Assembly: GCA_945918795.1 (NCBI GenBank)
Contig: CAMEIT010000006.1
Coordinates: 1-60,457, forward strand
Direction of reading: 5' to 3'
Source: an uncultured Clostridia bacterium
Lineage (GTDB): Bacteria > Bacillota > Clostridia > HGM11327
DNA: 60,457 bases
Below the pieces are notes generated by a model. The model was not told where the DNA came from. It saw nothing but the letters and a program-made list of their open reading frames with translations, and made no database searches. Position numbers and translations under genes: made by a program. Positions 1 to 60,457 of the stretch are shown here, piece by piece (position 1 is the first letter of the stretch; the number at the start of each line of letters is the position of its first letter).

Positions 1-80
1 TTGTATAAGGCAATCAGCCTCGCCGGTGGTCGTCGAGTCAGATTGCCATTTACTTCTCGTTTCTCTTTTGGGATTTTTCT

Positions 81-145
81 CGGGGCTGCCGCCCCGTACC
101 CCGCCAAGCCTTTGAAAAGGCTTGACCTAAACTTTAAAATACTTT
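81..145 (+). repeat. Dispersed hairpin repeat, copy 1
   Basis: A GGGGC-tgcc-GCCCC hairpin is followed by an AAGCCTTT-GA-AAAGGCTT hairpin and the tail ACTTTAAAATACT. The same order of modules recurs at the other end of the window (60361-60457), and a shorter relative lies at 641-690 on the minus strand. It lies outside any recognisable gene. It is probably a non-coding dispersed element or terminator-like repeat. The open frame crossing it (1-213) has no coding features. Confidence 0.6.
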
Positions 146-204
146 GTACCTGTCCTCAAGCGATGCCTGTGGTAGTCATCGCTCGAGGACATTTAATTTT
201 CTTT

Positions 205-560
205 TCTCTTTAAGTGAAATGTGCCGTATGATTGAATATTCACAATAATTGATTATCGTAAATTTTATTTTTGTTCGCAAATATCAGGTAAAAATAAGGC
301 TCCCTTGTGTAAAGGGAGCTGTCATCGAAGATGACTGAGGGATTGTTTACATTATGATTTTATTTTCACAATAATCGGTTTATGTAAATTTTTTCTCACA
401 GAAGAACGGATAAAATGAAGGCGCCCTCCGGGAGGGAGCCGGCGTCGTAGACGACTGAAGGAGAGCGCGAAACAACAAAGTCAGGCTTGATTTACTGTCA
501 AGCGAGTTGCTATTCATTTTTCTTTTTAAGGTGAATGTGCCGTATATTAACATTCTGCCG
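205..560. repeat. Two degenerate copies of a hairpin-rich intergenic repeat
   Basis: Two related blocks can be seen. The first has a stem GGCTCCCTT/AAGGGAGC at 298-320, then GTCATC-gaa-GATGAC and TGAGGGA. The second has GCGCCCTCC/GGAGGGAGCC at 421-440, then GTCGT-AG-ACGAC and TGAAGGA. Each block is accompanied by a nearly identical segment containing TGTGCCGTAT (221-230 and 536-545) and by AATAAT...GTAAATTTT. No credible gene overlaps them. The arrangement suggests a small mobile or amplified non-coding repeat that is degenerating in place. Confidence 0.5.
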
Positions 561-591
561 TAAAAGCCATAAATAAAATCGCAAAAAATAA

Positions 592-632
592 TGCTCATCT
601 TGCCGCCATACTCTCGGCGGGAAGATGAGCAA
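592..632. repeat. Strong 16-bp inverted repeat
   Basis: The arms TGCTCATCTTGCCGCC and GGCGGGAAGATGAGCA flank an 8-nt loop, with one mismatch. It lies between the repeats above and the terminator of the DegV gene, and probably belongs to the same family of hairpin repeats. Confidence 0.5.
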
Positions 633-662
633 CCGCAAAGCGTTTTAAAGTTTTCGGGCACG

Positions 663-682
663 GGGACTTTTGAAAAAGTCCC
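663..682 (-). terminator. Terminator-like hairpin downstream of degV gene
   Basis: A perfect 9-bp stem (GGGACTTTT/AAAAGTCCC) with a 2-nt loop lies 13 nt beyond the degV-family stop codon. On the minus strand it is preceded by an A/T-rich run and followed by CCCGTGCCCGAAAACTTTAAAA, so there is no clean U-tract. The flank resembles the tail of the dispersed end repeat. Confidence 0.4.
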
Positions 683-694
683 AGAAAAAATCAA

Positions 695-1582
695 TTATTT
701 ATCGCGTTCGCGCTTATTTCCGAAGCAGAATATAGCTATTGTACCCGGTCCGGAATGGCAGCCGATAGTAGGTCCGATACTGTTTATTGTAATAGATTTA
801 ATCTTAGAGCAACCGAGCATAAGGTCTCTGCACATAACAGCATCCTCATAGGAATCGGCGTGATTAATATAAACGGACTGCATATAGCTTTCATCCTCAT
901 AGGATTCAATATCCTCGAGAGCGTTTTTAACGAGTTCCTTAAGTGAATTTTTTCTACCGCGAGCAATACCCGTTGCGACGAGGAATCCGTTTTCATCAAC
1001 GTGCATTACGGGTTTAATGTTAAGAACGCCGGTTATAGTCGCCTTAGCCTTTGATACTCTGCCGCCGCGTCTGAGATATTCAAGATCCTCAACCGTAAAC
1101 CAATGAATAACATTATGCCTGTATTTTTTTATCCATTCAACAGCTTCTTCGTAAGGCATACCGTTATCGCGGTTATCGGCAATTCTCTGCATAAGCAAGC
1201 CATAGCCGCCCGAAGCGCAGAGAGAATCTATAACGGATATTTTAGCATCGGGATACACTTCGAGGCATTTATTAAGCATGAGGCAAGCGGAATTATAAGT
1301 TGCGCTTATGCCTGAAGAAAGTGTCATGTAAATAAGCTCCTCATTTTTTTCGGCAGAAGCCTCAAATATTGAATACAATTCATCCTGCGTCGGTTGGGAC
1401 GTATTAGTCAGTTTACCTTCGCGCATTTTATCGTAAAGCAACTTAATATTATCAACATTTTTACCATCATCACTATACTCTGTTCCGTCTACTGTATATG
1501 AAAGCGGAACCAAGTTAATATTACGCTCCGTTGCATATGACAAAGGTAAGTCACAGCAGGAATCTCCGTATATTTTATACAT
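695..1582 (-). CDS. DegV family protein (fatty-acid-binding, FakB-like)
   Basis: The 295-residue product has the typical DegV start, MYKIYGDSCCDLP, and the later patterns LSSGISATYNSA and RRGGRVSKA. DegV/FakB proteins bind a fatty acid and present it to the kinase FakA for phosphorylation. That role is known for the family and inferred here. The start at 1582 is chosen because AAGGAG sits 9 nt upstream; a longer frame begins at 1603 but has no ribosome site. No FakA kinase gene is in the window, although a small protein like the FakA C-terminal region lies at 10897. The gene is followed by a hairpin at 663-682. Confidence 0.88.
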   Translation of the reverse strand: MYKIYGDSCCDLPLSYATERNINLVPLSYTVDGTEYSDDGKNVDNIKLLYDKMREGKLTNTSQPTQDELYSIFEASAEKNEELIYMTLSSGISATYNSACLMLNKCLEVYPDAKISVIDSLCASGGYGLLMQRIADNRDNGMPYEEAVEWIKKYRHNVIHWFTVEDLEYLRRGGRVSKAKATITGVLNIKPVMHVDENGFLVATGIARGRKNSLKELVKNALEDIESYEDESYMQSVYINHADSYEDAVMCRDLMLGCSKIKSITINSIGPTIGCHSGPGTIAIFCFGNKRERDK

Positions 1583-1612
1583 TAAAATCCACTCCTTCAA
1601 CAAAAAATTTAA

Positions 1613-2143
1613 TCAGAAATATTTCTTAAATGCTTTATGCAATACCTTCAAAAGTACGCCTATTGCAATAAGTTCGGTAACAGCCATTACGGCAGCCGTG
1701 AGAAGCTTAGGCAAAAACCAAGTCAGAAACGTGCCGCCGAACGCATACATGAGGCAAGCCGATTTAAGAACCGCTGAAACTACAAGCTCCGCAGTAAGAA
1801 CGGATACTCCCAATGTAAACGTATTTTTTATCTTAAAAACATAATTATACAATACAGCCGGAACAACGCCGAGAAGGCCCGAGCACACAGTTAGCCCTAT
1901 TATAAAGCTTGAGCCCATTGGATTAATGAGAAAACCGACAAGATCTGCCGCAACCCCGACAACAAAACCGTAAACAGGTCCGAACAAAATTCCGGAAAGC
2001 ATAATCGGAATCGTACCGAAGCTGAATCTCATTGCATCTCCGATCTGCGGCGAAACAAAACGTGTAAGCAGCACGCTCAAGGCTGTAAGCATAGCGCATA
2101 TAACCATAGAACGCACGTAATCAATACTACTTTTCTTTGACAT
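1613..2143 (-). CDS. folT: Folate ECF transporter substrate-binding (S) subunit
   Basis: This is a 176-residue, almost entirely hydrophobic protein with about six membrane segments. It has the S-component pattern near residues 40-70 (FSFGTIPIMLSGILFGPVYG). FolT captures folate and works with the energy-coupling factor module (EcfA, EcfA', EcfT), which is not encoded nearby and is presumably shared. The substrate assignment is strengthened by a tetrahydrofolate riboswitch in its leader (2225-2325). The ribosome site is AAGGA, 6 nt before the ATG. The downstream DegV gene starts 30 nt after its stop and may be co-transcribed. Confidence 0.9.
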   Translation of the reverse strand: MSKKSSIDYVRSMVICAMLTALSVLLTRFVSPQIGDAMRFSFGTIPIMLSGILFGPVYGFVVGVAADLVGFLINPMGSSFIIGLTVCSGLLGVVPAVLYNYVFKIKNTFTLGVSVLTAELVVSAVLKSACLMYAFGGTFLTWFLPKLLTAAVMAVTELIAIGVLLKVLHKAFKKYF

Positions 2144-2224
2144 GAATAATCCTTATCCGAATAGCACAAGTCAATTAACCGTCATCGTCACCATGCACCG
2201 AAGCTTCTATGGAAATGCATTGAC

Positions 2225-2325
2225 AATGCACAGCGAATGCAATGTTGTACCGCGGAATAATTCCTTCGTCCGCAGGCGACATTCCATCCTGCGGCACTTT
2301 ACGCACAACATTTACTCTGCACATT
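2225..2325 (-). ncRNA. THF (tetrahydrofolate) riboswitch
   Basis: On the minus strand the 101-nt element carries the conserved blocks of the THF aptamer in order: AGAGTA, GCGTAAAGTG, GGATGGAATGTCG, ACGAAGG, GCGGT and CATTGCATTCGC. The ends AATGTGCAG and CTGTGCATT can close a 9-bp P1 with G-U pairs. It lies about 80 nt upstream of folT on the same strand and downstream of a good promoter (2411-2439). THF riboswitches repress folate transport and synthesis genes when reduced folate is plentiful. No clear terminator lies between aptamer and gene, so control is probably at translation; that is inference. Confidence 0.93.
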
Positions 2326-2410
2326 CTAATTTTATTTTACACGGTTCCCCGTATAATGCAAATTAACTATAACACAAGCTTTAATTCATTATACACCTGT
2401 ATTCATCGAT

Positions 2411-2439
2411 ATTATAGCACATTTCTTTTATTATTTCAA
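2411..2439 (-). promoter_or_regulatory. folT promoter
   Basis: On the minus strand TTGAAA (2434-2439) is separated by 17 nt from TATAAT (2411-2416), with TG one base upstream of the -10. Transcription would start near 2404, giving a leader of about 260 nt that contains the THF riboswitch. Confidence 0.7.
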
Positions 2440-2535
2440 TAGATTCATGCTCACATTTTTTGCCGTGTGAGGGCGTTTTTCGGCATACATACTCATAATG
2501 GCACTCTCTCATGCTTAAAGCGCATATCTAATGTA

Positions 2536-2564
2536 TTGCAAAAACAGTGTATTTATGGTAAAAT
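2536..2564 (+). promoter_or_regulatory. Promoter of the ABC exporter operon
   Basis: TTGCAA (2536-2541), a 17-nt spacer and TAAAAT (2559-2564) with an extended -10 TG at 2556-2557. The predicted start near 2571 lies downstream of the longest possible reading-frame start (2531), which supports translation from 2600. Between this site and the folT promoter (2440-2535) I see no gene. Confidence 0.6.
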
Positions 2565-2599
2565 TAATCACAATATATAATTCTTGCACGGAGAAACAA

Positions 2600-4333
2600 A
2601 TGAAAAAGCTTTTTGTATACCTTTCAAATTACAAAAAAGAATGTATCTTGAGTCCTCTCTTCAAATTCATAGAGGCATCGTTTGAGCTTCTCGTTCCGCT
2701 TGTAATAGCCGCAATAATAGATACGGGTATTGCAAACAAAGACACGGGATATATAATCAGAATGTGTCTGCTTCTCGTATTACTCGGAATCATCGGACTT
2801 GTAAGCGCAATAACGGCACAATACTATGCCGCAAAAGCATCGGTAGGCTTCGCCAAAAATCTGAGACACGCATTATTCGGCCATATTCAAAGTCTGTCCT
2901 ATACGGAAATTGATACTCTCGGCACATCAACCATGATAACGCGCATGACAAGCGATATTAATCAGGTGCAGTCCGGAGTAAACCTCACTTTAAGACTGTT
3001 GTTGCGTTCACCGCTTGTTGTGTTCGGCGCAATGATAATGGCATTCACAATAAACGTAAAAGCCGCACTTGTTTTTGTTGTTACGATCCCCGTTCTTTCG
3101 GTTATCGTATTCGGAATAATGATCGTATGTATTCCCCTTTACAAAAAGGTTCAAGCCGCATTGGATAAAGTCCTTTTGATAACGCGCGAGAATCTTACTG
3201 GTGTACGTGTAATACGTGCTTTCGGAACAGAACAGGAAGAAACCGACAAATTCGTAGAGCATAATCAGGCGCTTACAAACATACAGAAATTCACAGGTCG
3301 TATATCGGCTCTCCTCAATCCGTTGACGTATGTGATTATCAATATTGCAATCGTAATATTGATCAAAATCGGCGCGATCCAGGTTTATGACGGTATTATA
3401 AGTCAAGGTATGGTAATTGCGCTTTACAATTATATGTCACAGATACTTGTCGAGCTTATAAAGCTTGCAAACCTCATAATCAACATCACAAAATCAGCCG
3501 CTTGCGCAAACAGAATAAGCGCAGTTCTCGATATAAAGCCGAGCTTGGAATATAAAGATACAGCTCCCGAAAAACGTCAGGCACAGTATTCGGTTGAGTT
3601 CAGGGACGTATCACTGAGATACAAAAACAACTCGGAGCCTTCGCTTGATAATTTAAGCTTTACGGTTAAAAAGGGTGAAACCGTCGGAATTATAGGCGGC
3701 ACAGGCTCGGGAAAATCCTCACTTGTGAACATGATACCGAGATTTTACGATGCCGAAAACGGAGAGGTGCTCATTGACGGGGTAAACGTCAAGGATTATC
3801 CGCTTGAAGAATTACGTGAGAAAATAGGCATTGTGCCGCAAAAAGCAGTGCTTTTCAAAGGCACCGTGCGCGACAATATCAGCTGGGGCAAGAATGATGC
3901 AACAGACGAGGAAATATTTAACGCGCTTGAAACGGCACAGGCAAAATCGGTTATAGAAAGTAAGTCGGGAGATCTTGATTACGTTATCGATCAGGGTGGA
4001 AAAAATCTCTCCGGAGGACAAAGACAGCGCCTGACAATTGCAAGAGCACTCGTCAGAAAGCCCGAAATACTCATTCTTGACGACAGTGCTTCCGCGCTTG
4101 ACTTTGCAACAGACGCAGCTCTCAGAAAAGCAATCAGAGAAATAGACAATTCTCCGACAGTGTTTATAGTTTCGCAAAGAACGTCATCAATACAGTATGC
4201 GGATAAAATAATAGTTCTTGACGACGGCATGATAGCAGGTATGGGCACGCACGACGAGCTTCTCGAAAAATGCGATGTATACCGTGAAATTTACAATTCA
4301 CAATTCAAAAAGGAGGCTGATGTCAATGGCTGA
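2600..4333 (+). CDS. ABC exporter half-transporter with degenerate ATPase site
   Basis: The 577-residue half-transporter has six membrane segments in residues 15-300 and an ATPase domain after about 330. Walker A is GGTGSGKSS (366-374) and the signature is LSGGQ (470-474). Walker B ends in DD, so the catalytic Glu is Asp495, and the switch His is Gln526. This is the TM287/BmrC pattern of the degenerate half of a heterodimeric exporter. Its partner follows with an 8-nt overlap (4326). The substrate cannot be told; drugs, lipids or peptides are typical. The start at 2600 has GGAG 6 nt upstream and lies downstream of the promoter. Confidence 0.9.
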   Translation: MKKLFVYLSNYKKECILSPLFKFIEASFELLVPLVIAAIIDTGIANKDTGYIIRMCLLLVLLGIIGLVSAITAQYYAAKASVGFAKNLRHALFGHIQSLSYTEIDTLGTSTMITRMTSDINQVQSGVNLTLRLLLRSPLVVFGAMIMAFTINVKAALVFVVTIPVLSVIVFGIMIVCIPLYKKVQAALDKVLLITRENLTGVRVIRAFGTEQEETDKFVEHNQALTNIQKFTGRISALLNPLTYVIINIAIVILIKIGAIQVYDGIISQGMVIALYNYMSQILVELIKLANLIINITKSAACANRISAVLDIKPSLEYKDTAPEKRQAQYSVEFRDVSLRYKNNSEPSLDNLSFTVKKGETVGIIGGTGSGKSSLVNMIPRFYDAENGEVLIDGVNVKDYPLEELREKIGIVPQKAVLFKGTVRDNISWGKNDATDEEIFNALETAQAKSVIESKSGDLDYVIDQGGKNLSGGQRQRLTIARALVRKPEILILDDSASALDFATDAALRKAIREIDNSPTVFIVSQRTSSIQYADKIIVLDDGMIAGMGTHDELLEKCDVYREIYNSQFKKEADVNG

Positions 4334-6077
4334 TAAAATATCAATGCAAAAGGGCACCGTTTCAAAGGTATTAAAATATATAAAAAAATACCGTTTTCTC
4401 CTTGTCTTGTCTCTTGTACTCGCCGCGGCATCCGTAGCACTTACGCTTTACGTTCCGGTGCTCATAGGTGATGCCATAGACTACATTATAGGTGAAAATA
4501 ACGTTGATTTTGCGGCTGTAACGGAATATCTTATTAAAATTGCCGTTATTGTATGTGTTACGGCTCTTTTTCAATGGATAATGAACACAATCAATAATAA
4601 AATAACGTATAACGTTGTAAGAGACATACGCGAGCAGGCGTTCAGAAAAATCGAGATATTACCTTTGAAATATATAGATTCACATTCATACGGCGATATT
4701 GTCAGCCGCGTCATAGCAGATACGGATCAGTTTGCCGACGGATTGCTCATGGGCTTTACACAGTTCTTTACGGGCATTATCACAATAATAGGCACTCTCA
4801 TTTTCATGCTGACAATAAACGTTTCAATAACGCTTGTTGTGGTTGTGCTTACTCCGCTCTCGCTGTTTGTGGCGCGCTTTATTGCAAAAAAAACGTACGA
4901 TATGTTCAAGCTCCAATCAGAAACGAGAGCTGAACAGACTGCATTTATCGATGAAATGGTAGGCAATGTAAAGGTTGTGCAGGCATTTTCGCATGAGGAC
5001 GAAGCAATGGAGAAATTCGACGAAATAAACGAACGCCTTGAAAAATGCTCTCTTAAAGCGATATTCTACTCATCTATCACAAACCCGAGCACAAGATTTA
5101 TAAACAGCCTTGTATATGCGGGAGTCGGTCTTACAAGCGCAATCGCCGCAATAAACGGAACAATGACAGTAGGTGCGCTCTCGTGCTTCCTCAGCTATGC
5201 AAATCAATACACAAAGCCATTCAATGAAATATCCGGCGTAATAACGGAGCTTCAGAATGCACTTGCCTGTGCCGCTCATATATTCGAGCTTATTGAAGAA
5301 GAGCCGCAGTCGCCTGACCTCCCCGATGCACTTGTGCTTGATAACGTTGAGGGATACATTGCAATCGATAACGTAAGCTTTTCATATACACCGGAAAAGC
5401 CGCTCATACAAAACCTGAACCTCAACGTCAAACCGGGGCAAAAAATTGCCATTGTAGGGCCTACCGGATGCGGAAAAACAACACTCATAAATCTTTTGAT
5501 GAGATTTTACGATGTCAACAGCGGTCAAATATGTGTTGACGGAAACAATATAAAGCAGATCACGCGAAACAGCCTCAGGCGCAGTTACGGCATGGTTCTT
5601 CAGGAAACATGGCTGAAAACGGGAACAGTTCGCGAAAACATCACAATGGGAAAGCCCGATGCTACCGAGGACGAAATAATTGCCGCCGCAAAGGCTTCTC
5701 ACGCGCACAGCTTTATAAAAAGGCTTCCAAAAGGATATGACACAGTTCTCAGTGAGGACGGAGGAAGTCTTTCGCAGGGACAAAAACAGCTCCTCTGCAT
5801 AACAAGAGTAATGCTGTGTCTGCCGCCTATGTTAATTCTTGATGAGGCAACATCCTCAATAGACACAAGAACCGAAATAAAAATACAGGAAGCATTCAAC
5901 AAGCTTATGGAAGGCAAAACAAGCTTCATAGTAGCACACAGACTTTCAACGATTCGAGAAGCCGATACAATACTTGTCATGAACAACGGAAACATAATCG
6001 AACAAGGCAACCATACAGAGCTTCTCAAGCTGAACGGTTTTTATGTAAATCTCTATAACAGCCAATTCGCACATTAA
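4326..6077 (+). CDS. ABC exporter half-transporter with catalytic ATPase site
   Basis: This 583-residue partner of the upstream subunit has six membrane segments (about 25-310) and an ATPase domain. It has Walker A GPTGCGKTT (378-386), Walker B LILDE with catalytic Glu507, and the switch His538. Its own signature is altered to LSQGQ (482-486). The two subunits together would give one working ATP site (this Walker A/B and His with the partner's LSGGQ) and one degenerate site. The start at 4326 is preferred because AGGAGG lies 9 nt upstream; an ATG at 4320 is too close. A terminator follows at 6082. Confidence 0.9.
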   Translation: MADKISMQKGTVSKVLKYIKKYRFLLVLSLVLAAASVALTLYVPVLIGDAIDYIIGENNVDFAAVTEYLIKIAVIVCVTALFQWIMNTINNKITYNVVRDIREQAFRKIEILPLKYIDSHSYGDIVSRVIADTDQFADGLLMGFTQFFTGIITIIGTLIFMLTINVSITLVVVVLTPLSLFVARFIAKKTYDMFKLQSETRAEQTAFIDEMVGNVKVVQAFSHEDEAMEKFDEINERLEKCSLKAIFYSSITNPSTRFINSLVYAGVGLTSAIAAINGTMTVGALSCFLSYANQYTKPFNEISGVITELQNALACAAHIFELIEEEPQSPDLPDALVLDNVEGYIAIDNVSFSYTPEKPLIQNLNLNVKPGQKIAIVGPTGCGKTTLINLLMRFYDVNSGQICVDGNNIKQITRNSLRRSYGMVLQETWLKTGTVRENITMGKPDATEDEIIAAAKASHAHSFIKRLPKGYDTVLSEDGGSLSQGQKQLLCITRVMLCLPPMLILDEATSSIDTRTEIKIQEAFNKLMEGKTSFIVAHRLSTIREADTILVMNNGNIIEQGNHTELLKLNGFYVNLYNSQFAH

Positions 6078-6081
6078 AAAT

Positions 6082-6133
6082 AAAGCAAGCGGACAGTGCT
6101 TACAAGAGCATCTTTCCGCTTGCTTTGTTTTTG
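6082..6133. terminator. Terminator after the ABC exporter operon
   Basis: A 12-bp stem (AAAGCAAGCGGA at 6082-6093 pairs with TCCGCTTGCTTT at 6115-6126) is followed by GTTTTTG on the plus strand. A-rich sequence before the stem gives a T-rich run on the minus strand too, so it may also end transcripts of the convergent glycosylase gene. Confidence 0.75.
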
Positions 6134-6136
6134 TTT

Positions 6137-6250
6137 TTATTTTATGTCGAGTTCCGGAGGAACATCAATCTCGTCTGAAACGTATTTACCGTTCTTTTTG
6201 CGCTGTCTTACACATTCCGACAAAAGGTATTCAATGTTGATTGAATACAA
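6137..6250 (-). CDS. Possible small protein or gene remnant after the glycosylase
   Basis: Just after the uracil-DNA glycosylase stop, the minus strand reads about 37 codons of protein-like composition containing VRQRKKNGKYVSDE and ending IDVPPELDIK before a TAA beside the terminator. The only start options are TTG (6250) or ATT, with no ribosome site. It could be a short coupled protein, a leftover C-terminus of a lost gene, or chance. I do not recognise it. Confidence 0.25.
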   Translation of the reverse strand: MYSINIEYLLSECVRQRKKNGKYVSDEIDVPPELDIK

Positions 6251-6253
6251 AAT

Positions 6254-6829
6254 TTATTTATCGCTTTGTGCCGCAATCAGATCAAGCCTTTCGCGTATGC
6301 TCTTCATATCCTCCCAGGCATCCTTTTTCTTTTCGGGGTCACGAAGGAGTGCCGACGGATGATACGTTGCAATAAAGCTGCATCCCATTTTATCATACCA
6401 TGTTCCTCTGTCGCGCGTTATCCTGATATTGCAGTCGATTATGTATCTTGCGGCAGTAGAACCGAGGCAAACCACAATTTGCGGCTTGATTACGGCAAAT
6501 TGCTTTCTGAGGTAAGGCAAGCACAGCTGAGCCTCTTCCTCCTCGGGAACTCTGTTTTGCGGAGGACGGCACTTTACGATGTTGGCAATATATACCTTTG
6601 TCCTGTCAAGATTGATTGCCGCAAGCATTTTATCAAGAAGCTGTCCTGCCGGACCGACAAAAGGTCTGCCCTGCTTATCCTCCTCCTGCCCGGGACCTTC
6701 CCCTACAAACATTATGTTTGTATGAATGTTTCCTTCACCGGGCACAACGTTATGACGGGTAGAGTAAAGCGGACATTTTCTGCACACGCTGATAGCAGAT
6801 TTAATGGCTTCCATCTGTTCTTCTTTCAT
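6254..6829 (-). CDS. Family-4 uracil-DNA glycosylase (Fe-S)
   Basis: This 191-residue enzyme removes uracil from DNA. The motif GEGPGQEED (43-51) binds and activates at the uracil pocket, and HPS (157-159) is the second active-site motif. Cys16, Cys19, Cys87 and Cys103 have the C-x2-C...C-x15-C spacing that ligates the [4Fe-4S] cluster of this family. AAGG lies 4 nt before the ATG. The gene stands between the exporter operon (convergent) and sigH. The initiating ATG is 91 nt beyond the sigH stop, so the two may share a transcript. Confidence 0.92.
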   Translation of the reverse strand: MKEEQMEAIKSAISVCRKCPLYSTRHNVVPGEGNIHTNIMFVGEGPGQEEDKQGRPFVGPAGQLLDKMLAAINLDRTKVYIANIVKCRPPQNRVPEEEEAQLCLPYLRKQFAVIKPQIVVCLGSTAARYIIDCNIRITRDRGTWYDKMGCSFIATYHPSALLRDPEKKKDAWEDMKSIRERLDLIAAQSDK

Positions 6830-6920
6830 ATAACCTTTGAATCAAGTCAATGCCTGATTTTTGCCTCCGAAAAATAATTCACAGCTTATGCAAAACTGTC
6901 TGTCGTTTATATTGCACACA

Positions 6921-7553
6921 TCATTTTGCAGAGCCTGCACTTGACGCTTTTTGCTTAATTCTTTGAATTGCGTTATCTATCGATTTAGGTGTTTTGTTTA
7001 GCTCTGCGGCTATCTGCTGATAATCCTTGCCCTCCATGTATTTGGAAAGTACAAGCATCTCAAAGTCGCTCAGCCTTTCGCACAACGCTCTTGACGCATC
7101 ATCTATTTCTTCCTGCCTTATAATTTCATCCATAGGGTCCTCACCCGACATGGAATCTATCTCATCGACAAGATAATGTTCTGTTCCGTCCGCATCGCCT
7201 ATTTCTTTATACAGTGAAACGTAGCTGTTGAGCGGCAAATGTTTTTTACAGCAAGCCGCCTTGACGGCCGTGAAAATCTGACGCGAAATACAAAGCTCGG
7301 CAAACGTTTTGAAAGATGCGTTTTTATCCGGAGAATAGTCCCTTATCGCCTTAATAAGCCCTATCATGCCCTCCTGAATAAGGTCATCGCTGTCTGCACC
7401 GGAAATGTGGTAGGATTTTGCTTTTATTTTTATACTGCTTCTGAATTTATTTACGATATATTCAATAGCATAAACATTGCCCGACGCCGCCGCATTAGCA
7501 ACGGCGTTAAGCTCCATGCTATCAAAATCGTGTTCATTTGTTTGCGCAGTCAT
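6921..7553 (-). CDS. sigH: Sporulation sigma factor SigH (Spo0H)
   Basis: The 210-residue product has a sigma region 2 with DDLIQEGMIGLIKAIRDY (about 56-73) and a region 4 helix-turn-helix (about 165-200: KYMEGKDYQQIAAELNKT). SigH is the alternative sigma factor for entry into sporulation and competence. The order rlmB-rae1-sigH, all on this strand, is the classic Bacillota arrangement and supports the call strongly. GGAGG lies 12 nt upstream of the ATG. The acidic stretch between regions 2 and 4 (about 120-145) is typical. Confidence 0.94.
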   Translation of the reverse strand: MTAQTNEHDFDSMELNAVANAAASGNVYAIEYIVNKFRSSIKIKAKSYHISGADSDDLIQEGMIGLIKAIRDYSPDKNASFKTFAELCISRQIFTAVKAACCKKHLPLNSYVSLYKEIGDADGTEHYLVDEIDSMSGEDPMDEIIRQEEIDDASRALCERLSDFEMLVLSKYMEGKDYQQIAAELNKTPKSIDNAIQRIKQKASSAGSAK

Positions 7554-7612
7554 ATATTTTCTCTTCCTCCGACCGATTTAACTCAAAAAAGCAATTCACT
7601 CCGATAATAATG

Positions 7613-8152
7613 TTATCTTAAATCATCATCGCCGCTGTTATTTGCGATATTCTTCAATCTGTCTATTTTGTCGCCGCTGAGCCTTTCAAAAATATGATTC
7701 GGTCTGTTATCGTTTATCTCAAAGCGCGTATTTCTTTCTTTTGTGGTTCTTTCCACATCAGCCTTCAATTCCATTGCCGAAATTATGAGCGCGCCCTTTG
7801 CGGATGCTATCGTCTGCTGTAAATGGTCTGAGGTTGCAACCCATATACGTGTTTTCTTCGGTGCATCCTCGAGAACGTCATTTACAAAGCGCTCTATATA
7901 AACATCTGCGCTCTCGTTCTTTTTTGTGTACACAACCGTGATGTTCCCGTTTTTCTCAACAGTGCGCTTCTTGCTGTCGGTTCTGTACGCATCAAACACT
8001 ATTGTTATATCGTAGCCCGTAAAACCGCGGTAATTGTGCATAATATCTATGAGTCTGTCTCTTGCCTGTTCAAACGCGGCTTTCCCGGGGCGCTCGAGCA
8101 TACCCCACGTATTTATGATATTGTAACCGTCAATTATTATATAATCAGCCAC
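7613..8152 (-). CDS. rae1: NYN-domain ribosome-associated endoribonuclease Rae1 (YacP)
   Basis: This 179-residue PIN/NYN nuclease has the acidic start IIIDGYNII (residues 5-13), VFDAY (52-56) and the late acidic motif TSD. Rae1 is known in Bacillus to enter the ribosomal A site and cleave mRNA during translation; that specific role is inferred from family and position. Translation starts at a GTG that overlaps the end of rlmB by 8 nt, which suggests coupling. It lies 59 nt upstream of sigH. Confidence 0.9.
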   Translation of the reverse strand: MADYIIIDGYNIINTWGMLERPGKAAFEQARDRLIDIMHNYRGFTGYDITIVFDAYRTDSKKRTVEKNGNITVVYTKKNESADVYIERFVNDVLEDAPKKTRIWVATSDHLQQTIASAKGALIISAMELKADVERTTKERNTRFEINDNRPNHIFERLSGDKIDRLKNIANNSGDDDLR

Positions 8153-8885
8153 GCTGTCTTACAACCTCATACATAAGTACGGCAGCCGCAACAGACGCAT
8201 TCAGTGAATTAAGTCTGCCTTTCTGTGGAATCGTAAGCACCATATCCGAGGCTTTCTTTATCATCGGAGTAATGCCTTTATCCTCACCGCCTATAACAAG
8301 CGCAATAGGCATCTTCAGATCGAACGACGTATACGGACTTCCTTCCATATCTGCCGAGGCAATCCATACGCCCTTTTCTTTAAGCTCGTCGATAACATTT
8401 TTTATATTTACAGCCTTGCTTATAAGTATATGGTTAACCGCGCCCTCGGAAACTCTCGTTACAGTCGGCGTTATTCCGATAGAACGGTGAACAGGTATTA
8501 CAATTCCGTGTACGCCCGCACATTCGGCAGTTCTTATTATTGCGCCCAGATTATGCGGAGAATTGAGTCCGTCCGCAATAACTATAAACGGCGCCTCGCC
8601 GCGTCTTTCGGCTTCCGCCAGAATGTCATCTATACTGCAATACTCAATCGGCGAGCACAATGCGACAACTCCTTGAGGATTGGGACTTTCAGCCATTGCT
8701 TCAAGCTTTCTTTTGTCTATCTCGCTTACCTGTATGTGCATTGCTCTTGCTTTTTCAACTATATCCCTGTTCATGTCCTTGGCAACATAAATCTTTTCTA
8801 TCGGACGTTCGGAACGCAGAAGCTCAAATACGGCGTTTCTGCCCTCAACAACAGAGCTTTCATCTCTTGTAACACTATTATCCAT
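8145..8885 (-). CDS. rlmB: 23S rRNA (guanosine-2'-O-)-methyltransferase RlmB
   Basis: The 246-residue SPOUT methyltransferase has an N-terminal RNA-binding domain (about 10-80) and the trefoil-knot catalytic motifs NSPHNLGAIIRT (about 108), LVIGGEDKGI (about 197) and LNSLNASVAAAVLMYE near the C-terminus. It methylates a guanosine in 23S rRNA, with S-adenosylmethionine as donor. It is the first gene of the rlmB-rae1-sigH group here. The ATG has a modest GGA 6 nt upstream. Confidence 0.93.
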   Translation of the reverse strand: MDNSVTRDESSVVEGRNAVFELLRSERPIEKIYVAKDMNRDIVEKARAMHIQVSEIDKRKLEAMAESPNPQGVVALCSPIEYCSIDDILAEAERRGEAPFIVIADGLNSPHNLGAIIRTAECAGVHGIVIPVHRSIGITPTVTRVSEGAVNHILISKAVNIKNVIDELKEKGVWIASADMEGSPYTSFDLKMPIALVIGGEDKGITPMIKKASDMVLTIPQKGRLNSLNASVAAAVLMYEVVRQRG

Positions 8886-8916
8886 ATAATTTCCAATCTG
8901 TAATTAATTTATTGTC

Positions 8917-10281
8917 TCATATTCCGAGTACGGCGGTTGCAATCTTGAAGTAAACAAGCAATGCAAGTGCATCAACTATTGTCGTAATGAACGGGCTTGC
9001 CATAACCGCAGGGTCAAAGCCTATCCTCTTTGCCAAAATAGGCAACGTGCTTCCGATGAGCTTTGCTATTACAACGGCAACTGCAAGGGTCACACATATT
9101 ATCAGTGCAATTTGCATTGAAACGTCCGAATGGAACAAAATATTGTCAACAAGCTGTATCTTTACGAAATTTACCGCACCTAGAACAATGCCTGCAAGCA
9201 GTGCAACTCTGAATTCTTTCCATATGATTTTGAGAATATCACGCATTCTTATTTCATCAAGTGCAAGACCTCTTATGATCGTAACTGATGCCTGACCGCC
9301 GGCATTACCGCCTGTATCCATTATCATTGGAATAAACGCAGTCAGAATCGGCACAACGGCAAGAGCCGACTCAAATGAAGATATGATCTTACCCGTAAAA
9401 GTAGCCGAAACCATGAGGAGCAAAAGCCAAGGAATACGCTTTTTCCATATTTCAAACACGCTTGACTTGAGGTACGGCTTGTCGGTAGGCGTGATAGCTG
9501 CCATCTTCTCGATATCTTCCGTAGTTTCTTCTTCCAATACGTCCATGGCGTCGTCAACGGTAACTATCCCGACAAGACGGTTCTCCGTATCAACCACAGG
9601 CATGGCGATAAGGCCGTATTTACTGAAGTTGAGTGCAACGTCCTCTCGCGAATCATGAGTATAGGCAAAAATCTCGTGAGTATCCATGAGTTCGGATATT
9701 TTTTTATCAAGCGTATTGAGCAACAGCTGATGCACGCTTACAACGCCCTCGAGGATACGCTGAGTATTTGTAACATAACACGTATATATAGTTTCTTTGT
9801 CGATTGCGGTAGCGCGGATTTTATCAAACGCCTCACCAACCGTCATATCGGCCTTCAAATCAACAAATTCATTCGTCATGATGCTGCCGGCACTGCCTTC
9901 GGGATAATTGAGATACTGATTAATAAGACCTCTCATATCGGGAGTTGAGTTTTTAAGAAGTCTACTCACAATGTTTGCGGGCATTTCTCCCATAAGGTCT
10001 ACTGTATCATCGAGAAACATATCATCAAGCACTTCACGGATTTCCTTATCGGTCATAGCCTCGATAAGCTGCTGTTGTGAATCCGTATCCATATATGAAA
10101 ATACATCCGCCGCCATATCTTTATCGAGCAGACGGAATAGTCTTATCGTATTTTCATGCGACACGTCACTGAGCAGTTCCGCAATATCAACAGGATTCAA
10201 TTCGGACAGTTCCTTCTTGACCTGTGAGAATTTTTTCATATCAAGCAAATCAACTATATTAATCTTTTCTTCTTCCGGCAT
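8917..10281 (-). CDS. mgtE: Magnesium transporter MgtE
   Basis: The 454-residue protein has the MgtE order: an acidic N-domain (about 20-130), a pair of CBS domains (about 135-255) and five membrane helices after about 285, with the MDTGGNAGGQAS motif in the pore region. The cytosolic part senses Mg2+ and closes the channel. The start at 10281 is chosen because GGAGG lies 8 nt upstream; the next upstream ATG overlaps that site. Its leader is about 460 nt long (promoter at 10751-10779) and contains a structured element. I could not find the usual M-box sequence in it. Confidence 0.93.
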   Translation of the reverse strand: MPEEEKINIVDLLDMKKFSQVKKELSELNPVDIAELLSDVSHENTIRLFRLLDKDMAADVFSYMDTDSQQQLIEAMTDKEIREVLDDMFLDDTVDLMGEMPANIVSRLLKNSTPDMRGLINQYLNYPEGSAGSIMTNEFVDLKADMTVGEAFDKIRATAIDKETIYTCYVTNTQRILEGVVSVHQLLLNTLDKKISELMDTHEIFAYTHDSREDVALNFSKYGLIAMPVVDTENRLVGIVTVDDAMDVLEEETTEDIEKMAAITPTDKPYLKSSVFEIWKKRIPWLLLLMVSATFTGKIISSFESALAVVPILTAFIPMIMDTGGNAGGQASVTIIRGLALDEIRMRDILKIIWKEFRVALLAGIVLGAVNFVKIQLVDNILFHSDVSMQIALIICVTLAVAVVIAKLIGSTLPILAKRIGFDPAVMASPFITTIVDALALLVYFKIATAVLGI

Positions 10282-10519
10282 AGCAATATCCTCCATTTTT
10301 AAACAAACAAAATAGTACCGTCCCAAAAACGGCAATGCACCTCAACCGCAAAACATTTCGTTTTGCATACTCCGTCATTTAAGGGAGCTTTATCGATGCA
10401 CAAGGATCGCCATGCCGCGGCAAAACCGTATTACCGATTTATATTGCCGCAATAATATGCAAAATTCAAGCAAATAACAATTACCGCGTTGTCAGCGCAG
10501 AATCAATCGTTTGCCGAAT
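10282..10519 (-). other. mgtE leader, gene-proximal part
   Basis: There is no reading frame of note in this 240-nt stretch. On the minus strand it has a GCAAAAC-gaaat-GTTTTGC hairpin near 10350 and G/C-rich palindromic patches (GCCGCGGC), and it ends with the GGAGG ribosome site of mgtE. It is probably the 3' part of a regulated leader, but the mechanism is not visible. Confidence 0.4.
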
Positions 10520-10640
10520 AAATAAAAACCTCGTGGGTATACAATAAGCTCTCTGATGACTTTTCAGACTCAAAAATAATGTTGTCAATCCTACTTCGAC
10601 AAGGACCGGCGTCCATATATGCCCACCTCCGTTTTTATTT
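10520..10640 (-). ncRNA. Unidentified structured RNA element in the mgtE leader
   Basis: On the minus strand the ends AAATAAAAAC...GGTGGGCATA and TATACCCAC..GGTTTTTATTT pair into a long closing helix. Inside it lie three hairpins: GGAC-gccg-GTCC, TTGTC...GACAA and TCTGA...TCAGA. The closing helix is followed by a U-rich tract, so the element could end transcription itself. It sits between an upstream promoter and mgtE on the same strand. It does not match the M-box, NiCo or yybP elements as I know them. It could be a riboswitch-like attenuator or a small RNA; the opposite strand also ends in TTTTTATTT. Confidence 0.45.
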
Positions 10641-10750
10641 AGTTTAGTCAAACAAATTTTCCGACATCATTATATGCAATGAATCGCAAATTTGCATTTA
10701 TCTCATACGGGAACAGACAATCTATCACTATGCCCCGTATTCCAATCTAT
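10641..10750 (-). other. mgtE leader, promoter-proximal part
   Basis: On the minus strand the predicted 5' end folds into ATACGGGG...CCCGTAT. A TATAAT at 10669-10674 may be a second start point, but it lacks a good -35 box. There is no coding frame. Confidence 0.3.
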
Positions 10751-10779
10751 ATTATATCACGTTTCACTGTTTTTTTCAA
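10751..10779 (-). promoter_or_regulatory. Promoter of the mgtE leader
   Basis: TTGAAA (10774-10779), a 17-nt spacer and TATAAT (10751-10756) on the minus strand, with TG one base upstream of the -10. The distance from the predicted start to the mgtE ATG is about 460 nt. The 117 nt between this site and the stop of the 83-residue gene (10897) hold nothing else I recognise. Confidence 0.65.
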
Positions 10780-10896
10780 TAGCACCGCGAAATATTTTCC
10801 AATCTATCCGCACATTCAATCGGTATACGAACAAAACTTTCATTGTTTGAGCTTATCGGTTTATATGCCGATATATTTTCACACCGAATATATGCC

Positions 10897-11148
10897 TTAA
10901 CCCTTGAGCCCTCTTGTCTGCCTGTCCATATCTTCTATTACAATGTCGTAAATTTCCCCGAGAGAAGCACAATATTTAAGCACGTCCCAAGGCTCGTTCG
11001 TATGATAATGCACTTTAATAAGCTCTTCATCACCGACAGCAAGCAGGCAGTCACCGGCAAAATTATTCATGATGTATTCTCTTATCTTATCTTCATCAAG
11101 ACCACTTCCCTCAATGAGAAGCTGTGTGTCGTATTTGAATTCAAGCAT
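10897..11148 (-). CDS. Stand-alone small protein resembling the FakA/YloV C-terminal region
   Basis: The 83-residue protein contains LLAVGDEELIKVHYHTNEP and WDVLKYCASLGEIYDIVIEDM. These resemble the repeat found at the end of DAK-domain fatty-acid kinases (FakA/YloV), where a ...VGDEDLVKVHVHT... segment occurs. It lacks the kinase and middle domains. GGAGG lies 8 nt before the ATG, so it looks like a real, separately translated gene. Its role is unknown; a small regulatory or binding partner in the DegV/FakA pathway is one possibility. It follows the FecR-like gene by 31 nt and is probably co-transcribed with it. Confidence 0.6.
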   Translation of the reverse strand: MLEFKYDTQLLIEGSGLDEDKIREYIMNNFAGDCLLAVGDEELIKVHYHTNEPWDVLKYCASLGEIYDIVIEDMDRQTRGLKG

Positions 11149-11179
11149 AATTATTCCTCCGTTTTTTGTATATGGTTTT

Positions 11180-12226
11180 TTAGAATTTGGGCTTTGACTG
11201 TGTATTCTTTTTGCTCTTTATCAATCCGTAGATTATAAATATTACTATTGCAACAGCAGCAGGCAATGCAAGCGTTTTGAGGATATTGAATGAGCGTTCG
11301 TATATTGAAATATAACGTTCGTTAAACAGCTTTCGTTGAGTGCCGTCTGTGCCGTATATATAAATATAAAATTCGCTTTGAGAGTCGCTCGTTATTCGTG
11401 TATTTGATTTTGAAGAGCCCATGGCAACCTCGGCAATCATTTCAAGCGCCGAATTATATATTTCAAATCCCGCGCCGTCGGTACCGTTGTTAAGATACAG
11501 TATGCGCGTAACAGTGTTCTCGGATATGTTTTTGAAATGGTAAACAGTATTCGTCGCAAGGCTTGATACTTCGCCGTCAATGCCGAAATCATATTCGATA
11601 ACAGGCATTGTCTCGGCATTGGTTTTGCCCGCAGAAATATCCGTATCGGGATCCGTGAACTCTATATTCATTTCATTTATATCCGACTCGGAAAAATCCT
11701 TTAATATTCTTATTCCGCGTTTAACGGTAACGGCAATATATTCTCCCTCTTTGAGCGTTATTTCATTTTTATCGGCTGTTGATACGAGTTTTAATTCGCC
11801 CTTGATGCAGTAATTAAACGCATTGCCGTAATCGTCTACCCTCACAGCGGCTTTTCCGCCGTCTGAAACATATGCTGTTTCGGTAGGGGTTTGAATTGCG
11901 GTTATCCCGTTATTGCTCACGATACCGACAGCACCCTCTAATAGCGTGAGAGTCTTGCCGGATTCCATTCTCGTATAAGGTGCAATGTCAACAATACCCG
12001 TTTCAAGCAAAATTACGGCAGTGGAATTTCTTGCTGTAATAAAGTTTTTTTCTTCTGTAAATGCATAATACTCGCCGGCAGAAATCATTGTATCCGCAGT
12101 AAAACACATACCCTTTTTGCAAATGAGCATATACTCAGTGTCGGCTTGTGCATTTGCACCGAGAGCCCCAAAAGAAAAAATCAATATTGAAACAAGCAAT
12201 AATACAGCTTTCTTAAAAAATTTCAT
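11180..12226 (-). CDS. FecR-like membrane-anchored surface protein
   Basis: The 348-residue protein has a signal peptide (residues 1-26, cleavage likely after ANA) and a FecR-like beta region (about 30-165: DIAPYTRM, LLEGAVGIV, LKEGEYIAV). A second beta-rich part follows, then a C-terminal membrane helix (about 313-333) and a short basic tail. It should sit on the outer face of the membrane. FecR-like domains act as signal sensors or structural beta modules; no specific role can be assigned. It is downstream of another signal-peptide and anchor protein, suggesting a surface module. Confidence 0.65.
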   Translation of the reverse strand: MKFFKKAVLLLVSILIFSFGALGANAQADTEYMLICKKGMCFTADTMISAGEYYAFTEEKNFITARNSTAVILLETGIVDIAPYTRMESGKTLTLLEGAVGIVSNNGITAIQTPTETAYVSDGGKAAVRVDDYGNAFNYCIKGELKLVSTADKNEITLKEGEYIAVTVKRGIRILKDFSESDINEMNIEFTDPDTDISAGKTNAETMPVIEYDFGIDGEVSSLATNTVYHFKNISENTVTRILYLNNGTDGAGFEIYNSALEMIAEVAMGSSKSNTRITSDSQSEFYIYIYGTDGTQRKLFNERYISIYERSFNILKTLALPAAVAIVIFIIYGLIKSKKNTQSKPKF

Positions 12227-12280
12227 TCTGCACCTTTACCTTTCTTTGTGCCGATTTATATTTTCCGACAATAACACAAT

Positions 12281-12311
12281 ACGCTCCTGCTTCAGAGATC
12301 GGCAGGAGCGT
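12281..12311 (-). terminator. Hairpin between two surface-protein genes
   Basis: ACGCTCCTGC (12281-12290) pairs with GCAGGAGCGT (12302-12311) just after the stop of the large repeat protein. No U-tract follows on the minus strand, so it may be a weak terminator or processing hairpin that attenuates expression of the FecR-like gene. Confidence 0.45.
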
Positions 12312-12322
12312 TATATCATTCT

Positions 12323-14281
12323 TTATTTTCTCTTTTTGACATTCTTTATAACGCCTTTGACAAGAACAATAACAGTGATAATTACAAGAACTAATGCGAT
12401 TCCGCCGACAACAAGTACAAGTATAAGCATAAGTCCGTTGTCATCGATAGTCTGATGCGGTGGCTCTGTCGGCGACGGAGACGGTACATCTTCAGTCGGA
12501 CCCGGTGTCGGAGTGACTACTACTTTCGGCAAAACCTCAACATTTACTTTGAAATCCTTTGTGTACTGCTCACCCGTGTTCTGATTTCTGCCGTCTATTC
12601 TCACTGTTATACGTCTGTTTTCTCCGCACAAAATCAAAGCATTGAACGTTCTTGTTTCGCCCGCATCGAGCTTGCCCTCGCTCGCTATTATCATGTTTTC
12701 TTCAACGACAAGTACGGAGTACGTCATCAAAGGACTCTCGCCGTTGTTCGTAAATGTGAAAGAAAAATTAACAGTATCTCCTACGTATATCGTCTCGGGA
12801 GAATGAGTAAAAGTCATTTCTATGTCGGCATATTTGTCGGGCAGTTCAACCTCGATATGAGTGGACCTTGCCGTCTCGTTTATCGTCTCGCCGTCATAAT
12901 CAACGTAGTTACCCGATATATTCGGGCTGAATACGGTCTCGGCACCCGTTATCTCGTATGTATAAGTTATTGATTTCTGCTCACCCATATCAAGCGTGCC
13001 GATTATCCATGTCTCTTTGATACCGTTATCCGTAAGAATGATATTTTCCGCAGGAATCGAGCCGTTATTTGTGATAGTGTATACGATGACTATTGTATCG
13101 CCGTACTTATATTCGTCAGCATCCTTGTCAAGCTTGTAAGAAAGGCTCACGCCCGGCAGCGCCGAAAATGATATTTCTGCGTCAACAGCTTCCGTTTGCG
13201 GAGAAATACATCTGAATTTATATGTTGTGCCCGGATTGCATACTTCTTCTTTAGTCTCGGAATAAATTTCTCCGGGTTCAAGAGAAGTTATTGTAAATAT
13301 CGTTGCGTTTGAATCATCAAGCACGGCTATATTCTCTATTCTACCGGAGCCGACGTTTGTCACAATAAATTCAAGAGTAACGGTTTGTCCCTTGCCAATA
13401 TATTCTTCAGAGCATTTTATTTCCATTCCGAGAAAATAATTGTGATATGTGACGTTGATTTCAATGATTTTATCCTCGTAATTCAGTCTCGAAAGCGTCT
13501 GTGAGCCGTCAAGCGACGTATACGTAAGATAAACGCTTGAAACTGTCGATTGCGTTACGGTTATTTGCGCCGTGAAGCTTTTTGTCTCGCCCGGATTTAT
13601 TTCATCTATCTGACCTATATATCCGTAAACAGTATCATAAACCATTATGTTTCTCATCGGAACGTTGCTTAACGATGTTGCGGTAAAATCAACCGTTACA
13701 GTGTCACCGACATATATATTTTCCTGCATCATCCAGTAATCATACGAAACATCAAGCGCAATCGTCTCGCGCGTCAGGTACATAATACCGTCAGTCTCGA
13801 GTATGGATACAAAGTCAGCATCGGAATATTCCGCCTGCTCGCCGAATTCGTCCTCGCTGTAATATACAACAAAAATGTTATACTGGAAAACAAAATCGGT
13901 TGCCTCATCAAACGTAAACATTTCACCCTGAACCTCATACGATTCACCCGGGGCAATGGCAATCACCTCGGTATCATATGTAGTATTGCCGTAGCTGTAT
14001 GATGCACCGAAGAGCGTTTCCGTAACCCTTACGGCACTGAATCTTACAGTATCGGATGTGTTATTTGAAATGACGTACTTGACTGCGGCGCCATGCGTAA
14101 CCGTTGAAGAAAGATATAAATTTCCGTTGTATTCATATATCGCGGAAGTATCATACTTCAATTCAACCGTAAAATCCTCCGGCTCTGCCTGTGCCGACGG
14201 AACGGCACAAAATGCCCCTATCAAAGCAAACGCAAATACGGCAAGTATAATAAGTGTATATTTGAAATTAAATTTTTTCAC
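12323..14281 (-). CDS. Large surface protein with CARDB/DUF11-like beta repeats
   Basis: The 652-residue protein has a signal peptide (about 1-32, ending PSAQA) and several repeated beta-sandwich units with the pattern YxGDTVxxxxTxxNxG (for example IYVGDTVTVDFTATS, EYIGKGQTVTLEFIVTN, IYVGDTVNFSFTFTN). These are typical of CARDB or DUF11 extracellular repeats. A Pro/Thr-rich linker (TPTPGPTEDVPSPSPTEPP) precedes a C-terminal membrane helix and the basic tail KNVKKRK. It is a membrane-anchored surface protein, probably adhesive or structural. A GTG start at 14281 is preferred, with AGGGG 10 nt upstream; a TTG at 14299 lies inside that site. Confidence 0.7.
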   Translation of the reverse strand: MKKFNFKYTLIILAVFAFALIGAFCAVPSAQAEPEDFTVELKYDTSAIYEYNGNLYLSSTVTHGAAVKYVISNNTSDTVRFSAVRVTETLFGASYSYGNTTYDTEVIAIAPGESYEVQGEMFTFDEATDFVFQYNIFVVYYSEDEFGEQAEYSDADFVSILETDGIMYLTRETIALDVSYDYWMMQENIYVGDTVTVDFTATSLSNVPMRNIMVYDTVYGYIGQIDEINPGETKSFTAQITVTQSTVSSVYLTYTSLDGSQTLSRLNYEDKIIEINVTYHNYFLGMEIKCSEEYIGKGQTVTLEFIVTNVGSGRIENIAVLDDSNATIFTITSLEPGEIYSETKEEVCNPGTTYKFRCISPQTEAVDAEISFSALPGVSLSYKLDKDADEYKYGDTIVIVYTITNNGSIPAENIILTDNGIKETWIIGTLDMGEQKSITYTYEITGAETVFSPNISGNYVDYDGETINETARSTHIEVELPDKYADIEMTFTHSPETIYVGDTVNFSFTFTNNGESPLMTYSVLVVEENMIIASEGKLDAGETRTFNALILCGENRRITVRIDGRNQNTGEQYTKDFKVNVEVLPKVVVTPTPGPTEDVPSPSPTEPPHQTIDDNGLMLILVLVVGGIALVLVIITVIVLVKGVIKNVKKRK

Positions 14282-14316
14282 CTTTAATGATCCCCTCAAT
14301 TATATGATGTTGTTTT

Positions 14317-14345
14317 ATTTTATCATAAAACATTGTATAAATCAA
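14317..14345 (-). promoter_or_regulatory. Promoter of the surface-protein operon
   Basis: On the minus strand TTGATT (14340-14345), a 17-nt spacer and TAAAAT (14317-14322) with an extended -10 TG. It diverges from the thyA promoter about 70 nt away. Confidence 0.6.
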
Positions 14346-14414
14346 CTATTTTTTATCGTAATGGAATTTTTTCTCTGATTAATTTGCAAACAGACGCGGC
14401 AAAGCAAAATGTCC

Positions 14415-14443
14415 TTGAAAAGTAGTACAAAATAATGTATAAT
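14415..14443 (+). promoter_or_regulatory. Promoter of the thyA-folA operon
   Basis: TTGAAA (14415-14420), exactly 17 nt, then TATAAT (14438-14443). The start would be near 14450, only about 28 nt before thyA, leaving no room for a leader element. Confidence 0.75.
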
Positions 14444-14477
14444 ATATAGGATAAAATTTGATTTAAGGAGTTTAGCT

Positions 14478-15311
14478 ATGAGTCAGGCAGATATTATTTT
14501 TATAGATATGGTAAAGGATATTCTTGAAAACGGATACAGCACCGAAGGACAAAAGGTAAGGCCGATATGGGCAGATACAGGTGAGCCGGCTCATTCGATA
14601 AAAAAATTCGGCGTTGTAAACAGATACGATCTTTCAAAGGAATTTCCAATCCTTACGCTCCGTCCCACCTCAATGAAGGTTTCGATCGATGAAATTTTAT
14701 GGATTTGGCAGAAAAAATCAAACAATATAAAAGACCTGGGCTGGCATATTTGGGACGCTTGGGCAGATGAAAACGGCAGTATAGGCAAAGCATACGGCTA
14801 TCAGCTTTCTGTTAAGCATCAGTATCCCGAGGGAATGTTTGATCAGGTTGACAGAGTTCTCTATGACCTCAAGCACAGGCCCCAAAGCCGCAGAATAATC
14901 ACTAACATATACGTTCACAACGACCTTCACGAGATGAATCTCTACCCGTGCGCATACAGCATGACGTTCAACGTTACGGGCAACAAGCTCAATGCAATTC
15001 TCAATCAGCGTTCGAACGATATATTGCCCGCAAATAACATGAATGTCGTGGAATATGCAATTCTCGTGCATATGATGGCTCAGGTTTCGGGATTTGAAGT
15101 CGGAGAGCTTGTTCACGTCATTGCGGACGCGCATATATACGACAGACATATTCCTCTCATAAAAGAGCTTATTTCGCGCACGCCTCAGCCTGCACCGATA
15201 CTTAAAATAAATCCCGATGTTAAAAACTTTTACGATTTCAAGCGCGAGGATTTTGAGCTTATCGGATACAATCCGGGTCCGCAGATAAAAAATATTCCGA
15301 TTGCGGAATGA
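14478..15311 (+). CDS. thyA: Thymidylate synthase ThyA
   Basis: The 277-residue enzyme makes dTMP from dUMP with methylenetetrahydrofolate. The catalytic Cys158 lies in LYPCAYSMTF, and the phosphate-binding pair RR occurs at PQSRRII. The later QRSNDILPANN block holds nucleotide-binding residues. AAGGAG is 9 nt before the ATG. It is followed by folA, which recycles the dihydrofolate that ThyA produces, so the pair forms a functional unit. The length is close to the family norm. Confidence 0.96.
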   Translation: MSQADIIFIDMVKDILENGYSTEGQKVRPIWADTGEPAHSIKKFGVVNRYDLSKEFPILTLRPTSMKVSIDEILWIWQKKSNNIKDLGWHIWDAWADENGSIGKAYGYQLSVKHQYPEGMFDQVDRVLYDLKHRPQSRRIITNIYVHNDLHEMNLYPCAYSMTFNVTGNKLNAILNQRSNDILPANNMNVVEYAILVHMMAQVSGFEVGELVHVIADAHIYDRHIPLIKELISRTPQPAPILKINPDVKNFYDFKREDFELIGYNPGPQIKNIPIAE

Positions 15312-15330
15312 TAAAAAGGGTGTGATTGAA

Positions 15331-15852
15331 ATGAAAGATATGTGGCTTATATATTCCGCCGATGAAAATTGGGCAATAGGTAAAAACGGAGACCTTTTGG
15401 CAAGGATTCCCGAGGACCTTAAAGACAGATTCAAGGCTCTGACAATCAACAAAACAGTCGTAATGGGCAAAAAAACACTCCTTTCGCTTCCAGGCAAAAA
15501 GGGACTTCCCGGCAGAATGAATTATGTTCTTTCAAGAAGCGAGGATTTTGCTTGTGAAAATGCAGTTGTGCTCCATTCACTTTGCGAGCTTTTTGAAAAG
15601 CTCGAGGAAAGCAATGCGGATATTTTCGTTATCGGAGGCGGAGACATATACAGACAGCTTCAACCGTATTGCAAAGGCGCGTTTGTTACAAAAATACTCG
15701 ATAGGTTTGATGCAGATACATACGTTGATAACCTCGATAAAGCTTCCGGCTGGGTAAAAACAAAAGAATCAGACGTAATGCACAGCATAGCAGGTATTGA
15801 TTTCCAATACGTTGACTATTCAAACAATAATGTAAAAAAATACGGAGAATGA
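15331..15852 (+). CDS. folA: Dihydrofolate reductase
   Basis: The 173-residue enzyme reduces dihydrofolate to tetrahydrofolate with NADPH. It has the N-terminal WAIGKNGDLLARIPEDLK segment with the catalytic acidic residue, TVVMGKKT for cofactor binding, and the IFVIGGGDIYRQL motif. The start at 15331 has AGGG 10 nt upstream; a frame from 15301 overlaps thyA without a site. It is the second gene of the thyA operon and ends one base before the next gene. Confidence 0.93.
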   Translation: MKDMWLIYSADENWAIGKNGDLLARIPEDLKDRFKALTINKTVVMGKKTLLSLPGKKGLPGRMNYVLSRSEDFACENAVVLHSLCELFEKLEESNADIFVIGGGDIYRQLQPYCKGAFVTKILDRFDADTYVDNLDKASGWVKTKESDVMHSIAGIDFQYVDYSNNNVKKYGE

Positions 15853-15853
15853 A

Positions 15854-16876
15854 ATGGGGAGCAAAAAACAAAGAACTGAAAAAAAGCTGAAGCGAGCAAA
15901 AAAAAATCCGTATATTCCGCGTCAGACAAGCGCAAAAAAAGAAGATACCAAGATTACTTCCGCATATTCTTCAACACCGTTATATACAGCGCTTTTTATG
16001 ATTCTCGGCATTGTTGTTCTTGCGTTTATTTTTACGATAATGCTTAATACCGTAATTACGGATATATATATGAAAGATCACCCGGAGCTTGCAAACGATA
16101 CCGCAGCGCTCAAAACCGCCGTTGAAGCATATATCAACACAAATCCCGTATGCCTTATTGCTCAAAGGATAGTATTGAACGTTGCAGGCATACTTGCAAT
16201 GATGATGCTTTTCTCGAGGCTTGAAAAAAAGCAGTTTCCCTCTATCGGCTTTGTAAACAACGGCAAAGTAAAAGTCGATATAGGTATGGGTGTGCTCTTT
16301 TCGTTTTTGGCAGTTCTTGTTGCATACAACATTCTCGCCGTAATAGGCTACGTTACACCGACGGGCGCTCTTGCCTTTAATCCGATTCAGCTTTTATGGA
16401 CAGTTGATTTTATTTTTATGTGCATATTTGAGGAAGCGTTCTTCAGAGGCTATGCAATATACAAGCTCGGCTCGTACAACACGAATGTTGCGATAATTGT
16501 ATCATCTGTTCTGTTTGCTCTTTACAAAGGACTTCCGAGCACAATGCCGTCAACGTACGTGACATATATTATAATGGGAATCGTGCTTTCATATTCAGCC
16601 GTAAAACTGAAGTCGCTGTGGTTCCCGCTCACGTTCAGATTCATATGGACATTTACCTCGGGCATACTCCTTTCAATATATTCCGCTGTCGTTCCCGGAA
16701 TTGTCGAAAACACAGGACTTAAAGAAAGTCTCCTCTCGGGCAACAAGGCGGGCTTTGAAAACGGATTTATTGCCGCAATAATACTTCTTATTTGTTATGT
16801 AATCATAAGAAAAATAATAGAAGGCAGAAATACGCCCAAACAGCGCAGACTGCACCCTGACGGGACAATACGCTGA
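15854..16876 (+). CDS. CPBP-family membrane protein lacking the catalytic histidines
   Basis: The 340-residue protein has a basic N-terminus (1-40) and about eight membrane helices. The first CPBP/Abi protease motif is present as EEAFFR (Glu193, Glu194, Arg198). However, the second motif reads FALYK (221-225), with Lys225 where the family has His, and the SLWFPLTFRFIW block has Arg262 where the third-motif His is expected. Both metal-ligand His residues are thus missing, so it is probably not an active protease. The ATG lies one base after the folA stop, so translation is likely coupled. Its role is unknown. Confidence 0.75.
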   Translation: MGSKKQRTEKKLKRAKKNPYIPRQTSAKKEDTKITSAYSSTPLYTALFMILGIVVLAFIFTIMLNTVITDIYMKDHPELANDTAALKTAVEAYINTNPVCLIAQRIVLNVAGILAMMMLFSRLEKKQFPSIGFVNNGKVKVDIGMGVLFSFLAVLVAYNILAVIGYVTPTGALAFNPIQLLWTVDFIFMCIFEEAFFRGYAIYKLGSYNTNVAIIVSSVLFALYKGLPSTMPSTYVTYIIMGIVLSYSAVKLKSLWFPLTFRFIWTFTSGILLSIYSAVVPGIVENTGLKESLLSGNKAGFENGFIAAIILLICYVIIRKIIEGRNTPKQRRLHPDGTIR

Positions 16877-16921
16877 TTTTTTCAGCTATTAATACACATT
16901 CATACTGACTAAGGAGAAAAA

Positions 16922-19219
16922 ATGAATAAAGACATTGAGTTATTTGTTTCGCCCGACGGAAACGATTCGGCAGCAGGCACGATAGATTCGCCTCTTGCCA
17001 CTCTTGTCGGCGCGAAAAACAAAGTAAAACAGATACACGAAAAATCAAAGCTTCCGATAAACGTATATTTTCGCCAAGGCACATACAGCATCGATAAAAA
17101 TGCCGCTGTATTTACTGCTGAGGATTCGGGCTACACCGATGCCGAAGTTACATACCGTGCGTACAAAAACGAAGCAGCATCATTTGAGGGCGGTATTGAA
17201 ATAGATTTATCATCCGCTCAAAAGGTTGATGATAACGCTTTGTTGGATCGCATTATCGAAAAATCGGCACGTGGCAAAGTCTATGCTGTCGATATTTCAA
17301 AATACATCGACCTCATGCCAAGCCCGGATGAAATAGCATCAAAAGGCACGCCTATGCTTTTCATGGACGGCAAACCTATGCACTTTGCACGTTGGCCGAA
17401 CAAAAAGTATGAAAATATACCCACAAACGAGACGTGGCTCTTTACGCCTCACGTTCAGCACGGCAATCCGCCCAGAACAACTCCGTTTGATGTATGTACC
17501 GAATATTCGGTAATAGATCATATAAAAAGATTCTGGAGCAAGGAATCGATAAAAAACGCATGGCTTGCAGGCTATCTGTGGCATAATTGGTCTTTTGACT
17601 GTTACAGAATAAATGACGTTGATTTTGAGCGCAACACAATAAATGCTCAGACTAAGGACAACTCTGCCCTGCCGTATCTGTGTGATCCGGAGCCGTGCTA
17701 CAAATACAGACGTTTTTATTTGTATAACGTACTTGAGGAATTAAGTGAGCAGTCAGAATACTATATAGACCGCGAAAACAAAATATTATACTGTATTCTT
17801 GAAAACACGAACACTTCAATTCATCTCATAACGCCGTGTGCTCCTGTTTTTTCATTCAAGGGTGCTCATAATATTACCGTTGACGGACTTTCTTTCGCAT
17901 ATGCCGATTGCGAATATATATACGGAAACAATTCGTCACACATAACGGTAAAGAACTGTACTCTTTCGTGCGGTTCTGAAGATGCGGTGGATTTCGGCGA
18001 ATGCCCCGATCTTAAGGTTCTCAACAACCATATATTTAATATGGGCAGTGGCGGTGTGCTTGCACACGGTGCGGGAAATATGAGAACGCTGACTCCGGGC
18101 AATATTTTAATCGAAGGCAACGACATACACGACGTAACATTGCAAAAGCCGTGCGGCAGCTGTGCAATCAATTTGTGGTCATCAGTCGGAACGGTTGTAA
18201 GGAAAAACAAGCTTCACAGCAGCCCACATATGCTGTTGTTCATTGACGGCATTGATACAGTAGTTGAGTACAACGAAATATACGACGCCGCACTTGACAC
18301 AGACGATGCCTCCGCTGTTTATTGGGGCAGAACGGCATGTACGATAGGAACGCGCATACGCTACAATTATTTCCACGATATAGGTCAAAACAATACGGGA
18401 ACGTGGTCAATAGGTGCAATCTACACAGACGACCTTACAACAGGTGCTGAAATTTACGGCAATCTGTTCATAAAAGCCGCAATTTTCGGCGATGACAATA
18501 CATTCAAGCAGACAACGCATTACAACTCCGTAATATGCCTCAATGCGGCACAGTTCGTATCCGTGCATGACAACATATTCCTTGCAAGCACAGTAAGAGA
18601 AAATCCGATGAGCGACGTAGGTTATCGCGATACAGTTGAATGGGTAAAAGGCTCTATCGGCGCATATATTCCTCATAATTCCGAGACGCGCGGATTGTCA
18701 ATGCAATGGCGTGAACCGTTAGAGGAAATCGGTTTTTACGGTGAGGACGGCATGGCTCCGAGTGAAGCATGGCATGAGCATTACAAAAACACCTGCTGGG
18801 AAGATATGTTCAAGCTTCTTGCAAAGGAAAACTTTGTTGCCGGTGCAAAGGATGAAAACGGCAATGTATACGGTATTCCCGATATACGCCGCAGATTTGC
18901 CGAGGGCGAGTTAACAGTACAAGAGGTAAACGAAGTGTTTAACGACTACATGAAGCAGATCATGGCTAAATACGGCGATGATTATTCGGTTAACTACTTT
19001 GAGCGCAACATCGTAATAGGAATGGATTCAAAATTCATTGATGAGAACGGCGTGTACCACTTTGATACAACGCATAACTCCAACAACATATATATTTCCG
19101 AGGAACAGGCAAATATGTATTTTGAGAATCCTGCCGAAATTAATTACACGCTTACAGATGACGGAAGGAAAAATATCAGCGGCATCATTCCGAACCTTGA
19201 CTGCATTCAAAAGCCTTAA
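16922..19219 (+). CDS. Right-handed beta-helix protein, likely carbohydrate-active
   Basis: The 765-residue protein opens with LFVSPDGNDSAAGTIDSPLATL, a typical entry to extracellular and cytosolic beta-helix enzymes. It then shows coils rich in ITVKN, ILIEGNDIHDV and RIRYNYFHDI (about 320-560). Such folds act on polysaccharides, as lyases or as glycosidases of the GH141 kind; the reaction here cannot be told. There is no signal peptide or membrane helix, so it is expected in the cytoplasm. AAGGAG lies 6 nt before the ATG. It could be the last gene of the thyA transcript (45-nt gap) and ends at a strong terminator. Confidence 0.75.
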   Translation: MNKDIELFVSPDGNDSAAGTIDSPLATLVGAKNKVKQIHEKSKLPINVYFRQGTYSIDKNAAVFTAEDSGYTDAEVTYRAYKNEAASFEGGIEIDLSSAQKVDDNALLDRIIEKSARGKVYAVDISKYIDLMPSPDEIASKGTPMLFMDGKPMHFARWPNKKYENIPTNETWLFTPHVQHGNPPRTTPFDVCTEYSVIDHIKRFWSKESIKNAWLAGYLWHNWSFDCYRINDVDFERNTINAQTKDNSALPYLCDPEPCYKYRRFYLYNVLEELSEQSEYYIDRENKILYCILENTNTSIHLITPCAPVFSFKGAHNITVDGLSFAYADCEYIYGNNSSHITVKNCTLSCGSEDAVDFGECPDLKVLNNHIFNMGSGGVLAHGAGNMRTLTPGNILIEGNDIHDVTLQKPCGSCAINLWSSVGTVVRKNKLHSSPHMLLFIDGIDTVVEYNEIYDAALDTDDASAVYWGRTACTIGTRIRYNYFHDIGQNNTGTWSIGAIYTDDLTTGAEIYGNLFIKAAIFGDDNTFKQTTHYNSVICLNAAQFVSVHDNIFLASTVRENPMSDVGYRDTVEWVKGSIGAYIPHNSETRGLSMQWREPLEEIGFYGEDGMAPSEAWHEHYKNTCWEDMFKLLAKENFVAGAKDENGNVYGIPDIRRRFAEGELTVQEVNEVFNDYMKQIMAKYGDDYSVNYFERNIVIGMDSKFIDENGVYHFDTTHNSNNIYISEEQANMYFENPAEINYTLTDDGRKNISGIIPNLDCIQKP

Positions 19220-19263
19220 GTATAAACAGATTTACAAGCAGGAGATTTTATTTATTTTAAGTC

Positions 19264-19302
19264 AAAGCTTCCGTGTGTCACTCGGCATACGGAAGCTTTT
19301 TT
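19264..19302 (+). terminator. Terminator of the beta-helix gene
   Basis: An 11-bp stem (AAAGCTTCCGT at 19264-19274 with ACGGAAGCTTT at 19289-19299) followed by a T-run is a textbook intrinsic terminator. Confidence 0.85.
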
Positions 19303-19384
19303 GTGCAGTTTTCAAACAAAAACATGATTTTAACATACTCTTTTCGGTTTTTGGAACAATTTGCAAAACTTCTCACAAAAGCTA

Positions 19385-19413
19385 TTGACAAACGCTCAAA
19401 AAAATGATATAAT
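19385..19413 (+). promoter_or_regulatory. Consensus promoter of the tRNA-Ser pair
   Basis: A perfect TTGACA (19385-19390), 17-nt spacer and perfect TATAAT (19408-19413), with an extended -10 TG. Transcription should begin a few bases before the first tRNA. Confidence 0.9.
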
Positions 19414-19424
19414 ATTGAAGCATT

Positions 19425-19513
19425 GGAGAGATGTTCGAGTGGTTTATGGAGCTGGTCTTGAAAACCAGTGATGTCGCAAGGCACCGGGGGTTCGAATCCC
19501 TCTCTCTCCGCCA
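19425..19513 (+). tRNA. tRNA-Ser(UGA)
   Basis: The acceptor GGAGAGA pairs with TCTCTCC, the anticodon loop CTTGAAA gives anticodon TGA, the long variable arm is of class II type (Ser), the T-loop is GTTCGAATC, and the 3' CCA is encoded. It is the first of two tandem serine tRNAs. Confidence 0.95.
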
Positions 19514-19516
19514 TAT

Positions 19517-19608
19517 GGAGAAATACCCAAGAGGCCGAAGGGGCTCCCCTGCTAAGGGAGTAGTGTGCGATAAGTGCAGCGAGAGTTCAAATCTCTCTTT
19601 CTCCGCCA
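19517..19608 (+). tRNA. tRNA-Ser(GCU)
   Basis: The acceptor GGAGAAA pairs with TTTCTCC, the anticodon loop CTGCTAA gives anticodon GCT, a long variable arm is present, the T-loop is GTTCAAATC, and CCA is encoded. It starts 3 nt after the first tRNA, so the two are cut from one precursor. Confidence 0.95.
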
Positions 19609-19632
19609 TGAAGCAGCTAAATAATATAGCAA

Positions 19633-19663
19633 CAAAAACCCCCGATGATGTCGGAGGTTTTGC
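19633..19663 (+). terminator. Terminator of the tRNA operon
   Basis: AAAACCcCCGA pairs with TCGGaGGTTTT across a short loop, 25 nt after the second tRNA. The downstream stretch is T-rich. Confidence 0.7.
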
Positions 19664-19721
19664 TATTCTTCAGTACTTTTTTCAAACCGGCATTCAAAGT
19701 GTAAATCTCTTTACAACATTA

Positions 19722-19753
19722 AAGCCCTGAATCTCAAATGAGATTCAGGGCTT
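19722..19753 (-). terminator. 14-bp hairpin after the XRE gene
   Basis: AAGCCCTGAATCTC and GAGATTCAGGGCTT form a perfect stem with a 4-nt loop, 18 nt beyond the XRE stop codon. The U-tract on the minus strand is short (TTTAAT), so termination may be moderate. Confidence 0.6.
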
Positions 19754-19771
19754 ATCAGTAGGTCGAAGCAG

Positions 19772-20197
19772 TCAAAAGCTTTGATGTTTTTTATTCTTAT
19801 TTAAAACAGCCTTTTTTATCTTAAATATTGCAATAGCAGAAAAGATGACAATCGGTATAATCATCATTAACAGAAAAAAATAAGTATCCATATATAAAAC
19901 AAAATATCCGATATATCCGCCTATTGCCAACAATATTAAAAAAATATAACCCATCAGAGGGAAAAAATCCGCTCCTTCCTTCTTGTGGTTTTGGGAATCT
20001 TCTGTTCCTTTCAGCAGTTGATCTGTTGTGACATTAAAAATATCACTCAATAATAAAATCTTATCTGCTTCAGGCATAGTCTGTCCCGACTCCCATTTTG
20101 AGATAGCTTGTCTTGTTACGCTAAGCTTATCCGCCAATTGTTCCTGTGAAAGATTTGCTTTTTTCCGTAGTTGAATAAGATTCTCTTTAAAATCCAT
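19772..20197 (-). CDS. XRE-type regulator with membrane segments
   Basis: The 141-residue protein has a Cro/CI helix-turn-helix in residues 5-60 (LSQEQLADKLSVTRQAISKWESG). A short linker follows, then two membrane helices (about 80-102 and 106-126) and a basic tail. Such membrane-tethered XRE proteins are common in Bacillota and regulate unknown genes. GGAGGG precedes the ATG. An inverted repeat GTTACA-N14-TGTAAC (20239-20264) lies in its promoter region and may be its own operator. Confidence 0.85.
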   Translation of the reverse strand: MDFKENLIQLRKKANLSQEQLADKLSVTRQAISKWESGQTMPEADKILLLSDIFNVTTDQLLKGTEDSQNHKKEGADFFPLMGYIFLILLAIGGYIGYFVLYMDTYFFLLMMIIPIVIFSAIAIFKIKKAVLNKNKKHQSF

Positions 20198-20221
20198 AAA
20201 ATACCCTCCTTTTTGAGTATA

Positions 20222-20285
20222 TTATATCACATAAGAAAGTTACATTCTACTATCCTATTGTAACATTAACGCAACTTAAAGTTGC
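20222..20285 (-). promoter_or_regulatory. Promoter region and inverted repeats upstream of the XRE gene
   Basis: On the minus strand a TATAAT (20222-20227) with extended TG lacks a strong -35. The inverted repeat GTTACA/TGTAAC (20239-20264) covers the -35 zone, and a perfect palindrome GCAACTT-a-AAGTTGC (20271-20285) follows upstream. Together they look like operator sites, perhaps for autoregulation. The rest of the 270-nt gap to 20467 holds only the Nudix gene promoter. Confidence 0.45.
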
Positions 20286-20407
20286 ATAAGCAAAAATAAA
20301 CCGTAAAAACGAAATTCTGCTCCACAAGTGCTTTTATTTATTTGCGGTAATTCCGTTAAGTACACCGATTCACTTCTTGACTTCCGCAAAAAAATTTTGA
20401 TAACCGA

Positions 20408-20436
20408 TTGAAAAGCACGCCGATTAGTGGTACAAT
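20408..20436 (+). promoter_or_regulatory. Promoter of the Nudix gene
   Basis: TTGAAA (20408-20413), a 17-nt spacer, TACAAT (20431-20436). Confidence 0.65.
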
Positions 20437-20467
20437 ATTCTTATGAAAAACCCTGAAAGGACTAAAT

Positions 20468-20857
20468 ATGACCGAAGTCGTTGCCGCAATAATATGGAAC
20501 AACAATAAATTTATGATATGCCAACGCCCGCCGGGCAAAGCAAGAGCCATGCTGTGGGAGTTTGTTGGCGGCAAGGTTGAGCGCGGCGAATCAAAGGAAG
20601 AGGCGCTTCAACGCGAATGCCGTGAAGAACTCGGAGTTAGGATTTCCGTCGGCGATGTTTTTGCCGAGGTTTGCCATGAATATCCCGATATAACGGTACA
20701 TTTGACGCTTTTTAATGCGAGGATTACAGACGGAGCTCCGCAAAAGCTTGAGCACAACGATATTAAGTGGATATCGCCCGAAGAAATACCGTTATATGAC
20801 TTCTGCCCTGCCGACAGTGAAATATTGATTCAAATTTCAAAGCTCGGCAAGAAATGA
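20468..20857 (+). CDS. Nudix hydrolase, MutT-like (8-oxo-dGTP diphosphatase)
   Basis: The 129-residue protein has a complete Nudix box from Gly35 to Val57 (GGKVERGES...REC.EELGV). The N-terminal VVAAIIWNNNKFMICQRP and the WEFVGG entry are typical of MutT, which cleans oxidised dGTP from the nucleotide pool. Specificity is inferred from similarity, and other pyrophosphate substrates are possible. AAAGGA is 7 nt before the ATG. It is followed at 47 nt by a nitroreductase and a peroxiredoxin, suggesting an oxidative-stress cluster. Confidence 0.87.
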   Translation: MTEVVAAIIWNNNKFMICQRPPGKARAMLWEFVGGKVERGESKEEALQRECREELGVRISVGDVFAEVCHEYPDITVHLTLFNARITDGAPQKLEHNDIKWISPEEIPLYDFCPADSEILIQISKLGKK

Positions 20858-20904
20858 ACCTCAAAGATTATTTTTCGACTATGTAAAGCAAAGGAGCATT
20901 TGTT

Positions 20905-21432
20905 ATGAATTTCAGTGAAATTGCAATTCAAAGGCAGTCATGCCGCAATTATGACAGCACACGTCCTGTTGAAGAAGAAAAGCTCAACGCAATTCTCGAA
21001 GCCGCAAGGCTTTCCCCGTCGGCGTGCAATGCTCAGCCATATCATCTGACGGTTTGCACGGGAGATGATGCCAAAGCCGTTGCAAAGGCATCTCAAGGCA
21101 TGGGAATGAATAAATTTGCGTCGGATGCGCCTGTGCTTATCGTTATTTCGGAAGACTCCTACACGGCAACAGCCGCAGTCGGCTCGAAAATGAAGGGCAA
21201 TGATTACCGTTCCGTTGACATCGGCATATGCGCCGCGTATATCACGGCTCAGGCAACCGAGGTGGGCTTGGGCAGCTGTATTCTCGGCTGGTTTGACGAT
21301 AAAAAAATACGCAGTATATGCGGCATCGATAAGCCTGTAAGGCTCGTTATATGTATCGGGTACGCCAAAAGTGATGATAGGCTCAGAGCAAAAAAGCGCA
21401 AAGCACTCGATGAGCTTGTAAGTATAAAATAA
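20905..21432 (+). CDS. Nitroreductase family protein
   Basis: The 175-residue flavin-dependent oxidoreductase has the FMN-binding start RQSCRNYDSTRPV (about 10-22), AARLSPSACNAQPYH (about 33-47) and a late GLGSCILGWF. It probably uses NAD(P)H to reduce nitro or quinone compounds; the physiological substrate is unknown. AAAGGAG lies 9 nt before the ATG. It stands between MutT and peroxiredoxin. Confidence 0.88.
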   Translation: MNFSEIAIQRQSCRNYDSTRPVEEEKLNAILEAARLSPSACNAQPYHLTVCTGDDAKAVAKASQGMGMNKFASDAPVLIVISEDSYTATAAVGSKMKGNDYRSVDIGICAAYITAQATEVGLGSCILGWFDDKKIRSICGIDKPVRLVICIGYAKSDDRLRAKKRKALDELVSIK

Positions 21433-21453
21433 ATACGAAAGAGAGAATAAATT

Positions 21454-21906
21454 ATGTTGGAAGCAGGAATGAAAGCACCGAATTTTACTCTTTGCGACAA
21501 AGACGGCAAAGAAGTATCCCTGTCTGATTTTATCGGCAAAAAAGTTGTTTTGTATTTTTATCCGAAGGACAATACTCCCGGATGCACACGTCAGGCGTGC
21601 GCATTTGCAGGCGCATATGACGCATTTAAGGAAAAAGGCGCAGAAGTAATAGGCATCAGCAAGGACAGCGTTGCATCGCACGTCAAGTTTGCGGAAAAAT
21701 ACAATCTTCCGTTTGTTCTTTTGTCCGACCCGGACATTAAAGCGATTCAGGCATACGACGTTTGGCAAGAAAAAAAGCTCTGCGGCAAGGTAAGCATGGG
21801 CGTTGTCAGAACAACATTCATTATCGACGAAAACGGAATCATTACAAAGGTAATGCCAAAGGTTAAGCCGGACACAAATGCGGCAGAAGTATTGGCGGAA
21901 ATATAA
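21454..21906 (+). CDS. bcp: Thiol peroxidase, Bcp/PrxQ type
   Basis: This 150-residue peroxiredoxin has the peroxidatic Cys44 in TPGCT and the resolving Cys49 five residues on, the hallmark of the PrxQ/Bcp class. The block YFYPKDNTPGCTRQAC and later SKDS, LLSDP are typical. It reduces peroxides using thioredoxin. The ribosome site GAGAG precedes the ATG. A weak hairpin (AGGCT...AGCCT) follows at about 21938. Confidence 0.93.
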   Translation: MLEAGMKAPNFTLCDKDGKEVSLSDFIGKKVVLYFYPKDNTPGCTRQACAFAGAYDAFKEKGAEVIGISKDSVASHVKFAEKYNLPFVLLSDPDIKAIQAYDVWQEKKLCGKVSMGVVRTTFIIDENGIITKVMPKVKPDTNAAEVLAEI

Positions 21907-21983
21907 TCGATAAGAGCAATTTATAACACAAAAGGGCAAGGCTGAGCATTTTGGCCTAGCCTCATTGATATAAGGTGATTTGA

Positions 21984-22376
21984 ATGGGAATTTTAATATC
22001 TATACTGATTTGTGACCTTTTGATACCCGTCACTATGTTTGCTTTCGGGTTATATTTTTCAAACAGAGCACCGAAAAGCATAAATCATTTATTCGGGTAC
22101 AGAACAACAATGTCAATGAAAAACAAGGATACATGGGAATTTGCGCATAAATACTGCGGAAAAGTATGGCTCATTGTCGGAACGGTTCTCCTGCTTGTAA
22201 CATTGGTTTTGTTCCTATTGTTGTCTCGAGTCGATACCGACGTTGCGGAAACGGTCAGCCTCATATTTTGCACTGTACAGCTTGTCTGCCTTTTGGTGTC
22301 GATTATTCCGACCGAAAGGGCGCTTAAACGAAACTTTGATTCAAACGGCATCAGAAAAAACAACGTATCAAAGTAA
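21984..22376 (+). CDS. SdpI family membrane protein
   Basis: The 130-residue protein has three membrane helices and the SdpI-family core FGYRTTMSMKNKDTWEFAHKYCG (in residues 38-60; trimmed core GYRTTMSMKN). SdpI of Bacillus gives immunity to the SdpC toxin, but most family members, including this one, have no toxin gene beside them, so immunity should not be assumed. The ribosome site AAGGTGAT is 5 nt before the ATG. Confidence 0.8.
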   Translation: MGILISILICDLLIPVTMFAFGLYFSNRAPKSINHLFGYRTTMSMKNKDTWEFAHKYCGKVWLIVGTVLLLVTLVLFLLLSRVDTDVAETVSLIFCTVQLVCLLVSIIPTERALKRNFDSNGIRKNNVSK

Positions 22377-22401
22377 ATTGCGTTTTGGGTGATAAATATA
22401 A

Positions 22402-22848
22402 ATGACGATTACCGAAGTAAAAGAAAACAAAAAGAGTTATATCGAGCTTTTATTGCTTGCCGACGAACAAGAGGATATGATTGATAAGTACCTTGACAGA
22501 GGCACAATGTTTGTACTCGATGATGACGGCATAAAAACGATTTGCGTTGTCACAGATGAAGGTTCTTCTGTGCTTGAAATCAAAAATCTCGCTACCGTAC
22601 CCGAATTTCAACGTCAAGGCTACGCGCGCAAAATGATAGACTTTATTGTCAAAGAATATTCGGGCAAATATAAGCTTTTGCAGGTCGGCACGGGAGAAAG
22701 TCCGTTGACGCTTCCGTTTTATGAAAAATGCGGATTTAAATTTTCACACCGAATCAAGAATTTCTTTACTGACAATTATCGCCACCCGATAATCGAAGGC
22801 GGCATATTGCTTGAGGATATGGTGTACCTGGATAAAAAATTGACATAA
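22402..22848 (+). CDS. GNAT family N-acetyltransferase
   Basis: The 148-residue protein has the acetyl-CoA binding motif VPEFQRQGYARKMI (about 66-79: Q/R-x-x-G-x pattern) and a C-terminal YEKCGF block. The acceptor is unknown. It is 25 nt downstream of the SdpI-like gene and probably in the same transcript. Confidence 0.87.
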   Translation: MTITEVKENKKSYIELLLLADEQEDMIDKYLDRGTMFVLDDDGIKTICVVTDEGSSVLEIKNLATVPEFQRQGYARKMIDFIVKEYSGKYKLLQVGTGESPLTLPFYEKCGFKFSHRIKNFFTDNYRHPIIEGGILLEDMVYLDKKLT

Positions 22849-22964
22849 ATGACTCCGCCTATCCATTATCTAAGAACGCGGTTTTGTTATATACGTATCA
22901 AAAAAACAGAATTTCGATTCAGGCAAAAATTTTCTGTAATTTTGTTGAAAATTCCACAAAAATG

Positions 22965-22995
22965 TATTGACATTTATTAATTGTCAATATATAAT
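22965..22995 (+). promoter_or_regulatory. Consensus promoter with overlapping palindromic operator
   Basis: TTGACA (22967-22972), 17 nt, TATAAT (22990-22995): both boxes are perfect. A perfect inverted repeat TATTGACA-N9-TGTCAATA (22965-22989) covers the -35 box and spacer, placed as a repressor operator would be. The gap from 22849 otherwise contains no gene. Confidence 0.75.
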
Positions 22996-23066
22996 ATACA
23001 CATAGTTAATATTATGTTAATCATGATGTTGCTAAATAAATTTCAATTAATAAATGGAGTCTCAAA

Positions 23067-23402
23067 ATGGAACAGCAGAAAGTCGATATGTACTTGATGA
23101 CAAATCAAAAGTACTTCCCGGAAGAAAAAATTATGTATTTAAAAGAAAAACTGCTTGCAGCAGACGAATCTAAATTCTCATTGATCAGCACAGTTGAATT
23201 GAAAGACCCTACAACGCTTCTTTTGGTTTCAATTTTCCTCGGCGAATTGGGCATTGACAGATTTATGCTCGGAGATACCGGTATGGGTATATTGAAGTTG
23301 CTCACAGCAGGTTGCTGCGGTATATTGGCTATCATCGACTGGTTCCAGATACAAAAGAAAACCAGAGAGTTGAACTTCAACAAGATCATGACAATTTTAT
23401 AA
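23067..23402 (+). CDS. TM2-domain membrane protein
   Basis: The 111-residue protein has a soluble N-terminus (1-45) and then a TM2 domain. This has a first helix LLLVSIFLGELGIDRFMLGD with the conserved G-x-x-x-x-D-R-F turn, a short loop, and a second helix GILKLLTAGCCGILAIIDWF ending in DWF. Function is unknown. GGAG lies upstream of the ATG. Its stop overlaps the next start as TAATG, so the two are co-translated. Confidence 0.85.
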   Translation: MEQQKVDMYLMTNQKYFPEEKIMYLKEKLLAADESKFSLISTVELKDPTTLLLVSIFLGELGIDRFMLGDTGMGILKLLTAGCCGILAIIDWFQIQKKTRELNFNKIMTIL

Positions 23403-23731
23403 TGCGGAAAACGGCGCTTAAGCATATATGTGTTTTAATAATAATTGTTTGTTATTATTGTATATGTAAAGCATTTTCAATCACTTGCCCTATAAAAGCA
23501 ATTACAGGCTTCCCCTGCCCTACCTGCGGCATGACAAGCGCAATGCTTGCTCTTATCCGACTTGATTTTAGAGGGTATGTAAACTCAAACGTAATGGCAG
23601 CACCTTTGTTTATTTCTGTTATTCTTTTCATTCACAGAAATAAATTCAAATGGAAGAACTTTATCGCATGGTTTACATATGCTTGCTTGATAATCAATAT
23701 GGGGTTATATATCTATCGATTAATAATATAA
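23402..23731 (+). CDS. DUF2752 membrane protein
   Basis: The 109-residue protein has three membrane helices and the DUF2752 motif FPCPTCGMTSA (about 37-47), with its CPxCG pair of cysteines. It starts at the ATG overlapping the TM2 stop. TM2 and DUF2752 genes are frequently neighbours; their function is not known. A strong terminator follows. Confidence 0.82.
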   Translation: MRKTALKHICVLIIIVCYYCICKAFSITCPIKAITGFPCPTCGMTSAMLALIRLDFRGYVNSNVMAAPLFISVILFIHRNKFKWKNFIAWFTYACLIINMGLYIYRLII

Positions 23732-23768
23732 AAGCAGTTCTTTATTTCGTGAACTGCTTTTATTTTTC
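23730..23768 (+). terminator. Terminator after the DUF2752 gene
   Basis: AAAAGCAGTTC (23730-23740) pairs with GAACTGCTTTT (23751-23761) and is followed by ATTTTTCTT. Confidence 0.85.
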
Positions 23769-23785
23769 TTGCCCGATTTATTGCA

Positions 23786-23821
23786 TAAAAAAAGGCAGTC
23801 ATGCCCAAAAGCATAACTGCC
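23786..23821 (-). terminator. Terminator of the CmpX-like gene
   Basis: On the minus strand GGCAGTtATGC pairs with GCATgACTGCC and is followed by a run of seven T residues, 15 nt beyond the stop codon. Confidence 0.85.
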
Positions 23822-23835
23822 CGAAGATTATATGT

Positions 23836-25065
23836 TTACTCTTCTTTTTCTTTCTCTTCTGCTTTTTCTTCTTTCTTGCAGCACTTTACGTTAGCAAGCT
23901 TATCCTGAACAAACTGACGTCCGCCAAGACCAACCGCAAGAGCGAATGCAACACCGCAAGCAATTATTGCAACAACAAATGCAGTGTTAACGATAACAGG
24001 AGCAATGCCGAGCTGGCTGAGAACAATAAATATTGCTACAACGTAAATAGCAGTCTTTATTATTTTTGAAGCATTAGGAGCAGCCTCAATATGAAGCTTT
24101 GAATCAACAATGCGGCACAATACATATGCGATGATAAGGAATATTACAGCAACAAGAACCGACGGCAGATAAGCAATAATAGCAGCACCGACAGTTGTGA
24201 GAATATCAAACTTGAGTGCGTTAATAGCTTCTACTGCGAACAGAACGATGATAACAGCCTTAACCAAGTTTGTGATTATCTTGTTGAAGCTGATAGGCTT
24301 TACTTCTTTATCAGAATCCGAAGCAAGCCACTTGTTGCACTTCTCATCGAGACCGAATGATCCGAGCAATGAAACAAGGAATGATTCTGTAAGGTTGCCG
24401 AGGAAAATACCGACAAACAAAATAACAAGAGCAAGAATGATATGCGGAACAGAATTGATTAATGCTGTAAGCATACTCGTTGCCGGAGATGATATAGCAT
24501 CAATGTGCAAAACATTAAGAGCGCATATCGTTACAACCACTGCAATGAAGATGTAAACAACTGTTCCGATAAGCTTTGCGATATTCAGTGTTGATTTACC
24601 CTTTGAAATTTTTTCCTGAAGTTTGTCAACCTTGGTAAGACCGATTGCCGCAACTATAAGCTGGCGTACTATCTTTGCAATAAAGAAACCGATCAGCAAT
24701 ATAACTACACACGCAATAACATTCGGGATGTAGTTTATGAAAGTGTTGATAAGGTCAACTATCGGCTGTGTAACCGTCTCCATACCGAATTTTTCCAAAA
24801 TAGCCGGAACAAAAAGAATGAAAACTATAAGGAATACAAGCTTACCTATAATTTCAGATGCGGTTGAACCCTCATCCGGCTTTGCGTCATCAGATTTTTT
24901 GATTTTTGAAAGCTTCTGATCTAAGCCAACCTTTTTAAGAAGCGCTACTATCAACTTCTTTGCCAACCAAGCAAGCAGGATTGCAATACCGATAAAAATG
25001 AGACCGACCAATATGTCAGGTATCGAATCGATTGTAGCACTTACTTTGTCAAAAAATTGCTGCAT
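23836..25065 (-). CDS. CmpX-like membrane protein with conserved TM-helix repeats
   Basis: The 409-residue protein repeats a unit of two helices with a P-x-(I/V)-L start (IPDILVGLIFIGIAILLAW, IPNVIACVVILLIGFFIAK, VPHIILALVILFVGIFLG, LPSVLVAVIFLIIAYVLC). This is the 'conserved TM helix' family related to small-conductance mechanosensitive channels. A late AVGLGGRQFVQDKL resembles the MscS pore-lining helix end, and the tail is rich in Lys/Glu. It may be a channel; this is inference. AGGAGG precedes the ATG at 25065; an upstream ATG at 25122 has no site. Confidence 0.75.
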   Translation of the reverse strand: MQQFFDKVSATIDSIPDILVGLIFIGIAILLAWLAKKLIVALLKKVGLDQKLSKIKKSDDAKPDEGSTASEIIGKLVFLIVFILFVPAILEKFGMETVTQPIVDLINTFINYIPNVIACVVILLIGFFIAKIVRQLIVAAIGLTKVDKLQEKISKGKSTLNIAKLIGTVVYIFIAVVVTICALNVLHIDAISSPATSMLTALINSVPHIILALVILFVGIFLGNLTESFLVSLLGSFGLDEKCNKWLASDSDKEVKPISFNKIITNLVKAVIIVLFAVEAINALKFDILTTVGAAIIAYLPSVLVAVIFLIIAYVLCRIVDSKLHIEAAPNASKIIKTAIYVVAIFIVLSQLGIAPVIVNTAFVVAIIACGVAFALAVGLGGRQFVQDKLANVKCCKKEEKAEEKEKEE

Positions 25066-25126
25066 ACTAATACCTCCTACAAAATAACAAATAATATTGT
25101 ACGAATATAAATATATATTCAATCTT

Positions 25127-25156
25127 ATTATATAAAACTACGGCAAAAATTGTCAA
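25127..25156 (-). promoter_or_regulatory. Promoter of the CmpX-like gene
   Basis: On the minus strand TTGACA (25151-25156), an 18-nt spacer and TATAAT (25127-25132). Confidence 0.65.
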
Positions 25157-25211
25157 TAGTGTTCGCACATTGTTTACATTTTATTTACATATTGTTTTTT
25201 AAAAATAAAGA

Positions 25212-25255
25212 AAGCTGTCTGAATCCCCTGTTTTTCATAAAGGAATCGACAGCTT
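25212..25255 (-). terminator. Terminator of the 378-residue lipoprotein gene
   Basis: AAGCTGTC (25212-25219) pairs with GACAGCTT (25248-25255); on the minus strand it is followed by TTCTTTATTTTT, 28 nt after the stop codon. Confidence 0.65.
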
Positions 25256-25282
25256 GTCACATTTATTTTCTTTTCGGTCAAA

Positions 25283-26419
25283 TTATTTTTCAAGCGTAGG
25301 CGACGTCTCGTTTATCACTGTCAAAGAGCTCCAATCGGTAATTTCTTCACCGTTTTGAGTTGAAAAGCGAAGCTCCACCTGCGGCGTATATATGCCCGTT
25401 GTATTCACGCAGTCGATTACGCCCGTCATGTTTTTGCTGTTGTATAAGCTCTGCTCTTCTTTCTTTTTATTTATTGCCGAAATGCTCCATTCCATTGCAC
25501 TGTCTCTGCCCTTTATCAAAGGCTTTATAACGCCTTTGTAATCCATATCAAACGAAGCATCGAATGTTCTCTTGAACAAAAAGTTCCTGTACATATCCGT
25601 GCCAGCCTCAAACTGCATATCGGCATCGGGGCATGTTTTAACAGTCATTCCGTCGCCGCCCGCATATATCTTCAGATTAAATCCCGCAGATTTGCCTTTT
25701 GATGATACAACATCGGCATATGTCATAATCGTATATTCGTATCTGTAAGGATCTGTTCCCGATGTCGGATTGTCCATATAATCGACAAGCGTTGAATACT
25801 GTACCGCATATGACTGTTCGGAGAAATTGATTACGGTAAAGCAGTTGTTCAGAATTACCGCGTCATCCATAATATCGTTTACCAAAACAGATGCCTGGTA
25901 TCTTTCGGAATACTTATACTCCGAGCAAAACGCGAGAAATTCGGTTTGAGGCTCGTTTTTGTCTGTGCAGTAAAGAAAGACTGTGTCATTCTTTTCAACA
26001 TCGGTTATGTTGCAAAACAAAATACCCAAAAAATCAAAGTCGCCCTCCGATTTTCCGCGCGGTGCTTCTCCTGTCAGCTTTTCGGAAAAGTCATCAACAC
26101 CCGAATCCTTTCCTGCAAGTGCGATAACGGTTTTGCCCTCATCGAGAAGTGATTTTATAAAATCAATATCATTGCCGAGCGCCGCTTCCTCAATCCAGAC
26201 TGTGTTGTTTTTATTCTGAACGCCCGCATATTCTTTCACATCGCCGTATACCGATACGCCTTTCACAAATTCGGACGGCTCATAATTTTCTCCGATATAA
26301 TCGACATTTATTTCGTACGTTTTCTGCTCGAAAACCGTTTTGGCATCGGGCTTGCACCCCGTAAATGCGCACAGCATTGTCAAAACGAACAACAGACAAA
26401 AAAAGTTTCTGACTTTCAA
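25283..26419 (-). CDS. Lipoprotein of unknown function downstream of gerAC
   Basis: The 378-residue protein has a lipoprotein signal (residues 1-22, lipobox FTGC), so it is exported and anchored in the membrane. The mature part is mixed alpha/beta and I recognise no domain. GGAG lies 8 nt before the ATG. It lies 143 nt downstream of gerAC on the same strand and has its own terminator, so it may be either a fourth gene of the germination operon or independent. A link to germination is only positional. Confidence 0.65.
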   Translation of the reverse strand: MKVRNFFCLLFVLTMLCAFTGCKPDAKTVFEQKTYEINVDYIGENYEPSEFVKGVSVYGDVKEYAGVQNKNNTVWIEEAALGNDIDFIKSLLDEGKTVIALAGKDSGVDDFSEKLTGEAPRGKSEGDFDFLGILFCNITDVEKNDTVFLYCTDKNEPQTEFLAFCSEYKYSERYQASVLVNDIMDDAVILNNCFTVINFSEQSYAVQYSTLVDYMDNPTSGTDPYRYEYTIMTYADVVSSKGKSAGFNLKIYAGGDGMTVKTCPDADMQFEAGTDMYRNFLFKRTFDASFDMDYKGVIKPLIKGRDSAMEWSISAINKKKEEQSLYNSKNMTGVIDCVNTTGIYTPQVELRFSTQNGEEITDWSSLTVINETSPTLEK

Positions 26420-26562
26420 TTCAATATTCTCCGATATATATTATTTAATAACATGGTAAAGCGCGCGAAAACACATGGCATATAACACCAATAACGCGCA
26501 TTTCTTTCATGATTATTATACAATATAAGAAGCTTTTTTTCAACTGATATATTCATGACTTT

Positions 26563-27804
26563 TTACTGACTTATCTTAAATCGCTTGTTAAGTCCTCCCG
26601 AAACGACGTTCACATCGATATTGTAATCAAGCTTTATGTTGCTTAACATTTCCCCGTCCGACTCCGGTCTGTTATTTTTCCACTCATTGCCGTATTTGCT
26701 GTAAAAAAGGTCCTGTATATTGCAGAAATCGCTTTCCGTTTGAACCATTTTTTGCCATGTGGAATCTATATCTTTTTCTATTCCCGCACTTATTAAGCTT
26801 TTGTATTCATCAAATCGCCTTTCAAGCTTATATGCGGAAATATTGCGCGACTGAAGCTCATTCTCAACCGATATAAACTGCGCCTTTACTCTTATCTTTA
26901 CACGCAGAATATACTGCCCGTCTTCAAATGCAGGTTCAAGCTTGCTGTTTGCACTGAAAAGAGATATTCCGAATGAATTCGGCTCATTGTTTTCGGACTC
27001 GACATTTACGTCATCTATCGTCTCTATTTTGGCAGACATAGTATCGGAAAGCCACTTATATCCATCGAACTCGCTGTCGCTGAGGTACGAAATGAATTTT
27101 CCTTTTTTCATTATGGCACACGGCGACAGTTCTATCATTTTCACATTTTCGTTGTTCTTTTCTCCGCCGTTGCTGCTGTCGCTTGAATTTTCCTCTACCT
27201 CACTCGTCTTTATACCTGCCACAACCGAGCTTGAGCTCAGCATATAATAATTCTTAACGAACTTTTTCAGTGACATATATACGCTGTTTGATTCATAGTC
27301 CTGGTCATCAAGAAGCCTTTGTATGCCGAATGCCGATATGGATTCAAAAACCGTATTGGCGTTGAAAATTTCTTCGGGCGACTCGTCACAGACTATGACA
27401 GATGCCGTATTCCTGAAATTCGACGACCTGAAAAACATATCCAAATGCGGCATTACGTTTTCATCCGCCGCAAACTCACTGTTAAGCAAAATAATCGAGC
27501 AGTGCGCCCAAAATAGCATACTGCCTGTTTTAAGAATAATATTCTCCGACGCTTCTGCAACGGTATCTCCCTCACCCGATATTATAAGGCATGACGAGGT
27601 ACTGCTGCCTGCGTCTCCCTTCATTGGCTTTATCATCTGTATTGTCATTTTTACTCTTTTGTTTTCGCCTTTTTCAAGCCCTACACCGCTTATTAATGTT
27701 ACAGTCTCTATGTTCCTCGGCTGAAATGATTCGTAAAAAAGAGCTAATACGATCATACATATCATTATTATATATACAGTGTAGCTGTTTCTTCTCTTTC
27801 TCAT
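26563..27804 (-). CDS. gerAC: Spore germination receptor subunit GerAC, without lipobox Cys
   Basis: The 413-residue protein matches GerAC in order. An N-terminal hydrophobic segment is followed by IETVTLISGVGLEKGE, SGEGDTVAEASENI, FWAHCSIILLN and a C-terminal domain with STWQKMVQTESDF and FYSKYGNEW. GerAC proteins are normally lipoproteins whose signal ends in GC-W-D. Here the segment reads LALFYESFQPRNIE, and the only nearby Cys (residue 16) lacks a lipobox, so the protein is probably held by its N-terminal helix. It overlaps gerAB by 4 nt (ATGA). Confidence 0.85.
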   Translation of the reverse strand: MRKRRNSYTVYIIMICMIVLALFYESFQPRNIETVTLISGVGLEKGENKRVKMTIQMIKPMKGDAGSSTSSCLIISGEGDTVAEASENIILKTGSMLFWAHCSIILLNSEFAADENVMPHLDMFFRSSNFRNTASVIVCDESPEEIFNANTVFESISAFGIQRLLDDQDYESNSVYMSLKKFVKNYYMLSSSSVVAGIKTSEVEENSSDSSNGGEKNNENVKMIELSPCAIMKKGKFISYLSDSEFDGYKWLSDTMSAKIETIDDVNVESENNEPNSFGISLFSANSKLEPAFEDGQYILRVKIRVKAQFISVENELQSRNISAYKLERRFDEYKSLISAGIEKDIDSTWQKMVQTESDFCNIQDLFYSKYGNEWKNNRPESDGEMLSNIKLDYNIDVNVVSGGLNKRFKISQ

Positions 27805-28931
27805 TTTGCTTCCACCGCTTTTTGTGTATTTTGTGCTTCTTTATTCTTGTTTTTGATAATGACTCCGACAAACAAAAGAAAAACACACCCATATTGCACC
27901 ACGGCACACATAATTGAGCTGAGCCCCATTGCGCTCATAAAATATTTTTCTTCGTTTCTAAACAGGAACACTGCCGGTACTGTCAAAAGAAGCGGCAAAA
28001 TAATTTTCACAATTTTATTATCAGTCAGATTCAGCAGTTCCGTCAATGCGTCAACGGTACAGCTTATGAATATGCAATCTCTTATGAGTGCGCCGAATAT
28101 CCATATCAGTTTTACCGCGGAGTCAAAATTATTGAAAAACACCTTGCTGTTCAAAAAGAGCGACAGCTCGGTTACCGACGTTGTGACAAATGCGGCTATT
28201 ACTCCGAATACACCTATAAAAAATATTGTAAGTGCAATTATGACGGCATACGCTATTCCGCACGCACTCATTACATACTTCATAACGCCTTTCGTCATGT
28301 TCGTCTTATTGAAAAGCATGAGCAGAACGACCGTATTTCCGCTCCATGTAAAAAAGTGCGGCAAAGAATTAATTACAGGTTCTACACCGTTTACCATTAC
28401 AGGTCTGAGACTGTTTATATCAAAATTGCGCACCGCAGAAAGCATTACGAGAAAATACGTTGCAATCATCAGCCAAAAAACTATATTGCTCAGGCGAACA
28501 ACATTGTTCGTACCGCCGAACTGACCGTATATAAGAACAATAATCATAGGTATTGCAAAATAATATATAGGTTCAAGCGTATACGTGCTCATAAATGCGT
28601 ATTCCAACGACTGTCTGAAAAACATGAGCGACTTGAATCCGAAAAGCAATACAAACAGCGCTCCGAAAAATGTGCCTATCATGTTTCCGAACGCATATTT
28701 ACACATACCGATGACAGTCTTGCCTTTTGCGAGCATTCCTATTTTTACGGTAATATAAGCAAATACCATATCAATAGCCGCAATAAGCACAAATATCATC
28801 CATGAGTCTATACCTATAAATATTGCCGCATAATTCGGAACAAACAGTAAAAGCAAAGGAGGAAGCGTCACAATGATAAGATAAAACAGTTCCTTTCCCT
28901 TAAGCTTAAAATTATCGGAAATCAAATACAT
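27801..28931 (-). CDS. gerAB: Spore germination receptor subunit GerAB
   Basis: The 376-residue protein has about ten membrane helices and belongs to the APC-like family of GerAB germinant-binding subunits. It binds the small-molecule germinant in the spore inner membrane; the ligand cannot be deduced. GGAGG lies before the ATG. It follows gerAA by 32 nt and overlaps gerAC, making a standard three-gene receptor operon. Confidence 0.88.
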   Translation of the reverse strand: MYLISDNFKLKGKELFYLIIVTLPPLLLLFVPNYAAIFIGIDSWMIFVLIAAIDMVFAYITVKIGMLAKGKTVIGMCKYAFGNMIGTFFGALFVLLFGFKSLMFFRQSLEYAFMSTYTLEPIYYFAIPMIIVLIYGQFGGTNNVVRLSNIVFWLMIATYFLVMLSAVRNFDINSLRPVMVNGVEPVINSLPHFFTWSGNTVVLLMLFNKTNMTKGVMKYVMSACGIAYAVIIALTIFFIGVFGVIAAFVTTSVTELSLFLNSKVFFNNFDSAVKLIWIFGALIRDCIFISCTVDALTELLNLTDNKIVKIILPLLLTVPAVFLFRNEEKYFMSAMGLSSIMCAVVQYGCVFLLFVGVIIKNKNKEAQNTQKAVEAK

Positions 28932-28963
28932 CCCCCTCCCGTATTTTATTGAATCAAAATAAA

Positions 28964-30412
28964 TTATTTACTGTGTCTCATGCGCACTCTGTTTTTTGTG
29001 GGTATTGATTCGGGGCGCAGAAAACGCTGTGTGATAGGCTTCATAAACAGGGCGTCCTGCTTGTCGTTATCGTACAAAGGCGCATACGGAGCCATATAAG
29101 GAATACCTACGCTCGTGAGCGAAACGAGTCGCAGACATACCGCGATTACTCCCACAAGAAGCCCGAAAAAGCCTATAAATCCCGCCAAAATGGTAAACAC
29201 GAATCTCAGCAGATTTATAACATCGGATTCCTCCGGAATATTGTATATCATTATTGACGAGACAGCCGACACCATTACCGCCGGACTGCTTATCGCGCCT
29301 GCATTTACCGCCGTTTCCCCGAGAATCAGCGCTCCGACAATGCTCATTGCCGCACCTATGTGACGTGGCATTCTTACGCTTGCCTCCTGAAGCATTTCAA
29401 ACAACAGCATTGTCACAAGCAGCTCAAGCATAGGATTCATGGGTATTCCGTCTCGTGAATTGACTATTGTAAGGAGCAGGTCTGTCGGGAGCATTTCGTA
29501 ATGGAAGAGAAGCATAGACACATACAGTCCGGGCAAAAGAACCGAAAAAAGAAAACTGAGTAATCTCAGCGCCCTCAAAAAATTTCTTCTTGTCGTGTTG
29601 CCGTAATAGTCACCGCTGTCCTGAAAGTTTTCGATAAAAAGAAACGGTAACGTCAATACCGACGGGCATCCGTCAACAACTACGCATACACGCCCTTCAA
29701 GGAGCTTGCCTGCCGCAATATCGGGCTTTTCGGTTATACCTACCTGCGAAAAAATGGTGCGCCTGTTATCCTGCAAAAATGACTCAATATACGCCGAGTC
29801 AAGGATACCGTCAATATTTATTCCGCTGATTTTTTCCTTTATTGTTTTTACCATGTTCTTGTCGGCAATGGAATTGATATATACCACCGCAACCTTTGTT
29901 GCGCTGTACTTGCCGACGTTTATCATATCGAGCGTGAGGTCGGGTGTTTTCAACTTGCGGCGCAGAAGTGATATGTTCGTTTTTATGTCCTCATTAAAGC
30001 CCTCTCGCGGTCCCCTTATGACCGACGATGTAGGCGGCTCCTCAATGCCTCTCTGCGACCACTTTTTTGCCGAAAAAGCAATCATTTCTTCGCAGTTTTC
30101 CACAATGAGCACTGCAGCCCCGTCTAAAATAAAGCCTGTTGCTTTATTTATATCGTCAAACTTCTCAGCCTCCGAAAACGGCACGACCTCTTCTTCAATG
30201 TGCGTTATTACATCGTCATTCGCCTTAAGGTCAGCCTGCATGAGAGACTTGAGCAGGTCTCTGTTTATCGCGTTGCTGTCCGTAAGCTCATCTATAAAAA
30301 TAATCGCCGCTTTTATATTCTGAGGAATTACAATGTTTTTTATTATCGGTCTTTTGCTCCCGTCAAATGCCGAGTTAATATACTGTACTTTGCTTTCAAG
30401 TGAATCAATCAT
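28964..30412 (-). CDS. gerAA: Spore germination receptor subunit GerAA
   Basis: The 482-residue protein has a soluble N-terminal domain (about 1-235) with VVPFSEAEKF and RGPREGFNEDIKTNISLLRRK, the best-conserved GerA signature. A membrane domain follows (about 275-440) with LRALRLLSFLFSVLLPGLYV. GerA subunits form the ligand-gated channel that starts germination. The start at 30412 overlaps the upstream small gene by 8 nt and has no ribosome site of its own, implying translational coupling; an ATG at 30436 is possible but equally unsupported. Confidence 0.9.
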   Translation of the reverse strand: MIDSLESKVQYINSAFDGSKRPIIKNIVIPQNIKAAIIFIDELTDSNAINRDLLKSLMQADLKANDDVITHIEEEVVPFSEAEKFDDINKATGFILDGAAVLIVENCEEMIAFSAKKWSQRGIEEPPTSSVIRGPREGFNEDIKTNISLLRRKLKTPDLTLDMINVGKYSATKVAVVYINSIADKNMVKTIKEKISGINIDGILDSAYIESFLQDNRRTIFSQVGITEKPDIAAGKLLEGRVCVVVDGCPSVLTLPFLFIENFQDSGDYYGNTTRRNFLRALRLLSFLFSVLLPGLYVSMLLFHYEMLPTDLLLTIVNSRDGIPMNPMLELLVTMLLFEMLQEASVRMPRHIGAAMSIVGALILGETAVNAGAISSPAVMVSAVSSIMIYNIPEESDVINLLRFVFTILAGFIGFFGLLVGVIAVCLRLVSLTSVGIPYMAPYAPLYDNDKQDALFMKPITQRFLRPESIPTKNRVRMRHSK

Positions 30413-30608
30413 TAAACCACATCTTTGTGCCGTCATTCAATGAGACTATCATTTCATCTGTTCTCATTTCGGCTTCATCTCCTGTCTTTGCGTCTTTAAT
30501 GTAATCTATTATCCTGTCCTTCTGCTCGCTGGAAAGTGTTCCGAACTTTGTCAGTGCATCATAATTCATAGCAAGCTTCATACTGAAGCCTATTGGCATA
30601 TCCCGCAT
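30405..30608 (-). CDS. Small conserved protein leading the gerA operon
   Basis: The 67-residue protein reads MRDMPIGFSMKLAMNYDALTK at its start (21 residues; core IGFSMKLAMN) and has an SSEQKDRIIDYIKDAKT helix. It resembles small clostridial proteins of the form IGFGMALAQNEKAM..F..L, whose role is unknown. The start at 30608 follows a near-perfect extended ribosome site, AAGGACGGTGAT. Its TGA overlaps the gerAA ATG, so it probably sets gerAA translation. A perfect palindrome lies just upstream. Confidence 0.65.
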   Translation of the reverse strand: MRDMPIGFSMKLAMNYDALTKFGTLSSEQKDRIIDYIKDAKTGDEAEMRTDEMIVSLNDGTKMWFND

Positions 30609-30626
30609 AAAATCACCGTCCTTTCT

Positions 30627-30650
30627 CATATATTTGTCTTCAAATATATG
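30627..30650. promoter_or_regulatory. Perfect 10-bp palindrome upstream of the gerA operon
   Basis: CATATATTTG and CAAATATATG are separated by 4 nt. It lies immediately before the ribosome site of the small gene. It may be an operator for a forespore regulator or a 5' hairpin; I find no convincing SigG promoter here. Confidence 0.45.
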
Positions 30651-30711
30651 GTTGACACAACGGCTTGAATTATGTACTCTAGATGTGTTCCAATTTTTTC
30701 ATAGAAGCATA

Positions 30712-30740
30712 TTGAAATAATCTTCAAATTAAGTTATAAT
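30712..30740 (+). promoter_or_regulatory. Promoter of rsmI-dprA
   Basis: TTGAAA (30712-30717), a 17-nt spacer, TATAAT (30735-30740). Confidence 0.7.
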
Positions 30741-30841
30741 TATGTTAAATAATTAATGGGAAAATAATACACTGAAAGCACGCATTTTCATTATTTCCCC
30801 ATATTAAAATTTTATTCGGAATATTCATCAAGGAGCCAATA

Positions 30842-31705
30842 ATGCCAACATTATACGTCGTAGCAACACCAATCGGAAACCTTTCCGATTTCAGCCCGAG
30901 AGCGATTGAAACGCTTAACAGTGTGTCATTGATAGCGGCAGAAGATACATCACACACAATCAAGCTGCTCAATTATTTCAATATAAAAACACCTATGATT
31001 TCATATCATAAATATAACGAGGCGGAGCGCTCCGAAACCATAATTTCAAAAATGCTGAATGACAATATCGATGCCGCAATAGTCACAGACGCAGGCACTC
31101 CCTGTATTTCCGATCCCGGCTATGACCTTATATCTGCCGCGAGACAAAACGGCATAAATGTAATAGGCATTCCCGGTGCTTGTGCCGCAATAACGGCATT
31201 GAGTATATCGGGCTTCCCGAGTGACACATTTGCTTTTATAGGCTTTTTGAACAGAGACAAAAACGAACAGACAAAACAGCTCGCAAAAATAAATGAGCTT
31301 GACATTGAGACTTTTATAATATACGAGTCTCCGTTCAGAATTTTAAACACATTAAAAAATATACAGTCCGTAATCGAATGTGACGTTTGCGTTTGCAACG
31401 ACATAACAAAGCTTCATGAAACAAGCATTTCGGGAGAAATATCGTCTGTTACCGAAGCACTAAGCGAAAATCCGAACGTCGAAAAGGGCGAGTATGTAAT
31501 AATACTCCACAAACACCCGAAGGAAAACACCGAGGAAAAGAAAGATAATATTTCCGTTGAAGCAATGCTCACAGACATAATGATAAAAAATCAATGTACG
31601 TTAAAGGACGCCGTTTCAATACTTCATAAGTCCGGAACACTCTTAAGCAAAAAGGAAATATACTCGGCTTCGCTCAACCTGAAAAATATGTTTTCGGCAG
31701 AGTAA
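30842..31705 (+). CDS. rsmI: 16S rRNA 2'-O-ribose C1402 methyltransferase RsmI
   Basis: The 287-residue tetrapyrrole-methylase-fold enzyme has the opening YVVATPIGNLSDFSPRA, then AAEDTSHT and TDAGTPCISDPG (about 84-95), all typical of RsmI. It methylates the ribose of C1402 in 16S rRNA near the P site, with S-adenosylmethionine. AAGGAG lies 6 nt before the ATG. The C-terminal helical part (about 235-287) is of usual length. It is followed by a dprA-like gene. Confidence 0.94.
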   Translation: MPTLYVVATPIGNLSDFSPRAIETLNSVSLIAAEDTSHTIKLLNYFNIKTPMISYHKYNEAERSETIISKMLNDNIDAAIVTDAGTPCISDPGYDLISAARQNGINVIGIPGACAAITALSISGFPSDTFAFIGFLNRDKNEQTKQLAKINELDIETFIIYESPFRILNTLKNIQSVIECDVCVCNDITKLHETSISGEISSVTEALSENPNVEKGEYVIILHKHPKENTEEKKDNISVEAMLTDIMIKNQCTLKDAVSILHKSGTLLSKKEIYSASLNLKNMFSAE

Positions 31706-31761
31706 AAAAACAATACTCAAATACGGCAATATCAACAACAATACGAAAGGCATTCCCAATA

Positions 31762-32559
31762 ATGAGATTTGACGACCTGCTTACATTTTCATTCATAGAC
31801 GGAATAGGAGAAAAAACGTTAAAAAAGCTCCGCGGCGTCACAGACATAAACGATCTGTTTATGATGGACGACAAAGAGCTTGCCGAATATCTGCCGTCAA
31901 AAAAAGTCATCAGCACATTCAGGTCGAGCTTTTGCGACTATATCGAGAAAATGCACCATTTCAGGGAAAAGCTTGCCGCAGACGGAGCGCTTATAGTTTC
32001 AATAGACAACAGTGCTTATCCCGAACGTCTGCTCTCTGCTGACAGCTTCCCTGTATTTTTGTACTGCCGCGGTAATCTTGAACTTATCAATTATGAAAAA
32101 ACAGCCGCAATTTCAGGACCGCGACAGGCGTCCCGTGACGGACTTGAAACATCGTTCAATACCGCCAAGGCGCTTGCCGCAAAAAATGCAGCTGTCATTT
32201 CGGGTCTTGCAATAGGCATAGATGCCGCCGCACATAAGGGTGCCTGCCGCGAGGGAAAAACAATAGCCGTTCTCCCCTGTTATTCGCCCGTATATCCGAG
32301 CCAAAACCAATATATATACGATCTTATATTAAAGAATAACGGACTTATAATAGCGGAATACCGCGAACCGACCAACATAAAGTTCCAGCTTCTCAGCAGA
32401 GACAGAATAATAGTAAACCTCTCCGACAGAGTGTATGTTCCCGACTCATACGCATCAGACAGCGGCACATCATATACAGTTGATTATGCACGCTCACGCA
32501 AAAAGCCCGTATACGTATACTGCAACGGGAAATACGTCAAATTACGTGAAGAACCCTGA
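31762..32559 (+). CDS. dprA: DprA/Smf family DNA-processing protein
   Basis: The 265-residue protein has the DprA Rossmann core: AYPERLL, ISGPRQAS (family GxRxxS), SGLAIGIDAAAHKGAC, AVLPCYSPVYPSQN and SRDRIIVNLSD. DprA binds single-stranded DNA and loads RecA during natural transformation. It lacks the C-terminal winged-helix domain of longer homologues and has a small N-terminal helical region instead. AAAGG lies upstream of the ATG. Its end overlaps the convergent amidase gene by 23 nt. Confidence 0.87.
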   Translation: MRFDDLLTFSFIDGIGEKTLKKLRGVTDINDLFMMDDKELAEYLPSKKVISTFRSSFCDYIEKMHHFREKLAADGALIVSIDNSAYPERLLSADSFPVFLYCRGNLELINYEKTAAISGPRQASRDGLETSFNTAKALAAKNAAVISGLAIGIDAAAHKGACREGKTIAVLPCYSPVYPSQNQYIYDLILKNNGLIIAEYREPTNIKFQLLSRDRIIVNLSDRVYVPDSYASDSGTSYTVDYARSRKKPVYVYCNGKYVKLREEP

Positions 32560-32986
32560 AATAATCGTAATTATAGCTTGAAAGCGGTCTGTAATCCGAA
32601 TCTACCGTATGCGCGGCGACAAGCATATTTTCGGGGTCAACTATAATGAGCGAATGATAATACCCGTTTTCAAATGAACCCAACTGAACTATATCGCCTG
32701 CCATTGCTTCGGATACATCCACAACCCTTGCCCTCGGACCGACGTCGTGCTCCGATACAAGAAATTCATACAGCTCATTCACTCCGCTCCATGAGGGGCT
32801 TCTGTCATTTATCGAATTAAAATACCACCCGTTTTGAGAATAATTCTGTTCGGCACCGCCTGCCGCCAATACCTGTGAAACAAAGTTTGTGCAGTCTCCT
32901 CCCAAGCCGTCAAAATCATAATACTCCGGGTTCCTCTCATATGCCCACCTGTGAGCATATCTGAGCGCCGCCTCTCTGTCATACAA
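32537..32986 (-). CDS. Amidase-domain (Amidase_6) protein without signal peptide
   Basis: The 149-residue protein is almost only an Amidase_6 domain: YDREAALRYAHRWA, the likely nucleophile in GGDCTNFVSQ, SWSGVNELYEFLV, AGDIVQL, YYHSLIIV and AAHTVDSDYRPLS. Such domains are thought to cleave amide bonds, but substrates are unknown. A TTG start at 32986 is preferred because the extended ribosome site AAGGACGGTGAT lies just upstream; an ATG at 33010 has none. No export signal is visible, which is unusual if it acted on cell wall. Confidence 0.72.
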   Translation of the reverse strand: MYDREAALRYAHRWAYERNPEYYDFDGLGGDCTNFVSQVLAAGGAEQNYSQNGWYFNSINDRSPSWSGVNELYEFLVSEHDVGPRARVVDVSEAMAGDIVQLGSFENGYYHSLIIVDPENMLVAAHTVDSDYRPLSSYNYDYFRVLHVI

Positions 32987-33140
32987 AAAAATCACCGTCC
33001 TTTTTACCATTCTATTCGGAAACACTGACAAGTGACATTTTTATATAAAACGTTTTTGCAATAAAAAAGGAGATACGTCCCCCCTTAAAACGTACCTCCA
33101 ATATTAACACTTATAAAGCATGAGAGAAAAACAAGCTTTT

Positions 33141-33929
33141 TCAAGCACTGTTGCGCATTCTCAATCTGTCTGCAATCAAGGCAATGAACTCGCCGTTTGT
33201 AGGTCTGTCGTTTGCCTTGTAAATATCTATTCCGAATACCTCGTTCATATTCTGAATTCTTCCTCGATTCCACGCAACGTCTATTGCGTGCCTTATCGCG
33301 CGCTCGACCTTGCTTGAGGTCGTACCGAATTTCTCGGCTATTCCCGGATAAAGCTCTTTTGTTATCTTGTTGACTATGCTTATATCCTCAATTGACATCT
33401 TTACCGCTTCCCTCAGATAAGGATAGCCTTTTATGTGTGCCGGAATACCTATTGTCAAAAAGATAGATGTAATCTTTTCGTCCAATGTGGTAGCAGGCGC
33501 AGAAGCCGTCACTTGCGGAACGGCATAAGTAACAGTAGCTCCGTTTGTAAGCATACCCGCACTGACTTCTTTTATTCTTCTCACCAGCAGAGAAACATCA
33601 ATAGGCATACTCGCAAAATACACCGCCCCCAATGCAAATGCGTGCTTAACCATAAATTCATTCTGTACTGCCGAAACACATATTACTCTCGGCTTGCAGT
33701 CGGATATTTTGGATATTCCTTCCAATACGCCCAATCCGTCTATTACCGGCAGTATCATATTAAGTATGACTACGTCGGGCTTTACTTTTGCTATTGCATC
33801 CAGCGCCTCCTGACCGTTTGAAGCTGTGCCGGCAAGCTCTATTTCATCATGTTCGGCAGCATAATCTGCGATATGTTTTGTCCATTTCATATTGTTGTCT
33901 GCAACTAAAATCTTGATTCTTTGCCCCAT
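33141..33929 (-). CDS. spo0A: Spo0A-type sporulation regulator with a degenerate receiver
   Basis: The 262-residue protein aligns with Spo0A along its whole length. The C-terminal DNA-binding domain (about 148-262) is well kept: GIPAHIKGYPYLREA, LYPGIAEKF and VERAIRHAIDVAWNRG. The receiver (1-125) is not. The phospho-acceptor Asp is Asn57 (VVILNMILP), the acidic pair is Asp11-Asn12, and the conserved Lys is Met108 (ASMPID); Ser86 is retained. Phosphorylation as in other Spo0A proteins is therefore unlikely. AGGAGG precedes the ATG. The usual neighbour spoIVB is absent. It may be a paralogue or a lineage-specific, phosphorylation-independent form. Confidence 0.92.
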   Translation of the reverse strand: MGQRIKILVADNNMKWTKHIADYAAEHDEIELAGTASNGQEALDAIAKVKPDVVILNMILPVIDGLGVLEGISKISDCKPRVICVSAVQNEFMVKHAFALGAVYFASMPIDVSLLVRRIKEVSAGMLTNGATVTYAVPQVTASAPATTLDEKITSIFLTIGIPAHIKGYPYLREAVKMSIEDISIVNKITKELYPGIAEKFGTTSSKVERAIRHAIDVAWNRGRIQNMNEVFGIDIYKANDRPTNGEFIALIADRLRMRNSA

Positions 33930-33986
33930 AATACATTCCTCCTGAAAAATATTTGTTTATGCTGGATTTATTTTTAATGTAGCTAT

Positions 33987-34015
33987 ATATTAACATATTG
34001 TGATATTTTTTTCAA
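33987..34015 (-). promoter_or_regulatory. spo0A promoter
   Basis: On the minus strand TTGAAA (34010-34015), a 17-nt spacer, TAATAT (33987-33992) with an extended -10 TG. It looks like a SigA-type promoter; I do not see a SigH-type promoter or 0A boxes beside it. The rest of the gap 34016-34230 is very A/T-rich and has nothing I recognise. Confidence 0.6.
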
Positions 34016-34230
34016 GCGTTTTTTTAATATAATATCATCTCATTTTGTCGTTATTTATTGTATTCTAATGTTTATATCCGTAAAAATCAATATTCGTCAA
34101 AATTTAAAAATCTTTTTGCATAATGTACCGTTTCCAGCAAAATTATCTGATTTCTTTAAAATTTTTAAAAAAAACGAGTGCCGAATCGCTCCTTTGGAAT
34201 CACCGTTTGCTCATATTTTGAATATTTTTG

Positions 34231-34259
34231 TTGACAAACTGCGAAATAAGATGTATTAT
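34231..34259 (+). promoter_or_regulatory. Promoter of the ttcA-like / trmL / radical SAM genes
   Basis: TTGACA (34231-34236), a 17-nt spacer, TATTAT (34254-34259). Confidence 0.7.
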
Positions 34260-34293
34260 ACCTATAAAATGTATATGATAGGGAAACCAGGCA

Positions 34294-35001
34294 ATGAAGA
34301 AATTATTGGGATGTATCAGACGCGCAGACGAAGATTTCGGACTCATCAAGGACGGCGACAGAATTGCAGTCGGTGTGTCCGGCGGCAAGGACAGCATAGC
34401 GCTTCTGTACGCTTTAAGGCTTTATAAGTACTTTTCGAAAACGAAATATGATATAATAGGCATAACGCTCGATATGGGGCTTTTTCATCCGGATACAGAC
34501 GAAATACAGAAATTCTGCTCTGCAAATGATATAGAATATAAGGTAGTTCCTACAAAAATAGGCAACATTGTTTTTGAAGCACGCAAGGAAAGCAACCCGT
34601 GTGCTCTTTGTTCCAACCTTAAGCGCGGCGCACTGCACAATGCCGCAATCGAAGAAAACTGCAACAAGGTTGCTCTCGGGCATCATTTTGACGATGTGCT
34701 TGAAACGCTTATGATGAGCTTGTTGTACGAAGGTAGATTCAATACGTTCTCTCCCCTTACATATATGGAAAGAAAAAACATATATGTAATAAGACCAATG
34801 GTGTACGCAAGCGAAATGGAAATAATAGGTGTTGCAAAACGTCACAATCTGCCCGTGTTTAAGAGCGGATGCCCTGCTGACGGCACGACAAAGCGCGAGG
34901 AAATGAAAGAGGCTGTCAGAGTCATAGTCAAGAAATATCCGGATTTCAAAGAAAGAGTTCTCACGGCGCTCAAGAACAAAGAGACCCAAAAGCTTTGGTA
35001 A
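34294..35001 (+). CDS. TtcA-like tRNA 2-thiolation ATPase
   Basis: The 235-residue PP-loop ATPase has SGGKDS at residues 29-34 and the pair NPCALCSNLKRGAL plus a further Cys in SGCPADG, which fit the sulfur- or Fe-S-binding cysteines of the TtcA/TtuA group. It probably adenylates and thiolates a tRNA base. Whether the target is C32 (TtcA) or another position cannot be decided. The downstream tRNA methyltransferase trmL makes a tRNA-modification cluster. Confidence 0.83.
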   Translation: MKKLLGCIRRADEDFGLIKDGDRIAVGVSGGKDSIALLYALRLYKYFSKTKYDIIGITLDMGLFHPDTDEIQKFCSANDIEYKVVPTKIGNIVFEARKESNPCALCSNLKRGALHNAAIEENCNKVALGHHFDDVLETLMMSLLYEGRFNTFSPLTYMERKNIYVIRPMVYASEMEIIGVAKRHNLPVFKSGCPADGTTKREEMKEAVRVIVKKYPDFKERVLTALKNKETQKLW

Positions 35002-35029
35002 AATCAATTCACGACAAACGGAGACTTTT

Positions 35030-35524
35030 ATGATAAATATAGTATTAATAGAACCTGAAATACCGCAAAACACGGGTAATATTGCACGTACCTGTGCCGC
35101 ATTGGGTGCAACGCTACATCTTGTGGAGCCGCTCGGCTTCAGCATAGACGAAAAAAGCGTCAAAAGAGCAGGGCTTGACTATTGGAGCATGGTTTCGATT
35201 TACACATACCCGTCATCAAATGATTTTTTTGATCGGCATGACCCGAAAAAAATGTATTACTGCTCCACAAAAGCTCAAAAAAACTACTGCGATATAGATT
35301 ATTCCGCAATAGACGGCGACATATGGCTCGTGTTCGGCAAAGAAACAAAGGGGCTTGACGAAAACCTCTTGCACGACAATTACGAACGTTGCATAAGAAT
35401 CCCCATGATAAACGGAGCTCGTTCGCTGAATCTGTCAAATGCCGTTGCAATAATTGCATATGACGTTGCAAGACAGCTTGACTTTTGCGGGCTTGAAAAA
35501 AACGGCCACCTGACGAAATTCTGA
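35030..35524 (+). CDS. trmL: tRNA (cytidine(34)-2'-O)-methyltransferase TrmL
   Basis: The 164-residue minimal SPOUT enzyme has the motifs IEPEIPQNTGNIARTCAA (about 7-24), FGKETKGL and ARSLNLSNAVAI. TrmL methylates the wobble ribose of certain leucine tRNAs. The ribosome site GGAG precedes the ATG. One base separates its stop from the next gene. Confidence 0.92.
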   Translation: MINIVLIEPEIPQNTGNIARTCAALGATLHLVEPLGFSIDEKSVKRAGLDYWSMVSIYTYPSSNDFFDRHDPKKMYYCSTKAQKNYCDIDYSAIDGDIWLVFGKETKGLDENLLHDNYERCIRIPMINGARSLNLSNAVAIIAYDVARQLDFCGLEKNGHLTKF

Positions 35525-35525
35525 T

Positions 35526-36482
35526 ATGGAAGCTTTATTCGGCGCAAAGCGTTACAGAACGTTTGATTATGAAATGAAGCGGATATTCGGCTCAAAAGTG
35601 ATAAAGCTTTCGGTCGATGCGGGAATGGGCTGTCCTAACAGAAAAAACGGAGTCGGTTGTATATTCTGCACGGAAACAGGCAGCGGAGAATTTGCAGGCA
35701 ATCCAGAACTGAAAGGGCTATCCGTCAAAGAACAGCTTGAATATCAAAGGCAAATGCTTTCGGGCAAATGGAAGTCGGATAAATATATTGCATATTTCCA
35801 AAGCTACACAAACACGTATGCGCCGGTTGATATTCTGAAGCAAAAATATGACGAGGCACTTTCCGCAGGAGTTCTCGGCTTGGCAATAGCAACAAGACCC
35901 GATTGCCTCGGTGATGACGTGCTTGACCTTTTGGAAAGCTATGAATGCCCACTGTGGCTCGAGCTCGGACTGCAAACAATAACGTGCCACAAGCAAATCA
36001 ACCGCGGATATGATAATGATGTTTTCACAAAGGCGGCAAAAGCTCTTTATGAAAGAAAAATACCGTTTTCGGCACATATAATTTTCGGACTTCCGTGGGA
36101 GACTCCAGAGCAAACGCTCGATACGGTGCGTTTTGCGGTTCAAAACGGAGTATTTGCGCTCAAGCTGCATATGTTGTATATAGATAAGACAGCACCGCTT
36201 GCAAAAATTTATGAAACTGATAAATTCCATATGCTTACAATGGACGAATACGTTGACGCTGTAACCGAGGCACTTGCCATTATTCCTCCGGATATTGCAA
36301 TACACAGAATTACAGGCGACGGCAAAAAGTCAAATCTTATCGAACCGCAATGGACTAAAAACAAAAGACTTGTTCTGAATGAAATAGACAAGGTCATGAT
36401 TAAAAAAAATTATATACAAGGCTGCAAATCAGATAATAATACAATAAAATCGCGGCAGGTAATGTATATTAACAAGCAATAA
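35526..36482 (+). CDS. Radical SAM protein, TIGR01212/YtqA family
   Basis: The 318-residue protein has an Elp3-like radical SAM core. The cluster Cys residues occur in GCPNRKNGVGCIFC (C-x8-C-x2-C), and the later LELGLQTI and FGLPWETPEQT segments are typical of the YtqA family. The reaction is not established for the family; a tRNA role is possible. It directly follows trmL and is likely co-translated with it. Confidence 0.87.
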   Translation: MEALFGAKRYRTFDYEMKRIFGSKVIKLSVDAGMGCPNRKNGVGCIFCTETGSGEFAGNPELKGLSVKEQLEYQRQMLSGKWKSDKYIAYFQSYTNTYAPVDILKQKYDEALSAGVLGLAIATRPDCLGDDVLDLLESYECPLWLELGLQTITCHKQINRGYDNDVFTKAAKALYERKIPFSAHIIFGLPWETPEQTLDTVRFAVQNGVFALKLHMLYIDKTAPLAKIYETDKFHMLTMDEYVDAVTEALAIIPPDIAIHRITGDGKKSNLIEPQWTKNKRLVLNEIDKVMIKKNYIQGCKSDNNTIKSRQVMYINKQ

Positions 36483-36538
36483 CGTCAAGAATAGTAGTGT
36501 CGGAAACGATAATACAAAAGAAAGGAAATGTAATTACA

Positions 36539-38065
36539 ATGCGAGTTGTAACACCTGAAGAAATGAACGCGGCAGACGCCGTTATGTCACAAAAATACAT
36601 GATGCCGACATCTCTGCTTATGGAAAACGCAGGAGCAGCAGTCGCTACATATTTGTCCGAAAATTACAGCAAAAGCACAAAAATGCTTTTTATAACGGGT
36701 TCGGGCAACAACGGCGGCGACGGTTGGGCGGCTGCAAGGATTCTTTATGCAAAAGGTTACAGTGTGAACGTACTTTCGCTGTGCCCCGAATCAAAAATGC
36801 GCGAGCTTACACTTGCCAATTTCAAAATTGCCCGTCAGTTCGGAATAAACTATTCTGTTGACGTCACTTTGTCCGAGCTTGAAGAGAAAATTTCCGAGTG
36901 CAGTGTGATTGTTGACGCAATACTCGGCACGGGAATTTCGGGAGAAGTAAACAGCCGTACACAAAGCGTAATCAAGCTTATAAATTCATCGGGCAAAAAT
37001 GTAGTTTCAATCGACGTGCCGTCCGGTGTGAATGCCCAAAGCGGTCAAATATGCGGTGCCGCCGTAAAGGCAGATGCACTCATTGTTTTAGGAACGGTAA
37101 AGCAGGGACTTTTGTTTTGTCCCGCAAAATATTGCTATGCAAAAATGATAGTCGACAGCATATCGATACCGCAAACAGTTTACGATGAGACATCCGATTT
37201 CAAGGCAGTATACAGTCAAAAAGAAATTTCGTCCATGCTTTATGTGCGTGATCCTGCCTCCCACAAGGGTTCCTACGGCAAGCTCGGCATAATCGCAGGC
37301 TCAACGGGAATGACGGGTGCCGCGTGTATGTGTGCCGATGCCGCTTTGAGAGCCGGCACGGGAATAATTCAGCTTGCAGTACCGCAAAGACTGAATGCGA
37401 TATTCGAGGTAAAGCTTACAGAGCAAATGACTGTTCCGATGCCGGACAACAATTTCGGTGCGCTCATAAGCAGTAAGGAGCTTATTGACTTTTCCGATAA
37501 CAAAACGGCTCTCGTAATAGGTCCCGGACTCGGCAGTGCTTCGCACGCAAGCGCGTTTATACCGGAGATACTGAATGTTTATGATAATTCCGTCGTAATC
37601 GATGCCGACGGAATCAATTCAATAGTTTCAAATCCCGATATACTCAAAAAGGGCAACTGTATCATAACGCCTCACATAGGCGAAATGGCAAGGCTCACAG
37701 GCAAAACGCCCGAGGAAGTATCCCGCAATCAGACACAGATTGCCGCCGAATTTGCAAAGAAATACAACGTTGTCGTCGTTTTGAAGAATTACGTAACTGT
37801 AATAGCCTCACCCGACGGCAAGATCGTATTCAACACAACGGGCAACTGCGGTATGGCAACGGGAGGAAGCGGTGATGTGCTTTCCGGTGTAATAGGAGGA
37901 CTTTGTGCCCAAGGCTACGGGCGCTTTGAAGCGGCTGTAATAGGCACATTCATAAACGGATTTGCCGCCGATATTGCGGTGCAAAAAACGGGTACAGTCT
38001 CACTTGCACCTACCGATACGATTTCTGCCCTTAAGGACGCATTTTTACGTTTATATTCCGAATAA
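36539..38065 (+). CDS. nnr: Bifunctional NAD(P)H-hydrate epimerase / dehydratase
   Basis: The 508-residue fusion repairs damaged NAD(P)H hydrates. The N-terminal epimerase (about 1-210) has GSGNNGGDGWAAARIL and IVDAILGTGISGEV. The C-terminal ADP-dependent dehydratase (about 220-508) has HKGSYGKLGIIAGSTGMTGAA, VIGPGLG and NTTGNCGMATGGSGDVLSG. The start at 36539 is preferred over a GTG at 36497, though the ribosome site is 12 nt away. In many Clostridia nnr lies near alr and mazEF; here mazEF follows directly and alr is missing. Confidence 0.93.
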   Translation: MRVVTPEEMNAADAVMSQKYMMPTSLLMENAGAAVATYLSENYSKSTKMLFITGSGNNGGDGWAAARILYAKGYSVNVLSLCPESKMRELTLANFKIARQFGINYSVDVTLSELEEKISECSVIVDAILGTGISGEVNSRTQSVIKLINSSGKNVVSIDVPSGVNAQSGQICGAAVKADALIVLGTVKQGLLFCPAKYCYAKMIVDSISIPQTVYDETSDFKAVYSQKEISSMLYVRDPASHKGSYGKLGIIAGSTGMTGAACMCADAALRAGTGIIQLAVPQRLNAIFEVKLTEQMTVPMPDNNFGALISSKELIDFSDNKTALVIGPGLGSASHASAFIPEILNVYDNSVVIDADGINSIVSNPDILKKGNCIITPHIGEMARLTGKTPEEVSRNQTQIAAEFAKKYNVVVVLKNYVTVIASPDGKIVFNTTGNCGMATGGSGDVLSGVIGGLCAQGYGRFEAAVIGTFINGFAADIAVQKTGTVSLAPTDTISALKDAFLRLYSE

Positions 38066-38112
38066 AGCTTCATTGACGACATCGCCTTAAGTAACACATA
38101 CCCGAGCTCATA

Positions 38113-38142
38113 AATAAAGTGTATAAGACACATTACTTTATT
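38113..38142 (+). promoter_or_regulatory. Inverted repeat upstream of mazE, likely operator
   Basis: AATAAAGTGT and ACAC-att-ACTTTATT form an interrupted 12-bp inverted repeat immediately before the ribosome site of mazE. Antitoxins of this class bind such palindromes to repress their own operon; here that is inference. Confidence 0.5.
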
Positions 38143-38157
38143 CGGGAGGTGATATTC

Positions 38158-38514
38158 GTGTCAAAAGTCGTCAAAGAAAATCTTTCGGAATCTCACAGCA
38201 TCAGAAAACAGATCGATGAAATAATTGCACTGGAAAAAATCAACAAAAACGAATTCATACGCCGTGTGATGGATTTTTATGTAAAAAATAAAGTTCTACT
38301 TATATCCGAAGATAAAATTTCCGAAGGATATAAGGAAATGGGAGATATAAATCTGTCACTCGCGGAGGAAAGCTTATCCTGTGACAGTGAATGTGTGCAA
38401 AAATATGAAAGGTATCTCCTGTCATCGGATATAAATTACAAGAAAGGAGCTGACTTACCGTTTGCAGAGCACAAACAGTACAGTGAAAAATACAGGCATG
38501 ATCAGGCGTGGTGA
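38158..38514 (+). CDS. mazE: MazE/EndoAI-type antitoxin
   Basis: The 118-residue protein has an N-terminal ribbon-helix-helix type segment ([20 protein letters not shown]; helix-rich) and the EndoAI-like toxin-binding region [17 protein letters not shown] further 30 residues follow. It should neutralise the MazF toxin encoded next. A GTG start at 38158 is clear from GGGAGGTGAT just upstream. It overlaps the toxin gene by 17 nt, as usual for such pairs. The C-terminal tail (about 90-118) is longer than in Bacillus EndoAI. Confidence 0.82.
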
Positions 38515-38842
38515 AATATATTATGCGGATTTAAGCCCCGTTGTCGGCTCGGAGCAGGGTGGATTGCGTCCGGTTCTTGTGGTGCAAAACGATGTCGGAA
38601 ATAAATACAGTCCGACAGTAATTGTATCCGCCATAACCTCACAAATCAACAAAGCAAAGCTTCCTACTCACATAGAGCTTCCCGCTTCAAATTACGGGCT
38701 TAATAAGGACTCTGTCGTATTATTGGAACAGCTGAGAACAATAGACAAAAGAAGGCTTCAGGATCTGATAGGATACGTTGAGCCGGAATGTATGGATAAA
38801 ATAAACAATGCAATGTCAATAAGCCTCGGACTCGGGAATTGA
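38498..38842 (+). CDS. mazF: MazF/EndoA mRNA interferase toxin
   Basis: The 114-residue toxin has the full MazF pattern: [49 protein letters not shown] and [15 protein letters not shown]. It cleaves mRNA at short sequences. The start at 38498 matches the family N-terminus. A TTG at 38462 has a better ribosome site (AGGAG, 12 nt) and would add 12 residues, so the true start is uncertain. Confidence 0.93.
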
Positions 38843-38866
38843 CATACAAATTCACAAAAACATCGT

Positions 38867-38941
38867 CGGCGTGCCCCGGTTGCACGCCGATTGTCGTTGA
38901 GTGAGCGAAATTTTATGCCGTCTATGCCGAAATATTTCGGC
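38867..38941. repeat. Two inverted repeats after mazF
   Basis: TCGGCGTGC-N7-GCACGCCGA (about 38868-38892) and the palindrome GCCGAAATATTTCGGC (38926-38941). The first may help end the mazEF transcript, though no T-run follows on the plus strand. Confidence 0.4.
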
Positions 38942-38968
38942 AAAACCCGCAATACCGTAAAATTTTAC

Positions 38969-38997
38969 TTGACAAAACCGACATTTTCTTATATAAT
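38969..38997 (+). promoter_or_regulatory. Consensus promoter of valS
   Basis: TTGACA (38969-38974), 17 nt, TATAAT (38992-38997); both boxes are perfect. It drives the T-box leader. Confidence 0.88.
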
Positions 38998-39003
38998 AAA
39001 TGC

Positions 39004-39219
39004 GACATGAGGGGTAGCATACAATGCCTGTCAGAGAGAGCAATATAAAAGGTGCGAATTGCTTTAAGGGTCAACATTGAATGCGAGTTGCTTGTCTTTG
39101 ACGGATTTTGCCCCGGTTAACCGCGTTATAGGTTGTATGAGAGCCGCTTTTCAAGCGGAATTAAGGTGGTAACGCGGAGTGTTCTTCGTCCTTTGTTCGG
39201 ACGAAGATTTTTTATTTTT
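39004..39219 (+). ncRNA. T-box leader of valS
   Basis: The T-box core AAGGTGGTAACGCGG (39163-39177) precedes a terminator with stem CTTCGTCC/GGACGAAG (39184-39206) and a T-rich tail. The core can alternatively form the antiterminator by pairing with the left arm of the terminator. Upstream sequence forms the stem I domain. I could not place the specifier codon with confidence, but a valine codon is expected. Uncharged tRNA-Val would stabilise the antiterminator and turn valS on. Confidence 0.92.
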
Positions 39220-39294
39220 CCGTGAAAACAACGCCGCCTGCCAAGTATGTACATAAATAATTAAAATCAAAATATTTCAACGGAGGCTACCGAT

Positions 39295-41955
39295 ATGGAA
39301 ACTATGGATAAAGTATATGATCCTAAAAAAACCGAAGCCCGCATCTATCAGAAATGGGTAGACGACGGTTGCTTCACAGCACATATTGACAAATCTAAAA
39401 AACCGTGTACAATAGTCATACCGCCGCCGAATATTACAGGACAGCTCCATATGGGTCATGCGCTTGACAACACATTGCAGGATATTCTCGCGCGTTACAA
39501 GCGTATGCAGGGATATTCAATGCTGTGGTTGCCCGGCACGGATCATGCAAGCATTGCAACAGAAGTAAAAATAGTTGATATGCTCGCAAAGGAGGGCGTT
39601 ACAAAATATGACCTCGGCAGAGAAAAATTCCTCGAAAGAGCTTGGGAATGGAAAAACGAATACGGCGGAAAAATCACAAAACAGCTCCGTATGCTCGGTT
39701 CGTCGCTTGACTGGACAAGAGAACGCTTTACAATGGACGAGGGCTGCAGCAAGGCAGTAAAGCACGTATTTGTTTCGCTGTACAATAAAGGACTCATTTA
39801 CCGCGGCGAAAGAATAACAAATTGGTGCTGTGAATGTAATACGGCGCTTTCCGACGCAGAGGTTGAATACCAGGAGGACCCGGGATTTTTCTGGCACATA
39901 AAATATCCCATTACAAACAGCGACGAATTTATCACAATAGCAACAACACGTCCCGAAACAATGCTCGGAGATACAGCGCTTGCCGTTAATCCGAATGACG
40001 AACGCTATAAAGACCTTGTAGGCAAAACGGTAATTCTTCCGCTCGTTAACAAAGAAATACCGATAATAGCCGATGAGTACGTTGACATGGAGTTCGGAAC
40101 AGGCGTCGTAAAAATCACACCTGCACACGACCCGAACGACTTTGAAGTAGGTCAGCGTCATTCACTGCCTATCATAAAGGTGCTCAACGATGACGGCACA
40201 ATGAACAACACCGCAGGCAAATACGCAGGCATGGACAGATACGAAGCTCGTAAAGCAATCGTTGAAGACCTCAAAAAAGAAGGTCTGCTCATAAAGGTTG
40301 AGCCTCATACGCATAACGTCGGTCATTGCTACCGTTGCCACAGCACTGTTGAACCTATGGTTTCAACACAGTGGTTCGTTAAAATGAAGCCTCTTGCCGA
40401 ACCTGCAATTCAGGCGGTAAAAAATAAAGAAACTGTTTTCATTCCCGAAAGATTCGACAAAATCTTTTTTAATTGGATGGAAAACATAAGAGATTGGTGC
40501 ATTTCCAGACAGCTCTGGTGGGGACACAGAATCCCTGCATGGTATTGCCGTGACTGCGGCGAAATAATCGTAAGCGAGGACGAACCAACCGAATGTCCGA
40601 AGTGCCACAGCAAGGCACTCAAGCAGGATGAAGACGTTCTCGATACGTGGTTCAGCTCGGCCCTTTGGCCTTTCTCAACGCTCGGATGGCCTGATAAAAC
40701 AGAGGACCTTGATTACTTCTTCCCTACGTTTGCACTCGTAACGGGATATGATATAATCTTTTTCTGGGTTGCGAGAATGATTTTCTCGTCAATAGAAAAT
40801 ATGGGGCAGGTTCCGTTCAAGTACGTACTTATTCACGGTCTTGTGCGCGATGACCAGGGACGCAAAATGAGTAAATCACTCGGAAACGGCGTCGATCCTA
40901 TCGAAGTAATAAACAATTTCGGTGCGGACGCTCTTCGTTTCAGCCTCGTTGCGGGAACAACACCCGGCAATGATATGCGTTATTACGACAGCAAAGTAAG
41001 AGCATACAGAGACTTTGCAAACAAAATATGGAATGCAAGCAGGTTTATTATTATGAATCTTGAAAATGCGCCGTTTGAAAAGCCCGACGAAAGCTCTTAT
41101 ACGCCCGATGACAAATGGATAATGAGCCGAATCAACGCGGTAACAGAAGAAGTCACTGCAAACATGGAAAAATTCGAGCTTGGTATTGCGGCATTGAAGC
41201 TGTACGACTTCATATGGACGGAATTCTGCGATTGGTATATCGAGCTTACGAAAATACGTCTTTATTCAGATGATATGAAGCAGAGAAAAACGGCTATTTA
41301 TACGCTCGTTTCAACTCTCACAAAGGCTTTGAAGCTTCTGCATCCGTTCATGCCGTTCATAACAGAGGAAATCTGGCAGCATCTCCCCCACGAAGGCGAC
41401 GATGTTACGGCAACGACAATAATGCTCACAAAGTGGCCCGAATATGACGAAAAGCTCAACGCACCCGAAAGCGAAGCTCAAATGAACGAGATAATGGATA
41501 TTATCCGTGCCGTAAGAAATTTAAGAGCCGATATGAACGTAAAGAATTCCAAAAAGCTTGACATGATAATATGCGATACGACAGGCAAATCAATCAGCAG
41601 GCTCGAGGACGGAAGAATATATATCGAGCGCTTTGCAAACACCGAGCACCTTACAATAACGGATTCAACAGACGGCATACCGTCAAATGCAAAGACAGTT
41701 CCGGCAGGCACGCTTACGCTTTACTTCCCGATAGAAGAGCTTGTTGACTTTGCGGCTGAGCTTGAACGGCTCAATGCCGAAAAGCAAACGGCACTCTCCG
41801 AGCTTGAGCGCGCACAGGGCAAGCTTGCAAATGAAAAATTTGTAAGTAAAGCTCCTGCGGCACTTGTTGAACAGGAAAAAGCAAAGGTTCAAAAATATTC
41901 CGATACTCTTGCTTCGATAGAACAGCAGATTGCATCAATAGAATCACTTATGTAA
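39295..41955 (+). CDS. valS: Valine-tRNA ligase
   Basis: The 886-residue class I synthetase has HMGH at 52-55 and KMSKS at 524-528. It has an editing domain between them (TTRPETMLGDTAL) and the C-terminal coiled coil (about 820-886) typical of bacterial ValRS. It charges tRNA-Val and edits Thr-tRNA-Val. GGAGG lies 8 nt before the ATG. Control is by the T-box leader, and a terminator follows at 41969. Confidence 0.97.
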   Translation: METMDKVYDPKKTEARIYQKWVDDGCFTAHIDKSKKPCTIVIPPPNITGQLHMGHALDNTLQDILARYKRMQGYSMLWLPGTDHASIATEVKIVDMLAKEGVTKYDLGREKFLERAWEWKNEYGGKITKQLRMLGSSLDWTRERFTMDEGCSKAVKHVFVSLYNKGLIYRGERITNWCCECNTALSDAEVEYQEDPGFFWHIKYPITNSDEFITIATTRPETMLGDTALAVNPNDERYKDLVGKTVILPLVNKEIPIIADEYVDMEFGTGVVKITPAHDPNDFEVGQRHSLPIIKVLNDDGTMNNTAGKYAGMDRYEARKAIVEDLKKEGLLIKVEPHTHNVGHCYRCHSTVEPMVSTQWFVKMKPLAEPAIQAVKNKETVFIPERFDKIFFNWMENIRDWCISRQLWWGHRIPAWYCRDCGEIIVSEDEPTECPKCHSKALKQDEDVLDTWFSSALWPFSTLGWPDKTEDLDYFFPTFALVTGYDIIFFWVARMIFSSIENMGQVPFKYVLIHGLVRDDQGRKMSKSLGNGVDPIEVINNFGADALRFSLVAGTTPGNDMRYYDSKVRAYRDFANKIWNASRFIIMNLENAPFEKPDESSYTPDDKWIMSRINAVTEEVTANMEKFELGIAALKLYDFIWTEFCDWYIELTKIRLYSDDMKQRKTAIYTLVSTLTKALKLLHPFMPFITEEIWQHLPHEGDDVTATTIMLTKWPEYDEKLNAPESEAQMNEIMDIIRAVRNLRADMNVKNSKKLDMIICDTTGKSISRLEDGRIYIERFANTEHLTITDSTDGIPSNAKTVPAGTLTLYFPIEELVDFAAELERLNAEKQTALSELERAQGKLANEKFVSKAPAALVEQEKAKVQKYSDTLASIEQQIASIESLM

Positions 41956-41968
41956 TTTTTCAAGGTAA

Positions 41969-42005
41969 AATCCGGCGTTGCATTTAATGTGAACGCCGGA
42001 TTATT
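41969..42005 (+). terminator. valS terminator
   Basis: AATCCGGCGTT pairs with AACGCCGGATT (41969-42002) and is followed by an A/T-rich tail. Confidence 0.75.
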
Positions 42006-42036
42006 ATATTCCGATAAAAAATCGGTTCTTTTTGTA

Positions 42037-42065
42037 TTGACATAAACCTTTTTATTTGCTAAAAT
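42037..42065 (+). promoter_or_regulatory. Promoter of the nuclease lipoprotein pair
   Basis: TTGACA (42037-42042), a 17-nt spacer, TAAAAT (42060-42065) with an extended -10 TG. Confidence 0.7.
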
Positions 42066-42117
42066 CTTATAAATCGGTTTTTTATTTTATTGTAAATTAA
42101 GGAGGAAAAATCCGAAT

Positions 42118-42525
42118 TTGAATATTATTGTATGTATCGATGATGACAACGGCATGATGTTCAATCGCCGCAGACAAAGCCGCGACAAAGCTATTATACA
42201 TGACATAATAAATACCGTGAGCAAAAACCGTCTTTTCATGGACAAATATTCCGCATCACTTTTTGCAGACTATGACGTTGAAGTAATTGCAGAACGTTCT
42301 TTTTTATCAAAAGCCGATGAATGTGATTACTGTTTTGTCGAAAACAAAAAGCTTCGCCCATATAAAGATAAAATCAATTCCGTTATCGTTTACAAATGGA
42401 ACCGCCAATATCCGTCTGATATGAAGCTTGATATTGAGCCGTCGGAAGGCAGAGTTCTCGTTTCAAGTGTCGAATTTGCCGGATATTCACATGAAAAAAT
42501 AACAAAGGAAGTATACAGCCGATGA
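42118..42525 (+). CDS. Conserved protein of unknown function, partner of a nuclease lipoprotein
   Basis: The 135-residue protein begins MNIIVCIDDDNGMMFNRRRQS (core DDDNGMMFNRRRQS) and ends in a region with AGYSHEKITKEVY. I recognise it only as a conserved clostridial protein, with no proven activity. Translation starts at a TTG with GGAGG 12 nt upstream. It has no signal peptide, yet its stop overlaps the start of an exported nuclease (ATGA), implying co-translation. Confidence 0.65.
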   Translation: MNIIVCIDDDNGMMFNRRRQSRDKAIIHDIINTVSKNRLFMDKYSASLFADYDVEVIAERSFLSKADECDYCFVENKKLRPYKDKINSVIVYKWNRQYPSDMKLDIEPSEGRVLVSSVEFAGYSHEKITKEVYSR

Positions 42526-43394
42526 AAAAGAACAAAATATTGAATATTGCACTTATATGCTTGTTGCTCATTTTTTGTGCAAGCTTATCGGGTTGTTTTC
42601 CTTTCCCCTCGCAATCGCCGCTTATATTGCTTGACAACATTCCCGAGTTTGACAACTCCCCGTATGTTGTCATAAACAATAACGAGCCTTATTTTACAGA
42701 GGACGAGATTACGGATAAATCCTTTGAATATTACGGCGAGCTTGACTTTCTCGGCAGATGCTCCGAGGCTTTTGCCTGCATAGGCACGGATATAATGCCG
42801 ACCGAAGAACGCGGAAGTATAGGACAAATCAAGCCTTCGGGCTGGCAAAGCGTGAAATATGACTTTGTTGACGGCAAATATTTATATAACAGGTGCCACC
42901 TTATTGCATACCAACTTGCTGGCGAAAATGCAAACGAAAAAAATCTCATCACGGGCACACGCTATATGAACACAACGGGAATGATTCCATTTGAAAATAT
43001 GGTTGCCGATTACGTCAAGGAAACAGATAATCACGTCATGTACAGAGTAACGCCTATTTTCAAGAATAATGAGCTTGTCGCACGCGGAGTTCTCATGGAA
43101 GCGCTTTCCGTTGAGGACAACGGCGACGGAGTATGCTTCAATGTGTTTGTTTACAACTGCCAGCCTAAAGTAATAATTAATTACGCGGACGGCACAAGCA
43201 CGCTTGAAGAAGTGGCTTCACCCGACGGCTCCCCTGAAATAACGTATATACTCAATATAAACACGAAAAAATTCCACACTTCCGACTGCCCATTGGCAGA
43301 AGATATAAAAGAATCGAACAAGCAGGTGTTTACAGGCAACCGTGAATATCTCATAAGCAACGGATATTCTCCGTGCAAAAATTGCTGTCCTTGA
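42522..43394 (+). CDS. DNA/RNA non-specific endonuclease, lipoprotein
   Basis: The 290-residue protein has a lipoprotein signal (lipobox LSGC, Cys25). It has a beta-beta-alpha nuclease core with YNRCHLIAYQLAGENANEKN (His of the family DRGH-like motif and Asn for metal) and LITGTRYMNTTGM. The C-terminal extension (about 240-290) has paired cysteines and ends SPCKNCCP, perhaps a small metal- or disulfide-bound module. It should act outside the cell on nucleic acid, for nutrient use or competition. It overlaps the upstream gene by 4 nt. Confidence 0.85.
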   Translation: MKKNKILNIALICLLLIFCASLSGCFPFPSQSPLILLDNIPEFDNSPYVVINNNEPYFTEDEITDKSFEYYGELDFLGRCSEAFACIGTDIMPTEERGSIGQIKPSGWQSVKYDFVDGKYLYNRCHLIAYQLAGENANEKNLITGTRYMNTTGMIPFENMVADYVKETDNHVMYRVTPIFKNNELVARGVLMEALSVEDNGDGVCFNVFVYNCQPKVIINYADGTSTLEEVASPDGSPEITYILNINTKKFHTSDCPLAEDIKESNKQVFTGNREYLISNGYSPCKNCCP

Positions 43395-43428
43395 CAAACG
43401 GCGAAAAAATATATTTACAAATTATATC

Positions 43429-43457
43429 TTGTATTGACATAATTTTTATTGTATAAT
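43429..43457 (+). promoter_or_regulatory. Promoter of the small membrane protein
   Basis: A perfect TATAAT (43452-43457) stands 17 nt after TTGTAT (43429-43434). A TTGACA nearby is only 12 nt from the -10, so the -35 assignment is uncertain. Confidence 0.45.
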
Positions 43458-43556
43458 TGAGACAAAGAGGTAATATTTGCACCGTTTTCGGCATATACTT
43501 TTTATACTTGATTATTTGCCGTCAGCGCGATGTTAACATTTTGAAAGGAAAAACAT

Positions 43557-43772
43557 ATGAAAATAATTTTAGCATTGGCAATTATAATATTACTTATTGT
43601 CCTGGCATTCAAGCTTTCCAAAAAAATACTCAAAGCTGTCGTAATGGTAATTTTTGTCGGATTCATAGTGTACCTCATAACGGGAACAAATATCATTTCC
43701 GATATTCTTTCCTATTTCGGTATTGACAATTCGGTTTCCGATTTACTGAATAACCTGCGAAGTATTTTCTGA
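43557..43772 (+). CDS. Small membrane protein of unknown function
   Basis: The 71-residue protein has two membrane helices (about 3-18 and 27-46) split by a basic KLSKKILK loop, and a short polar C-terminus. I do not recognise a family. GAAAGGA lies 7 nt upstream of the ATG, and a promoter and terminator frame the gene, which supports it as real. Confidence 0.6.
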   Translation: MKIILALAIIILLIVLAFKLSKKILKAVVMVIFVGFIVYLITGTNIISDILSYFGIDNSVSDLLNNLRSIF

Positions 43773-43797
43773 TACCAAAAACGCTTATTGTTAACGA

Positions 43798-43825
43798 AAA
43801 GCTCCTCAAATGAGGAGCTTTCATG
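43798..43825. terminator. Bidirectional terminator
   Basis: AAAGCTCCTC (43798-43807) pairs with GAGGAGCTTT (43812-43821). T-residues follow on both strands, between the small membrane protein and the convergent folC gene. Confidence 0.7.
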
Positions 43826-43850
43826 TTATCATGCTGTTTTTAATACAAAA

Positions 43851-45164
43851 TCATATGTTCATCGGAAGCTTTATATCACAAAGTATCTCTTCCAAAAGAT
43901 TCAGCGAACCGCATACCACAACCGCCGCCTTTTGCCCTTTGGCATCTGATTTTTTGGCAAGATCAGCAGCATACATTACAGCGTCTGTCGTGTTTTCAAC
44001 AATAACCGTTCCTTCTTCAAACCGAGATGCTATATATTCCGCAGTTGCGCGGCGTTTGTGCTTCATTTGAGTCACTATGCGCACGTCAAATCTTCCTTTG
44101 AGAAGCTTTATTGAATTGGTGCAGTCCTTATCGGCAAACATTGAAAAAACAAGTATCTTTTTGTACGGCTTGAGATATGTATCAACGCAATCAACGAGTG
44201 CCCTCATGCACTGCTCATTGTGTCCGCCGTCAAATATTATGAGCGGCGACTTCTGCATAATATCAAATCTGCCGGGCCATTTTGTTTTTTTAAGTCCGCG
44301 GAGTGTTTTTTCTATACTGATGTCATAGCCTATATCCTTGAGTGTAAGAAGCGTTTTAAGTGCCGTCGCACAATTTTTTACCTGATGCGCACCTATAAGA
44401 GATGTCTCAACAGAATCGATGCTGTATTGTGCATCACTGTAATCAAACATGCTCCCGAATATATCGCTGCTAAGAGTGTTTATACATGATGCAGATGTAT
44501 CGTATACAGTGCTACCGTTTTTTTCAGCCTCGGCATATATAACATCTCTTACGCCGTCCGAAAGCTCGGGGTAAATAACGACAGGCACACCTTTTTTTAT
44601 TATACCCGCCTTTTCACTTGCGATTTTTTCAAGCGTGTCACCGAGCCACTGCGTATGGTCAAGCGCTATCGTCATAATAACGCTCACGGCAGGAACGCAT
44701 ATATTTGTGGAATCAAGGCGACCTCCGAGTCCTACCTCAACAACCGCAAAATCAACACCGTGTCTTGCAAAGTATTCAAACGCAATTGCCGTAAACAGTT
44801 CAAACTCTGTCGGGTAATGAAGTCCGTCCGCCTCGACAGTGTCGGCAAATGCTTTTACGTATTCCGTTATCTCGGCAAATTCGCCGCGATCGATATGCTC
44901 ACCGTCAATTTGTATTCTTTCCATTTCATCAATTATAGGCGGTGATGTAAAAAGTCCCGTTTTATATCCGTTTTCACTCAATGCCGTGCTTATATATGCC
45001 GAAGCCGAGCCTTTCCCGTTCGTACCGGCAATATGCACCGCCTTGAATTTCTTCTCGGGATTCCCCATTTTCCCCAGCAGATCAGTCATGACCTCAAGCC
45101 CGAGCTTTGAACCGAACCTGCCTGTATCTTTTATGTATTTCAGCGCATCATCGTATGTCATCAT
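43851..45164 (-). CDS. folC: Folylpolyglutamate synthase / dihydrofolate synthase
   Basis: The 437-residue Mur-ligase-fold enzyme has the ATP loop GTNGKGSASAY (47-57), YPTEFELFTAIAF, VEVGLGGRLDSTN, DHTQWLG and a late FDGGHN. It adds glutamate to folates, keeping them in the cell, and may also make dihydrofolate. The start at 45164 follows GAGG at 7 nt; a longer frame to 45272 lacks a site. It joins folT, thyA and folA as the folate genes of the window. Confidence 0.92.
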   Translation of the reverse strand: MMTYDDALKYIKDTGRFGSKLGLEVMTDLLGKMGNPEKKFKAVHIAGTNGKGSASAYISTALSENGYKTGLFTSPPIIDEMERIQIDGEHIDRGEFAEITEYVKAFADTVEADGLHYPTEFELFTAIAFEYFARHGVDFAVVEVGLGGRLDSTNICVPAVSVIMTIALDHTQWLGDTLEKIASEKAGIIKKGVPVVIYPELSDGVRDVIYAEAEKNGSTVYDTSASCINTLSSDIFGSMFDYSDAQYSIDSVETSLIGAHQVKNCATALKTLLTLKDIGYDISIEKTLRGLKKTKWPGRFDIMQKSPLIIFDGGHNEQCMRALVDCVDTYLKPYKKILVFSMFADKDCTNSIKLLKGRFDVRIVTQMKHKRRATAEYIASRFEEGTVIVENTTDAVMYAADLAKKSDAKGQKAAVVVCGSLNLLEEILCDIKLPMNI

Positions 45165-45264
45165 AAATAAGCCTCGCTGTAAAACGCAATTATTTCCTTT
45201 CAATGTTAAAGCACATATTTCAAAAACAGTGCATTGTATCTTGCCGCAAAATGAGTATTGCATC

Positions 45265-45326
45265 AAGCACAACGGCTTTTTTCGTGCCGCTGTGCTTATT
45301 ATAACACCTTATCCGACGCGAGTCAA
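45265..45326 (-). promoter_or_regulatory. folC promoter with a hairpin at its start point
   Basis: On the minus strand TTGACT (45321-45326), 17 nt, TATAAT (45298-45303). The transcript would begin inside a 12-bp hairpin (AAGCACAGCGGC/GCCGTTGTGCTT, 45265-45297). The hairpin may also serve as the gpr terminator, though no U-tract follows. Confidence 0.55.
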
Positions 45327-45333
45327 CAAAAAC

Positions 45334-46230
45334 TCAAACAAAATTCTCCGTCTCAAAAGCCTTGTTTATTCCCTTTGCAATACACGAGGATATATTTTCA
45401 ACAAGCGAATCTATATCCTTTGGCGTCACAACAAGGCTGTTTACAAAATCATCGTCAATTTCATCCATAACGCTTTGTACTGCGCTTTCGGACGCATTGA
45501 TATTCTGCTTCCTTATGAGCTGTTCCATTACATTATGACAAATCGTTCGCGCATAAACAACCATAGGCACGCCTACACAAATAACTCTGTGTCCGAGCAC
45601 TGCGGAATTTATTACATTTCTGTTATTGCCGAGACCGCCGCCCGGGTTTATTCCGGTATCGGTCATCTGAACGGTATTTCCTATCCTGTGTATATCCCTT
45701 GCACAAAGAGAATCCACCGCGATTATAAGATCGGGAGATATTTTGTCGCATATTCCCTGCAAAATCTCCGCTGTTTCAATACCCGTCACACCGAGCACTC
45801 CCGGCGCTATTGCCGCAACATTCACTTTGCTTTCAAGCCCTGCACACTTGCATACGACCCTTGTAACATTGATTTTATCCGCACATCTTGCCCCCAACGA
45901 GTCGGGCGGAATATGTCTGTTGCCAAGCCCCGCAACAAGAACCGTCGTCGGAAGCGGCGTTTTTATCAATTTAAGCAATTCTTTGCACAAATCGTCCGAA
46001 ACAGCATCCGTGCTTTGTGAGTATTCATCATCCCTTATTTCAAGCGTAATGTATCTCCCGACGGGCTTGCCTATTATATTTGCCGCTTCCTCGGTCTCAA
46101 TTACTATATCCGTAATAACGCGACTTTCGTTTTCATCTGTCGTCATTTTCGTTCCGTCTATGTTCTGTATCTTTTCTTCGCGAAGCACTTTTTCAAGCGC
46201 AAGATCCGTATTAAGCATATATTCATCCAT
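45334..46230 (-). CDS. gpr: Germination protease GPR
   Basis: The 298-residue protease degrades small acid-soluble spore proteins early in germination. It has the N-terminal propeptide site NTDLALE, AGLGNRHIPPDSLGA, the aspartate block LIIAVDSLCAR and TDTGINPGGGLGNNR. Known GPR is made as an inactive precursor in the forespore and self-processes. CGGAGA precedes the ATG. It sits alone between folC and leuS, without the usual spo neighbours. Confidence 0.93.
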   Translation of the reverse strand: MDEYMLNTDLALEKVLREEKIQNIDGTKMTTDENESRVITDIVIETEEAANIIGKPVGRYITLEIRDDEYSQSTDAVSDDLCKELLKLIKTPLPTTVLVAGLGNRHIPPDSLGARCADKINVTRVVCKCAGLESKVNVAAIAPGVLGVTGIETAEILQGICDKISPDLIIAVDSLCARDIHRIGNTVQMTDTGINPGGGLGNNRNVINSAVLGHRVICVGVPMVVYARTICHNVMEQLIRKQNINASESAVQSVMDEIDDDFVNSLVVTPKDIDSLVENISSCIAKGINKAFETENFV

Positions 46231-46274
46231 ATTGTATTTCTCCGTTTTTGTTTTTCATTATTTTGCCCGATAAA

Positions 46275-46311
46275 TAATAAAAAAATTCCGTATAATCGCT
46301 TATACGGAATT
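46275..46311 (-). terminator. leuS terminator
   Basis: On the minus strand a perfect 12-bp stem (AATTCCGTATAA/TTATACGGAATT) with a 4-nt loop is followed by a T-rich run, about 45 nt beyond the leuS stop. Confidence 0.85.
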
Positions 46312-46354
46312 AAGATCATACAATTTGAAACGATACTGCTTTACAGTGCCGAAA

Positions 46355-48757
46355 TTACTTTACGATAATATTCAGGATCTTATTTTTTATATAAATAACC
46401 TTGACTATCGTCTTGCCTTCGATCTTGTCAGCCACTTCTTTTTTCGCAAGCTCAACGGCATCTGCCTCATCGCAGTCAACGGGAACAATTATCTTGCCGC
46501 GCATTTTGCCCTGTATCTGTATGGGAAGCTCAATAGTATCATCAACAAGCTTATCGGCGTCAAACTTCGGCCATTCAGCCATGCTTGCAAAGCCCTCGCC
46601 GCCGATTTTCTCCCACATTTCTTCGCATATGTGCGGAGCTATCGGGCAAAGAAGTCTTATGAATATGCTCAGTTCGGCTTTGTTTACACTTCCCTTTGCG
46701 TAAATGTCGTTAATGAGCGTCATCAAAGCGGCAATCGCCGTATTGAATTTCATAGACTCAATATCATCACTTACTTTCTTTATTGTCTTGTGTATCTTTG
46801 ATGCCATATCAGGTCTGCACTCATCGCCGTCAATGAGCATATCCGTCATGTTGTACACTCTCTCAAGGAAGCGTTTACATCCCTTTACGCTGTCATCGGA
46901 CCACGGAGCAGGCTTTTCAAAGTCTCCGATAAACATTTCATAGGTTCTGAGTGTATCAGCACCGTAATCTCTTACAATGTCATCCGGATTGACGATATTG
47001 CCTCTCGACTTTGACATTTTCTGGCCGTCCTCGCCGAGTATCAATCCATGAGCAGTTCTCTTTGCATAAGGCTCTTTTGTGGGAACAACACCTATATCAT
47101 AAAGGAATCTGTGCCAGAATCTTGAATAGATCATGTGGCGCGTAACGTGCTCCATACCGCCGTTGTACCAATCGACAGGCAACCAATATTTCATAGCCTC
47201 CTCGGATGCAAGAGCGTCATTATTGTGCGGATCTACATATCTGAGAAAATACCAGCTTGAACCTGCCCACTGAGGCATTGTATCCGTTTCCCTCTTTGCA
47301 GGTCTGCCGCACTTGGGACAAACGGTATTCACCCATTCGTCGGCATGAACAAGCGGAGATTCACCCGTCTCGGACTGTCTGAACTGTTCCAGAACAGGCA
47401 ATTCAAGCGGCAGCTGATCGTACGGAACAGGAACCATTCCGCAATGCTCGCAATGTACTATCGGAACAGGCTCGCCCCAATAACGCTGGCGTGCATATAC
47501 CCAATCGTGCATATTGTAATTTATTTTTTTCTCGCCTATATTCTTTTCGGCAAGGAACTCAAACATTTTTTCCTGTGCCTGCTTTACAGTAAGACCGTTG
47601 AGGAAATCCGAATTTACGAGCGTGCCGTTTTCTATATCGGTAAAGGCTTCCTTTTCAATATCTCCGCCGGAAATTACCTCTATCATCGGTATACCGAATT
47701 TTTTTGCAAATTCCCAGTCACGTGTATCGTGTGCAGGAACGCACATGATAGCGCCTGTGCCGTAATTATTCAAAACATAATCCGAAATATAAATCGGTAT
47801 TTCCTTGCCCGTTGCGGGATTTATGGCTTTTACACCCTTGAGTTCAACGCCTGTCTTGTCTTTCGTTTGCATTTTGCGTTCAAACTCACTCTTTTTTGCC
47901 GCAAATGCCTTATAATCTTCAACTTCGGCGTAATTCTCTATTCTGTCCTTGAATTTATCGACAAACTGATGTTCAGGCGAAATTACCATAAACGTTGCGC
48001 CGAACAATGTATCGCATCTCGTCGTAAATACTCTGAGCTTTTCATCACTGCCCGAAATTGCAAAATCTATTTCAGCGCCTTCCGAACGTCCGATCCAATT
48101 TCTCTGCTCCATTTTTATTCTCGGCAGATAATCCACTTCATCAAGGCCGTCAAGAAGCTTTTGTGCGTAAGCCGTAATTTTGAGCATCCACTGCTCTTTT
48201 TCCTTTTGAACTACCTGACTGCCGCATCTGTCGCATACGCCGCCTTGAGATTCCTCGTTTGCAAGCACTACCTTACAGTTCGGGCAGAAATTTACAAGAG
48301 CCTTCGATTTATATGCAAGACCCTTTTCAAACAGCTTAAGGAATATCCACTGCGTCCATTTGTAATAGTTCGGATCGGTAGTATCGATTTCTCTGTCCCA
48401 ATCAAATGAAAATCCGAGTGCCTTGAGCTGCTGTCTGAAATGAGCGATATTTGCATCGGTAGCCACTCTCGGATGAATACCCGTTTTCAATGCGTAATTT
48501 TCAGTCGGCAAACCGAACGCATCCCAGCCTATCGGGAAAAGTACATTATACCCTTCCATTCTGCGCTTACGCGAAATAATATCCATAGCAGTATAACCTC
48601 TCGGATGCCCCACATGAAGTCCCGCGCCCGACGGATACGGAAATTCTACCAAAGCATAATACTTCGGCTTGGGAGAACCGGTTTCAGCATGAAAAATATT
48701 TGCTTCTTCCCATTTTTTTTGCCATTTCTGTTCAATTTCACTATAATTGTACTTCAT
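46355..48757 (-). CDS. leuS: Leucine-tRNA ligase
   Basis: The 800-residue class I synthetase has HVGH at 48-51 and a KMSKS motif ([10 protein letters not shown]). It has a zinc-type Cys cluster CPNCK...CDRCG and the editing domain with [11 protein letters not shown] replaced by TRCDTLFGA. It charges tRNA-Leu. The 5' leader is about 140 nt, and I find no T-box in it, unlike valS. The ribosome site is weak. Confidence 0.97.
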
Positions 48758-48897
48758 TTTGTCTTATGACCGTGCCTTTCACGCTTTATTATGAATCGTA
48801 TTTGTAATATCAACAGCAAACCGTTTATCGGGGTAAAACTGCTTAAGAATATTTTTCAAAATACACATCAATGCAAAATCTGCAAAACAGCTCGCAA

Positions 48898-48927
48898 AGT
48901 ATAAAATTTACTCATTAAAACCGTCAA
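48898..48927 (-). promoter_or_regulatory. leuS promoter
   Basis: On the minus strand TTGACG (48922-48927), an 18-nt spacer, TATACT (48898-48903). Confidence 0.5.
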
Positions 48928-48973
48928 GCTACAATATTGCTTATTATAACACGATATGTAAAAAAATTCAAGA

Positions 48974-50119
48974 TTAAATAAAATCGTCGTCAATCGCGCC
49001 GTTTGATGCACCTGAAACGATTTCACCCTCAGCCGCACCCGAAACGTCATCTTCTGTTGATGCCGCCGCAGCACTTGCAGATACAGCCTTTTCCGCTTCG
49101 GCAAAATTCTGCATTATCTGCTCTCTTATTTCATCTGCCACTGCCGGGTTTTCTGCGAGATATTTCTTGACGTTTTCCTTGCCCTGAGCAATTCTTTCGC
49201 CCTTATATGAGTACCACGAACCGCTCTTCTCAAGAATATTCATATCCGTACCGACATTTACGAGCGAGGATTCAGCGGAAATACCCTCTCCGTACATAAG
49301 GTCGAATATGGCAACCTTAAACGGCGGTGCAACCTTATTCTTTGCAATTTTTGCCTTCGTAACATTTCCTATTACTTCACTGCCCGATTTTATGGGTTCG
49401 CCTTTGCGAATCTCGATTCTGACCGATGAATAGAACTTGAGCGCTCTGCCGCCCGGTGTTACCTCGGGATTGCCGTATACAACACCAACCTTTTCTCTCA
49501 GCTGGTTTATGAATATGGCAACGCATTTAGTTTTATTGATAGTGCCTGTGAGCTTACGCAGTGCCTGAGACATTAGTCTTGCCTGCATACCCACATGGCT
49601 GTCGCCCATATTGCCCTCAATTTCAGCTCTCGGAACGAGCGCCGCAACAGAATCCACAACAACCATATCGATCGCGCCCGATGAAACAAGCGTATCCACT
49701 ATTTCAAGCGCCGCCTCACCCGTGTCAGGCTGTGATATGTAAAGATTGTCAATGTTAACGCCTATATTTTTTGCATAAACAGGATCAAGTGCGTTTTCAA
49801 CGTCGATGTACGCAACAGTGCCTCCCGCTTTTTGAGCTTCAGCTACACAATGAAGAGCAACCGTCGTCTTACCGGATGATTCCGGTCCGTATATTTCTAT
49901 GATTCTACCTCTCGGCAAGCCTCTTACTCCGAGCGCAATATCCAACTCAAGACATCCCGTGGAAATAGTGCTAACATTCATAGTGGGTTTCTCACCCATC
50001 TTCATAACAGAGCCCTTGCCGTAACGCTTATCGAGCGTTGCAAGAGCCATTGCCAAAGCTTCTTCCTTTGTTGCGGGTTCGCGCTTTGAAGATGTCTTTT
50101 TTTCTTTTGCTTCTGCCAT
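48974..50119 (-). CDS. recA: Recombinase RecA
   Basis: The 381-residue RecA has the Walker [10 protein letters not shown] (about 78-86), [23 protein letters not shown] and [12 protein letters not shown]. It carries out homologous pairing and activates the SOS response. The start at 50119 has GAGG 7 nt upstream. cinA ends just 4 nt before this start, so the genes are co-transcribed. The C-terminal tail is acidic and Ala/Ser-rich. I see no LexA box immediately upstream. Confidence 0.97.
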
Positions 50120-50123
50120 ATAT

Positions 50124-51380
50124 TTACCTCTCATCCTGTTTTTTTATCATATTAACTGCGTCAATAATTGCCGTCGTCGCGGCATTGAATTTTATCTTAT
50201 CTCTTGTTCCGACAAAATTATTTTGTCTAACGTTCGTTACAATTCCGTTTTCAGTTTTCAGTGCCGTTCCTGTGTACACAAGTCCGACCGGTTTTTCAGG
50301 CGTGCCGCCACCGGGACCTGCAATTCCCGTAACGGATATTGCAACGTCACATCCCGTATTCATTATCAGTCCATAAGCCATTTCCAATGCCGTCTGCTCG
50401 CTCACGGCACCGTACTCCTGCAATGTGCATTCCTTTACGCCGAGATATTTATGCTTTGCCTCGTTTGAATATGTAACAAACGATTCCTTGAGTACACCCG
50501 ATGCACCGGGTACATCCGTTATGCGCGAGGCTATAAGTCCTCCCGTACACGATTCTGCAGCAGATATTGTTTTGCCCGATTTTAAGAGCAAATCAACAAG
50601 CACGCTTTCGGGCGTATCGTTATCCGTTCCGTAAACATAGCTTCCGAGCCTTTCTCTTAAACAAGTCTCAACGGGAGCTATTATTTTTGCGGCGTCATTT
50701 TCATTATCGGACATTGCCGTAATGCGTAACGTCACGTCTCCGTTGCCGAGCAAGGGCGCGATTGTCGGATTTGTCTGCGAATCAAGTATATCTCTTACTT
50801 TGTTTTCCATTGCCGACTCGCCTATTCCGTATATCCTGAGTACACGCGATTTTATTATTTTCGAGCTTTTTCGGCGAAGCAACGGCATTGCGTACCTTGA
50901 AAACATTGTTTTCAACTCAAACGGCGGTCCCGGGAGAGCTATGTATATTTTTCCGTTTCTCTCGTAATACATTCCCGGTGCCGTTCCGCAGTCATTATCA
51001 AGAACAACGGCTTCCTCTGGGAACAAAATCTGCTTTAGATTGTTTTCCGTAACGGTACGGTTCATTTTGGCAAATCTGTCGCAAAGGCGGTCGTAGCTTT
51101 TCTTGTGAACGACTGTTTTAAGCCCGAGATATTCGCAAACAACTTCCTTTGTTATATCGTCTACCGTCGGACCGAGCCCGCCTGTAAAAATCAAAATATC
51201 GCTTCTCGAATCGGCAATTTCAGCCGCCAAACGTATTCTTTCCCAATTATCGCCTACGGCTGTGTGAAAATATACGCCGATACCAATTTCGGAAAGACAC
51301 TGCGAAATATACTGTGCATCGGTATTTGCTATCTGACCGAGAAGCAATTCGGTTCCGACCGATATAATTTCTGCTTTCAT
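50124..51380 (-). CDS. cinA: CinA (competence/damage-inducible; NMN deamidase)
   Basis: The 418-residue protein joins an N-terminal molybdopterin-binding-like domain (about 1-170: [21 protein letters not shown]) to a C-terminal nicotinamide-mononucleotide deamidase domain (about 265-418: [30 protein letters not shown]). It salvages NMN into the NAD pathway. The cinA-recA order is widely conserved and gave the gene its name. Confidence 0.94.
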
Positions 51381-51422
51381 ATAATCAAAACACTTCCTTC
51401 TTTACAAATGAAGCCATGTATT

Positions 51423-51986
51423 CTAACAGTCGTTAAAACAGTCTTTTGACTGTACAAAGTATTCAATACCCGATATAAGTGTAAGTGCAGTCATTATTAT
51501 AACAAGTATTCCGATAATGGGGAAATCAATAATGCTGTATATTCTCTTATCGATAAGCAACAACGCAACCGTAAGCATCTGCGATACTGTTTTCATTTTT
51601 CCCCAGATACTTGCCGGTATAACCTTGCCGCCGCCTGAAGATGATGCCGCAATAGCTCTCAAGCCCGTTACGGCAAGCTCACGCATTACGATTATTATTA
51701 CGGCTATCGGATTAACTCTGTTTTGCGATACAAGCACAATCAATATGGACACTATCATCATTTTATCCGCAAGAGGATCCATAAGCTTGCCGAAATTAGT
51801 TACAATACCGCGCTTTCTTGCAATACGTCCGTCGACAAAATCGGTAAATGATGACAGCAAAAAAATAACAAGCGCAAGCCAATCAAACCATTCCACATTA
51901 ATGAGCATAATCGCAATTATTATCGGAATAGAAGCAAATCTAATTAAAGTAAGTTTATTCGGTACATTCATGTTTTTCAGTTTCAA
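51423..51986 (-). CDS. pgsA: CDP-diacylglycerol-glycerol-3-phosphate 3-phosphatidyltransferase
   Basis: The 187-residue membrane enzyme makes phosphatidylglycerol phosphate. It has the CDP-alcohol phosphotransferase motif with its acidic residues (FTDFVDGRIARKRG...GKLMDPLADK) and about five helices. The TTG start at 51986 is supported by GGAG 7 nt upstream and overlaps the rimO stop (TTGA); an ATG at 51971 is an alternative. Confidence 0.93.
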   Translation of the reverse strand: MKLKNMNVPNKLTLIRFASIPIIIAIMLINVEWFDWLALVIFLLSSFTDFVDGRIARKRGIVTNFGKLMDPLADKMMIVSILIVLVSQNRVNPIAVIIIVMRELAVTGLRAIAASSSGGGKVIPASIWGKMKTVSQMLTVALLLIDKRIYSIIDFPIIGILVIIMTALTLISGIEYFVQSKDCFNDC

Positions 51987-53308
51987 ATTAATTCTCCTTC
52001 CGAATCATAGTCATATGTATGTGTTATTTTTATTTCCACAATATCGCCGATATTAAGCGGCTTATCCGAATTTACAAGCACAATGCCGTCTATATCGGGA
52101 GCTTCTCTGTAGCTTCTGCCGTAATATTTCCCGGATTTATTCTTGCCTTCGATTATAACGTTCGTTAGAGTGCCTCTTTTTGCCCTAAGCGAAGAGGCAA
52201 CAAGCTTTTTCTGCAAAGCCATTATCTTATCGGCACGTCTCTTTGCAATTTCATAAGGTACCTTGTCGGGCATACTTGCGGCAGGCGTTCCCTCTTCCTC
52301 CGAATACGTAAATACGCCGAGATTATCAATGTGTGCCGACCTTACAAATTCAAGCAATTCGGCAAACTGTTCATCGGTCTCACCCGGGAAGCCCGTTATG
52401 AACGTCGTTCTGAGCGATGCCTCGGGAATTTTTTCCTTTACATAAGAAAATACCCGTTTGATTTTATCGCTGTCCGCTTCTCTGTGCATACGCCTGAGGA
52501 CTTCGGAATTGATGTGCTGTATCGGAATATCGAAATACGGCAGTATTTTTTTGTTTGCCGCAACGAAATCAATGAACTCCTCCGACACTCTTGCAGGATT
52601 GAGATACATCATTCTTATCCATTCCAATCCGTCAATATGCGAAAGCTCATCCAAAAGGCTCATGAGTGTGACGCCGTCACCTAAATCCTGACCGTAACGT
52701 GTTATATCCTGTGCAATCACGATAATTTCTTTTTTTCCGCGCCTTACAAGCTCTTCTGCCTCACTGACAAGAACATCGGCGGGCTTGCTTCTGAATCTGC
52801 CGCGAATGTAAGGAATAGCGCAGTAACTGCATCTGTTGTTGCAACCCTCTGCTATTTTCAGATACGCATATACCTGATTATCATCCGTTACTCTCGGCAG
52901 TCTCAGCGGACACGCTTCGTTTATGTCGCGTATTATAATATTGTCGTTTTTGCCGAGATTTTCCACCGCATCTGCAATTTTTGCATACGCGGTAACGCCT
53001 ACAAAAGCGTCAGCTTCGGGAATTTCCGTTTTCAGCTCATTTACGTATCTTTGCGCGAGACATCCCGTCACGATTATGTATTTTATTCTGCCTTGTTCTT
53101 TCAGCTTGCCGTAATGCAGTATTTCGTCTATCGATTCCTGTTTTGCCGATTCAATAAAACCGCAGGTATTCACTATAACCACATCTGCCTCATCAGGCTC
53201 GGACACGATACTGTGTCCGTTCTGTTTGAGCAAGCCTAACATTTCTTCTGCGTCTACTCTGTTTTTTGAGCATCCCAAAGAAACCATCATTATGTTATAT
53301 TTTGCCAT
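51983..53308 (-). CDS. rimO: Ribosomal protein S12 methylthiotransferase RimO
   Basis: The 441-residue radical SAM enzyme has an N-terminal methylthiotransferase domain with Cys13, Cys49 and Cys83. It has a radical SAM cluster in GCNNRCSYCAIP (Cys156, Cys160, Cys163) and a C-terminal TRAM domain. It adds a methylthio group to an Asp of ribosomal protein S12. It lies between ftsK and pgsA in the conserved group. Confidence 0.95.
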   Translation of the reverse strand: MAKYNIMMVSLGCSKNRVDAEEMLGLLKQNGHSIVSEPDEADVVIVNTCGFIESAKQESIDEILHYGKLKEQGRIKYIIVTGCLAQRYVNELKTEIPEADAFVGVTAYAKIADAVENLGKNDNIIIRDINEACPLRLPRVTDDNQVYAYLKIAEGCNNRCSYCAIPYIRGRFRSKPADVLVSEAEELVRRGKKEIIVIAQDITRYGQDLGDGVTLMSLLDELSHIDGLEWIRMMYLNPARVSEEFIDFVAANKKILPYFDIPIQHINSEVLRRMHREADSDKIKRVFSYVKEKIPEASLRTTFITGFPGETDEQFAELLEFVRSAHIDNLGVFTYSEEEGTPAASMPDKVPYEIAKRRADKIMALQKKLVASSLRAKRGTLTNVIIEGKNKSGKYYGRSYREAPDIDGIVLVNSDKPLNIGDIVEIKITHTYDYDSEGELI

Positions 53309-53346
53309 ATATTCCGATATGTACCCTCATCTTCCGAATATTCGTT

Positions 53347-56196
53347 TTATTTTTCATCAGGCGTAAAGCCTATCTCAAATTCCTCTCTGGAAATAAGGAC
53401 TTCTCTCGGCTTACTTCCGAGGTGAGGTCCGACAACGCCGCGTTTTTCCATTTCGTCTATAAGATTACCCGCTCTTCCGTGGCCTATGCGGAAGCGTCTT
53501 TGAAGCATTGAAACAGAAGCCTCCTGCTCCTTTACAACGAACGCAATCGCCTCTTCAAGCAGATCATCGGTATTCGCCGCGTCTGTGAACTTTTTATCTA
53601 TTTCCGTTATTCTGCTTTCGAGTGATTCCTGCTGAACTTCTTCCGGCTCGATGTTCTGATTTCTGATGAATTCAACTACATTTTCAACATCGTCATCGGA
53701 TACCCACGCACCCTGCACACGCAGACTTCTGTCAAGTCCCTGCGGCTTATAAATCATATCGCCGTTTCCCAAGAGCTGTTCCGCGCCTATGCTGTCAATA
53801 ATTGTTCTCGAGTCATGCGGAGAGGCAACCTTAAGCGCAATTCTCGACGGAATATTGGCTTTGATTACACCCGTTATAACGTCGACAGACGGACGCTGAG
53901 TTGCTATTATGAGGTACATTCCCGCGGCTCTTGCCATCTGAGCAAGCCTGTATATGGAATCCTCTACCTCGTCGCCTGCAACTACCATAAGGTCGGACAA
54001 CTCGTCTATGACGATTACTATAAGCGGCAAAGACTTCAAGTCGGGGTCATCGGACGGACTGCTCTTCATGAGCTGATTGTAACGGCGCAAATCTCTTACG
54101 CCTACCTTAGCCATTTTTTCGTATCTCTCTTCCATTTCCTTTACGCACCATGCCAGAACGCCGGCAGCACGCTTCGGATTTGATACGACCGGGAACATCA
54201 AGTGCGGTATTCCCTTATATTTTTCAAATTCAACCTTCTTCGGGTCAACCATTATAAGCTTAACGTCAGACGGAGATGCCTTATACAAAATCGAAAGCAA
54301 TATACAGTTTATAAATACACTCTTACCGGAGCCGGTAGCACCGCTTATGAGCGTATGAGGCATTTTTGCTATATCGCCTATAATTATATTGCCTGCAATG
54401 TCCTTTCCGACAGCAAAAGCAAGCAGTGAATCCTTTTTGACAAATTCCGGACTTTCAAGCAGCTCGCGCATATAAACCGTTGACCTTGTTTTGTTCGGAA
54501 CCTCTATTCCTATTGCCGCCTTATTCGGTATAGGTGCCTCGATTCTTATGCTTGAGCACTCAAGGCTATATGCAAGCTCCTTGTCAAGAGACGTGACCTT
54601 GCTCATTTTTGTGCCCGACGGCACGGAATATTCATAGCGCGTTATTACAGGACCGTGAGTAATATTGTTTACCTTGCCGCCTATTCCGAAATCGGAGAGC
54701 GTCTGCTCTATTGCCTTTGCCTTTGCATAAACCTCTTCCTCGTCAACGGGACTTATCTGACTCGTCTTTGGCTTTTCAAGCAGATCAACAGACGGGAATA
54801 TATACGGTTGTTCCTTTATCTTTGATTTTTCCACAGGCGCCGCAATGCTCTCGATTGAATCATCGTCCAATATTTCGCCGTCGACAGTTACGTTTACAGG
54901 GCGCTTTTTGCCCATAACTTCAGGCATTTCTATTATTGTCGGGCGCGATTCCTCCTCGGCCTCAGCATCCTGAGGCTCATCATACTCCTCTTCCTCGTAA
55001 TCAGGCTTTTGTGCCTCGGGCGGATTGTCGCCTCTTCTGTTGAAGTTGATAATGCGAGGCTTTGATTCACGCTCTGCTTCTTGTTCTTCTTGTTCTTCTG
55101 TGTTTTCAGGCTGAGCTTTCTGCTTTGACCTCTTGAAAGCAGGCGGCTGAGAATAATCGTTTACGTCCTGCCTGTTATTCGGTATGGAATGAACCGCGGC
55201 AGGTTCTTCATTCTTTTGCTGCCTTGTTGCCTTGTTATTTATCGTTTTCATTTCGGAACGTGCCAATTCACGTTCCTTTTCTTTATGTACCTTATAGTTT
55301 CTCTTTACTTTATCGATTATATGCTTTGTAATCTTGCTCAAGCTCTGATTTGTAACAACGAGCATTGCCGCAAAAAACGCAAGGAAAAGCAACAGCTTTG
55401 CTCCTGCCATTCCGAAGAGCTGTACTGCCGCAAACGTAATTATGGAAAACAGCGCACCCGTTCCCACCGAATCCAAGCCCTTATTGTATGCCGATTTCAT
55501 GAAAATCATGAGAGTTTCATCGTCAAATTTACCGCTTGAATACGGGAACGTCTGCATCCACGCAATAAAAAGCGCCACCGCAATAAACGTTGCCACAAGT
55601 CTGCCTATCTTTATAGGCTTGTTTGCGGAAATAATGCACAGAATACCGCCCACGATAACAACCACGGGCAATATGTATGAGAAATATCCGAACAGACCGT
55701 GGAGGCACTGATCTATAACATCGCCTATGACACCCGTTGAAATGTCAAGTAGGCACATGAACATGAACACGCCGAGACCTATAAATATTATTCCGATTAT
55801 TTCGTTTATTAATTTGTCGGAAAAAGTATCCTCATATTCACGCTTTGAAGCCTTGCGCTCGGCTTTTTTCTTACGGCGAAGCTCTTTTTTGCGCTGTGAC
55901 TCCTCTTTTTTGCGGAGCTTTGCTTCTTTTTTGTTGATTCTGTTCTGCTCTTTTTCTTCGAGGTGCTCTATTTTATGGCGTTCTTCAATTTCATACTTTG
56001 CCTCTTTGTAAGAAGAAAGCTGTTTTATATTGGAGCCTTTTTTGGGCGCAGAAGCAGTAGTCTTTTTGCCGTTCTTTTTAGCGGCAGAAGACTTTGATGC
56101 GGACGCTTTTGTTGACTTTGATGAAGTCGTCTTTTTTGTATTTGTACTTTTTCTTTTTGCTGTATCAAATGATTTTATGTTATCCTTTGAAGGCAT
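53347..56196 (-). CDS. ftsK: DNA translocase FtsK/SpoIIIE
   Basis: The 949-residue motor has a Lys/Ser-rich N-terminus and four or five membrane helices (about 130-290). A charged linker (about 300-470) follows, then the ATPase (Walker A GATGSGKS from 619, Walker B LIVIVIDEL near 727) and a C-terminal winged-helix gamma domain (about 875-949) that reads DNA polarity. It pumps chromosomes through the division or sporulation septum. Whether it plays the FtsK or the SpoIIIE role, or both, cannot be told. The gene leads the rimO-pgsA-cinA-recA group. Confidence 0.95.
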   Translation of the reverse strand: MPSKDNIKSFDTAKRKSTNTKKTTSSKSTKASASKSSAAKKNGKKTTASAPKKGSNIKQLSSYKEAKYEIEERHKIEHLEEKEQNRINKKEAKLRKKEESQRKKELRRKKKAERKASKREYEDTFSDKLINEIIGIIFIGLGVFMFMCLLDISTGVIGDVIDQCLHGLFGYFSYILPVVVIVGGILCIISANKPIKIGRLVATFIAVALFIAWMQTFPYSSGKFDDETLMIFMKSAYNKGLDSVGTGALFSIITFAAVQLFGMAGAKLLLFLAFFAAMLVVTNQSLSKITKHIIDKVKRNYKVHKEKERELARSEMKTINNKATRQQKNEEPAAVHSIPNNRQDVNDYSQPPAFKRSKQKAQPENTEEQEEQEAERESKPRIINFNRRGDNPPEAQKPDYEEEEYDEPQDAEAEEESRPTIIEMPEVMGKKRPVNVTVDGEILDDDSIESIAAPVEKSKIKEQPYIFPSVDLLEKPKTSQISPVDEEEVYAKAKAIEQTLSDFGIGGKVNNITHGPVITRYEYSVPSGTKMSKVTSLDKELAYSLECSSIRIEAPIPNKAAIGIEVPNKTRSTVYMRELLESPEFVKKDSLLAFAVGKDIAGNIIIGDIAKMPHTLISGATGSGKSVFINCILLSILYKASPSDVKLIMVDPKKVEFEKYKGIPHLMFPVVSNPKRAAGVLAWCVKEMEERYEKMAKVGVRDLRRYNQLMKSSPSDDPDLKSLPLIVIVIDELSDLMVVAGDEVEDSIYRLAQMARAAGMYLIIATQRPSVDVITGVIKANIPSRIALKVASPHDSRTIIDSIGAEQLLGNGDMIYKPQGLDRSLRVQGAWVSDDDVENVVEFIRNQNIEPEEVQQESLESRITEIDKKFTDAANTDDLLEEAIAFVVKEQEASVSMLQRRFRIGHGRAGNLIDEMEKRGVVGPHLGSKPREVLISREEFEIGFTPDEK

Positions 56197-56229
56197 TTCT
56201 ATTGTTCCCCCCGGTATTGCCAGACAAAA

Positions 56230-56247
56230 TATGTCTGCTCAAAACCG
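56230..56247. promoter_or_regulatory. Short palindrome upstream of ftsK
   Basis: CAGACA-N5-TGTCTG lies about 35 nt before the ftsK start. It may be an operator; I see no clear -35/-10 pair with it. Confidence 0.3.
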
Positions 56248-56282
56248 TTTTCACTTGTATTTTGAAATTTTAATATATTGCT

Positions 56283-57134
56283 TTATAATAAAGCTATTAT
56301 TCCGTACACTATGCAAAGCAAGCCGGCAAAAGCACAGTAATACGCAAACGGCTTAAGATTTTTCTTCTTAGCCATCATATTGAGCATATTAAGCGACAAA
56401 TATCCGACTACCGTTGCCGCAATAAATGCTCCGATGTAACCTATAAGCTGATTAGATGTAAGGCTCTGTTCAAACATATCGCCCACATTAAGGATTATTG
56501 CGCCGAGTATTGCAGGTAACGAGCACAAAAACGAATATTTAACAGACAGCTGCAAATCAAATCCGCTTATTCTTCCGCCGAATATTGTAGAGCCCGAACG
56601 TGAAAGTCCCGGTACGATAGCGCATGACTGGCACAAGCCCACCACAAGAGCATCCTTGACAGTTATATCGCCCGCTTTTTTTGAGCCGACTTTTATCTTG
56701 CTCGTAATATACATAAGAGCCGATGTAAGAAGAAGCGCAAAGCCGACTACAATAAGCGAGGAGAATATTGTGTCAAACAAGTCCTCAAGCAGAAGTCCCG
56801 CAATAGCGGTAGGTATCGTCGTAATAATAATCATTATAAGCAATATTCTGTAAGGTCTTTCCTTATTGAATATCTTTCTTTTGCCGAACGAAAATATGTC
56901 TCTTATCAGAGCAAAAAACTCCAAAATAAGCGCGATAATATCTTTATAGTAAAATATGCACACGGCAATCAATGTTCCGAAGTGAAGCAGTACGTCAAAA
57001 ACGAGTCCCGTCTCGGACAGACCGAATATTTCCTTGAATATTCTTATATGCCCGGAGCTGCTCACCGGAAGAAACTCTGTCACACCCTGCACTATACCTA
57101 TTATTATTGTCTTTATAATTTCCCACATAATCAA
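56283..57134 (-). CDS. uppP: Undecaprenyl-diphosphatase UppP (BacA)
   Basis: The 283-residue membrane phosphatase recycles the undecaprenyl carrier of cell-wall synthesis. It has the twin motifs QGVTEFLPVSSSGH (about 16-29) and PGLSRSGST (about 176-184) and eight helices. The TTG at 57134 lies 5 nt after GGAG, and the ATG at 57128 lies 11 nt after it; either is possible. It is 30 nt downstream of the membrane-anchored unknown and probably co-transcribed. Confidence 0.94.
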   Translation of the reverse strand: MIMWEIIKTIIIGIVQGVTEFLPVSSSGHIRIFKEIFGLSETGLVFDVLLHFGTLIAVCIFYYKDIIALILEFFALIRDIFSFGKRKIFNKERPYRILLIMIIITTIPTAIAGLLLEDLFDTIFSSLIVVGFALLLTSALMYITSKIKVGSKKAGDITVKDALVVGLCQSCAIVPGLSRSGSTIFGGRISGFDLQLSVKYSFLCSLPAILGAIILNVGDMFEQSLTSNQLIGYIGAFIAATVVGYLSLNMLNMMAKKKNLKPFAYYCAFAGLLCIVYGIIALL

Positions 57135-57164
57135 AAAGTCTCCTGTCTTTTTTATAAGAATATA

Positions 57165-57638
57165 TTATTCATTTTCGGCCGTTATAACAAATTTAATCTC
57201 AGCCGTATTCTTCTTTTCCATAGTCTCAACGCTGTATGTTTCGTAATACACAACAGCATCATAATCTCCCGGCTCCAGCGGCTTTGAAATATTGATTCTG
57301 TATATCGCCTTACCCGGAGGTATGAGATTTGATTTATAAAGCAACGTGCCGTCCTCAAGATACAGGCTTGCAACGAAATATACCTTATTCTCAGACGGAT
57401 TTATAAAATAAGAATCAATATCTTTTCGCCCCGCCTTGACCGTTATGCGCTTGAAGCCTATGACCTTTATCCCCTCGCCCGACATTGCTCCGTTTTCATT
57501 TGAATCGACTATATCTGTTGCCGAAGGATCAATGATCATGCCGTCATCTGAGCATTTGCGTATCAGCAGAAGAGCTATAATGATGAGCAAAACAAGCACC
57601 GTCACAGTCAAAATGCGTATTTTCGTAGTATCTCGCAT
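57165..57638 (-). CDS. Membrane-anchored protein of unknown function
   Basis: The 157-residue protein has a single N-terminal helix (about 8-26) with basic residues before it, then an extracellular beta-rich domain with VYFVASLYLEDGTLLYKSNLI and DYDAVVYYETYSVET (short beta strands). The domain resembles small Ig-like folds, but I recognise no family. The start at 57638 follows GGAACGG; a GTG at 57656 has no site. Cell-envelope location and its neighbour uppP suggest an envelope role only loosely. Confidence 0.6.
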   Translation of the reverse strand: MRDTTKIRILTVTVLVLLIIIALLLIRKCSDDGMIIDPSATDIVDSNENGAMSGEGIKVIGFKRITVKAGRKDIDSYFINPSENKVYFVASLYLEDGTLLYKSNLIPPGKAIYRINISKPLEPGDYDAVVYYETYSVETMEKKNTAEIKFVITAENE

Positions 57639-57745
57639 AAGTAAAACCCGTTCCACTTAATAAACAGCGCAATCGCGACCGTATATTATGCCATATGCGT
57701 TTGAAGGGCATAAAACACGTCGCAAAAACTCCTGTCTTGTTTTAT

Positions 57746-57774
57746 ATTGTAACATATTTATATGAAAATTGCAA
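57746..57774 (-). promoter_or_regulatory. Promoter of the unknown-uppP genes
   Basis: On the minus strand TTGCAA (57769-57774), a 17-nt spacer, TACAAT (57746-57751) with an extended -10 TG. The stretch 57775-57890 contains an imperfect inverted repeat (AGTGCA...TGCACT) and no gene. Confidence 0.6.
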
Positions 57775-57890
57775 CGCACAACCGCAAAAAATATTCAGTA
57801 AATTCTTCAGTGCAGAGCAACGCAAATAATAAAAATGACGTTTGCACTTTGAGTTTTGCGGCGTTATTCGTATATATTCAATACAGCGTA

Positions 57891-57918
57891 TTGACAATAT
57901 GTAATTTTATGATAAAAT
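57891..57918 (+). promoter_or_regulatory. Promoter of the lipoprotein gene
   Basis: A perfect TTGACA (57891-57896), a 16-nt spacer and TAAAAT (57913-57918) with an extended -10 TG. The leader to the lipoprotein ATG is about 135 nt. Confidence 0.65.
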
Positions 57919-58020
57919 AATCACGTATGGCACAGATTTATAAAGCAAGCTCATCGCAATCATCGCGTTCGGTATGAATCCGATAAAGAAGCTTGCGTTA
58001 AAACAAAGAAAGGATTGCCT

Positions 58021-58062
58021 TTGCAACAAGCATATGGATTGCAGGGCACAATGTTTGCATGA
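58021..58062 (+). CDS. 13-codon leader ORF coupled to the lipoprotein gene
   Basis: A TTG start (58021) with AAAGGA 6 nt upstream opens a frame of 13 codons encoding MQQAYGLQGTMFA. Its TGA overlaps the lipoprotein ATG as ATGA. The lipoprotein itself has a poor ribosome site, so its translation probably depends on ribosomes finishing this leader. No repeated regulatory codons are visible. Confidence 0.5.
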   Translation: MQQAYGLQGTMFA

Positions 58063-58778
58063 AAATACATAAGATTAAATATTTATTATTGATTCTTGCC
58101 GTAACTGTCCTTATATCGGGCTGCGGCATTACTCAAATAACTGACAAAAACAAAAGCTCCGCTTCCATTAATCCGGACGCCGTAGGTACCAATCCCGACC
58201 TGTTTGATACCTGGTCTCCCCTTTCATTTGAGCGCGGTCAGACATTGAGCTACAATTTTGAAATAAACACGGGCAAATATACCGTAAACGGCAATTTTAT
58301 TCTCAGCGTAAACGGTCTGTTCAAATCAAAGCCCAACTTCAGCTGGCAGTTTACGATAGGTCACGAAACAAATTCCGGCTCATTCAGAGGCAGTTCGGCT
58401 GATTTTGTGGCAAAGCTTAAAGAATTTTGCAGTGAAAACACAGTCGAAGCAATGATTTTCGAGGCGCTTTTTACAACATACGAAGGCACGGAAATGTTCA
58501 ACAATCTTGTAGCATCAAAAACCGACCTTGAAATCGGAATGACATGGACAACATCATATCAGGGGCAGTCTTACGAGCATAAGCTTGAATCCGTTGACAC
58601 ATACGGGGCGATAGACGGCTTTTCCGTTGTCTCCTCCGTAAACGGCATTCCGTCTCAGGTCATATGTATAAGTCCGTTTATTCCGCTTCCGTCAATGGTA
58701 ATGTTCTTGATGGAATCGGATTCCGGCGAAGCATCGCACATTGTATGCGAGCTTTCGGGCGCGGTACTGCCCGATTGA
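58059..58778 (+). CDS. Lipoprotein of unknown function
   Basis: The 239-residue protein has a lipoprotein signal (lipobox LISGC, Cys22). A Ser/Asn-rich linker follows, then a beta-rich domain with GQTLSYNFEINTGKYTVNG (19 residues) and SGSFRGSS. No enzyme motif is visible. It is probably anchored on the outer face of the membrane. The next gene, an ABC ATPase, has its own promoter region, so a shared function is not implied. Confidence 0.65.
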   Translation: MKIHKIKYLLLILAVTVLISGCGITQITDKNKSSASINPDAVGTNPDLFDTWSPLSFERGQTLSYNFEINTGKYTVNGNFILSVNGLFKSKPNFSWQFTIGHETNSGSFRGSSADFVAKLKEFCSENTVEAMIFEALFTTYEGTEMFNNLVASKTDLEIGMTWTTSYQGQSYEHKLESVDTYGAIDGFSVVSSVNGIPSQVICISPFIPLPSMVMFLMESDSGEASHIVCELSGAVLPD

Positions 58779-58861
58779 TAATATGCTGTATTTGATATAT
58801 CAAAACGGTCATGTTTGAATTTGTAAAATTCGCCATAATAAAGTTTTAATTTTTGGTAAAA

Positions 58862-58908
58862 TTGTCAATGGACAATTCAATTAATATCGTTTATAATTAT
58901 ACGGTAAA
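58862..58908 (+). promoter_or_regulatory. Promoter of the ABC ATPase gene with overlapping inverted repeat
   Basis: TGGACA (58869-58874), a 17-nt spacer, TATAAT (58892-58897). The inverted repeat AATTGTC-N4-GACAATT (about 58860-58877) covers the -35 box, like the palindrome at the TM2-gene promoter, and may be an operator. Confidence 0.55.
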
Positions 58909-58959
58909 ATAAGTATAATATTTTTGTATTATATATGATTTCAGGAGGTAAAGTTAAAC

Positions 58960-60078
58960 ATGGCAAGTTTAACACTTAAGGGTATATATAAAGTATATAA
59001 CGGTGAAGTTAAAGCCGTTAACGACCTTAATCTTTACATAAGAGATAAAGAGTTCGTAGTTTTGGTTGGTCCTTCAGGCTGCGGTAAATCAACAACGCTC
59101 AGAATGATTGCCGGCTTGGAAGATATTACACAAGGTGAGCTTTACATCGGCGACCGTCTGGTTAACGACGTTGCACCTAAGGACAGAGATATTGCAATGG
59201 TTTTCCAGAACTATGCTCTCTATCCGCATATGACGGTTTACGAAAACATGGCTTTCGGTCTTAAGCTCAGAAAGATTCCTAAGACTGAAATTGACAGACG
59301 TGTTAAAGAAGCATCTAAAATACTTGATATCGAACATCTTCTTGCAAGAAAGCCGAAGGCTCTCTCCGGCGGTCAGAGCCAGCGTGTTGCGCTCGGTCGT
59401 GCAATCGTTCGTGAACCTAAAGTATTCCTTATGGACGAACCTCTCTCAAACCTCGATGCTAAACTTCGTGTACAGATGAGAACAGAAATCATTAAGCTTC
59501 ATAACAGACTCCAGACAACGTTCGTATACGTTACACACGACCAGACAGAAGCTATGACAATGGGTTCAAGAATCGTTGTTATGAAGGACGGCGTTATGCA
59601 GCAGGTTGATACTCCTCAAAACCTCTACGATTACCCGGATAACCAGTTCGTAGCAGGATTTATGGGTAGCCCGCAAATGAACTTTATCCCCTGCATGATC
59701 ACTGATGTTGACGGCAAAATTTACGCTGACTTCACAAGAGGCAGAATACTCCTGAATGACTATAAAAAGAGCAAATTCAAAGACCTTACAAAATATATCG
59801 GCAGACAGGTTATTATGGGTATCCGTCCTGAAGATATTCATAACGATGAAGATCATATCGCTAAGGCTAATGAAAATCTCGTTAAGGCTTATGTAGACGT
59901 TGTCGAGAACCTCGGTGCTTATACATATTTCTATATGAATATCGAGGGCATGGCAATCACGGCAATGAGCGACTCACGTACACAGGTTAGATGCGATGAT
60001 ACAATCACTGTTGCGTTTGATGTTAACAGACTTCACTTCTTCGACTACGATACAGAAGAAACAATTCTTAACAGATAA
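58960..60078 (+). CDS. ugpC: Orphan ABC transporter ATPase, UgpC/MsmK type
   Basis: The 372-residue ATPase has Walker [10 protein letters not shown] (37-45), the Q-loop [20 protein letters not shown], Walker B FLMDEPLS and switch His in VTHD. A C-terminal regulatory domain follows (about 240-372) with GIRPEDI, typical of sugar and polyol importers. Permease and binding protein genes are absent, so it probably serves several sugar importers encoded elsewhere, as MsmK does. AGGAGG is 11 nt before the ATG. Codon use is biased as in highly expressed genes. A terminator follows. Confidence 0.9.
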
Positions 60079-60092
60079 TAATACGGTAATTC

Positions 60093-60125
60093 GGTCTGCA
60101 GGCATTTGCCTCGCAGACCTTTTTC
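60093..60125 (+). terminator. Terminator of the ABC ATPase gene
   Basis: GGTCTGCAGGC pairs with GCCT-c-GCAGACC across a short loop (60093-60119) and is followed by a T-run. Confidence 0.85.
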
Positions 60126-60162
60126 TTTCTTAATTTAAAACGCTTTAAGGAGTTCTCTGCCC

Positions 60163-60351
60163 ATGCTTATTGAATATAATGTCGGCGATATAATCGAAAC
60201 TAAAAAAAATCATCCCTGCGGCGGAAAAACATGGGAGATCCTCCGTACCGGCGCAGATGTTAAACTTAAATGCCTTACTTGCGGTAGAATTATTATGCTC
60301 ACTCGCGAAGAAACCGAAAAACGTACTAAAAAAGTCCTACCAAAAGATTGA
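60163..60351 (+). CDS. DUF951 small protein
   Basis: The 62-residue protein has the DUF951 pattern YNVGDIIETKKNHPCGG, WEILRTGADVKLKC and CG, with Cys19, Cys37 and Cys40 suited to metal binding. Its function is unknown, but it is very common in Bacillota, often beside translation or ribosome genes. AAGGAG lies 10 nt before the ATG. Confidence 0.88.
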   Translation: MLIEYNVGDIIETKKNHPCGGKTWEILRTGADVKLKCLTCGRIIMLTREETEKRTKKVLPKD

Positions 60352-60360
60352 TTTTTTATC

Positions 60361-60457
60361 GGAGCTGCCGCCCCGCACCCCGCCATGGTTTTTTGTGAGG
60401 CTCCGCCTCACACTCCGCCAAGCCTTTGAAAAGGCTTGACCGAAACTTTAAAATACT
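60361..60457 (+). repeat. Dispersed hairpin repeat, copy 2 (cut by the window end)
   Basis: The modules GAGCTGCCGCCCCGCACCCC, a GTGAGGC-tcc-GCCTCAC hairpin that is absent from copy 1, AAGCCTTT-GA-AAAGGCTT and ACTTTAAAATACT appear in the same order as at 81-145. It directly follows the DUF951 gene and may serve as its terminator. Confidence 0.6.

Follow-up and report, generated by a model that had tools for sequence, protein, structure and literature searches.

An aspartate-less Spo0A from uncultured Clostridia with a probable phosphorylation-independent role in sporulation control

Introduction

Phosphorylation of Spo0A is the textbook decision point of endospore formation. The window analysed here, a stretch of 60,457 nucleotides on contig CAMEIT010000006.1 of an uncultured Clostridia bacterium from the gut, encodes a Spo0A that, according to an initial annotation, cannot be phosphorylated normally. 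Does such a protein still control sporulation, and is it the only Spo0A of its genome? An endospore decision taken without any phosphorylation would be controlled in a new way. The question also has a practical side, as surveys of gut metagenome-assembled genomes (MAGs; e.g. PMC11536998) take the presence of spo0A to mark a potential for sporulation.

Results

The spo0A reading frame encodes 262 amino acids and starts with an ATG preceded by an AGGAGG-like site (Table 1). The protein scores 285.9 bits against the NCBIfam equivalog TIGR02875 (spore_0_A; cut-off 200), and its matches to the Pfam profiles Response_reg (54.6 bits) and Spo0A_C (134.3 bits) are both above cut-off. Translation of the reading frame, alignments and profile matches all bear out the substitutions that had been annotated, together with the intact DNA-binding domain. 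The phosphorylation site, made up of the acceptor Asp, an acidic pair and a Lys, is incomplete: Asn57 occupies the acceptor position, the acidic pair is Asp11-Asn12, with the first acid retained, and Met108 replaces the Lys. The switch residues Ser86 and Tyr104/Phe105 are retained, the DNA-contact helix KVERAIRHAIDVAW is intact, and the 0A-box recognition helix KVERAIRHAIDVAWNRG is conserved in an alignment with 1lq1 and relatives. Some alignments include a B. subtilis Spo0A sequence, but no result relies on it alone.

An AlphaFold2 model (mean pLDDT 89.9, with values below 50 in the linker, residues 129-143, alone) features a normal receiver and a normal DNA-binding domain. In Foldseek comparisons, the predicted receiver matches the Spo0A receivers 5wq0 and 1qmp with TM scores of 0.90-0.95, and the predicted DNA-binding domain matches 1lq1, a Spo0A-DNA complex, and 1fc3. 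In combining a predicted receiver fold with a substituted acceptor Asp, the window protein qualifies as an aspartate-less receiver. As read from the sequence, the usual Asp phosphorylation chemistry has been lost and the rest of the protein maintained. Deamidation of Asn57 to Asp was judged unlikely, given the Asn-Met context and the fact that acidic and Lys residues have gone as well. By analogy with RitR, Cys84 might act as a redox switch; this was rejected, as Cys84 is common in relatives with Asp57 too.

Table 1. Features of the window, with positions counted from its first nucleotide
Feature	Position	Strand	Remarks
spo0A, aspartate-less	33141..33929	-	receiver 1-125, linker ~126-148, Spo0A_C DNA-binding domain 153-256
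Codon 57	33759..33761	-	AAT (Asn), phospho-Asp position
Codon 12	33894..33896	-	Asn, second acidic-pocket position
Codon 108	33606..33608	-	Met, invariant Lys position
0A-box-like site	34091..34101	-	TTTGACGAATA, core TGNCGAA; 171 bases upstream of spo0A; weak, chance ~0.16 per 300-base stretch
sigH	6921..7553	-	sporulation sigma factor; NF006148, 224 bits, above cut-off
gpr	45334..46230	-	germination protease (Peptidase_A25)
Germinant receptor subunit A (gerXA)	28964..30436	-	gerA-type
Germinant receptor subunit B (gerXB)	27801..28931	-	
Germinant receptor subunit C (gerXC)	26563..27804	-	
Small open reading frame	38119..38511		MazE-like stretch, below cut-off

The genome to which the window belongs is a MAG of 2.4 Mb in 122 contigs, 94.8% complete, in which the presence or absence of genes was assessed by profile searches. 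It contains three Spo0A_C proteins: the window protein and two others, here called C23 and C43. A canonical Spo0A query (E <= 1e-30) found nothing besides the window protein. At its 94.8% completeness, the assembled genome yielded no full-length Spo0A whose pocket is intact, nor was a canonical copy found in the related genomes RGIG9120 and SIG354, so that a copy missed through a gap in one assembly is unlikely. On the strength of this genome search, the idea that the window protein accompanies an intact Spo0A as an additional copy was rejected.

The two other Spo0A_C proteins are degenerate. C23 (253 residues; L049:7187-7993, G000) retains the acceptor Asp, but Val-Gly-Lys replaces Ala-Asp-Asp and a Thr is at the Lys position; its gene lies near those for a LytTR-type regulator, a histidine kinase and other receivers. 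C43 (209 residues; L050:193-819, G000) has no recognisable receiver. Phosphate control might nevertheless persist through C23 or C43, either by itself or paired with the window protein in a heterodimer. C23 does have an acceptor Asp, a HisKA kinase and a receiver are encoded 2-3 kb from its gene, and short or diverged Spo0A_C proteins recur throughout the family. However, neither paralogue has a complete site, and their DNA-binding domains are much more diverged (87 vs 137 bits). We regard this explanation as unlikely, but it survives best among the alternatives. Each genome of the family encodes one Spo0A_C protein whose receiver is reduced or diverged (L050, L036, L037, L038), and a carD-like gene adjoins in two cases.

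Another possibility is that sporulation is being lost and that the window protein is a relaxed remnant, its receiver decaying under weak selection. Clostridia frequently lose sporulation, several catalytic residues are missing together, and branches in this family are long. The window receiver was compared by codons with that of RGIG9120, an independent assembly of the same genus from water deer rectum (L005/L063) and the only other genome of the genus to yield a full-length Spo0A. With a pN of 0.34 against a saturated pS of 0.90, dN/dS is far below 1. The dN ratio of receiver to DNA-binding domain is 2.3, and most Asp57 pairs tested lie at ~2-3. Because this ratio resembles that of Asp57 pairs and pN is well below the saturated pS, the receiver does not appear to be decaying; by these codon comparisons, the relative strength of purifying selection on it is the usual one. 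The reading frame is also complete, and sporulation regulators, small acid-soluble proteins (SASPs), gpr and germinant receptor genes are all kept. Decay of the receiver is accordingly an improbable explanation.

The gerA, gpr and sigH genes that had been annotated in the window are indeed there (Table 1), and SpoIVA, SpoIIE, SpoIIAA-SpoIIAB-SigF, SigG-like factors, SpoIVB and two SASPs are encoded elsewhere in the genome. It could still be that this Spo0A acts mainly as a repressor or regulator outside sporulation, in metabolism, biofilm or stationary phase, and that sporulation is started by, for example, SigH. Such roles of Spo0A exist in many species, and scoring against an assumed consensus detected no significant 0A boxes upstream of sporulation genes in the window genome, with no convincing site before spoIIAA or spoIIE. 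This test is weak, however, since the consensus was assumed, and in the class as sampled, genomes with a full-length Spo0A mostly have SpoIVA as well. A role mainly in other functions is still less probable. Scored in the same way, the upstream region of the RGIG9120 spo0A contains a 0A-box-like site, TTTGTCGAAAT, with 14.5 out of 15 (chance of 14 or more, 0.012 under the assumed consensus).

The window genome has retained 10 HisKA and 19 receiver matches, which counts against a phosphorylation-independent Spo0A. Missing kinases as the driver of Asp loss were rejected here for the same reason, although they would fit the Glu57 clade described below; since the kinases and receivers remain, the Asn57 change must have had another cause.

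Trees were calculated from 131 rows and, more carefully, from 51 rows, with the pocket columns excluded. The window Spo0A groups with that of RGIG9120 (99/92) and then with that of the sister genus SIG354 (G003; L006/L064; 100/99). The RGIG9120 protein, 57% identical to the window protein, has Asn57, Tyr12 and Leu108; that of SIG354 has Asp57, Ser12 and Lys108; the next relatives have a complete pocket, and Asp57 and Lys108 are retained in most of the 131 full-length Spo0A sequences compared. Asn57 is thus common to both Spo0A proteins of the genus, in which Lys108 is also lost, and is derived at the genus level. Although the genome is a fragmented draft, a sequencing or assembly error or a mutation of one strain is refuted by the Asn shared with an independent assembly at this protein distance and by the Lys and acidic residues altered in both, and has next to no probability.

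The window protein lies outside the canonical Spo0A clade (canonical split 100/100), in a clade of 63 rows with an SH-aLRT value of 100 in the 131-row tree. The canonical gene order is recN-spoIVB-spo0A-steA. Among the examined members of the 63-row group, none has spoIVB or recN beside spo0A. The neighbours of the window gene are an amidase gene, dprA and a ttcA-like gene; the family does encode SpoIVB, away from spo0A, and in the window genome spoIVB is on contig C19 with no spo0A adjoining. The nearest complete-pocket relatives of the window protein (~49-53% identity) are second Spo0A proteins of the Caldicoprobacter type (L069, L042 and relatives). Like the window gene, their genes have no spoIVB neighbour; unlike the window protein, they keep Asp57 and Lys108 and coexist with a canonical Spo0A. 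The second gene in Caldicoprobacter-type genomes is preceded by rsmA and by an uncharacterised gene of ~500 codons; a homologue of the latter lies directly upstream of spo0A in SIG354 and is missing from the window locus. Tree and synteny together indicate that the window gene represents a second Spo0A lineage surviving alone. The best explanation of these data is that this lineage, a paralogue or an ancient transfer, outlived the canonical spoIVB-linked copy in the window family.

The gene directly upstream of the second-type spo0A (L041:5487-7007, L042:4983-6656, L044:7343-8425) has 360-558 codons, a conserved 'GYCK.E.RN'-like N-terminus and weak similarity to DUF7922, and is a candidate functional partner.

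Asp57 has been lost elsewhere. Parsimony on the 131-row tree requires six changes at position 57, and on this tree aspartate-less Spo0A is found in at least five Clostridia lineages separately (Asn, Glu, Ser/Ala): Asn57 in the window genus; Glu57 in G008/G046/G060-G066, in a Christensenella-like group (L076, L086, L089, L100, L107) and in G018/G052; and Ser or Ala in G013/G050. The G008 Glu57 clade (L045, L046, L120, L122, L127, L131, L132, L139, L141) consists of reduced genomes of 0.8-1.5 Mb. HisKA kinases gave no match in eight of its nine genomes and one weaker match in the ninth. Spo0A is the sole receiver match in seven of the nine; G046 has one more, below threshold, and three receivers were found in G060. 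All nine genomes retain SigF/SigG-type factors, both genomes tested for SpoIIE and SpoIVA retain these, and all five tested for SpoIVB retain it; PF00269 SASPs were not found in the clade. Two of these genomes, G008 and G046, still have recN-spoIVB, with spo0A gone from the site. A sister of the clade, G067 (L136; 1.3 Mb), has no HisKA match and no receiver match other than Spo0A, which has Asp57 and a full pocket. G067 is a possible intermediate: its loss of kinases and receivers with Asp57 kept suggests that kinase loss came first in that lineage.

A second, diverged Spo0A persists in several genomes of the Christensenella-like group; those of G074, G075 and G077 have Asp57 but Met at the Lys position. 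The second Spo0A of G070 (L260, C110:7139-7954), at the recN-spoIVB site, has Ser in place of both the Asp and the Lys, and the other Spo0A of this genome has Glu57. G050 (L057, C170:5176-6855) has tandem Spo0A genes beside spoIVB, with Ser at position 57 in one and Asp in the other.

Discussion

On balance, we favour the view that the window Spo0A functions independently of phosphorylation in sporulation control. Of the two proposals in the initial annotation, the rewired switch finds support in the retained sporulation genes; the second Spo0A holds by descent, but no intact copy is present alongside. The suggestion that the protein might be always off is unlikely, because its regulon is intact and it evolves under purifying selection. 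Sporulation in these lineages probably starts by some route other than Spo0A phosphorylation.

How might such a protein work? The receiver, keeping its fold and switch residues but no longer able to take phosphate at the usual place, would most likely serve as a dimerisation and regulatory domain. The unchanged C-terminal domain would bind 0A boxes and start the SigF/SigE programme. Control could be exerted through the amount of protein, by SigH- and Spo0A-driven transcription of its own gene, or through a binding partner or small ligand. We infer both the phosphate-independent activity and the manner of its switching. The simplest option is control by amount: spo0A is preceded by a 0A-box-like site, a good one in RGIG9120 but a weak one in the window. 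Regulation through a ligand or a partner protein would be equally possible.

Two points speak against this view. Asn at the acceptor position is usually inactive in other regulators. For B. subtilis Spo0A, an Asp-to-Glu change alone is insufficient for constitutive activity, according to published work cited in PMC4395418. The G008 Glu57 clade, with HisKA kinases mostly undetected and later sporulation regulators kept, is an independent parallel in its favour. More broadly, the chances seem evenly balanced that several uncultured Clostridia initiate sporulation with no phosphorylation, their Spo0A having independently become aspartate-less (Asn57 here, Glu57 in kinase-poor reduced genomes). 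A Spo0A unable to take phosphate at the usual site, recurrent in several gut lineages, one of them without detectable HisKA kinases, would imply that the decision can also be reached differently, and natural aspartate-less variants offer a means to ask what phosphorylation adds to Spo0A dimerisation.

A literature search, to which many subscription journals were closed, returned no description of an aspartate-less, second-lineage or phosphorylation-independent Spo0A and no report of a genome that has Spo0A but lacks detectable HisKA kinases. Aspartate-less receivers (ALRs) as such are already known, and constitutive DNA binding by them is established in other families, as set out in the available text of PMC4395418, whose named examples include no Spo0A. 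An aspartate-less Spo0A would, within the literature covered by our search, be without earlier description.

Compared with canonical Spo0A (B. subtilis, C. acetobutylicum; TIGR02875), the window protein has the same domain order, length, DNA-binding helix and receiver fold and the same co-occurrence with the sporulation regulon. It differs in Asn57, Asn12 and Met108, in having no spoIVB or recN neighbour, and in its position outside the canonical clade. With the ALRs RitR (Asn53), ChxR, FrzS and HP1043, it shares the replaced acceptor Asp (by Asn in RitR). According to PMC4395418, RitR, ChxR and FrzS tend to lose the second acid while the first acid and the switch residues stay, as in the window protein; the ALRs differ in having another effector domain, and most keep the Lys that is Met in the window protein. 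Truncated phage homologues of Spo0A without a receiver (PMC10294663), which C43 resembles, are another instance of Spo0A output freed from phosphorylation; the window protein, in contrast, has a full receiver and is encoded on the host chromosome.
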